NCBI GenBank assembly: GCA_029863005.1
Contig: JAOTWF010000020.1
Span: 1-32,914, forward strand
Direction of reading: 5' to 3'
Source: Gammaproteobacteria bacterium
Lineage (GTDB): Bacteria; Pseudomonadota; Gammaproteobacteria; Acidiferrobacterales; Sulfurifustaceae
DNA length: 32,914 nt
Shown here in pieces: positions 1-32,914 of this stretch. Both the position numbers and the translations under genes were made by a program. A model generated the notes under the pieces. That model saw only the letters and a list, made by a program, of their open reading frames with translations, had not been told where the DNA came from and searched no databases. The stretch's first letter is position 1; every line of letters begins with the position of its first letter.

Positions 1-284
1 ATGCCGGCATCGAAGGCTCGGTCGTATACCATAAGGTTGCCGAGTCCAAGGAAGTCAACTACGGCTATAACGCCCAGACCGGCGAGTACGGAGACATGTT
101 CAAGATGGGCATCCTCGACCCGACCAAGGTGGAGCGCATCGCGTTGCAGAACGCGGCTTCCGTCGCCGGTCTCATGATCACGACCGAGGCCATGGTCGCC
201 GAAATGCCGAAGGATGAATCTCCGGCTGGCGGTGGCATGGGTGGCATGGGCGGGATGGGTGGCATGGGCGGCATGGACATGTAA
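1..284 (+). CDS. groEL: Chaperonin GroEL, C-terminal end (5' truncated by window)
   Basis: This is the last 93 codons of the 60-kDa chaperonin, which folds proteins in a double-ring ATP-driven chamber in the cytoplasm with GroES. The reading frame starts at base 3. It shows the conserved equatorial-domain end: EGSVVYHKV, then [12 protein letters not shown], then the [20 protein letters not shown] segment. The protein ends in the diagnostic flexible tail of repeated Gly-Gly-Met units, finishing GGMDM and a TAA stop at 282-284. The remaining roughly 450 residues lie upstream of the window, where groES would be expected. A strong intrinsic terminator follows 32 bp after the stop, so groEL is the last gene of its operon. 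Identification is essentially certain; nothing looks broken apart from the window edge. Confidence 0.98.
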
Positions 285-316
285 TCGACCATTCCACTCG
301 GTTAATGCTGTCACGG

Positions 317-346
317 AAGGCCCCGGCAACGGGGCCTTTCTTTTTT
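317..346 (+). terminator. Intrinsic terminator of groEL
   Basis: A perfect 9-bp stem (AAGGCCCCG at 317-325, CGGGGCCTT at 330-338) is closed by a GCAA tetraloop. It is followed by TCTTTTTT and, after a G, TTT. It sits 32 bp after the groEL stop on the same strand. This is a textbook Rho-independent terminator and separates groEL from the next gene. Confidence 0.93.
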
Positions 347-486
347 GTTTCACAGGATGGTATAGCCCTTGCCCTAGGAGAGATTCCTCCTCTAGGCTGA
401 TCCGGTTCCGGCAGTCTCATATGCCCCGGTGTGCAACGGTTTTCGGGGCGCGGCGTTCAACGTTAACAAGTCAGGAGATCATCTCA

Positions 487-1182
487 ATGAAAATGAACAA
501 ATGGCTGATCGTGGCAGGTTGCGCATTGACGGCGCCGGCGTTGGCGATGCAGTCCACCAATGTCGAGTACTCGGCCGATTCGTACATGGAATCAGCCGAA
601 GGGGTGATGGAGGGAGCCGTTTATTCCGCCCCCGGCAAGGAACGGCGCGAATTTGTCCAGGATGGCGAGAAGATGATCATGATCATGCGCCACGACAAGA
701 AGGTCATATGGATGCTGATGCCCGAAGACAAGACGTACATGGAGATGAAGATGCCCAAAGAGGGCCGCAAGGACGATATGAGCGGCTACAAGATCGAAAC
801 GTCCACGGTCGGGCCGGAGACGGTCAATGGCGTGAAAACCACCAAGAGCAAGATGATCATGACCGGTCCCAAGGGCGACAAGCTGGGCGGATTCGGGTGG
901 AGAACGAAGGAAAACATCGTCGTCAAACTCGATGCCATCGCCGTGGACAAGAACAGCAAGGAACGATTCAAGATCGAGCTCAATAACCTCAAGGTTGGCA
1001 GGCAGAATCCCGCCATGTTCGAGATCCCGGCCGATTTCACCAAGATGGACATGGGCATGGGCGGGCTCGGCAAGATGATGATGGGTGGGCACGGCAAGGG
1101 CGATGACAAGCCGGCGCCCGAGAGCAAAAACAAGAGCAAGAGCGGATTCGGCCTCAAAGACGCCATTGATCTTCTGAAATAG
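487..1182 (+). CDS. Exported DUF4412/LolA-fold-like protein
   Basis: A 231-residue protein. The start at 487 is chosen because CAGGAG lies 13 nt upstream and the ATG opens a clean signal peptide: MKMNKW, a hydrophobic core LIVAGCALTAPALA, and cleavage after ALA near residue 20. The mature part begins with beta-rich sequence (VEYSADSYMESAEGVMEG, then VYSAPGKERREF) and resembles DUF4412 or outer-membrane lipoprotein-sorting (LolA-like) proteins. Those families fold as a half-barrel able to bind lipid or peptide. The C-terminal 45 residues are low-complexity, rich in Met, Gly and Lys, and probably disordered. It is unusually rich in methionine overall, which could reflect metal binding, but no clear motif supports that. 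It precedes the next exported gene by 11 bp, so the two are probably co-transcribed. Family call moderate; function unknown. Confidence 0.8.
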   Translation: MKMNKWLIVAGCALTAPALAMQSTNVEYSADSYMESAEGVMEGAVYSAPGKERREFVQDGEKMIMIMRHDKKVIWMLMPEDKTYMEMKMPKEGRKDDMSGYKIETSTVGPETVNGVKTTKSKMIMTGPKGDKLGGFGWRTKENIVVKLDAIAVDKNSKERFKIELNNLKVGRQNPAMFEIPADFTKMDMGMGGLGKMMMGGHGKGDDKPAPESKNKSKSGFGLKDAIDLLK

Positions 1183-1193
1183 GGGAAACCAAC

Positions 1194-2297
1194 ATGACCA
1201 CTACAGCGAAAATCTTTTTCGTGACGCTCTTGCTCGCCGGCATGGCCACGCCGGTTTTTGCCGACGGCGAGGGGATAGACTGTCACGATCCCAAGTACTT
1301 GAACATCAAGAATGCCGCGAAGAAAAATTACGCAGACATGCTGGCCCATGACAAGGCCGGGCGAACGAAAGAGGCCTTCGATGCCGCAAGAGAGTTCAAT
1401 GCCTCCTGCATGAGCAAGAACGAGCAGGAAATCGATCGCTTCAGCGCCACACGCTGGGCGATGCTCAGGAAGACGAGCCTAAAGCTGGGCGAGCAAGCCG
1501 AGAGCAAGGGAAAATTCGCCGAGGCCCACAAGTACTTTAGCGAGTACTACTACGGAATCGCCGCCGACCGGGTGGAGATGAAGATGGCGACAGCCAGGCC
1601 GGATGATTTCCAGGCCATGTCAAAGGCAGTTTATCGTTTTCGCGAAACGCGGGAGCACCTGAATCGCTTGGATATGAACGAACTGAGAAAGATCAATCCG
1701 AACGACCACGATGCCATTGCGCGCAGAGGCTATTCCCCTCACCAGTTTGGGCCAATGATGACCGAGCGTGATCCCCGTCTTAAGGCGATTGCCGGCCATC
1801 TCGACAAACTTCAAGCCATAGCGACAAAAAACGGAGAAAAATTTCTGTCTGACGAAGACAAGATATTCAACGCGCGCAAGACGTCCATGACCGCGAAGAG
1901 CGATTCCCTTGCCGAGCTGAAAAAGGCGAGAGACTGGCTTGGCCTGTTCGGGCAGGAGAAGCGGGCAAATGATCGGGCGGAAAAGCGCGGGGATACCTTG
2001 CTTGCTGATGACTCCCGGAAATCGCTTGAGCTCGCGATCTCTTATTACGAGTTCCCGAACAATCGCAAGGAAGGGAACGTCCAGAAGGTCAGGGACAAGG
2101 CGCGCCGCCTGGGAGATGCCCACCTAAAGAAGGGCGAGAAAAAGATCGCCGCCGACTATTACAACCTTGCCGGTCTCGGCGACAAGGCCGCGAAACTGGA
2201 GGAAGCCCACGAGGCGGAAAAGGAAAAGGCCGAAGTGAAGCGCCAAGACAAATTCAAGAAGGACCAGAAGTCGCTCGAAAAAGAACTCGGGCTTTAG
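1194..2297 (+). CDS. Exported charged helical protein, unknown function
   Basis: A 367-residue protein with AGGGGAAAC just upstream of its ATG. Residues 1-23 form a signal peptide (MTTTAKIFFVTLLLAGMATPVFA, with cleavage before DGEG). The mature protein is almost entirely predicted helix, with many Lys, Glu and Ala, and one Cys pair near the N-terminus (DCHD and ASCMSK). Alternating segments such as KGKFAEAHKYFSEYYYGIA and HLKKGEKKIAADYYNLAGLG look like degenerate tetratricopeptide helices. The last 40 residues (EEAHEAEKEKAEVKRQDKFK onward) are likely coiled coil. I do not recognise a named family. It lies 11 bp after the DUF4412-like gene, with another exported unknown following. A periplasmic scaffold is the most that can be inferred. 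Confidence 0.8.
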   Translation: MTTTAKIFFVTLLLAGMATPVFADGEGIDCHDPKYLNIKNAAKKNYADMLAHDKAGRTKEAFDAAREFNASCMSKNEQEIDRFSATRWAMLRKTSLKLGEQAESKGKFAEAHKYFSEYYYGIAADRVEMKMATARPDDFQAMSKAVYRFRETREHLNRLDMNELRKINPNDHDAIARRGYSPHQFGPMMTERDPRLKAIAGHLDKLQAIATKNGEKFLSDEDKIFNARKTSMTAKSDSLAELKKARDWLGLFGQEKRANDRAEKRGDTLLADDSRKSLELAISYYEFPNNRKEGNVQKVRDKARRLGDAHLKKGEKKIAADYYNLAGLGDKAAKLEEAHEAEKEKAEVKRQDKFKKDQKSLEKELGL

Positions 2298-2361
2298 CCG
2301 AAAGTACCATCGTTATGAATCTGTTCGCTGCGGTGGTTGCGTAACGGGGGAGACGAAAGCC

Positions 2362-3438
2362 ATGTCTATAAAGAAACAGAAATGGCTTGTTGGGTCCGTG
2401 ATGTGGCTGTTCAGCCTGGCCGCCGGCGGTGCCGGCGAGCTGGTGGACGGTTATCATCTGATGCCAGCTTCCGCAGTCGTAAAAGTGGGCGCAACGGCAA
2501 AGCTGGACCTTGTTTACTGCATTGTGAAATCCAGCGCTTCAAGAACGAATCCAAAAGGTCAATCCAGCGACAAACCGAGGGGGAAGTACTATGGGGAAAA
2601 CGTATCGGACGATGAACTGGCGCCTTTGAGAGAAAAATATCGCGGAGAGGAAATCCCTGACGATGATCTGGCGCCATTGCCGGTGATGAAGCTGGTATGC
2701 GAAGGTGATGAGGGCTATGGGGATGAGCTGGCGCCGCTGGTGCCACTTGAAGTGCAGTGGCGGGTGATCGACGGCCAGGGCCGCGTAAGTGGGGACAATA
2801 AAGGCGCCACCTATCACGCGCCGGCGTCCAGGCCGAAGCCGAACCAGGCGACGGTGGCGGTGACGTTCAAATACCCACTGACTACCGGTGGAAAAAACTA
2901 CCCCAAGGCAAAGCAGACACTGCTGTCCCGCATCACGATTCTGGACGAGGTCAAAACCTACACCGGCACGTTCTCTATGTCCGATGTGAGTGTGTTTTCG
3001 GAATATACGACAAATCTGACGGGCAATATCCGCTGGGAATTCGACGACTACTACGAGGAAGGAGCCTGGCGCGAGTATACAGGTAGCGGCACCGCCGCCT
3101 TGCGCATTAGTCGCAAAGGCTGTGGCACGCCCGCGGAATTCTCCAACGTTCCGGTGGAAGGCCGGCTCAAGGTATTTGACGACAAAAAATATGAATTCCT
3201 GATAAACCTCGTCGGCGACGCCGAGCAAACGAGAGCCTGCCGCCGTGGGGATGCCCAATGGGTGGAGACGTACTTTTCCGGGGGTCATGCCATGAATCAA
3301 GGGGATCCTTGCGCCCTGAAGGAGTTTTATCCGCAGTACGCCGATGTGACGGACCTCAGCCTAAACCGCAAGGGAGGTTGCGCGCACAACGTTCGGAATC
3401 AATACCAGGAAGGATGGTCGTTCAAGGCGGTGGAATAG
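2362..3438 (+). CDS. Exported protein of unknown function with short tandem repeats
   Basis: A 358-residue protein. The ATG follows GGGGGAGACG about 10 nt upstream. A signal peptide is likely (KKQKWLVGSVMWLFSLAAGG, cleavage around residues 24-25). Residues 76-126 contain three copies of an acidic D/G-D/E-x-LAPL motif. Residues 134-165 (QWRVIDGQGRVSG, then ATYHAPASRPKPNQATVAVT) resemble a bacterial Ig-like domain of the kind whose strands read W-x-V-x-G-x-G and TYxAP. The C-terminal half has six Cys (KGCGTP, RACRRG, GDPCALKEF, GGCAHN and others), consistent with disulfides in the periplasm. I recognise no named family and assign no function. It is the third exported gene in a row and converges on the aldo/keto reductase, with 85 bp between them. 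Confidence 0.75.
   Translation: MSIKKQKWLVGSVMWLFSLAAGGAGELVDGYHLMPASAVVKVGATAKLDLVYCIVKSSASRTNPKGQSSDKPRGKYYGENVSDDELAPLREKYRGEEIPDDDLAPLPVMKLVCEGDEGYGDELAPLVPLEVQWRVIDGQGRVSGDNKGATYHAPASRPKPNQATVAVTFKYPLTTGGKNYPKAKQTLLSRITILDEVKTYTGTFSMSDVSVFSEYTTNLTGNIRWEFDDYYEEGAWREYTGSGTAALRISRKGCGTPAEFSNVPVEGRLKVFDDKKYEFLINLVGDAEQTRACRRGDAQWVETYFSGGHAMNQGDPCALKEFYPQYADVTDLSLNRKGGCAHNVRNQYQEGWSFKAVE
2587..2739 (+). repeat. Three short in-frame repeats (DDxLAPL motif)
   Basis: Within the preceding gene, residues 76-92 and 93-109 are adjacent 17-residue units of the pattern Y-x-G-E-x-x-x-D-D-x-LAPL. A third partial copy, GDELAPL, lies at residues 120-126. At DNA level the core GAYGARCTGGCGCC is shared (2611, 2662 and 2722 onward) with third-position differences, so the copies have diverged rather than arisen recently. 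Seen directly; their role is unknown. Confidence 0.75.
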
Positions 3439-3523
3439 CGCCGCCGGGTGGAAGCCCCGATTATCTCCGCCTGCGGCGGCGCGATTGGTGCTACGACCGC
3501 AGTCGAGAGACTCCCAAGGCTAA

Positions 3524-4450
3524 TTACAAACCCGCGATGTAGCCAATCATGCGCTCACGCATCGTCGCTTCGGGCAGCCGGCCTTGGCCTGCGCCCATAT
3601 TGTCGAGCATGTGCTTGACCTTGCTGGTCGCGGGAATCGCGCAGGTGACGGCCGGGTGCGAGACGGCGAATTTCAAGAAGAACTGTCCCCAGCTGGCACA
3701 GTCGAATTCCTTCGCCCATTCCGGCAGCGGTTTACCCTGAACCTTGCCGAACAGGCCGCCGCGCTGGAACGGCCGGTTGACCAGCACCGCCACGCCGCGC
3801 TCGGCCGCAAGCGGCAGCAGTTGCTTCTCCGCCTCGCGTTCCTCGAGGTTGTAGGTAAGCTGCACGAAATCAAAACGCTCCTTTTTCAACGCACGCTCCA
3901 GCTCGTCGTGCTCACGCCCATGCGAGGTGGTGATGCCGATGTAGCGAATCTTGCCCTGCGTCTTCCACGCTTTCAGTGTCTCGATGTGCACCTGCCAGTC
4001 GCGCAGGTTGTGGATCTGCATGAGATCGAAGCGGGGAATGCCCCAGAGCGCGCGTGAGTTCTCCATCTGCTCGATACCGGCCTGCCGGCCATCGATCCAG
4101 ACTTTGGTGGCGGCAAACAACGCGCTGCGCCGGGTGGTCTTGAGCAACTCACCGATCACCTGCTCTGCTGCTCCATACATGGGCGACGAATCGATCAATG
4201 TGCCGCCCTGGTCGAAGAAGGCTTGCAGTACCTCGCTTAGCGCACCTCGCTGTTCTCCATCCAGCCGCACATCGAAGGTCCGTGATGTGCCCATGCCAAT
4301 GACCGGCAAGCGCTTGCCACTCGAGGGGATCGGCTTGGTGATGACCTCGGCCGCCGCGCGCGCGCCGGCAGGTAGCAGCGGCAGCGCCGCTGCGGCCAGA
4401 GTTGCCTTGAGAAACAACCGTCGGGACACTCGATCAATCTGGTCGTTCAT
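3524..4450 (-). CDS. Tat-exported aldo/keto reductase
   Basis: A 308-residue NAD(P)H-dependent oxidoreductase of the aldo/keto reductase (TIM barrel) superfamily. The N-terminus carries a twin-arginine signal, SRRLFLK at residues 9-15, then a hydrophobic stretch and AGARA cleavage near residue 32. This suggests export to the periplasm in folded form. The catalytic tetrad is present: D87 in LIDSSPMYG, Y92, K116 in ATKVW, and H147 in MQIHNL. The cofactor end has CAIPATSKVKHM near residues 273-284. At about 276 residues after cleavage it is near family size. It is read after the MFS gene, which ends 30 bp upstream on the same strand, so the two are probably an operon. The substrate cannot be told from sequence. 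The exported location of an enzyme needing a nicotinamide cofactor is notable. Confidence 0.9.
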   Translation of the reverse strand: MNDQIDRVSRRLFLKATLAAAALPLLPAGARAAAEVITKPIPSSGKRLPVIGMGTSRTFDVRLDGEQRGALSEVLQAFFDQGGTLIDSSPMYGAAEQVIGELLKTTRRSALFAATKVWIDGRQAGIEQMENSRALWGIPRFDLMQIHNLRDWQVHIETLKAWKTQGKIRYIGITTSHGREHDELERALKKERFDFVQLTYNLEEREAEKQLLPLAAERGVAVLVNRPFQRGGLFGKVQGKPLPEWAKEFDCASWGQFFLKFAVSHPAVTCAIPATSKVKHMLDNMGAGQGRLPEATMRERMIGYIAGL

Positions 4451-4480
4451 GGTTTCCTCGCTTGCGCCGCGATCGGCGCG

Positions 4481-5788
4481 CTATGGACGGGCGGCCAGAG
4501 CCTCCTGGCGCCGGCCAATCTTAAAGGCCACCCACGCCCAGGCGAGCGCGAGCGGTACGGCAATGAAGGCGATGGCGCCAAGACCGAGGCCAAGTGCACG
4601 CAGGCCGGCATACGCCCAGGCACTCACCGCATCGCCACCGCGGTAGACCACCGTGTCGATAAAATTCTTGGCCTTGTATTTTTCCTCGCGTGCGAGCACC
4701 ACATACAGCATCTCGCGCGCCGGGCGCGTAATGGCGTATTCACCGGCGCGGCGCAATACCTGCACCACGACAAGCACCGCCAGTACCGGCGCCATGCCGA
4801 GCGCAGTAAAGCCCGCCGCCAGCAGTAGCGGAATCAGCGCGAGCGTCCCGCCCACACCAAGCACGCGCACGATGCGGGCGGTGAGGAATACCTGCAGCAA
4901 GATAGTCAGTGAATTTACCGCGAGATCGATGGCCGCAAACACGGCCGTGCGCTCGGCGGAACTCACGAAACTGTCGCGCACGATCTGCGCCTGCTGGAAG
5001 TAAATAAAAGTCGAGAGTGTCGTAAACAGCAGCATCAACAGGCAAATGCCAAGCAAATAGGGCGAGCGTGCCGCGAGTCGAATGCCAGCGAGGATCCCTC
5101 CACCCATCGCCCGCTCCTCGCTCGCCGCCTGCTCAGATTGCGCGGCGGGCACCTGCTTGCGCCATGCGATCAGCCGGTGAATGCAGAGTACCGCCACCGC
5201 CAGAAATGCCGCCGAAACCAGCAGCAGGTTGTTGGTGCCGAGCGGCACGGCCAGCACCGCGGTCAGCGCCGGACCGGCGAGCGCGCCGGTCGTGCCGCCG
5301 GCGGCGATGAAACCGAACAGCCGCCGTGCTTGCGGGTTGCTGTACAGATCGGCCATGAAACTCCAGAACACCGACACCACGAACAGGTTGTAGACGCTTG
5401 CCCAAATGAAAAACGCACGCGCCACCCAGGCGCCGGGGTCGCCCGCCTCGAACAGCGCATGAAACAACAACAAGTTGGCAATGAAAAAATAATAGACGTA
5501 GGGCAGGAAACGCCGGCGTGGGAAGCGCGAGGTCACCCAACCATAGAGCGGCATGGCTGCGAGCATGGCGACAAACGTGGCGGTGAAGAGCCACTGCAAC
5601 TGCTGCACGCCTCCGGCAATGCCCATGGCATCGCGCACCGGGCGTAAAATGTAATAGCCGCACAGCAAGGCGAAGAAATAGGCGAACGACCAGCACAGCG
5701 CGCGCCACTCGCCGGCCTCGACGCTCACCAGGTGTGTGAGCCAACGCTGCAGCGGCGGTGGAGAGCGAGGAAGTTGCGAACTCGGCAT
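4481..5788 (-). CDS. MFS transporter, ATP/ADP-translocase-like family
   Basis: A 435-residue polytopic inner-membrane protein with about 12 hydrophobic segments. The start at 5788 is chosen because GGGAG lies 6 nt upstream; a longer ORF to 5866 has no such site and adds Arg/Cys-rich sequence. The first membrane segment (FAYFFALLCGYYILRPVRDA) with the Y-x-x-RPVRD motif is characteristic of the NTP/NDP-exchange-transporter-like branch of the major facilitator superfamily (COG3202). In free-living bacteria members of this branch have no settled substrate. A second conserved patch, REMLYVVLAREEKYKAKNF followed by DTVVYRGGDAV, lies in the C-terminal half and fits the same family. It probably forms a two-gene unit with the exported aldo/keto reductase. 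Family confident; transport substrate unknown. Confidence 0.88.
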   Translation of the reverse strand: MPSSQLPRSPPPLQRWLTHLVSVEAGEWRALCWSFAYFFALLCGYYILRPVRDAMGIAGGVQQLQWLFTATFVAMLAAMPLYGWVTSRFPRRRFLPYVYYFFIANLLLFHALFEAGDPGAWVARAFFIWASVYNLFVVSVFWSFMADLYSNPQARRLFGFIAAGGTTGALAGPALTAVLAVPLGTNNLLLVSAAFLAVAVLCIHRLIAWRKQVPAAQSEQAASEERAMGGGILAGIRLAARSPYLLGICLLMLLFTTLSTFIYFQQAQIVRDSFVSSAERTAVFAAIDLAVNSLTILLQVFLTARIVRVLGVGGTLALIPLLLAAGFTALGMAPVLAVLVVVQVLRRAGEYAITRPAREMLYVVLAREEKYKAKNFIDTVVYRGGDAVSAWAYAGLRALGLGLGAIAFIAVPLALAWAWVAFKIGRRQEALAARP

Positions 5789-5901
5789 AGGCGGCTCCCG
5801 GGACTGGCGCCATTGTAGCGGGTCACATGCCGCACGGCAGCAGCGTGTCCGACCGCGCAGCGACACGACGACTTACCGGCATGCTCGACGAGAAGATCAT
5901 C

Positions 5902-5932
5902 GCCATCGCTCGCCACCGGGGCGGGCAATGGC
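5902..5932 (-). terminator. Possible hairpin terminator after the O-methyltransferase
   Basis: A 13-bp stem with one wobble and one mismatch (arms 5902-5914 and 5920-5932) lies 12 bp beyond the O-methyltransferase stop, in the 155-bp gap before the MFS gene. A T-run follows only when read on the plus strand (TTTT at 5933-5936), so termination of the leftward transcript is unproven. Confidence 0.35.
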
Positions 5933-5943
5933 TTTTCAGATGT

Positions 5944-6585
5944 TCACCGTTTGCGAACGAGATACACACCGTCGCGCACCGGCAGCATCACGCACTCGAC
6001 GCGCGTGTCGCGGCGCACGTGCTTGTTGAACTTGACCACGGCACGGTCGGATTCTTTCTTCGGCGCCAGCACCCGACCCGACCATAAAACATTGTCGGCC
6101 GCGATCACGCCGCCAGGTTTCAATCGCGGCAAAACCGTTTCGTAGTAATTTACGTAATTCTCTTTATCCGCATCAATGAAAACGAAATCGAATTTCGTCG
6201 CGCGCGGCAGTTTGGTTACCGATTCGAGTGCCGGGCCTAATAAGAGCTTGATTTTGTGCCCGTGGGGACTGCGTTTGATAAAAGAGCGGGCAATCTCGGC
6301 ACGTTCGGGGTTGATCTCGCAGGTGACGAGCTGCCCGTTCTTGGGCAACGCTTCGGCCATGCACAGGGCGGAATAGCCGGTGAAGGTGCCGATCTCAAGC
6401 ACGCGCCGTGCGCCAGTCAGGCGCACGAGAAAAGCCAACAGCGCCCCTTCGTGCGGCCCGATCAGCATTTGTGGAGATTCGCAGTGTCGTTGGGTATATT
6501 TTTCCAGCTCGCGCAGGAGTTTGTTACGCGGAGTACTGTGACGCAGGCAATACTCCTCGACCTTTCGGGGGATTATCGCTTTCAC
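5944..6585 (-). CDS. SAM-dependent O-methyltransferase (COG4122, catechol/caffeoyl-CoA type)
   Basis: A class I Rossmann methyltransferase. Motif I is VLEIGTFTGYSALCMAEAL, followed by the acidic loop VTCEINPE. The divalent-metal triad typical of the caffeoyl-CoA/catechol O-methyltransferase family is visible: two Asp in FVFIDADKENYVNYY and Asp-Asn in AADNVLWSG. It would methylate a hydroxyl on a small aromatic compound in the cytoplasm; the substrate is unknown. The start is uncertain. GTG at 6585 has AGGGA 8 nt upstream and gives a family-like N-terminus (KAIIPRKVEEYCLRHSTP, 213 aa). A TTG at 6627 would extend it by 14 residues and overlap the arsM stop by 10 bp, but has only a weak ribosome site. 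It follows arsM on the same strand and is probably co-transcribed with it. Confidence 0.88.
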   Translation of the reverse strand: MKAIIPRKVEEYCLRHSTPRNKLLRELEKYTQRHCESPQMLIGPHEGALLAFLVRLTGARRVLEIGTFTGYSALCMAEALPKNGQLVTCEINPERAEIARSFIKRSPHGHKIKLLLGPALESVTKLPRATKFDFVFIDADKENYVNYYETVLPRLKPGGVIAADNVLWSGRVLAPKKESDRAVVKFNKHVRRDTRVECVMLPVRDGVYLVRKR

Positions 6586-6617
6586 GTATGGGTTCCCTGG
6601 CTCCGAATGCGTTTTGT

Positions 6618-7679
6618 TCAGCAGCAAGTCCCGCTGGGTGACGCATCGTTTTCCGGGCCACGGTCGGCGCCCTTGGGCCCGCAGTCGAACAGGCCATAAT
6701 GGATGCGGGTATCACCAACGATATTGAAATGTGGCGCATAACGCGTGCGACCCAGCATGGCGGCAGTGTTGCCACAAACCGGCTGCGGCCTGCCAGTCTC
6801 GAACACATGATGATCGTCCAGCATAAAACGATGCGGCTGTTCCGGGAGGGTGCCGAGGTAATACGCCACCTGTCCGTAGTCCTCGCAGCGATCCTCAAGG
6901 TCGAGTTTGAAGGCGCGTACCGTGATTGAATAAAAGCCGATCATGCCCGCCTTTTGCTCGATCGCAGGATCAGTGAGCGCAAGTTTCGAATTGCTCACGA
7001 CTCGATAATCGAAGCATCCAACCCGGGCAAGCAGGCGCCGGAAATCCTCGATATAGAGTGCGCCGCCGAGACACTCACCCAGCAACACCGGGTCTTCGGC
7101 CAGATGTTTCGGGACCCTGCGGTCCGCTAACACGTCGGAGAAGTACAGCTCCCCGCCCGGCTTGAGTACGCGGAAGATTTCCGCAAACACGCATTCCTTG
7201 TCCGGCGAGAGATTGATGACGCAGTTGGAAACCACCACGTCGACCGAGTCGTTTTCAATGCCGAGACTTTTCAGGTCTTCGATGTAGCCCGATCGAAATT
7301 CAATGTTGGGTTTTGCATAGCCGAATTTTTCCGTGTGATAGTTCATGTGACTACGCGCGGTAACAAGCTGTTCCGGCGTCATGTCCACGCCGATCACACG
7401 CCCGTTAGGGCCGACAAGTTTCGAGAGAATAAAACAATCCCGCCCCGAACCCGATCCCAGGTCGAGCACCGTTTTGCCGGTCAATCCGGGTGGAATCGGT
7501 GAGCCGCAGCCGTAGAATTTGGCTAAGACATCGGGGTGGATGTCCTTGAGAATCTCCCGCACCGGCAATGCGAACGAATCTCCCGTGCAGCAGGCGCCGA
7601 TTTTGAGATCGCGATTGGTCTTGAGCACATGTCCATAATAATCCTGAACGCTTTCGAGCTTGTCTGTGTAGCTGGTCAT
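6618..7679 (-). CDS. arsM: Arsenite S-adenosylmethionine methyltransferase
   Basis: A 353-residue methyltransferase predicted to convert As(III) to methylated arsenicals, a detoxification route. The ATG at 7679 has AGAGGA 4 nt upstream; a longer ORF lacks such a site. The SAM motif VLDLGSGSGRDCFILSKLVG is at residues 71-90, with the acidic loop GVDMTPEQL after it. The arsenic-binding cysteines of the family are present: C30/C31 in GACCTGD, C153 in VVSNCVINLSPDK, and C203 in GECLGGALY. The C-terminal domain typical of ArsM (EDYGQVAYYLGTLPEQPHRF, then DDHHVFETG) runs from about residue 265. The protein ends in an extra Cys-Cys pair, which may also bind arsenic. No arsC, arsB or acr3 gene is nearby, so it acts here as a stand-alone gene with an O-methyltransferase after it. 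Confidence 0.92.
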   Translation of the reverse strand: MTSYTDKLESVQDYYGHVLKTNRDLKIGACCTGDSFALPVREILKDIHPDVLAKFYGCGSPIPPGLTGKTVLDLGSGSGRDCFILSKLVGPNGRVIGVDMTPEQLVTARSHMNYHTEKFGYAKPNIEFRSGYIEDLKSLGIENDSVDVVVSNCVINLSPDKECVFAEIFRVLKPGGELYFSDVLADRRVPKHLAEDPVLLGECLGGALYIEDFRRLLARVGCFDYRVVSNSKLALTDPAIEQKAGMIGFYSITVRAFKLDLEDRCEDYGQVAYYLGTLPEQPHRFMLDDHHVFETGRPQPVCGNTAAMLGRTRYAPHFNIVGDTRIHYGLFDCGPKGADRGPENDASPSGTCC

Positions 7680-7819
7680 ATTTCCTCTCTGTTCCCGGTG
7701 CGGCTGATTATCCGAGCGCTCTTTATTGGTCCGGTTTGCGCAAGCGTACCGCAAGGAACCCACCCCACGACAACACGCCGGGGAGCATTGTTTCGGCCAC
7801 ACGCGGTTTGGTACCACGC

Positions 7820-7849
7820 CTCATACTCGCCCGGGCCCAAGGTTGTCAA
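7820..7849 (-). promoter_or_regulatory. Candidate sigma-70 promoter for arsM
   Basis: On the minus strand a perfect -35 TTGACA (7844-7849) is followed after 18 nt by TATGAG (7820-7825), or after 17 nt by GTATGA. It lies about 140 nt upstream of the arsM start, in the 218-bp gap after dsrE. The -10 is imperfect. The gap holds no convincing gene. Confidence 0.4.
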
Positions 7850-7897
7850 ACTTGGCATCGTGCCTGTGGCCTCAGTCACAGTGATTTTAACCGCATT

Positions 7898-8218
7898 CTA
7901 AAAGGTGATCACCCGATCGCTGTCGCGCACGATTTCGTACAGGTCTTTCATGGTCGAGACCGGACAAAGTTCCGAGCCTTCCGTCTGGCGCAGCTTGAGA
8001 CAGGTCCCGCAGGCCAGAATATCGCCGCCGAGATTGAGAAATTCCCGCATCTGCGCGGTAATCTGGAACTGTTCGGTATCGAGTTTTTCACATTCCACGC
8101 CGCGCGCCAGCAGGAACAGCTTGACGCTGTCTCCTTGCTTCAAGGCGAACAGGCCCAGGCGCAGGACGTTCGATACGGTTTCTGCTTCCGGTGTGTATAC
8201 GACCATCCCGAGTTTCAT
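7898..8218 (-). CDS. DsrE-family sulfur-carrier-like protein
   Basis: A 106-residue cytoplasmic protein of the DsrE/TusD fold (MKLGMVVYTPEAETVSNVLR, then LFALKQGDSVKLFLLARGVE). GGGAGG lies upstream of the ATG at 8218. The 336-residue ORF ending at the same stop runs out of frame through the SQR gene and is not the real gene. It has four Cys: C43, the pair C70-x-x-C73 in LACGTCLKLR, and C85. Small proteins of this group relay persulfide sulfur between enzymes. It directly follows the SQR-like gene, with 16 bp between, and the divergent regulator is an ArsR-rhodanese fusion. A role in handling sulfane sulfur made by the flavoprotein is therefore the natural inference. No dsrF/dsrH partners are present. 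Confidence 0.9.
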   Translation of the reverse strand: MKLGMVVYTPEAETVSNVLRLGLFALKQGDSVKLFLLARGVECEKLDTEQFQITAQMREFLNLGGDILACGTCLKLRQTEGSELCPVSTMKDLYEIVRDSDRVITF

Positions 8219-8234
8219 AATGGAACCTCCCTTG

Positions 8235-9389
8235 TTAGAACCATTTGAACAACCAGTACTTCTCATAAACCACCTTGCCGAGGTGCCGCAGCCGGCTTGG
8301 AGGATAAATCGCGACCTGGGGTTTCGGCTCGGCGTAGAAATTTCCGCTGCCGAAACCCGCACGGCCGTCACCGAATTCAATGAAGCATTCGCCGTGTCCC
8401 TGGAAGGTTCGCGCCTCGCCTTGGCCGGTGATGGCGCGGGCGATGTTATGAGCGACGACCTCGGCTTCCTCGTGGGCGAATACGCCGGCCTTGGGCAAGG
8501 GCTTGCCGATGGCGAGCGAGATGCCGGTGATATCGCCGATGGCGTAGACGCCAGGATATTTCGTTTCGAGAGTGCCGCGATCCACCGACACCCATCCGCT
8601 TTCGCCACATAGGCCGGTGTCGCGCACCGCCTTCGGTGCGCGATGTGGCGGGACAAAGGCCAGCAAATCGTAATCCGCCGTGGTGTTGTTGGTGAAGTAA
8701 ATTCGCCGTGCCGATGGATCGACTTTATTGACGGCATGTTCGGGATGAAAAGCGATGCCCTTGCTTTCGACCATCTGCCGCACCATGGCGGAAACCTCTG
8801 GACCGGCCACGCCCATGGGTCCGGGTTCGGGTGAGTAAAGGTCGACGGTGGTGTGATCGCGCACACCACGCCGGCGCAGGTCGGCTTCCAGCAGCATGGC
8901 TGCTTCATACGGCGCCGCCGGGCATTTGAAGGGCATGCCGCTGACCAGAACCACCAGACGTCCCGCGCGGAAATTAATGCGCGACTCGCGCAGCGATTCC
9001 GCGCCCCCGAGGGTGTAGAAATTATGCCCCGCCGGCGCCAGACCGGGCACGGATTCCGGCGCCAGCTCCGCGCCCAGCGCGATGACGAGAAAGTCGCCAG
9101 TCAATTCGTTTCCATTCACCATGACCGCACGCGCCTGGGGATCGATGCTCTCGATGTTTCCCCGGATCAGTTTAATTCCCCGTTTTCGGAGCGCTTCGAG
9201 CGGACGTGAGATGCGCTCCGGCGTGCGCTCGCCGGTCATGAGCCAGAGCAAGGAAGGCGAAAATATATGGCGCTCCTCGCGCTCTACCAGCACGACACTA
9301 TGTGTGCGCGGCAATGCCTTGCGCAGCAGACTCGCGGCAACGATGCCGCCGATACCAGCGCCGAGAATCACGATCGTCTTGGAGTCCAT
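8235..9389 (-). CDS. FAD-dependent pyridine nucleotide-disulfide oxidoreductase, sulfide:quinone reductase-like
   Basis: A 384-residue flavoprotein. ATG at 9389 has GGGAGG 6 nt upstream. The N-terminal dinucleotide-binding motif is VILGAGIGGIVAASLL (residues 7-22), and the second FAD motif is VYAIGDITG near 281-289. Sulfide:quinone oxidoreductase features are three Cys (C156 in MPFKCPAAPYEA, C261 in TGLCGESG, C335 in HGECFIEF) and an amphipathic C-terminus (GKVVYEKYWLFKWF) suited to membrane association. C156 sits at the position of the conserved SQR cysteine; the other two are not in clearly canonical places. The enzyme would oxidise sulfide to sulfane sulfur and pass electrons to quinone. 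Its operon partner is the DsrE protein, and a divergent sulfur-type regulator probably controls both. A related flavoprotein with another sulfur substrate cannot be excluded. Confidence 0.85.
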   Translation of the reverse strand: MDSKTIVILGAGIGGIVAASLLRKALPRTHSVVLVEREERHIFSPSLLWLMTGERTPERISRPLEALRKRGIKLIRGNIESIDPQARAVMVNGNELTGDFLVIALGAELAPESVPGLAPAGHNFYTLGGAESLRESRINFRAGRLVVLVSGMPFKCPAAPYEAAMLLEADLRRRGVRDHTTVDLYSPEPGPMGVAGPEVSAMVRQMVESKGIAFHPEHAVNKVDPSARRIYFTNNTTADYDLLAFVPPHRAPKAVRDTGLCGESGWVSVDRGTLETKYPGVYAIGDITGISLAIGKPLPKAGVFAHEEAEVVAHNIARAITGQGEARTFQGHGECFIEFGDGRAGFGSGNFYAEPKPQVAIYPPSRLRHLGKVVYEKYWLFKWF

Positions 9390-9400
9390 GAGTTCCCTCC

Positions 9401-9541
9401 TTAGTTGTCGTCCTTGTACAGCGCGTTCCGGAGGACGATGGTGACAGCCACGCTGGCCAGCACGTCGAAGAACGCCGTCAGTCGTGTCGCCTTTTCGTTT
9501 TTTTTCAGCTGCGGTTCTATAACAGGTACTGTCCTGCACAC
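9401..9541 (-). CDS. Candidate small hydrophobic protein upstream of the SQR-like gene
   Basis: An open frame of 46 codons from a GTG at 9541 to a TAA at 9401-9403, ending 11 bp before the SQR-like ATG. It encodes a polar N-terminus (EPQLKKNEKATR), one hydrophobic stretch (LTAFFDVLASVAVTIVL) and a charged end (RNALYKDDN). This is the pattern of a single-pass small membrane protein. There is no ATG and only a weak AAGAAG ribosome site, and the predicted SQR promoter leaves almost no leader. It may be a real first gene of the sulfur operon or only chance frame; no known family is recognised. Confidence 0.35.
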   Translation of the reverse strand: MCRTVPVIEPQLKKNEKATRLTAFFDVLASVAVTIVLRNALYKDDN

Positions 9542-9553
9542 CCGTGTAACTTC

Positions 9554-9581
9554 TTGTATTTATATGTGTCTATGCTATTAT
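9554..9581 (+). promoter_or_regulatory. Candidate promoter of the arsR-rhodanese gene
   Basis: TTGTAT (9554-9559) and TATTAT (9576-9581) are separated by 16 nt. The -10 matches consensus in five of six positions, the -35 in three. The -10 lies inside the left arm of the palindrome, so repressor binding would block it and give autoregulation. Confidence 0.4.
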
Positions 9582-9585
9582 TCAA
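9559..9585 (-). promoter_or_regulatory. Candidate promoter of the sqr-like/dsrE operon
   Basis: On the minus strand TTGAAT (9580-9585) and TATAAA (9559-9564) are separated by 15 nt, a short spacing. The -35 lies in the left arm of the palindrome, so the same operator could control both directions. Confidence 0.4.
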
Positions 9586-9604
9586 TAATTCAATTGAATA
9601 ATAG
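9575..9604. promoter_or_regulatory. 12-6-12 palindromic operator between divergent sulfur genes
   Basis: A perfect inverted repeat: CTATTATTCAAT (9575-9586), a 6-nt spacer, and ATTGAATAATAG (9593-9604). Nested in it is a second palindrome, TTCAATTGAA (9589-9598). The AT-rich TTCAAT/ATTGAA half-sites fit the operator style of the ArsR/SmtB family, to which the adjacent regulator belongs. The site ends 16 bp before that regulator's ATG and overlaps candidate promoters in both directions. Seen directly; binding is inferred. Confidence 0.8.
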
Positions 9605-9620
9605 ATTAAAGGGCTCGAAT

Positions 9621-10313
9621 ATGTCAAGCCAGAACCTGAAACAGCAGATTTACAGTCAGGTCGCGCGCATCGGGAAGGTGGTTTGTCACGGCCACCGGCT
9701 TGAGCTGCTCGAGTACCTGGCGCAGGGCGAACGCACGGTCGAGGCGCTAGCCAATCTCACCGGACTTTCTGTCGCGAATACTTCACAACATCTGCAGGTC
9801 ATGCGCCAAAGCGGACTGGTGAAAGCGCGCAAGAACGGCCTGTATGTTTATTACAGTCTGGCCGACGACGAAATCGTCCGGCTGCTCGCCAGCATGCGCA
9901 AGCTCGCCGAATCGCACTTGGCCGACGTGGATCGCCTGGTGCGCGCCTACCTTACCGTCAAGGATGAACTTGAACCAATCCCAAGACAGGAACTGCTTGA
10001 ACGCGCACGTCAGGGGATCGTGACGGTTCTCGATGTCCGCCCGCCGGAGGAGTATGCCTGCGGCCATGTTCCGGGCGCGGTGAACGTTCCGTTGAAAGAA
10101 TTGGGGAAGCGGCTCAAGGATTTGCCGCAGGACCAGGAAATTGTCGCTTACTGCCGCGGACCTCACTGCGTGTTGGCCTTCGAGGCCGTGGCCCAACTGC
10201 GCGAAAAGGGGTTTCAAGCGCGCCGGCTGGAGGACGGTTTTCCGGAATGGCGCGAAGCGGGACTGCCGGTGGAGAAAACTGCGGTGACGGAGTCGAGAAG
10301 CAAAAAAGGCTAG
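9621..10313 (+). CDS. ArsR-family regulator fused to a rhodanese domain
   Basis: A 230-residue transcription factor. ATG at 9621 has AAAGGG 7 nt upstream. Residues 1-110 form an ArsR/SmtB winged helix: dimer-forming HRLELLEYLAQGERTVEALA, then recognition helix VANTSQHLQVMRQSGLV (51-67) and wing ARKNGLYVYYSLAD. Residues 122-217 form a rhodanese domain with VLDVRPPEEYACGHVPGAVN and the active-site loop C178-RGPH-C183. The DNA-binding part has only C22, so the two-cysteine sensing of SqrR/BigR-type repressors is not obvious there. The rhodanese cysteines C178 and C183 could instead sense sulfane sulfur. It faces the sqr-like/dsrE genes across a palindrome and probably represses both promoters until sulfide-derived persulfide appears. 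Architecture certain; inducer inferred. Confidence 0.93.
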   Translation: MSSQNLKQQIYSQVARIGKVVCHGHRLELLEYLAQGERTVEALANLTGLSVANTSQHLQVMRQSGLVKARKNGLYVYYSLADDEIVRLLASMRKLAESHLADVDRLVRAYLTVKDELEPIPRQELLERARQGIVTVLDVRPPEEYACGHVPGAVNVPLKELGKRLKDLPQDQEIVAYCRGPHCVLAFEAVAQLREKGFQARRLEDGFPEWREAGLPVEKTAVTESRSKKG

Positions 10314-10327
10314 CTATTGTTGTTCGC

Positions 10328-10351
10328 GGGCGCGGCGAGTAAACCGCGCCC
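10328..10351 (+). terminator. Hairpin between arsR-rhodanese and glnE
   Basis: A perfect 8-bp stem, GGGCGCGG (10328-10335) and CCGCGCCC (10344-10351), with an 8-nt loop, 14 bp after the regulator stop. It is followed by CTTTGG, so the U-tract is poor. It may be a weak terminator isolating glnE, whose ATG is 18 bp further on. Confidence 0.45.
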
Positions 10352-10369
10352 CTTTGGTATCATGTCGGC

Positions 10370-13369
10370 ATGTCTGATCCCTCTTACCGTTTGATCAATG
10401 CGGCACTTGCCGCGATTCCTGTGCCGTTGCACGGGCAGGTCTCCGCTTACTGGCAAGAACTCGCGCCGCACGTGGCGGCGCTGCCGGCGAAAAAGTGGTT
10501 TGAGTCCCTGCCGCGCGTTTTTGCCGCGAGCGAATTCGTCGCACGCCGCTGCATACAGCAACCAAATCTGTTGACTGACTTGATTGCATCCGGCGATCTC
10601 CTGCGTCCCTATCCAACCGGTGAGCTGGCGATACGTGTCGCACGATTGCTGGAGGGAGCCAAGGACGAGTTGTCGCTTAAAACCGGTCTGCGCCGGTTGC
10701 GCCAGCGCGAGCTGGTTCGCATCGCCTGGCGCGATCTCGCCGGCTGGGCCGATCTGAAGGAGACCCTCGCGACGCTCTCCGAGTTCGCTGATGCCTGCGT
10801 GCATGAAGCGCTGGAGAAATTGCATGTCTGGGCGTGCGCGAATAGTGGCGAGCCGCGCGGTGAGCACAGCGGCAAACCCCAGAAGCTGGTGGTGCTGGCC
10901 CTGGGCAAGCTCGGTGGGGAGGAACTAAATTTTTCCTCCGACGTAGATCTCATTTTCGCTTACCCGGAAGAGGGCGAGACAAAGGGTGCCGTGGCGCTAA
11001 GCAACCACGAGTTTTTCCTCCGCCTCGGCCAGTCGCTGATCAATACGCTGAACGAGAACACCGCCGACGGATTTGTGTTCCGAGTGGACATGCGCCTGCG
11101 TCCGAACGGGGCCAGTGGGCCACTGGCGCTTTCCTTCGCCGCCATGGAGCATTACTACCAGACACATGGACGCGAGTGGGAGCGTTACGCTTTTATCAAG
11201 GCGCGGGTGATTGCCGGCGACCGAAAGGCCGGCGAAGAACTGCTTCAGACGCTGAAGCCCTTCGTGTATCGCAAGTATCTTGATTACGGAACGATCGAGT
11301 CGATACGCGACATGAAGGGCATGATCGAGCGCGAAATGGCGCGCAAAGGGATGCAGGGCAACATTAAGCTCGGGCGTGGCGGTATCCGGGAAATAGAATT
11401 CATCGTTCAGACGCAGCAGCTGATCCGCGGGGGCCGTGAACCACAGTTGCAGGAGCGGCGCCTGCTGAAGGTGTTGCCGCACATGGTGGCGGCGGGCTGC
11501 ATCGCACCCCCGGCAGCGGACGAACTGACGCAGGCTTATGTGTTCTTGCGCAATATCGAACATCGTCTGCAAATGATGGCCGATCAGCAAACCCAACAAC
11601 TTCCCACCGATGAAATAACGCAGCAGCGGCTGGCCTTTGCCGCCGGATTCGATGATGTGCCGGCGCTGATGGATGAACTGGAGCGCCAACGCGGGAAGGT
11701 GCACGGGCATTTCGCGCAACTGTTCCACACCGGGGAGGAGGCGGCCGGCAAACGTGAACCCGATCCGCTCGCGGCGGTATGGCTGGGAGCCGCCGAGGCC
11801 GAGAACGCAAAGCAAATCCTGCGCGACAGCGGTTATGCCCGGTCGGACGAGGCATTGAATCTGGTGAACGCCCTGCGCGAGGGGCCAATGTACAAGGCGT
11901 TTTCCACCGGTGCCCGCGCGCGCATGGACCGGGTGCTGCCGCTGGTGCTGGAAGCGGCCGGGAAGAGCGATGACCCCCTGACGACCTTGCAACGGCTGGT
12001 GCATCTGCTCGAGGCCATCGGCCGGCGTACCGTTTATTTTTCGCTGATGGCGGAAAACCCCCGCGTGTTGACTCAGCTGGTGCGGCTCGGCGGGGCGAGC
12101 CCATGGATCGCGAACTGGATCGCACAGCATCCGATCCTGCTCGACGAACTGCTCGACCCTGTCCTGCATGAGTTGCCAACACCGGAGACATTGCAGGATG
12201 AACTGCGCCAACGCCTGGCGCATATTCCCGAGGAAGACCTGGAACTGCAGATGGAAGTATTGCGGGAATTTCGCCACGGCCATGTGTTGCGCGTGGCAGC
12301 GGCTGACCTAGCCCGGGATATAACTGTCGCTCGCGATGGTCGTCAGGCACCTCGTGGTACTTCTAGTTCTATCAGCCCTGCGCCTCCGTCCGAAAGAGCT
12401 TCGCCTCGGGACGGAGGCGCTACAGATGTTGGTTCGGGACTGGCCCCGGAGCAGACTGGTGCGGCGCTCGCGATGGTCGCGGAGTGTGTAGTGGCAGCGG
12501 CGCTCGAGCTGGCAAACCGCGATCTCGAGCGCAAGCACGGGGCACCGCGCTGTCCAGATGGCGAGACGTCTCCCGGTTTTGCCGTCATCGGTTACGGCAA
12601 GCTGGGGAGTCGTGAGCTGGGTTACGGCTCCGACTTAGACATGATTTATCTTTACGAAGGCTGTACTGAAGGTGCGACCCGTGGACCGCGTTCGCTGCCG
12701 AACGAGGCGTACTTTGCCCGTCTCGGCCAGCGACTGATTCACATCCTGACGACGCGTACGCCGGGCGGTATCCTGTACGAAGTCGACATGCGCCTGCGAC
12801 CGAGCGGCAAAAGCGGTCCGTTGGTCTCGAGCCTGGATGCGTTCCTGGAATATCAGCGCGACCATGCCTGGACCTGGGAGCATCAGGCGTTGGTGCGCGC
12901 CCGGCCGGTGGCCGGCAATCCCCGCCTGCGGCAGGGCTTCGCCGAAATCAGAAAGGAAATCCTGTGCCAGCCGCGTGATCCCAATAAGCTTAAGATGGAT
13001 GTGCGGGAGATGCGGGAGAAGATGGCGGCGGAAAAAGTGAATCACGGCGCGACCCAGGCCGATATCAAGCACGACCCGGGTGGTATCGTCGATATCGAAT
13101 TTATGGTGCAATACTGGGTCTTGCGGTGGGCACACGATCATCCCGGGCTCACCCGCCACACGGAGAACATCCAAATCCTGGAAGCCCTCGAGGCGGAGGG
13201 CCTGCTGGAACCGGCGCGGGCACGGTGGCTTTCGGAGGCTTACCGCCGCTACCTTTCCGTGGAGCATCGCCTCAAGCTGATGGAGCGCGGCTCGCTGGCC
13301 GATCCCGCGGAACTCGGTGAGTGGCCGGAACGTGTGAGGCGCCTGTGGGATGAAACCTTTAATGATTGA
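10370..13369 (+). CDS. glnE: Glutamine synthetase adenylyltransferase / adenylyl-removing enzyme
   Basis: A 999-residue bifunctional enzyme that adds AMP to, or removes it from, glutamine synthetase according to the nitrogen state signalled by PII and glutamine. It has two nucleotidyltransferase modules. The N-terminal module, which removes AMP, has LGKLGGEELNFSSDVDLIFA at about residues 179-198 and RVDMRLRPNG near 240. The C-terminal adenylyltransferase has YGKLGSRELGYGSDLDMIYL at about 742-761 and EVDMRLRPSG near 805. Helical GlnE domains follow each (for example GRGGIREIEFIVQTQQLIRG and DPGGIVDIEFMVQYWVLRW). The usual length is about 950. The excess is a roughly 40-residue Pro/Ser/Gly-rich insert at about residues 650-699, encoded by a REP-like palindrome, which replaces the usual segment after AAADLA. 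The gene remains open and ends 16 bp before ilvE. Confidence 0.97.
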   Translation: MSDPSYRLINAALAAIPVPLHGQVSAYWQELAPHVAALPAKKWFESLPRVFAASEFVARRCIQQPNLLTDLIASGDLLRPYPTGELAIRVARLLEGAKDELSLKTGLRRLRQRELVRIAWRDLAGWADLKETLATLSEFADACVHEALEKLHVWACANSGEPRGEHSGKPQKLVVLALGKLGGEELNFSSDVDLIFAYPEEGETKGAVALSNHEFFLRLGQSLINTLNENTADGFVFRVDMRLRPNGASGPLALSFAAMEHYYQTHGREWERYAFIKARVIAGDRKAGEELLQTLKPFVYRKYLDYGTIESIRDMKGMIEREMARKGMQGNIKLGRGGIREIEFIVQTQQLIRGGREPQLQERRLLKVLPHMVAAGCIAPPAADELTQAYVFLRNIEHRLQMMADQQTQQLPTDEITQQRLAFAAGFDDVPALMDELERQRGKVHGHFAQLFHTGEEAAGKREPDPLAAVWLGAAEAENAKQILRDSGYARSDEALNLVNALREGPMYKAFSTGARARMDRVLPLVLEAAGKSDDPLTTLQRLVHLLEAIGRRTVYFSLMAENPRVLTQLVRLGGASPWIANWIAQHPILLDELLDPVLHELPTPETLQDELRQRLAHIPEEDLELQMEVLREFRHGHVLRVAAADLARDITVARDGRQAPRGTSSSISPAPPSERASPRDGGATDVGSGLAPEQTGAALAMVAECVVAAALELANRDLERKHGAPRCPDGETSPGFAVIGYGKLGSRELGYGSDLDMIYLYEGCTEGATRGPRSLPNEAYFARLGQRLIHILTTRTPGGILYEVDMRLRPSGKSGPLVSSLDAFLEYQRDHAWTWEHQALVRARPVAGNPRLRQGFAEIRKEILCQPRDPNKLKMDVREMREKMAAEKVNHGATQADIKHDPGGIVDIEFMVQYWVLRWAHDHPGLTRHTENIQILEALEAEGLLEPARARWLSEAYRRYLSVEHRLKLMERGSLADPAELGEWPERVRRLWDETFND
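12380..12423. repeat. REP-like palindrome inserted in frame in glnE
   Basis: A perfect 12-bp inverted repeat, GCGCCTCCGTCC (12380-12391) and GGACGGAGGCGC (12409-12420), with a 17-nt loop. On the minus strand it begins with GTAG (12420-12423), the tetranucleotide that heads REP elements mobilised by RAYT-type transposases. It lies in a low-complexity insert in the linker between the two glnE catalytic modules. A 15-bp direct repeat (12328-12342 and 12465-12479) flanks the whole insert. Structure is seen directly; REP identity is inferred. Confidence 0.7.
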
Positions 13370-13385
13370 AGGGGAGTATTGAACG

Positions 13386-14309
13386 ATGTCGATGGCGGAT
13401 CGTGACGGCCTCATCTGGTACGACGGCAAGCTGGTGCCGTGGCGCGAGGCCACCACACACGTGTTGACCCACACGCTGCATTACGGCATGGGTGTGTTCG
13501 AAGGCGTGCGGGCGTACAAAACCACCAAGGGCACGGCGATCTTCCGCTTGGCCTCGCACACCGACCGGCTGTTCCGCTCAGCGCATATCCTCGGCATGAA
13601 TATTCCTTACGACAAGAAGGCGATCAACGCCGCCACGATCGCGGCGGTGCGCGAAAACAAACTCGAATCCGCCTATATCCGCCCCATGTGCTTCTATGGC
13701 AGCGAGGGCATGGGCCTGCGCGCCGAGGGGCTCAAGGTGCACGTGATCGTCGCCGCCTGGTCCTGGGGCGCCTACCTTGGCGAGGACGGGCAGAAGAACG
13801 GCATCAAGGTGCGCACCGCCTCGCTCAACCGGCACCACGTGAACATCAACATGTGCCGCGCCAAGGCCAACGGCAATTACATGAACTCGATGCTGGCGCT
13901 GCGCGAGGCGCTCTCGGCCGGCTGCGACGAGGCGCTGCTGCTCGACACCGAGGGCTATGTCTCCGAGGGCAGCGGCGAGAACCTGTTCATCGTGCGCGAC
14001 GGCGTGATCTACACGCCCGACCTCACCTCGGCGCTCGACGGCATCACGCGCGCGACCGTGGTGCAGCTCGCCACCGAGCTCGGCATCAAGGTGGTCGAGA
14101 AGCGCATCACGCGCGACGAGGTGTATATCGCTGATGAAGCTTTCTTCACCGGTACCGCGGCGGAAGTGACGCCAATCCGCGAGCTCGACGGACGCGCCAT
14201 CGGTACCGGCCGGCGTGGACCGGTGACCGAGAAACTCCAGGCGCTTTATTTCGACGTGGTGCACGGACGTAGCCACCAGCATGTCGAATGGCTGACGCCG
14301 GTGACGTGA
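13386..14309 (+). CDS. ilvE: Branched-chain amino acid aminotransferase
   Basis: A 307-residue PLP-dependent fold-type IV aminotransferase carrying out the last step of leucine, isoleucine and valine synthesis, and the first of their breakdown. GGGGAG lies 9 nt before the ATG. Signature segments: WYDGKLVPWREATTHVLTHT (residues 11-30), HYGMGVFEGVRAY, then RPMCFYGSEGMGL. The PLP lysine lies in CRAKANGNYMNSMLALREAL (about 156-175). The cofactor-phosphate loop region includes EGYVSEGSGENLFIVRDG and LDGITRATV, and the C-terminal EAFFTGTAAEVTPI motif is also typical. Full family length, in an apparent operon behind glnE and ahead of a small zinc-finger gene. No oddities. Confidence 0.96.
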   Translation: MSMADRDGLIWYDGKLVPWREATTHVLTHTLHYGMGVFEGVRAYKTTKGTAIFRLASHTDRLFRSAHILGMNIPYDKKAINAATIAAVRENKLESAYIRPMCFYGSEGMGLRAEGLKVHVIVAAWSWGAYLGEDGQKNGIKVRTASLNRHHVNINMCRAKANGNYMNSMLALREALSAGCDEALLLDTEGYVSEGSGENLFIVRDGVIYTPDLTSALDGITRATVVQLATELGIKVVEKRITRDEVYIADEAFFTGTAAEVTPIRELDGRAIGTGRRGPVTEKLQALYFDVVHGRSHQHVEWLTPVT

Positions 14310-14332
14310 GAGAGATTGTCGTGGCAGCCAGC

Positions 14333-14524
14333 ATGAAAGAAGAAAACCTGATTGAACCCAACGCGCAGAACCGCTACGAGGTCACGCGCGCCGACCTGCC
14401 GCTGTCCTGCCCGATGCCGGGCATGTCTCTTTGGAACTCGCATCCGCGGGTTTACCTGCCGATCGAGGACAGCGGCCAGGAGCGCTGCCCCTATTGCGGG
14501 GCGGTGTACGTGCTCAAGGAATAA
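14333..14524 (+). CDS. Small CHCC-type zinc-finger protein
   Basis: A 63-residue protein of the CHCC zinc-finger group related to the complex I subunit NDUFS6 (COG4391). Likely zinc ligands are C26 (LPLSCPMPG), H37 (WNSHPRVYLP), and C52-x-x-C55 (RCPYCGAVYVL). The conserved NRYEVTRADLPLSC lead and the PRVYLPIE stretch are characteristic. The start is uncertain: ATG at 14333 gives family-like length, while an ATG at 14288 would overlap the ilvE end by 22 bp and add 15 residues; neither has a strong ribosome site. Placement right after ilvE and shortly before waaF is common in proteobacteria as far as I recall. The function is poorly known. Confidence 0.88.
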   Translation: MKEENLIEPNAQNRYEVTRADLPLSCPMPGMSLWNSHPRVYLPIEDSGQERCPYCGAVYVLKE

Positions 14525-14551
14525 TAAAAGAATCCGATGGCTGGCCGGGGG

Positions 14552-15316
14552 CTAGGCGACGTCAGTCAACGGCTTGAGTGCCTTGTGGAATCCCACCGTC
14601 CCGCCCAGCACCGAATTCCCGATGACATTTTTGAATCCCAGCTCCGCGAGCAGGGCAGACAACTCTTCCGTCGAGTAAAACAGGCGGATGGCCTGGATGA
14701 AGTAATCGCGGCATTTCAGCGACGCCGGTCCGCTGCGAAAGAGCCTGGGGATAACACCCATGAGGAGCTTCAAATATATGTAGTAGGCCTGCTCCACCAG
14801 CTTATTGGCCGGTCGCAGCATGTCGCAGTGGTAGAAATGACCGCCAGGCTTGAGCACCCGGTTGATCTCGGAAAACACATTGATCACGCGCAGGTGCCGG
14901 GTCGCCCATTGCAGCGTCACCACGTCGAAATAGTTGTCCGGGAACGGCAGGTGGTGCACGTCGCAGATGAATGACTTGATTTGAAAACCATGATGCAGGG
15001 CGCGGTCCCGGCCGACCTGCTGCATCGCGATGCTTCGGTCTGCCGCGTACACATCGAGTTCCGGTTGTTTTTTCAAAAGACTGATCCCGATTACATTGGT
15101 ACCGGCGCACACGTCCAGCACCTTGTGTTGGGGCTGGATATCGATGGTGGAGATGAACCGGTTGCGCAACCGGTTCAGCAGGCCGAGGCTGGCGTAGTTG
15201 TTGGCGCGGTCGTAATAGCGTGCCACGTCGGAGAACACGGCATTGATTTCATTCGACCAGATGGCGTTGAAGGCTTTTTCCCGGTCATTTTCTTTTCCGG
15301 CATAACAGTAGTTCAT
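14552..15316 (-). CDS. UbiE/MenG-like class I methyltransferase
   Basis: A 254-residue SAM-dependent methyltransferase. ATG at 15316 has AGAGGA 5 nt upstream; an in-frame ATG at 15340 lacks one. N-terminal residues (NEINAVFSDVARYYDRANNY, then LGLLNRLRNRFIS) match the ubiquinone/menaquinone C-methyltransferase entry pattern, F-x-x-VAxxYDxxN. SAM motif I is altered: VLDVCAGTNVIG instead of the usual D-x-A-G-G-T-G-D. Later motifs fit the family: ICDVHHLPFPDNYFDVVTLQ, then RVLKPGGHFYHCDMLRP. The C-terminal part, with GTVGFHKALKP, resembles UbiE endings (GGIVAIHKGYK-like). It is therefore a UbiE-like paralogue, perhaps for a quinone or other lipid, not necessarily the housekeeping enzyme. It stands alone, converging on the zinc-finger gene with 27 bp between. 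Confidence 0.85.
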   Translation of the reverse strand: MNYCYAGKENDREKAFNAIWSNEINAVFSDVARYYDRANNYASLGLLNRLRNRFISTIDIQPQHKVLDVCAGTNVIGISLLKKQPELDVYAADRSIAMQQVGRDRALHHGFQIKSFICDVHHLPFPDNYFDVVTLQWATRHLRVINVFSEINRVLKPGGHFYHCDMLRPANKLVEQAYYIYLKLLMGVIPRLFRSGPASLKCRDYFIQAIRLFYSTEELSALLAELGFKNVIGNSVLGGTVGFHKALKPLTDVA

Positions 15317-15431
15317 GGTGTTCCTCTTTTCTGGAATCATGCAGTCATTGTGGCACTATATCGTGAATCTGCTTTTATATATTCGAATCCGCCTAATCTG
15401 TTATTGATCTAGTTCAACTTTTCGGGAAACA

Positions 15432-15926
15432 CTATGTTCCCCGGGAAAAACGCACGATGGCAAATATACCCAGCATGGTGAAAGCCAGCGCCAGTTTGGC
15501 GGCCGTTCCCAGCACGATTCCCACGGTGGCGCCAAAGCCGGCGCGCCCGGCCTGCCCCAGGTGGCGTTGGGCCGAAAACTCGCCAATGACTGCACCGAGG
15601 AAGGGCCCCAGCAACACCCCGACCAGGCCGAAGAATATCCCGACCACGGCGCCGATGACGGCACCGGTCACGGCGCGCGGCGAAGCGCCGTAGCGTTTGG
15701 CGCCGAAGGCGCTGGCCAGGAAATCGGCCGGGTAGGTCAGCAGCGCCAGCACCCCCAGCACCGTCAGCGTGCCCCAGCCGGCGTATGCGAAATCGTCGGC
15801 CCAGGCCGCGACCACAAGCCCGGCGAACACCAGCACCGCGCCGGGAATGGCCGGGAAAAACAGGCCTGCAAGTCCCACGAGCACGAATGCGGCGGCCAGT
15901 ACCCACAGCAGGATCGTCACTGTCAT
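15432..15926 (-). CDS. DUF456 family membrane protein
   Basis: A 164-residue inner-membrane protein with about four to five hydrophobic segments. The opening (LLWVLAAAFVLVGLAGLFFP, then AIPGAVLVFAGLVV) carries the G-x-x-x-P-x-x-PG pattern of DUF456. The Gly-rich middle (GAVIGAVVGIFFGLVGVLLG followed by PFLGAVIGEF) and FGATVGIVLGTAAKLALAFT are also typical. The function of the family is unknown. The ATG has only a weak ribosome site. It reads leftward and away from the LPS cluster, with a 210-bp gap to waaF. A 115-bp AT-rich gap separates it from the methyltransferase downstream. Confidence 0.9.
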   Translation of the reverse strand: MTVTILLWVLAAAFVLVGLAGLFFPAIPGAVLVFAGLVVAAWADDFAYAGWGTLTVLGVLALLTYPADFLASAFGAKRYGASPRAVTGAVIGAVVGIFFGLVGVLLGPFLGAVIGEFSAQRHLGQAGRAGFGATVGIVLGTAAKLALAFTMLGIFAIVRFSRGT

Positions 15927-15991
15927 GGACGCACTTTAACTCTTTAGACATGATTTATCAGTCGGGTCGGGTGGGATTCGAGAAAAAAAAC

Positions 15992-16028
15992 CGTACCAGA
16001 TAGTCATGAGAAAATCTGAAACGGTACG
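15992..16028. other. Bulged inverted repeat upstream of waaF
   Basis: CGTAC-CAGAT (15992-16001) can pair with ATCTG and GTACG (16014-16028) with a 5-nt bulge on the right side. It lies in the 210-bp gap between the divergent DUF456 and waaF genes. It could be an operator, an attenuator hairpin or chance; no clear promoter was found beside it. Confidence 0.3.
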
Positions 16029-16136
16029 CGTGACGGCGGTTGAACCAGCTTTGCGTACTGCCTAGAATCCCCGGATGTGCCATGGGCGATTGATATCTGT
16101 GAATCTTTTTCCTGATCAGCCACGCGACTGGCCACA

Positions 16137-17141
16137 ATGGCACAACGTTTCCTGATCGTCGGACCGTCCTGGATTGGCGACATGGTGCTGGCGCAAAGCC
16201 TGTTTAGGACAATCAAGCAGCGACATCCTGATTCACAACTCGACGTGCTCGCTCCTTCCTGGACGCATCCTTTGCTCGCGCGCATGCCGGAGGTGGACGA
16301 GGCGGTGGTGGCGCCGTTCGTGCATGGACGGCTCGACCTTAGCGCGCGCCTGCGCCTCGGCCGCGAATTGCGCACGCGCCATTACGATCACGCCATGGTT
16401 CTGCCCAATTCACTCAAATCCGCGCTCGTGCCGTTTTTGGCGCGAGCCCGCGTGCGCACCGGATATACCGGCGAGTTTCGTTATGGCCTGCTCAATGATG
16501 CGCGCCGGTTGGACCGGAATAAACTCCCGCGCACCGTGGACCGGTTCGTCGCGCTGGCGCTGGCGCCCGGCGAGAAACTTCCAGAGATCCCGTCGCCGCG
16601 TTTGATCGCGAATGCCGACAAGGCCCGTGATGCGCTGCGTCGGTTAAACCGGGTACCCCCGGCTGCACCGGTCCTGGGCCTGTGTCCCGGTGCGGAATAC
16701 GGCCCGGCCAAGCGCTGGCCGGCGGAGTATTTTGCCGCGGTGGCAAAATCGAAACTGGCCGAGGGCTGGGAAGTGTGGTTGTTCGGTTCGGACAAGGACA
16801 GACCCGAGACCACCATCGTACAAACACTCACACAAGGCCGCTGTTTTGACCTCGGGGGGCAAACCTCGCTCGCGGAGGCGATCGACCTGCTGTCATTGAC
16901 ATCGGCGATAGTGACCAACGACTCTGGGCTGATGCACGTCGCCGCGGCGCTCGAGCGTCCGGTGGTGGCCCTGTACGGCTCGTCCGATCCGCGGCATACG
17001 CCGCCCATGACGCCGAAGGCCAGCGTGCTTTCTCTCGGTCTTTCCTGCAGTCCTTGTTTCGAGCGCGAGTGCCCGCTAGGCCATCTCAATTGCCTGCGCC
17101 AGCTCAAACCCGAGCGCGTGCTCGCAGCGCTCAAGGGGTAA
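16137..17141 (+). CDS. waaF: ADP-heptose:LPS heptosyltransferase II
   Basis: A 334-residue GT9 enzyme adding the second L-glycero-D-manno-heptose to the LPS inner core at the cytoplasmic face of the inner membrane. The opening FLIVGPSWIGDMVLAQSLF (residues 5-23) has the catalytic-base Asp (D15) and the WIGDMV form typical of WaaF. The central LGLCPGAEYGPAKRWPAEYF (about 181-200) is the WaaF G-A-E-[YF]-G-P-A-K-R-W-P box. The nucleotide-sugar site is TNDSGLMHVAAALERPVVAL near 261-280, followed by SSDPRHTPP. Full family length. The ribosome site is weak. It leads a closely spaced run, followed 30 bp later by a WaaQ-like gene. Confidence 0.96.
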   Translation: MAQRFLIVGPSWIGDMVLAQSLFRTIKQRHPDSQLDVLAPSWTHPLLARMPEVDEAVVAPFVHGRLDLSARLRLGRELRTRHYDHAMVLPNSLKSALVPFLARARVRTGYTGEFRYGLLNDARRLDRNKLPRTVDRFVALALAPGEKLPEIPSPRLIANADKARDALRRLNRVPPAAPVLGLCPGAEYGPAKRWPAEYFAAVAKSKLAEGWEVWLFGSDKDRPETTIVQTLTQGRCFDLGGQTSLAEAIDLLSLTSAIVTNDSGLMHVAAALERPVVALYGSSDPRHTPPMTPKASVLSLGLSCSPCFERECPLGHLNCLRQLKPERVLAALKG

Positions 17142-17171
17142 GCCGGAAAAAAATCTGCTATCGTTGGGGCG

Positions 17172-18251
17172 ATGCTCAAGGACGCCGTCGATCTCTCCAC
17201 CCTGCACCGCGTGCTGGTGATCAAGCTCCGCCACCTGGGTGACGTGCTCCTGACTTCCCCGGTTTTCACCGTTCTCAAAAATCATGCCCCGTCGCTCGAG
17301 ATCGATGCCTTGGTGTATCGCGACACCGAGCCGATGTTATCCGGTCATCCCGCAATCGCGAATGTGTTCACCATCGACCGCGGCTGGAAGCAGCAGGAAT
17401 GGACATCGCGCCTGGCGCACGAGTGGCGCTTGTTGCGTTCGATGCGCGCGCGCCAATACGACTTGATCATCCATCTTACGGAAAATGCGCGTGGTGCCAT
17501 ACTCAGTCTGTTGCTGAAACCTCCTTACAGCGTGGCGCGCGATTATCGTGCCAAGCGCAACCGACTGTGGCGCAACAGCTTCACCCACCTGTACCCTTCG
17601 CCGGCTCGGCGTCATACGGTGGAAATGCATCTTGACGCCCTGCGGCGCATTGGTGTCCAGCCGCGTGCCGATGAACGCGGGCTTACGCTGGTTCCCGGCG
17701 CCGAGGCCGAGCGCTCCGTTCGCGATCTGTTGGCGCGCCATGGCCTGACGCCAAAGGGCTTTATCCAGCTCCATCCCACCTCGCGCTGGATGTTCAAGAG
17801 CTGGGAGACTGAAAAAAATGCAGCGTTGATCAGCGCTTTGCAAGAGGCGGGCGAATCCATCGTACTCACGGCTGCACCCAGCGAGCCCGAGCTCCAATTT
17901 GCCGCGCGTATCACCACGCGCCTGAGGAAGCCGGTAGTGGACCTCGCCGGCAAGCTCAACCTCAAGCAGCTCGCGGCGCTGACGGCCCAGGCGAAATGTT
18001 TCGTGGGCGTGGACTCCGTGCCCATGCACATCGCCGCCGCGATGCAAACACCGACGGTGGTTTTATTTGGCCCCAGCGGCGAGTTCGAGTGGGGCCCGTG
18101 GCAGGTACCAACGCGTGTACTGATATCCGATCATCCTTGTCGCCCCTGCGGGCAGGATGGCTGCGGCGGCGGAAAAATCAGCGACTGCCTGACTGATATT
18201 TCCGTGGATGAGGTCATGAAGGCCATCCGGCAGCTTGTCCCGGGTCTATGA
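17172..18251 (+). CDS. waaQ: Lipopolysaccharide heptosyltransferase III-like (WaaQ/RfaQ)
   Basis: A 359-residue GT9 glycosyltransferase. RVLVIKLRHLGDVLLTSPVF (residues 13-32) has the K-x-R-H-x-GD-x-L-L signature that marks the WaaQ branch, with catalytic Asp D24. FIQLHPTSRWMFKSWETEK (about 197-215) matches the branch's H-P-T-S-R-W-x-F-K-x-W box. The donor-site segment is CFVGVDSVPMHIAAAMQTPT, then VVLFGPSGE. A Cys-rich stretch near the end (HPCRPCGQDGCGGG and SDCL) is common in this branch. It would add the branching third heptose of the inner core. Its stop overlaps the next start by ATGA, indicating translational coupling. The gene symbol is by family and context. Confidence 0.9.
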   Translation: MLKDAVDLSTLHRVLVIKLRHLGDVLLTSPVFTVLKNHAPSLEIDALVYRDTEPMLSGHPAIANVFTIDRGWKQQEWTSRLAHEWRLLRSMRARQYDLIIHLTENARGAILSLLLKPPYSVARDYRAKRNRLWRNSFTHLYPSPARRHTVEMHLDALRRIGVQPRADERGLTLVPGAEAERSVRDLLARHGLTPKGFIQLHPTSRWMFKSWETEKNAALISALQEAGESIVLTAAPSEPELQFAARITTRLRKPVVDLAGKLNLKQLAALTAQAKCFVGVDSVPMHIAAAMQTPTVVLFGPSGEFEWGPWQVPTRVLISDHPCRPCGQDGCGGGKISDCLTDISVDEVMKAIRQLVPGL

Positions 18252-19381
18252 AATCCCTGTCGATCGCCCTGGTGCGCCAGCGCTACGCGGCTGACGGCGG
18301 TGCCGAGCGCTTCGTTGCACGCGCTCTCGAGGCACTCAAGGCAAAGAGTCTGCGACTGACGTTGATAACGCGCGAGTGGCACGGTGGAGAAGACTTTGAA
18401 GTATTGACATGCCGACCGTTTTATCTGGGTCGGTTATGGCGCGACTGGTCCTTCGCGCGCTGTGTATGCCGCAAGCTGGCGGGCCGGCACTTCGACCTGG
18501 TGCAATCCCACGAGCGCATTGCCTGTTGCGACATCTACCGCGCCGGAGACGGTGTGCATCGTGAATGGCTTGCGCAACGTTCCCGCGTCCTCGGACGGGC
18601 CGCTCGTCTGGGCCTTGCCCTCAATCCGTATCACGCCTACGTGAAGATGGCGGAACGAAACCTGTTCACCAGCCCACGTCTCAAATCGGTGATCTGCAAT
18701 TCGCGCATGGTGCGGGACGAGATCAAGAAGCACTTCGCGCTGCCGGATGAAAAACTGCCCATCATTTACAGTGGAGTGGACACGAACGCCTATCATCCCG
18801 GGCTGAAAGAACACCGCGAAGCCATACGGGCACGCCATGGTATTCCCCCGGATGCCGTAGTTTTTTTATTCGTCGGTTCCGGTTTCGAGCGCAAGGGTTT
18901 GCCGGCGCTGTTACGAGCCATGTCCGGGCTTCCCGAGAACTGCTTTCTGCTGGTGGTGGGGCGGGATAAAACCCTGGCAAAGCACCAGCGTGACGCCCAG
19001 CGTCTTGGCCTGTTCCCGCGTGTTGTTTTCACCGGCGCGCTGGACGATGTCAAACCTTATTATGGTGCTGCCGATGCACTTACCTTGCCCTCGCTCTACG
19101 ATCCGTTTCCCAACGTGGCTCTCGAGGCAATGGCCAGCGGCTTGCCCATTGTGACCAGTTACCAATGCGGCGCGGCCGAGTTAATTGAAAATGGAAAGAA
19201 CGGTTTTGCCAGCGACTCTCTGGATGTGAAGGCACAAACGGCTTTTTTGCGAGATTTGCTCGACCCAGCCATCCGCCGGCGCATGGGCCTGGCCGCGAGA
19301 AAGACGGTGGAACCGCTGACACCGGCGGCCATGAGCGAAAAACTGATTGTGCTTTACCAGAGGCTGGTCACGAAGTCATGA
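18248..19381 (+). CDS. waaG: GT4 glycosyltransferase, WaaG-like core glucosyltransferase
   Basis: A 377-residue retaining GT-B enzyme. The WaaG-like N-terminus (SIALVRQRYAADGGAERFVA) is followed by FDLVQSHERIACCDIYRAGD and VHREWL; this H-E-R-x-x-x-C-D-x-Y-R-A-GDG-x-H pattern is diagnostic for the WaaG/RfaG group. The donor site is YDPFPNVALEAMASGLPIVT, with acid-x7-E spacing. It probably transfers the first hexose to heptose of the LPS core. It overlaps WaaQ by 4 bp at the start and the next gene by 4 bp at the end, so it is part of one coupled transcript. The sugar donor cannot be read from sequence, and the symbol is given by family resemblance and context. Confidence 0.88.
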   Translation: MKSLSIALVRQRYAADGGAERFVARALEALKAKSLRLTLITREWHGGEDFEVLTCRPFYLGRLWRDWSFARCVCRKLAGRHFDLVQSHERIACCDIYRAGDGVHREWLAQRSRVLGRAARLGLALNPYHAYVKMAERNLFTSPRLKSVICNSRMVRDEIKKHFALPDEKLPIIYSGVDTNAYHPGLKEHREAIRARHGIPPDAVVFLFVGSGFERKGLPALLRAMSGLPENCFLLVVGRDKTLAKHQRDAQRLGLFPRVVFTGALDDVKPYYGAADALTLPSLYDPFPNVALEAMASGLPIVTSYQCGAAELIENGKNGFASDSLDVKAQTAFLRDLLDPAIRRRMGLAARKTVEPLTPAAMSEKLIVLYQRLVTKS

Positions 19382-20340
19382 AGTTCATCCTCAATTACAG
19401 TAACTTCGTTCCCTTCCGCGAAGGTTTGGAAAGCTGTGGTTACACAGTTTACGAAAATTTGTGGAAACCATCGGACAAGCAGTTGCAGGATTGTGAAGGC
19501 TGCCTGATTGACATGTATGAAGCTATGAATCGCCCCTGGGACACACTGCGCCTCAAGTCGCGTTTGCGCCGGCGGCGGATCCCGCTCATTGGATGGAATC
19601 GCGATGCGCCGTGGAACAAGGGAGTCAAGCTGCGCCAGCTCTGGTGGTTTCGCAAGCTGAAGGTGCTCGATGTCTACATGGCGCACAGTCTTCAGGACGC
19701 GTCCACTTTTTCACCTGATGCCCGCTACCTGCCCAACGCCGCCTGGGTCAGTCGCTACAATCTCGCCGGCCGCACGCTCGAGGAGCTGAGTGATCCACAG
19801 AGTTACCGCTACGATGTTTCCTTCGTCGGTACTCTGGATGCGAAAAAAAATCCCCGGTTCATATTGCGCGCGGAATTTTTCAAGGAGCTGGAACGACGCC
19901 TCACGGCCGTGGGTGTGACGACCTGGTTCCGCCATGGAAAGAAAATGCCGCTTCGGGAGCAGATTGATCTGATCCAGCGCAGCCGAATCAACCTGAACTT
20001 CGGGGCCAGCAGCGACAATGGTGCAGAGAAGAGCTGGGGCTTGCCCGGGCGTTGCTACGGGGTTCCGGCCTGTGGAGGGTTTCTCCTGAGCGACGAGCGG
20101 GTTCATGCCAAGGATGACTTTGAACCCGGCCTGGAGTGGGTCGATTTCTCGAGCATGGAGGATTGCGTGGGAAAGATACGGCAATATTTGACAAACTTTC
20201 CGCAGGCGCGCGAGATTGCCGAGCGCGCCCACGAACGGGTGTTCCGTGAGCACGCCTATGAGCACCGTGCCCGCACCATGACTGCCACCGCCCGCGAATG
20301 GAAGGTGCGTGTTGAAAGAAACATTGCGCAGAAAAGGTAG
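19378..20340 (+). CDS. CgeB-like glycosyltransferase (copy 1)
   Basis: A 320-residue protein with no signal peptide. The C-terminal half resembles the CgeB/Glyco_trans_1_2 glycosyltransferase domain: RSRINLNFGASSDNGAEKSW, then GLPGRCYGVPACGGFLLSD, and a closing helix pattern IAERAHERVFREHAYEHRA. The N-terminal half (MKFILNYSNFVPFREGLESC, then IPLIGWNRDAPWNKG) looks like the acceptor-side Rossmann domain. It overlaps the WaaG-like gene by ATGA and is probably part of the same coupled run. A clear paralogue lies at 25563-26588. The transferred sugar and acceptor are unknown; a core or O-chain modification is inferred from position only. Confidence 0.82.
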   Translation: MKFILNYSNFVPFREGLESCGYTVYENLWKPSDKQLQDCEGCLIDMYEAMNRPWDTLRLKSRLRRRRIPLIGWNRDAPWNKGVKLRQLWWFRKLKVLDVYMAHSLQDASTFSPDARYLPNAAWVSRYNLAGRTLEELSDPQSYRYDVSFVGTLDAKKNPRFILRAEFFKELERRLTAVGVTTWFRHGKKMPLREQIDLIQRSRINLNFGASSDNGAEKSWGLPGRCYGVPACGGFLLSDERVHAKDDFEPGLEWVDFSSMEDCVGKIRQYLTNFPQAREIAERAHERVFREHAYEHRARTMTATAREWKVRVERNIAQKR

Positions 20341-20389
20341 GGCCTATACACATTTTTTACAGCGAGCCGACGCGCATATGGTGGTATCG

Positions 20390-20418
20390 TTGGCTTGCTG
20401 CACGGTCGAGCCTATGAT
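20390..20418 (+). promoter_or_regulatory. Candidate promoter for the second LPS gene block
   Basis: TTGGCT (20390-20395) and TATGAT (20413-20418) are spaced by exactly 17 nt in the 146-bp gap after the first CgeB-like gene. The -35 matches four and the -10 five of six consensus bases. It lies 68 nt before the FkbM start and could start a separate transcript. Confidence 0.45.
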
Positions 20419-20486
20419 CCTCGAATGAATGAGTGCAAAGCTTCTCAAGCTGTTCGGTAACTTGGCAATCGCTATGAACTAATCCG

Positions 20487-21437
20487 ATGACAAAGCATAC
20501 GCGTCTGCGCCGAGGTATCCGGGCTCTGCGACTTTATTATCGTTCACACGCGTTGTTTCGTGCAGCGCTGATGGACACGGCTCGCACCTGGTGGTTTCCG
20601 TTCATCGGTCGCGGCGAGTTCCGAACGCGCTCGGAAGGACGGGTTCTGATTGTTCCGCGGCGCTACTGGACCATGCTGCCAACGGCTTGTCGTCTGCTGT
20701 TGTTCGGGGCCTGGCCCGAGTGGCGCGACGGGTTCCTGCGGGTCACGCTCGGCCGCTTCCACTTAGTCGCTGCGCCGAGAGAGAAATCTGTACATATCCT
20801 GAAAGAAGTTTTCGTGGACGACGTCTACCGTCTGGGGGATACCGATCTGCGTGGTCAAACGGTAATCGACGTCGGTGCCAATATTGGTGGCGCGAGCGTC
20901 GCCTTTGCGGCGCGCGGGGCCCAGGTATATGCCTTCGAGCCCTTGCCGATATTGCAGCCATATCTGCAGGAAAACATCGCCCTCAACGACTTGCGTGGCA
21001 GGATCGTGGCGCATGCGGTTGGTTTATCCTCGCGTGATGCGATCGTGCGGACGCTGGTGAACGCCTCGGGCACGGCGGGCGCTACCACTTCCGAAACCGT
21101 CGCGCGCGGCGACGCGCTAGAGCAGGAATTGCGTTTGGTGGAGGCCGTGCCCTATCTTCAGGCACACGGCATCAAGCACGCCAATATTTTGAAGCTCGAT
21201 TGCGAGGGTTGCGAATACGAGTTGCTGGCGGATACAACGCTGCTCGATTACTTGAAACCGGATCGGATTGTTCTGGAATATCATCGCGGGGGGAATGAGC
21301 TGCACAGCTTCCTGGAAGGTCTTGGCTACCAAGTGGAGCGGTCGGAGCGCGAGAACCACGTGGGGTACCTGTATGCTGTGCGACGTGAGCTGAACAATGC
21401 CGGCCCCGGCACGGGCCGGGTTGACCGCGGTGAGTGA
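20487..21437 (+). CDS. FkbM-family methyltransferase
   Basis: A 316-residue SAM-dependent methyltransferase of the FkbM family, which commonly O-methylates sugars in surface polysaccharides. Motif I is QTVIDVGANIGGASVAFAAR (residues 124-143), then QVYAFEPLP, NIALNDL, and HANILKLDCEGCEYELLADT (about 230-249), the family's K-x-D-x-E-G-x-E signature. The first 115 residues are a basic, aromatic-rich extension (RALRLYYRSHALFRAALMD, then WWFPF) that could associate with the membrane. The start has only a weak ribosome site. It begins the second block of LPS genes, behind a candidate promoter. The substrate is inferred to be a core or O-antigen sugar. Confidence 0.88.
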   Translation: MTKHTRLRRGIRALRLYYRSHALFRAALMDTARTWWFPFIGRGEFRTRSEGRVLIVPRRYWTMLPTACRLLLFGAWPEWRDGFLRVTLGRFHLVAAPREKSVHILKEVFVDDVYRLGDTDLRGQTVIDVGANIGGASVAFAARGAQVYAFEPLPILQPYLQENIALNDLRGRIVAHAVGLSSRDAIVRTLVNASGTAGATTSETVARGDALEQELRLVEAVPYLQAHGIKHANILKLDCEGCEYELLADTTLLDYLKPDRIVLEYHRGGNELHSFLEGLGYQVERSERENHVGYLYAVRRELNNAGPGTGRVDRGE

Positions 21438-21441
21438 ATCC

Positions 21442-22560
21442 GTGGCGGAATCAGTTTCTTCGCCAAAGCTGCGGATCGTTCACACTGAGGCATCCTGCGG
21501 TTGGGGCGGACAGGAAATCCGGATTCTCTCCGAAGCGGCTGGGTTCCTGCGCCGCGGGCACGGAGTGCATCTGTTGTGCCCACCGCAAGCGCATATCTAC
21601 GATGAAGCCAGGCGACGCGGTCTCCCCGTGACGGCACTGCCAATCGCGCGTAAAAGTCTGCGCGGTCTGCTGGCCATGCACCGCTGGTTGCGGGCAAACC
21701 CGGTGGACATCGTTAATACTCACAGCTCGACCGATGCATGGCTGGTGGCGATCTCGGCGTTAATGTTGCGCCGGCCACCACCGATGGTGCGAACCCGCCA
21801 TATCTCTGCACCGGTACCGGGCAATTCCGCGACACGCTGGTTGTATACTCGTGCGACGCGTCACATCGTCACGACGGGCGAACGCCTGCGTGAGACCCTG
21901 GTGCACGAAAACGGGTTTCCCGCGGAGCGGATTACCTCGATCCCCACGGGCATCGATACCGAGAAGTTCGTGCCGGGGGACAAAGCGGCAGCCCGTCGTC
22001 AGCTGCGGTTGCCACTGGATGTTCCGATCATTGGAATCATCGCGACGCTTCGAAGCTGGAAGGGTCACCGCTATCTGATCGAAGCCATGGCGCCGCTCAG
22101 GCACAAGAACATGCAATTAGTCATCGTGGGCGACGGCCCCCAACGTGGTGCGATACAGTCCCAAGTGAACGAGCTTAACCTTAACAACCAAGTGATTCTG
22201 GCCGGCAATCAACCTGACGTGCTTCCCTGGTTGCAGGCCCTGGATATTTTTGTACTGCCATCTTATGCCAATGAAGGTGTACCGCAGGCGGTCCTGCAGG
22301 CGATGGCCTGTGGGTTGCCGGTGGTGACCACGCCAGTGGGCTCCATCGGTGAGGCGGTGAAAGACGAGGATACGGGCCTGGTGGTGCAATCTCATTGCAC
22401 CTCATGCCTCAGCGCCGCCATTGAACGCCTGATGAGCAGTCCGGACCTGCGACAAAAGCTTGGTACGGCCGCGATTCAATTCGTACAGGCGAATTTCGGC
22501 ATCAATCGAATGTTGGACCGGATGGAAGCCGTTTTTCAGGAAAATCGTGCATTACCATGA
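21442..22560 (+). CDS. GT4 family glycosyltransferase
   Basis: A cytoplasmic GT-B glycosyltransferase of about 372 residues. The acceptor domain begins LRIVHTEASCGWGGQEIRIL, the W-G-G-x-E-x-R entry typical of this branch. The donor domain contains IGIIATLRSWKGHRYLIEAM and VIVGDGPQRGAIQ, and the catalytic segment YANEGVPQAVLQAMACGLPV. In that segment the usual second Glu of E-x7-E is Gln. Start choice: GTG at 21442 has GGTGA 8 nt upstream and lies 4 bp after the FkbM stop. An ATG at 21397 or GTG at 21430 would overlap FkbM and has a poorer site. It ends in an ATGA overlap with the next gene. It probably adds a core or O-chain sugar; donor unknown. Confidence 0.87.
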   Translation: MAESVSSPKLRIVHTEASCGWGGQEIRILSEAAGFLRRGHGVHLLCPPQAHIYDEARRRGLPVTALPIARKSLRGLLAMHRWLRANPVDIVNTHSSTDAWLVAISALMLRRPPPMVRTRHISAPVPGNSATRWLYTRATRHIVTTGERLRETLVHENGFPAERITSIPTGIDTEKFVPGDKAAARRQLRLPLDVPIIGIIATLRSWKGHRYLIEAMAPLRHKNMQLVIVGDGPQRGAIQSQVNELNLNNQVILAGNQPDVLPWLQALDIFVLPSYANEGVPQAVLQAMACGLPVVTTPVGSIGEAVKDEDTGLVVQSHCTSCLSAAIERLMSSPDLRQKLGTAAIQFVQANFGINRMLDRMEAVFQENRALP

Positions 22561-23675
22561 CGACCCGAGCGCCTTCTCGTATCTTGGTGGCTTGGTTGGT
22601 TTTATGGCAGACACTTAAGTTTTTTCGCCGGCGGCTCCAGGATCCCGACCCGAAACGTGTTCTCATTGCGCATCACCTGTATTTGGGAGATACGTTAACC
22701 ATAACGCCATTACTGGCGAAATTGCGGGAAAAATACCCGTCCGCTGAAATTGTGATGACCGTTCCCAAGGCGATCGCACCGCTGTACGGCAAGAGACCTT
22801 ACGGCATTACACCGGTGCCGTACGACCCGAGTGATTTCGGAACACTTCTGTCTCTGGTAAAGATGTCCGGCTTTGATCTGGCCTTTGTCCCCGGCGATAA
22901 CCGTTTCAGCTGGTTAGCGCGGGCCCTCGGGGCAAAATGGATTGTGGCCTTCGCCGGTGATCGTCCGCCATACAAAAGTTGGCCGGTGGACCAGTTTGTC
23001 TCCTTCCCGGACAAGCCCCAGACGTGGGCCGACATGATTGCCGCGCTGTTGTCCGGAGGCCCGCCGAGGCCGTATCACCGAAGTTCATGGCCAGATCCGG
23101 ATTGTGAGCCGTTCGATTATCCGGCTTCGCCGTACTGCGTCTTGCACGTCGGGGCCAGCACTCCGCTCAAGTACTGGTTTGCCGAAAGATGGCGAATCCT
23201 GGCCGAGCATTTGACCCAGGCCGGTTTTACGGTAGTTTGGAGTGGAGGGCGGAAAGAGCAACACCTGGTCAGTGAGATCGACCGTGATTCGAAATATTCC
23301 AACTATGCCGGAGCCCTCTCGCTTGATCAGCTTTGGCATTTGCTTAATAAAGCGAGTCTTTTGGTTACCCTCGACACTGGCGTGGCACACCTGGGCAGAA
23401 TTGTTGATATTCCCACGGTCGTTTTGTTTGGTCCCGGTTCCGCTGTCTTGTCCGGGGCTGGAGAATTCTGGCGGGACAGCCGTTTTCTTCCCGTCACGAT
23501 CCCCGATTTCCCCTGTCGCGATCAGGACCTTCTTTTTAAAAGGCGGATTCCCTGGATGAAACGTTGTGTGAGAAATATACATGAGTGTCACAACAATCTT
23601 TGCATGGCCGCTATTTCAGTTGATATGGTCAAGGGAGCCATTGACCAACTGCTAATTCGGTCTATACGGACATAA
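22557..23675 (+). CDS. GT9 heptosyltransferase-family glycosyltransferase
   Basis: A 372-residue GT9 protein, the fourth of the window. After a 33-residue extension with one hydrophobic stretch (ILVAWLVLWQTLKFF), the family start VLIAHHLYLGDTLTITPLLA carries the catalytic-base Asp at D45. YCVLHVGASTPLKYWFAERW (about 192-211) is the central phosphate-binding box. LVTLDTGVAHLGRIVDIPTV, then VLFGPGS, is the donor site. The C-terminus has a four-Cys patch (PDFPCRDQ, KRCVRNIHECHNNLC) as in other heptosyltransferases of this kind. The hydrophobic N-terminal extension is unusual and may anchor it. It overlaps the GT4 gene by 4 bp. The donor may be ADP-heptose or another sugar. Confidence 0.87.
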   Translation: MTTRAPSRILVAWLVLWQTLKFFRRRLQDPDPKRVLIAHHLYLGDTLTITPLLAKLREKYPSAEIVMTVPKAIAPLYGKRPYGITPVPYDPSDFGTLLSLVKMSGFDLAFVPGDNRFSWLARALGAKWIVAFAGDRPPYKSWPVDQFVSFPDKPQTWADMIAALLSGGPPRPYHRSSWPDPDCEPFDYPASPYCVLHVGASTPLKYWFAERWRILAEHLTQAGFTVVWSGGRKEQHLVSEIDRDSKYSNYAGALSLDQLWHLLNKASLLVTLDTGVAHLGRIVDIPTVVLFGPGSAVLSGAGEFWRDSRFLPVTIPDFPCRDQDLLFKRRIPWMKRCVRNIHECHNNLCMAAISVDMVKGAIDQLLIRSIRT

Positions 23676-23713
23676 TCGGGTAACCACGCGGTGTATACAG
23701 GGAGTTTGAAGCG

Positions 23714-24271
23714 ATGAACACGAACGAAATTACCCAGCTGGCCCAAGGGCGGAAAGTGCTCGATGTAGGATGTGGCCGGAACAAGTTTCCCGGCTCGGAC
23801 GGCATCGACTATGCCGCGAACAGCGTGGCGGACGTCATGCATGATCTGGATGATTTTCCCTATCCCATCCCGGACGATACCTATGAAGTGATTCTTTGTC
23901 GGAATGTGATTGAGCATGTCCCGGATGTGGTGGGCTTGATGGAGGAGATTCACCGTGTCGGGAAGAATGGTGCCGATGTCATCATCACGACGCCGCATTT
24001 CTCGAGTCTTTATTCGTATCAGGATCCGACCCATGTTCGTCACCTCGCGTACGACTCCATGGAGTATTTCATCGAAAAGACAAAGCATTCGAATTTTTAC
24101 TCCGACAAGCGTTTTCGCATGGTCAAGCGAACAATAGATTTTGGTAAATCCTTCCCGTTCTCGCTTATCGCGCGTGGTTTATTCGCCCTCTCTCACCATA
24201 AATACGAGAAGCATTTCGCTTTCATGTTCCCGGCGAACAGCATTTCATTTCACTTGCAGATTACGAAATAA
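23714..24271 (+). CDS. Small class I SAM methyltransferase
   Basis: A 185-residue Methyltransf_11-type enzyme. GGGAG lies upstream of its ATG. Motif I is KVLDVGCGRNKFPGSDGIDY, followed by DVMHDLDDFPYPIPDDTYEV (post-I/motif II region) and NVIEHVPDVVGLMEEIHRV, the usual E-H-x-x-D neighbourhood. The C-terminal third, with PHFSSLYSYQDPTHVRHLAY, is typical of methyltransferases found in polysaccharide clusters. It probably methylates a sugar or lipid-linked glycan, but the substrate is unknown. It sits between a GT9 gene and the O-antigen ligase-like gene, 21 bp before the latter. Confidence 0.86.
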   Translation: MNTNEITQLAQGRKVLDVGCGRNKFPGSDGIDYAANSVADVMHDLDDFPYPIPDDTYEVILCRNVIEHVPDVVGLMEEIHRVGKNGADVIITTPHFSSLYSYQDPTHVRHLAYDSMEYFIEKTKHSNFYSDKRFRMVKRTIDFGKSFPFSLIARGLFALSHHKYEKHFAFMFPANSISFHLQITK

Positions 24272-24292
24272 ATTTAAGAGGTGACTGTCAGG

Positions 24293-25519
24293 ATGAGCCA
24301 CGTCACATCGGTTAGAGACCTGCGGCAAGATAGTCACCGCGTCGCTTTGCTGCTGTTGGGGGCGGTCTTTCTCTTTGTGCTGCCGATCCCGGGCACGATT
24401 TCCCTCCGCCTGATCTGCTTGTTCGTGGGGGCTGTGCTGGCCGTGCTGCTCGTGCGTCGGGAGGGCATGCCGGATCTGCCTTTGAAGTCGGTCTTTCTCG
24501 CCTGGGCTGTCGTGGCGGGCCTTTCCTTGCTCTATGCCGTCGATCCTGCCTACTCGCTGTCTGAGATCAAGTCCGAAATCGTCTATGCCTTCCTGGCGTT
24601 TTTTCTGTTCTTCACCCAGACGCGGAACGCCCAGGACTGGAACATATGGATTGGTACCATCACGTTCGGCGTCATCGTGTTATCCGTGGCCGCCGTCTGG
24701 CTTTGGGCCACGACCGGGAACGCCATAACGCCGCAATTCATCTATAACGGCGTTGGTGAGTACACCACTTATCTCGTCACCACGTTACCGTTCGTTGTTC
24801 TTTTAATATTTCATTTACCTTTGCGTACCCGTTGGCGATGGATTGTTCGGGGCGCACCGGTCCTGGTGCTGCTTCCCGTCTATTTAACGACGAACCGGAC
24901 CATATGGATCGCGCTAATTGTCATCGCCATTACGCTAACCTTGTTGCTGGCAGGCAGGAGCCGAAGGCCTGCAAGAAGGTTTGCTGGCCTGGTTGTCTTG
25001 GCACTGTTTCTCGCAGCTTCCACCTCGATGTTTTATTCAACGCTTGAACACAGAGTGGCGGTTAGTCAGGATGCCTCCGAAGTCCTCGATCTCACGGTCC
25101 AAAATGATCCACGGCGGTTGTTGTGGACGTTTTCGATAAACGAAATCCTGGCTCATCCATTGTCCGGGGCAGGTTACGGGAAAGTTTCAGTGGAAAAGGT
25201 CTTTTTCAGGTGGCAACAGCAGAGCGTTAACTTATCCCATGCGCATAACACCTTCTTGAACGCGGGGATCCAAATGGGTTTTCCCGGAATAATTGTCATG
25301 GCGTTTATCTTCGCTTCGATCCTTCGCCAGTATTGGCGGCTTTATCAAAGCAACCATCGCGTCGCACAATGGATAGCCGCGTGTGGCATTGCCATGGTGT
25401 TTGGGGTACTCACGCGTAATATGACGGACGATTTCTTCCGGCGGGACTTGGCGCTTCTATTCTGGTCGCTCGTCGGCGCCAGTCTCGGATACGGCCGTCA
25501 GTTTACAGCCAAAAAATGA
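24293..25519 (+). CDS. O-antigen ligase-like / Wzy_C family membrane protein
   Basis: A 408-residue polytopic inner-membrane protein with about 10-12 hydrophobic segments and a large periplasmic loop. The ATG at 24293 is preceded at 9 nt by AAGAGGTGA, a near-perfect ribosome site; the GTG at 24281 lies inside that site and is rejected. The Wzy_C/WaaL signature is the end of the loop: ILAHPLSGAGYGKVSVEKVF, then LSHAHNTFLNAGIQMGFPG with His at 316 and 318. That H-x-H-N-x-[FY]-L box is characteristic of O-antigen ligases. An Arg pair in YLTTNRTIWIALIV also fits. It would transfer undecaprenyl-linked polymer to the completed lipid A-core in the periplasm. A Wzy polymerase or other ligase of the same fold is the main alternative. 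Confidence 0.87.
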   Translation: MSHVTSVRDLRQDSHRVALLLLGAVFLFVLPIPGTISLRLICLFVGAVLAVLLVRREGMPDLPLKSVFLAWAVVAGLSLLYAVDPAYSLSEIKSEIVYAFLAFFLFFTQTRNAQDWNIWIGTITFGVIVLSVAAVWLWATTGNAITPQFIYNGVGEYTTYLVTTLPFVVLLIFHLPLRTRWRWIVRGAPVLVLLPVYLTTNRTIWIALIVIAITLTLLLAGRSRRPARRFAGLVVLALFLAASTSMFYSTLEHRVAVSQDASEVLDLTVQNDPRRLLWTFSINEILAHPLSGAGYGKVSVEKVFFRWQQQSVNLSHAHNTFLNAGIQMGFPGIIVMAFIFASILRQYWRLYQSNHRVAQWIAACGIAMVFGVLTRNMTDDFFRRDLALLFWSLVGASLGYGRQFTAKK

Positions 25520-25562
25520 CTCCTTATTCCGGCCAGATCCATACGGAAATACTCACTCGCTG

Positions 25563-26588
25563 ATGAACACTTTTATTGTCAATTATCGCAACTTCGCGCC
25601 TATTATCGAAGGAATGCAAAGTTGCGGCTATACGGTTCTCGAAAATCTCTGGGAACCGACTGACGCGGATTTGCAAGAATGCGATGGTTATTTGATTTGC
25701 ATGTATAACGCCATCAAGCGTCCTCAACAGCTTTTGAAGCTCAAGGCACAGTTACGCCGGCATAACATTCCGTTGATCACCTGGAACCGCGACGGTCCGT
25801 GGCACAAGGGAGATAAATGGTGGCGCCTCTGGCTGATGAAAAATCTTCCCATCTTCGATGTTTACGCCACCCATACGCTGCAGGACTCATCGAAATTCGC
25901 ACCCCAGGTGATGTATCTCCCGAACGCGGCCTGGACCAGCGTTTACAATCTGGCCGGCAAGACACTACCGGATTTGCGTGACCCCGGAGGTTATCGTTTT
26001 GACGCCAGTTTTTTTGGGAAGCTGGATCCCGTAAAGTACGGAGAAATTCGTCTGCGGGCGGAATTCTTTTCAGAGCTTGAGCGTCGCCTCAATAAGTTGG
26101 GATATCAGTGCTGCTTCAAGCATGTTGATCAGATGCCATATCCCGATCAGGTCGAATTCATCCAGCGCAGTCGTATTAATTTCAATTTCTGGGCAGGTTG
26201 CGATGATGGCGCCGAAAAAAGCTGGGGACTGCCGGAGCGCTGCTACGGGGTACCGGCGTGCGGGGGATTTCTGCTGAGCGATGCGCGAGAACATGCGCGT
26301 GACGATTTCGTGCCTGAGGAGGAGTGGGTTTCATTTGAGTCACTCGACGATTGCACCGAAAAAGTCAGTTTCTACCTTAAGAACTATGACACGGCACGTA
26401 CCATCGCAGAACGTGCCCACGCCAGGGTGATGCGGGAACATACCTACGTTCATCGTGCGGCATCGTTAATCGATGTCGCACGTCGTTGGCGGGCGGCGCG
26501 TGGTATCGAGCGGGCTCCACTCAAGCTTCCCGTGCCGGTGAAGCACGCGCCAGCAGAGATCAGCGTTGGCGCAAAGAAAGTTCGATAA
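25563..26588 (+). CDS. CgeB-like glycosyltransferase (copy 2)
   Basis: A 341-residue paralogue of the protein at 19378-20340. By eye roughly half of aligned positions are identical, with shared blocks ESCGYTV/QSCGYTV, IPLI-x-WNRD-x-PW-x-KG, and AEKSWGLP-x-RCYGVPACGG followed by FLLSD. It has the same CgeB-type C-terminal domain (IAERAHARVMREHTYVHRA) plus a 25-residue Pro/Lys-rich tail that copy 1 lacks. The ribosome site is weak. Its 3' end overlaps the convergent GT2 gene by 29 bp. Two diverged copies flanking the FkbM-to-ligase block suggest each adds a different residue or linkage. Sugar and acceptor are unknown. Confidence 0.82.
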   Translation: MNTFIVNYRNFAPIIEGMQSCGYTVLENLWEPTDADLQECDGYLICMYNAIKRPQQLLKLKAQLRRHNIPLITWNRDGPWHKGDKWWRLWLMKNLPIFDVYATHTLQDSSKFAPQVMYLPNAAWTSVYNLAGKTLPDLRDPGGYRFDASFFGKLDPVKYGEIRLRAEFFSELERRLNKLGYQCCFKHVDQMPYPDQVEFIQRSRINFNFWAGCDDGAEKSWGLPERCYGVPACGGFLLSDAREHARDDFVPEEEWVSFESLDDCTEKVSFYLKNYDTARTIAERAHARVMREHTYVHRAASLIDVARRWRAARGIERAPLKLPVPVKHAPAEISVGAKKVR

Positions 26589-27354
26589 GCTTTGCGTACT
26601 TGCAGTAACTGTTGAAACAGCCGATGGAGATATGCACCAGCCCCGGGATGCCGTCGAGAAAGCCCAGTCGTAAGAAATAATATTTAATGAAACGAAACAC
26701 CGGGCTCAAAACCATTTTGAACGGATTGGCGCGCCGGCCGGCGCGGTAGAGCTCCTCGGCCTGCAGGGTGGTATAACGGTTCTGCTTGGCCAGGTAATCA
26801 TCAATGCCCTGTTCCGATTCGTGCAGCAGGTCGCCCATCAGCGTGATGATCTTGCCGTCCGTCTCGAGCTTCTCGTGCACCGGGTCGACGCTCCAGTGCG
26901 CGTGCTCGCGGTGATACAACCGCAGGCTCCAGTCGGGATAACCCTCGCCGTGGCGCAGCCACCGCCCCATGAAGCGGTTGCAGCGCGCCATGCGGCAGAC
27001 CTCAAAGCGCGGTGACTTGAGCGCCACCTGGATGCTGTGCCGCAGTTCTTCGCTCACGCGCTCGTCCGCATCGAGCGACAACACCCAGTCGTACTTCGCC
27101 TGGCGCGCGGCGAATTCCTTCTGCCGGCCGTAACCCAGCCATTCCTGGTGAATCACGCGCGCGCCGAAGCGCTGCGCGATCGCGAGCGTGGCATCGGTGC
27201 TGCCGGAGTCGACAATCAGGATTTCATCGGCAAAAGAGACGCTTTGCAGGCACGGTTCGATCTGGGAGGCCGCATCGCGGGTGATGATGACAGCGGATAA
27301 AGGAAGCCCCGCTAGCGGCGCTTGCTCGTCTTGCCTTATTAATGGTTCTGCCAC
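26560..27354 (-). CDS. GT2 glycosyltransferase, WaaE/KdtX-like
   Basis: A 264-residue inverting GT-A enzyme. LSAVIITRDAASQIEPCLQS (19-38), then ADEILIVDSGSTDATLAIA (42-60), and the metal-binding DxD in VLSLDADER (D95, D97) are the WaaE/KdtX-type landmarks. PDWSLRLYHREHAHWSVDPV, then HEKLE, and the closing FIKYYFLRLGFLDGIPGLVH also match that group, whose members add glucose to inner-core heptose I. The start is GTG at 27354, since no ATG occurs before the conserved core; no clear ribosome site is seen. It reads against its neighbours, head-to-head with waaC (27 bp between starts) and overlapping the CgeB-like gene tail-to-tail. Confidence 0.9.
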   Translation of the reverse strand: MAEPLIRQDEQAPLAGLPLSAVIITRDAASQIEPCLQSVSFADEILIVDSGSTDATLAIAQRFGARVIHQEWLGYGRQKEFAARQAKYDWVLSLDADERVSEELRHSIQVALKSPRFEVCRMARCNRFMGRWLRHGEGYPDWSLRLYHREHAHWSVDPVHEKLETDGKIITLMGDLLHESEQGIDDYLAKQNRYTTLQAEELYRAGRRANPFKMVLSPVFRFIKYYFLRLGFLDGIPGLVHISIGCFNSYCKYAKLIELSLRQR

Positions 27355-27381
27355 GGCGCTATTCTATGCGAAAATCTTCGC

Positions 27382-28350
27382 GTGCGTTTATTGATAATAA
27401 AAACCTCTTCCCTCGGCGACGTGATCCACAATCTGCCCGTGATCTCCGATATCGTTGCCCAAATGCCTGATGCCGAGATCGACTGGGTGGTGGAAGAGAG
27501 CTTTGCCGAAATTCCCAAGATGCACCCGCGGGTGCGCCGGGTGATTCCCGTGTGCCTGCGGCGCTGGCGCCGCCGGATACTGAACCCGGACTCGTGGCGC
27601 GATCTCTCGCGTTTTCGTCACGAACTCAAATCCGAAACCTACGACGAGATTCTCGACACCCAGGGACTGATGAAAAGCGCCTGGCTGGCGCGCCAGGCGC
27701 GCGGCCCCACCTGCGGGCAGGATCGGGCCAGCGCGCGTGAACCGCTCGCGGCGTTTTTTTACCACCGGCGCTTTTCCGTGGCACGCGGCCAGCACGCCAT
27801 CGCGCGCAACCGCGATCTCGTCGCGCAGGCGCTGGGATACGCCATGCCAAAAAGTCCACCGGATTACGGCATTCAGGCACCGGAGACGAAGTTCTCTTTT
27901 ACTGTCCCCCATAAATTTATCCTTGCCCTGCACGCCACCAGCCGCGAAGCCAAGCGCTGGCCGACGGAGCACTGGGCGACGCTCGGTCAGGTGCTGGAAA
28001 GCCGTGGACTCAAATTGCTCCTGCCGTGGGGCAGCCAGGGGGAAAAGTGGCATGCCCGGACCATTGCAAAATATTTGGAAAACGCCACCGTGCTTCCGCA
28101 ACTCAATCTGCGCGAACTCGCCGCGCTCATGGGCCGCGCGCAGGCGATCGTGGGCGTGGACACGGGCCTCGTGCATCTTGCGGCCGCGCTCGACCGCCCG
28201 ACGGTGGCCATTTACACCGATTCATCACCGGCGCTGACCGGCGTGGTCGCGGGCAAGGCCGGACATGTTTGCAACCTTGGCGATGTCGGGCACGCGCCCG
28301 AGACCGTGGCCGTTACGCATGCGCTCGCCAGGCTGGGTGTGTGGGCATGA
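27382..28350 (+). CDS. waaC: ADP-heptose:LPS heptosyltransferase I
   Basis: A 322-residue GT9 enzyme that adds the first heptose to Kdo. The start MRLLIIKTSSLGDVIHNLPV carries catalytic Asp D13, as in characterised WaaC, and IDWVVEESFAEIPKMHPRV is the WaaC-specific D-W-V-V-E-E box. LHATSREAKRWPTEHWATLG and IVGVDTGLVHLAAALDRPTV, then AIYTDSSP, are the remaining landmarks. The start is a GTG at 27382 without a strong ribosome site. It overlaps waaA by 4 bp (ATGA), so Kdo transfer and first heptose transfer are coupled. Typical length; high confidence. Confidence 0.96.
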   Translation: MRLLIIKTSSLGDVIHNLPVISDIVAQMPDAEIDWVVEESFAEIPKMHPRVRRVIPVCLRRWRRRILNPDSWRDLSRFRHELKSETYDEILDTQGLMKSAWLARQARGPTCGQDRASAREPLAAFFYHRRFSVARGQHAIARNRDLVAQALGYAMPKSPPDYGIQAPETKFSFTVPHKFILALHATSREAKRWPTEHWATLGQVLESRGLKLLLPWGSQGEKWHARTIAKYLENATVLPQLNLRELAALMGRAQAIVGVDTGLVHLAAALDRPTVAIYTDSSPALTGVVAGKAGHVCNLGDVGHAPETVAVTHALARLGVWA

Positions 28351-29621
28351 GCCGCCTCGTTTACATCTGGTTCCTGCGGCTGCTGCTGCCGGTGGTCTTT
28401 TTGCGTCTCGCGTGGCGCGGGTTGCGCAACCCGGATTACTGGCGACGCATCCCGGAGCGCTTTGGCTTCATCGAGCCGCTGCTCACGCCGCGCGTCATCT
28501 GGATCCACGCGGTCTCGGTCGGCGAGGCGCGCGCCACGGCGCCGCTGGTGCATGAATTGAATGCACGCTACCCCGACCACGCGCTGCTGATCACTACCAT
28601 GACACCGACCGGTTCGGCGCAAGTGCGCGAGCTGTTCGCCGGCCGGGCGACGCACTGCTACGCCCCCTACGACTACCCCTCGGCGATCACGCGCTTTCTC
28701 GACCGCACCCAACCGTTGCTGGCGATCATCATGGAAACCGAGCTGTGGCCGAACATCTTCCACTTGTGCCGCGCGCGCGGGATTCCGTTGTTTGTCACCA
28801 ACGTGCGCATGTCGGAATCCTCGATGCGCAAGTACCAGCGTTACCCCGGTCTGGCACGCGCCACACTGCAACAGGTGACCCGTTTTGCGGCGCAGTCGGC
28901 GGCGGACGCGCAGCGCCTGCTCGCCCTGGGGGCGGCGCCGGAAACCGTAGAGGTCACCGGCAGCATCAAGTTCGAGCTGAACATTGGTGCCAGCCTGCGC
29001 GAATCGGCCGAGGTGCTGCGCCTCTCTTGGGGCGGGCAGGACCGGCCGGTGTGGCTCGCGGCCAGCACGCACGAGAGCGAGGAAGAGGCGGTGCTCTCCG
29101 CACTCGCGGTGCTCAAGACGCAACCGCGCTTCGCCAACATGCTGCTGGTGCTGGTGCCGCGCCACCCGGAGCGCTTCGCCGCCGTGGCCCGGTTGTGCAA
29201 AAAGAAGCATCGCATCGCGCTGCGCAGCGAAACCCCCGGCGCGCTCGATCCAAAGGTGGAAATCCTGGTGGGCGACACCATGGGCGAGTTGCAACTCTTC
29301 TTTGCCGCCGCCGATTGTGCCTTCATCGGCGGCAGCCTGGTGCCGAAAGGGGGGCATAACCTGCTCGAGGCCTCCGCCGTGGGCAAGCCGGTGGTGTTCG
29401 GCCCGCACATGTTCAATTTCCAGGAAATCAGCCAGATGACGCTCGAGCGCGACGCCGGCGTGCAGATACATTCTGCGGATCAGCTCGCGCCCGCCGTGTC
29501 GGATTTCCTGGGCAACGCCAACCGTCGCGACAGCGCCGGGGAGGCCGGGCGCAAGATGGTGGAGGAAAACCGCGGCGCGCTTAACGCCAACATGCGCCTG
29601 ATCGAACAAGTGCTGAAATAG
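28347..29621 (+). CDS. waaA: 3-deoxy-D-manno-octulosonic acid (Kdo) transferase
   Basis: A 424-residue GT30 enzyme that adds Kdo from CMP-Kdo to the lipid IVA precursor at the inner membrane. The N-terminal membrane anchor is YIWFLRLLLPVVFLRLAWRG (residues 6-25). The WIHAVSVGEARATAPLV segment places the catalytic Glu at position 60, as in characterised WaaA. Further landmarks are METELWPNIFHLCRARGIPL and VTGSIKFE, the donor-site region WLAASTHESEEE, and GGSLVPKGGHNLLEASAVGK. The start is the ATG at 28347, overlapping the waaC stop; a longer open frame upstream is only the waaC gene read out of frame. It converges on the NTF2-like gene with 7 bp between the stops. Confidence 0.97.
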   Translation: MSRLVYIWFLRLLLPVVFLRLAWRGLRNPDYWRRIPERFGFIEPLLTPRVIWIHAVSVGEARATAPLVHELNARYPDHALLITTMTPTGSAQVRELFAGRATHCYAPYDYPSAITRFLDRTQPLLAIIMETELWPNIFHLCRARGIPLFVTNVRMSESSMRKYQRYPGLARATLQQVTRFAAQSAADAQRLLALGAAPETVEVTGSIKFELNIGASLRESAEVLRLSWGGQDRPVWLAASTHESEEEAVLSALAVLKTQPRFANMLLVLVPRHPERFAAVARLCKKKHRIALRSETPGALDPKVEILVGDTMGELQLFFAAADCAFIGGSLVPKGGHNLLEASAVGKPVVFGPHMFNFQEISQMTLERDAGVQIHSADQLAPAVSDFLGNANRRDSAGEAGRKMVEENRGALNANMRLIEQVLK

Positions 29622-29628
29622 CGCCGCC

Positions 29629-30045
29629 TCAGTGCAGTGTCGGCGAGTCGTTCTTCGGTGGCGGCGGCGCCGGCGAGGCGTGGTGCAGCACCATGCGCCA
29701 GCCCGACTCGGTGAGGTGGTAAACGTTGGTCGTATGCATCGGCGTGCCCGCCGGGTCGTTGCCGGCGCGGATATGCTCCTCCACGACATGGATCGCGAAA
29801 GATTCGTCCTGCCCGCGCGAGCGGCCATTGATCATGATCTGAACTTCCGGTGAGTGACGGAAAATCTCCTCCCACGAGTCGCGCACCGCGGTGCGCCCGA
29901 TCAGGATCTGGCCGAGCGGATGAATGCAGCTGATGTTTTCATCCGCGGCCCAGACTTCCATCATGGCGTTCACGTCGCGCTTGATGAACGCGGCGTAGAA
30001 AGCGGCCTCGGCCTCCTGCGGGGTGTCGTACCGTTTTTCGCTCAT
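29629..30045 (-). CDS. NTF2-like / SnoaL-family protein
   Basis: A 138-residue soluble protein of the NTF2-like fold (SnoaL_3/DUF4440 type). The opening AEAAFYAAFIKRDVNAMMEV, then WAADENISCIHPLGQ, the G-R-x-A-V-R-D-S-W-EE-I-F stretch and NVYHLTESGWRMVLHHASPA are typical. Members are mostly uncharacterised; some bind small hydrophobic ligands or act as isomerases. It is the last gene of the pcm-rhodanese-tolC operon, overlapping tolC by ATGA. The Pro-rich tail (APPPPKNDSP) is variable in the family. No specific function is assigned. Confidence 0.9.
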   Translation of the reverse strand: MSEKRYDTPQEAEAAFYAAFIKRDVNAMMEVWAADENISCIHPLGQILIGRTAVRDSWEEIFRHSPEVQIMINGRSRGQDESFAIHVVEEHIRAGNDPAGTPMHTTNVYHLTESGWRMVLHHASPAPPPPKNDSPTLH

Positions 30046-31385
30046 TGCAGCCAGCCGTTGATCTGCTCCAGATCGGTTTCGCTCAAGGTTCCCGCCGCCA
30101 GTTTCAGCCGCAGCCCGTTCAGCAGGTAATCATACCGCGCGGAGGCCAAATCGCGCTTGGCGCGAAACAGGTCGCGGTTGGCGTCCAGCACGTCGAGGCT
30201 GGTGCCGATGCCGGCGGCGAAGCCCTCGGTCTTGGCGGAAAGCGCCGATTCGCTCGCCACCACCGCTTGCGTCAGCGCCGTGACTTTCGCCGCACCGCTT
30301 TCCACCCCGTGGTAGGCGGCGCGCGCGGTGCGCTCGGTGGCGCGGCGCACGGCCTCAAGTTCATGCTGGGCGGCGTCAAAACGGTGCGCCGCTTCCTGGG
30401 TGCGCGCGCTCACGAGCCCGCCCTGGAAAATCGGCACGTTCAGCTCGAGTCCGACCACGGTGTTGTCGCTGCGGATGCCGGTGCCGGTGATGCTGCCATC
30501 GCTGTCGCTGCGCGAACGCGAACCGACAATGTCGAGCGTCGGATAGTGCCCGGCCTGCAGGCGCTTGACTTCCTCGCGCGCGCTCTCGACCCCCTCGCGC
30601 CGCGCCCGCAGCGCGTGATTTTCCGAGAGCGCCTTCTCCACCCACGGCCGGATCTGCGCCGGTTCGGGGTTGATCGGCGGGAATTCCCCAAGGCGCGCGA
30701 GCACCTCGAACGCGCGCCCCGTGACTTCGCGCAGCGCCTCGCGTTTGTCCTGAAGATTATTCTGCGCGCTGATAACTTCGGCCCCGGCGATCTCGTAGCG
30801 GGCCCGGGCATCGTGCACGTCCGTGATGGTCGCGAGCCCCACTTGGAGCCGCGCGTCCGCCGTCTGTAATTGGCGGTGGATTGCCGCCTGCTCGGCGTTG
30901 GTGAACTCGAGATTGTCCTGCGCCGCCAGCACACCGAAGTAGGCCTCGGCCACACGCAAGACCAGCTCCTGTCCGGCGGCGGCGTATTCGGCCTCGGCGC
31001 GACGCACCTCGGCCCTGGCCTGCTTCAGTCCCGCGAACACCACACCGTTATACACCGGCTGGCTTACGTTCAGGCTGTAGTCGGCGCTGGAGAATTCAAA
31101 GCGCCCCGACGGCCGCCCGGGAATGAAGGCATCCGTCGCGGTCTCGGTGTCGTTGCGGTCGCGTGCGGCGCGCGCATTGATCGTGGGCAGCAACGTGGCA
31201 CGCGCCTGCGGCAGCTTCTCGCGCCCGGCAAGGTAGTTGGATTCGGCGGCACGGAACTTGGGATCGTTGGCGTGCGCGAGGTTATAAACCGCCACCAGGT
31301 CTTCCGCCGCGAGCGGCAGCGGCGCGAGCAATAGCCCCGCGAGCAGCGCCGGCCACCAGAGGATCAAACGCGCTGCAGGCGGCAT
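30042..31385 (-). CDS. tolC: TolC-family outer-membrane channel protein
   Basis: A 447-residue outer-membrane efflux protein, the exit duct for type I secretion and RND/MFS pumps. GGGGAT lies before the ATG. Signal peptide: residues 1-27 (RLILWWPALLAGLLLAPLPL, then AAEDL). Two repeated halves follow, each with long helices and a short beta segment: EDLVAVYNLAHANDPKFRAA with YSLNVSQPVYNGVVFAGLKQ, and a second with VGLELNVPIFQGGLVSARTQ. FAAGIGTSLDVLDANRDLFR and LASARYDYLLNGLRLKLAAG are the hallmark closing helices. No inner-membrane pump or adaptor gene is adjacent. It is coupled by ATGA to the NTF2-like gene and follows the rhodanese by 15 bp. Confidence 0.95.
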   Translation of the reverse strand: MPPAARLILWWPALLAGLLLAPLPLAAEDLVAVYNLAHANDPKFRAAESNYLAGREKLPQARATLLPTINARAARDRNDTETATDAFIPGRPSGRFEFSSADYSLNVSQPVYNGVVFAGLKQARAEVRRAEAEYAAAGQELVLRVAEAYFGVLAAQDNLEFTNAEQAAIHRQLQTADARLQVGLATITDVHDARARYEIAGAEVISAQNNLQDKREALREVTGRAFEVLARLGEFPPINPEPAQIRPWVEKALSENHALRARREGVESAREEVKRLQAGHYPTLDIVGSRSRSDSDGSITGTGIRSDNTVVGLELNVPIFQGGLVSARTQEAAHRFDAAQHELEAVRRATERTARAAYHGVESGAAKVTALTQAVVASESALSAKTEGFAAGIGTSLDVLDANRDLFRAKRDLASARYDYLLNGLRLKLAAGTLSETDLEQINGWLQ

Positions 31386-31400
31386 GGTCGGGCATCCCCT

Positions 31401-31724
31401 TCAGTAGGTCGGCATTTTCTTGTCGATCTCGGCCGCCCAGGCGGCGATGCCGCCCGTCACGTTGTGGAGCTTGTTAAAGCCCACGCGCTCGAGGTACAGC
31501 GCCACCTGCTGGCTGCGGATGCCGTGATGGCACAGCACCGCGATCTCGGTGTCCTTCGGCAGCTCCTCGGTGCGTGCCGGAACCGAGCGCATCGGGATGG
31601 AAATCACGCCGGGCAGGGAACAGACGTTGAGCTCCCATGGCTCGCGCACGTCCAGCACCACCAGCTTGCCGGGCTCCGAGTCCAGCCGCGCTTTCAAATC
31701 GCGCACGCTCAATTGCCGGATCAT
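31401..31724 (-). CDS. Single-domain rhodanese-like protein
   Basis: A 107-residue cytoplasmic protein with one rhodanese domain. LVVLDVREPWELNVCSLPGV (residues 21-40) is the CH2-A-type motif, and the active-site loop is C65-HHGIRS with the catalytic cysteine. GGIAAWAAEIDKKMPTY is the usual closing motif. The enzyme would move sulfane sulfur from a donor to an acceptor; the CHHGxRS loop is the form common in GlpE/YgaP-like single-domain proteins of this group. It lies between pcm and tolC, with 15 bp on each side, so all are likely one transcript. The link to tolC is conserved in many proteobacteria as far as I recall, with unknown meaning. Confidence 0.93.
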   Translation of the reverse strand: MIRQLSVRDLKARLDSEPGKLVVLDVREPWELNVCSLPGVISIPMRSVPARTEELPKDTEIAVLCHHGIRSQQVALYLERVGFNKLHNVTGGIAAWAAEIDKKMPTY

Positions 31725-31739
31725 CCCACCGCCCCCGAC

Positions 31740-32402
31740 TTAAAACACGAACCGGGGAGGTTCGAGGGCGTTTTGCAGTTTTGGAATGACGGTTTCGAAC
31801 AGCGACTTTTCCTCGAAGGCCTGTTCGCTGAGGCGGCGGATGCGCTTGACCTCCATCGCCGGGGCCGTGCCCACGATCGCGATCAGGCGCCCGCCGACGG
31901 TGAGGCTTTCCTGAAACGCCTCGGGCAGCAGCGGGGTGGAGCCGGTGAGCAAAATGACATCGTAGGGTTTCTGGCGGTCCCAGCCGCGCGCGCCATCGCC
32001 CACTTCGAGCGTGATATTGCGCACGCCATGGTGCGCGAGCTTGATCGCGGCCTCGGCGGTGAATTCCGGACGGATCTCGACACTGATCACGTGCCGCCCG
32101 AGGGCGGCCAAGAGTGCTGTCATGTAGCCGCTGCCGGTGCCGATTTCGAGGATCTTGTCGGTGGGGTTGATCTCCAGCTTCTGCAGCAGGCGCGCCTCGA
32201 GCTTGGGCGCCATCATCACCTCGCCGTGGCCGAGCGGGATGTTCATGTCCGCGAAGGCGAGGTTGCGGTGTTGCTTGGGCACGTAGTCCTCGCGCGGCAG
32301 GTGGGCGATGAGTTTCAGGACACGCTCATCGAGCACGTCCCAGGGCCGGATATGGCTCTCGATCATGTTCCGGCGTGCGACATCAAAATTCAGCGTGGAC
32401 AT
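31740..32402 (-). CDS. Divergent protein-L-isoaspartate O-methyltransferase-like protein
   Basis: A 220-residue class I methyltransferase of the PCMT family. The ATG at 32402 is chosen because it begins at the family's usual N-terminus (DVARRNMIESHIRPWDVLDE), and the longer ORF to 32582 runs back through the riboswitch. SAM motif I is ILEIGTGSGYMTALLAALG (residues 84-102), then VISVEIRPE, and VGDGARGWDRQKPYDVILLT is the post-motif block. The substrate loop differs: canonical enzymes have I-S-x-P-x-x-V-A-x-M, while here it reads IPLGHGEVMMAPKLEARLLQ. Repair of isoaspartyl residues is therefore not assured, although the gene would commonly be annotated pcm. It is the first gene of the operon with rhodanese and tolC, divergent from thiC. 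Confidence 0.85.
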   Translation of the reverse strand: MSTLNFDVARRNMIESHIRPWDVLDERVLKLIAHLPREDYVPKQHRNLAFADMNIPLGHGEVMMAPKLEARLLQKLEINPTDKILEIGTGSGYMTALLAALGRHVISVEIRPEFTAEAAIKLAHHGVRNITLEVGDGARGWDRQKPYDVILLTGSTPLLPEAFQESLTVGGRLIAIVGTAPAMEVKRIRRLSEQAFEEKSLFETVIPKLQNALEPPRFVF

Positions 32403-32546
32403 ATTTCTTACAGGGCGTAGGGGTAAAAGGGCGATTAGCGTATTAAGTTTGTTCCCGGCCCGCAAGCCAAAGACCTTTATGCCGCCATACGTCCCCGCGT
32501 TGTTGCATTCCCGGCACGAATCCTTTAGCTTGAATCCATCTGTGTG

Positions 32547-32623
32547 AGCTAGGGGTGCCGGCAGTGGCCGGCTGAGAAACACCCTTTGAACCTGAACCGG
32601 TTAGTCCCGGCGTAGGAAAGCTA
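32547..32623 (+). promoter_or_regulatory. TPP (thi-box) riboswitch upstream of thiC
   Basis: The conserved thiamin-pyrophosphate aptamer is visible. It has an AGGGGTGCC entry at 32551, the pyrimidine-sensing CTGAGA at 32572-32577, ACCCTTTGAACCTGA (32581-32595), then CCGGTTAG and CCCGGCGTAGGAAAGC (about 32607-32622). Stems P2-P5 can be drawn. It lies in the thiC leader, 68 nt before the ATG. High thiamin pyrophosphate should lower thiC expression, probably by hiding the ribosome site AGAGGTAG. No promoter could be placed confidently in 32403-32546. Confidence 0.95.
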
Positions 32624-32690
32624 TCTAAATAGGCTTCTTCAGTTTCACCCCGCCGCTCATACCCCTTATTCGTTTTAGAGAGGTAGTCCC

Positions 32691-32914
32691 ATGAGCGCCA
32701 ACCCCAAGGATATTCTGCAACCGGCATCCAAGCTTTCGGCCGAGGCCACGCGCCCGTTCCCGGCCTCCAGGAAGATTTACGTGCAAGGCCCGCGCCCCGA
32801 CCTCAAGGTCGGCATGCGCGAAGTCACGCAGACTCCGACCCCCTCGACCCACGGCGCGGAGGAAAACCCGCCGATCACCATCTACGACACCTCCGGGCCC
32901 TACACCGACCCGGG
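32691..32914 (+). CDS. thiC: Phosphomethylpyrimidine synthase ThiC, N-terminal end (3' truncated by window)
   Basis: The first 74 codons of ThiC, the radical-SAM enzyme that converts aminoimidazole ribotide to the HMP-phosphate pyrimidine of thiamin. AGAGGTAG lies 5 nt before the ATG. The segment [20 protein letters not shown], then REVTQTPTP, and the closing [14 protein letters not shown] are the conserved N-terminal ThiC sequence. The radical-SAM Cys cluster lies beyond the window. The TPP riboswitch in its leader confirms the identification. Confidence 0.97.

Follow-up and report, generated by a model that had tools for sequence, protein, structure and literature searches.

What is an extra stretch of DNA carrying a perfect palindrome doing in the middle of glnE, and what has it made of the encoded protein? 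The window analysed here is a whole contig of 32,914 nucleotides (C125) from a 2.45 Mb draft genome that comprises 134 contigs and is 95% complete. An earlier note on this DNA had read the stretch as a REP-like palindrome domesticated within a two-headed nitrogen regulator. The gene product matched the Pfam families GlnE (E=9e-160) and GlnD_UR_UTase (E=4.8e-47), and both nucleotidyltransferase motifs were recognised by eye in its translation. Compared with the insert-free GlnE proteins of five congeners (G001, G003, G004, G006 and G007), against which the borders of the net insert were set, the window protein contains 40 extra residues (39 when counted by alignment columns) in an uninterrupted reading frame, as the earlier note had proposed. 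Two other congeners, G002 and G005, were left out of this comparison, as their contigs lack the site. The insert-free proteins read VAA-x-D-I/V-G-(P/T)-GL, the genus-type segment after RVAA being x-D-I/V-GPGLAPE, with GTGLAAE in G003, and the window protein reads VAA-ADLARD...GGA-TDVGSGL. TDVGSGLAPEQ is kept past the insert, which therefore precedes an intact native segment; the conserved segment that was thought to be missing after AAADLA is thus retained. The insert peptide is rich in Pro, Ser, Gly and Ala, with the hairpin encoding PAPPSERASPRDGGAT. In G002, contig C21 starts at its base 1 within the glnE loop, at GPGL (locus L226), and no upstream glnE half was matched in that genome, perhaps because a repeat interrupted the assembly there.

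Table 1. Features of the glnE locus, in window coordinates
Feature	Position	Strand	Description
glnE	10370..13369	+	GlnE adenylyltransferase/adenylyl-removing enzyme, 999 aa, frame open across the insert
Net insert relative to genus-type glnE	12303..12422	+	120 bp, 40 codons; left edge uncertain by a few bases
Element body TAGC...GCTA	12309..12422		114 bp; ends matched against 21 copies
15-bp direct repeat, copy 1	12328..12342	+	Within the insert
REP-like hairpin, intact	12372..12424	-	Full-length match to model R1, 75.1 bits, E=5.4e-15 in the window
Palindrome, left arm	12380..12391	+	Perfect 12-bp inverted repeat
Palindrome, right arm	12409..12420	+	Perfect 12-bp inverted repeat, 17-nt loop between the arms
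15-bp direct repeat, copy 2	12465..12479	+	Native glnE sequence (ALAMVAE), different frame

The position of the extra residues in the protein was assessed on an AlphaFold2 model of the window GlnE built from 26 sequences. The model had a mean pLDDT of 87.6, with values below 50 at residues 652–689, between the helices formed by residues 624–656 and 693–723. Residues 464–999 of the model superimposed on residues 449–945 of Escherichia coli GlnE (3k7d; Z 47.4, rmsd 1.8, 490 aligned), and residues 14–453 on the adenylyl-removing fragment 1v4a (Z 47.3, rmsd 2.2, 426 aligned). These two structural alignments place the loop within the adenylylating half, not in the linker between the adenylyl-removing and adenylylating modules to which it had been assigned. 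The insert is therein predicted to form a disordered loop.

The perfect inverted repeat described earlier is present in glnE; of 1000 glnE shuffles that kept the dinucleotides, 14 contained a perfect inverted repeat with arms of 12 bp or more and a loop no longer than 40 nt. On the minus strand, TGTAGCGCC leads into the stem, so that the GTAG ascribed to this copy is indeed there. The right half of the insert aligned to the hairpin family described below better than 1000 of 1000 shuffles. The left half resembled a partner hairpin only weakly: its best score was equalled by 14 of 1000 shuffles and its mean score by 29, and with TAGCC held fixed these numbers rose to 91 and 330 of 1000, respectively. 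The left half may represent what is left of a second hairpin that once formed a head-to-head pair with the right one, a weakly supported reading of the sequence. The 15-bp direct repeat that had been described as flanking the insert is real (0 of 3000 shuffles of positions 12250–12600), but it does not flank: the left copy lies within the insert and the right copy ~40 bp past the right border. A target-site duplication is ruled out by this position and by the frame mismatch, the copies being 137 bp apart, which is not a multiple of 3; our guess is a local templated duplication. A search of positions 12000–12800 against Rfam returned a single match, a nematode snoRNA below the gathering score (E=0.14), and membership of an Rfam family was therefore rejected. 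Elsewhere in the window, positions 15154–15177 hold a 24-bp perfect palindrome that may be an operator, its two 15-nt arms overlapping (TGAACCGGTTGCGCAACCGGTTCA).

When the insert was used as a DNA query against its own genome, two clear further copies were found, 90% (E=3e-11) and 86% (E=1.5e-8) identical to it across 49 bp, together with weaker ones. A covariance model of the hairpin (R1) was built from six copies, one of which is the glnE copy itself, and it gave 11 matches at 5 places in this draft genome (E≤1). Apart from glnE, the remaining four places are intergenic as judged by inspection of open reading frames. The expectation of many intergenic copies is therefore borne out as to location and not as to number. 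At the same threshold matches were obtained in 11 of 21 genomes, although G010 and G027 had a single weak match each, and at E≤0.01 it matched 10 of the 20 family genomes searched. Across nine genomes of the genus, the number of matches ranged from 0 to 33, the congener G003 having none in the model search; these counts are lower bounds because 150 candidates per genome were scored. With the matches of G010 and G027 left out, 136 matches formed 70 clusters. Inverted '+-' pairs, mostly ~128 bp long, made up 34 of the 70 clusters, and three-hairpin units ('++-' or '+--') another 10; the sequence of most longer units suggests that the apical loop of one pair contains a second pair. Thirteen full-length intergenic pairs available for comparison with the element body in glnE measured 123–125 bp.

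The stems of the family were compared in an alignment of 129 matches at E≤0.01, drawn from 67 of the 70 cluster loci and representing 124 distinct rows. Paired bases filled 88.9% of the cells, and 324 cells were changed on both sides of a pair, versus 110 after shuffling and no more than 62 when the partners were slid, counts that lean towards the model because the alignment was fitted to it. One of the 16 pairs was unpaired in 72 of the 124 rows. The loop core was largely conserved while the stems were swapped. The stem-loop thus appears to have been kept by compensatory change, and the glnE palindrome is one member of a hairpin family that is dispersed and mostly intergenic. The ends of the unit were examined in 21 of the 70 clusters, picked by having both TAGC and GCTA. 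The base preceding TAGC was C in 12 and G in 9 of these 21, so a strict GTAG tag does not hold for the family. Matching flanks of 2 to 9 bp, which would mark a target-site duplication, showed no surplus among the 21 copies with both ends. A pair in G001 (L233), upstream of ispA, and one in G007 (L209) occupy a seemingly equal place with identical 12-bp flanks on both sides. At several places in G015, the copies (L271–L276) have left and right flanks in common, as though a longer repeat enclosed the pair.

These observations lead us to conclude, with good confidence, that the glnE insert is a copy of this lineage's REP-like hairpin, inserted in a loop of the adenylylating half and retained since it is read in frame. 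Several findings weigh against this reading: the genome itself has few copies for a REP family, and G003 has no match; clear homology to a partner hairpin is lacking in the left half of the insert; and, as described below, no mobilising enzyme is linked to the family, the distribution among congeners does not follow simple descent, and the in-frame loci are few.

To follow the site across GlnE proteins, we examined 114 aligned rows, in which some loci appear twice; the 80 named loci were the top-ranking ones among 591, and one row without upstream sequence was dropped. The site measures exactly 17 residues in 108 of them. The six longer rows represent four distinct sequences, all from the one taxonomic family (f1): the window (56 residues, present twice), G008 (38), G010 (30) and G009 (27; L050 and L113 are the same sequence entered twice). 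Among the rows surveyed, none from outside the family was longer at the site. The insert is therefore restricted to the lineage in this survey, with the five congeners and the more distant GlnE proteins lacking it; the conserved presence in distant GlnE proteins and the lack of other palindrome copies in the genome that the earlier note had named as refuting its reading were both absent. The set of genomes included G004, a one-contig genome of the genus (2,864,672 bp), and G011 of the same family (3,958,814 bp). The GlnE proteins of G014 and G015 (L052 and L054) are extended elsewhere, with 59 and 43 residues separating HGxPxC from GFAVIGYGKLG where 8–11 are usual; these second-site inserts differ in position from the one in the window, and they share some DNA, and an 11-bp perfect palindrome was noticed by eye in that of G014.

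The G008 insert adds ~22 residues at the same site as the window insert and is 54 bp shorter inside, and the two share both ends, TAGCC and GGCGCTACAGAT. It ranked top in a model search of seven GlnE loci with filters off (19.4 bits, E=0.018), and in the same search nothing in the G009 and G010 inserts rose above the background of chance matches. In whole-protein comparison, G004 and G006 are nearer to the window yet have no insert, whereas the farther G008 has one; simple descent therefore fails to explain the pattern. A tree of the upstream part of glnE joined G008 to G009 (99/96) and separated it from the window, G004 and G006. In a tree of the downstream part it grouped weakly with G004 and G006 (80/81), no branch reaching the strong mark, and the window took no firm position in trees of this half. 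Likewise, over 150-bp segments, G008 was nearest to G009 in 14 of 15 up to glnE nucleotide 2250 and nearest to a member of the genus in 4 of 4 beyond, the switch in affinity falling ~200 bp past the insert. By these sequence comparisons, the glnE gene of G008 (L046) looks mosaic. Same-site inserts in two backgrounds can mean either that a single insertion was transferred or that the site is a hot spot. Within the hairpin-insertion explanation, independent insertions at a hot spot in the window, G008 and perhaps G009 and G010, in place of one inherited insertion, are a tenable though less favoured possibility. G009 and G010 are also longer at the site, by 10 and 13 residues, in genomes without a clear family copy (none in G009 and one at E=0.1 in G010), and the G008 copy sits in the part of glnE that groups with G009 and not with the window; against a hot spot, the ends common to the window and G008 are better explained by one event, either recombination or descent.

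Evidence that hairpins lie within genes was obtained for at least 4 of the 70 clusters. Pfam was applied to 19 open reading frames spanning 16 clusters besides glnE, and the other clusters were judged from their open reading frames alone. Domains were found at three loci of that check: ispA, in which the element lies outside the domain, and nuoG, both of G001, and moeA of G012. In MoeA of G012, the hairpin lies within a stretch of 42 residues that corresponds to 2 in E. coli MoeA (query positions 276 and 319 joining chain positions 289 and 292), and it encodes PAPVFESASPCTTGAT. In nuoG of G001, the NuoG frame opens with the hairpin, read as SAPGSEGAAPRDPGAI ahead of the 2Fe-2S domain; a downstream start is possible, and this hairpin is perhaps not translated. 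In glnE, moeA and the nuoG start region, the hairpin has one common orientation and frame. A broader reading would make the family a second, independent set of protein-entering palindromes of the Rickettsia kind, in free-living sulfur oxidisers, supplying a soluble loop in one orientation and one frame to GlnE, MoeA and NuoG in the absence of a RAYT, with the GlnE copy kept for altering the response of the adenylylating half to regulators. We regard this as improbable, and three in-frame loci are too few as proof of frame selection.

A mobilising enzyme was also sought. No match to PF01797 (Y1_Tnp) was found in the 95%-complete draft genome itself, and matches were present in 8 of the 9 genomes of the genus. 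Of 10 Y1_Tnp proteins scanned, 5 passed the NCBIfam cut-off for RAYT, 1 that for IS200 and 4 neither. No copy of the hairpin family was found near the congener Y1_Tnp genes at 20 loci, covering 20 of the 23 matches. Flanks were inspected at seven loci. Different GTAG palindromes border the gene on either side in four of the five RAYTs (L099, L105, L106 and L107) and in the unscanned L109; L098 has one upstream only, the contig ending downstream; and none was seen by eye around L094. The flanks of L099, L105, L106, L107 and L109 bear at least four other GTAG palindromes in total. G003 has Y1_Tnp genes but no family match, and the genome of the window has copies but no Y1_Tnp match. Given this mismatch and the lack of family copies at Y1_Tnp loci, no RAYT is tied to the hairpin family. 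A related transposase for TAGC...GCTA units was not identified either.

These results bear directly on a reading that extends the earlier note, in which a true RAYT-mobilised GTAG REP has been domesticated and now adjusts the cross-talk of the adenylyl-removing activity with the adenylylating one. The minus-strand GTAG, the hairpin, the inverted pairs and the RAYT-family genes of congeners all fit it, as does the persistence of both nucleotidyltransferase motifs. It is nevertheless very unlikely: the check for a RAYT gene came back empty in the genome itself and at the 20 congener loci, the RAYT flanks inspected bear other GTAG repeats, the tag is found at 9 of 21 left ends, and the predicted disordered loop varies from 40 residues in the window to ~22 in G008 and none in five congeners. 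Among the publications listed in a literature search, none dealt by title with cross-talk through the GlnE linker. Ordinary linker expansion or slippage that produced a chance palindrome, with no mobile repeat, would suit the length variation within the family and the 15-bp local repeat, which suggests local duplication, but is extremely unlikely, being contradicted for the right hairpin (though not for the left 60 bp) by the 49-bp matches in the same genome, the full-length model match and the compensatory changes over 124 distinct rows.

The glnE insert is most likely a tolerated selfish insertion. Under the hairpin-insertion reading, the family would spread through a single-stranded hairpin intermediate on which an enzyme acts in trans, a route that the absence of target duplication at the outer copies would fit. 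Selection would then have retained the glnE copy solely for an in-frame, soluble loop of Pro, Ser, Gly and Ala, and the insert would have little or no effect on GlnE. The locus provides a case of selfish palindromic DNA joining a conserved regulatory enzyme, for which close relatives show the unoccupied site. Should further genes follow the same single orientation and frame, this would suggest that protein tolerance filters such repeats beyond Rickettsia. The family also presents a hairpin with a conserved loop core, swapped stems and no visible RAYT, in genomes whose RAYTs adjoin other REPs.

The closest known systems include the GTAG REP families and BIMEs, which the available part of Di Nocera 2013 (PMC3733652) describes as short hairpins, mostly intergenic and often in head-to-head pairs, with a terminal GTAG tag in >90% of members for most families. 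Our hairpins are likewise mostly extragenic, often in inverted pairs, and have compensatory stems. They differ in a tag that is C/G-TAGC (G in 9 of 21) and not conserved as GTAG, in a 12-bp stem that is much swapped around a conserved loop core, in pairs that seem in part nested, in the lack of a RAYT partner and in a low copy number; RAYT-associated REPs usually exceed 100 copies per genome, according to the portion of PMC2817692 at hand. Short dispersed non-coding units with inverted ends (TAGC...GCTA) also recall MITEs, in contrast to which the 21 copies bear no sign of a target-site duplication. The Rickettsia palindromic elements (RPE) are, in the available text of PMC10969869, in-frame palindromes in unrelated metabolic genes that add a short peptide; in R. 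conorii they measure ~150 bp and fall into ten families, with nearly half of the copies in open reading frames. The hairpin family resembles them in being in frame in unrelated genes (glnE of the window and G008, moeA of G012 and probably nuoG of G001) and differs in that at least 4 of 70 clusters, against nearly half of RPE copies, are in genes, a likeness drawn by description from that part of the source. For Sulfuricaulis limicola, the accessible part of the genome paper (PMC5024460) names palindromes only for CRISPR repeats. A minority of REPs lie within genes, and PMC3733652, in the part available, lists their encoded residues in Opitutus terrae, Thauera, Thioalkalivibrio uvrA and others. 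Since both in-gene REPs and the Rickettsia elements have already been published, the glnE case is not a new kind of system; it is a modest new example of an in-gene palindromic repeat.
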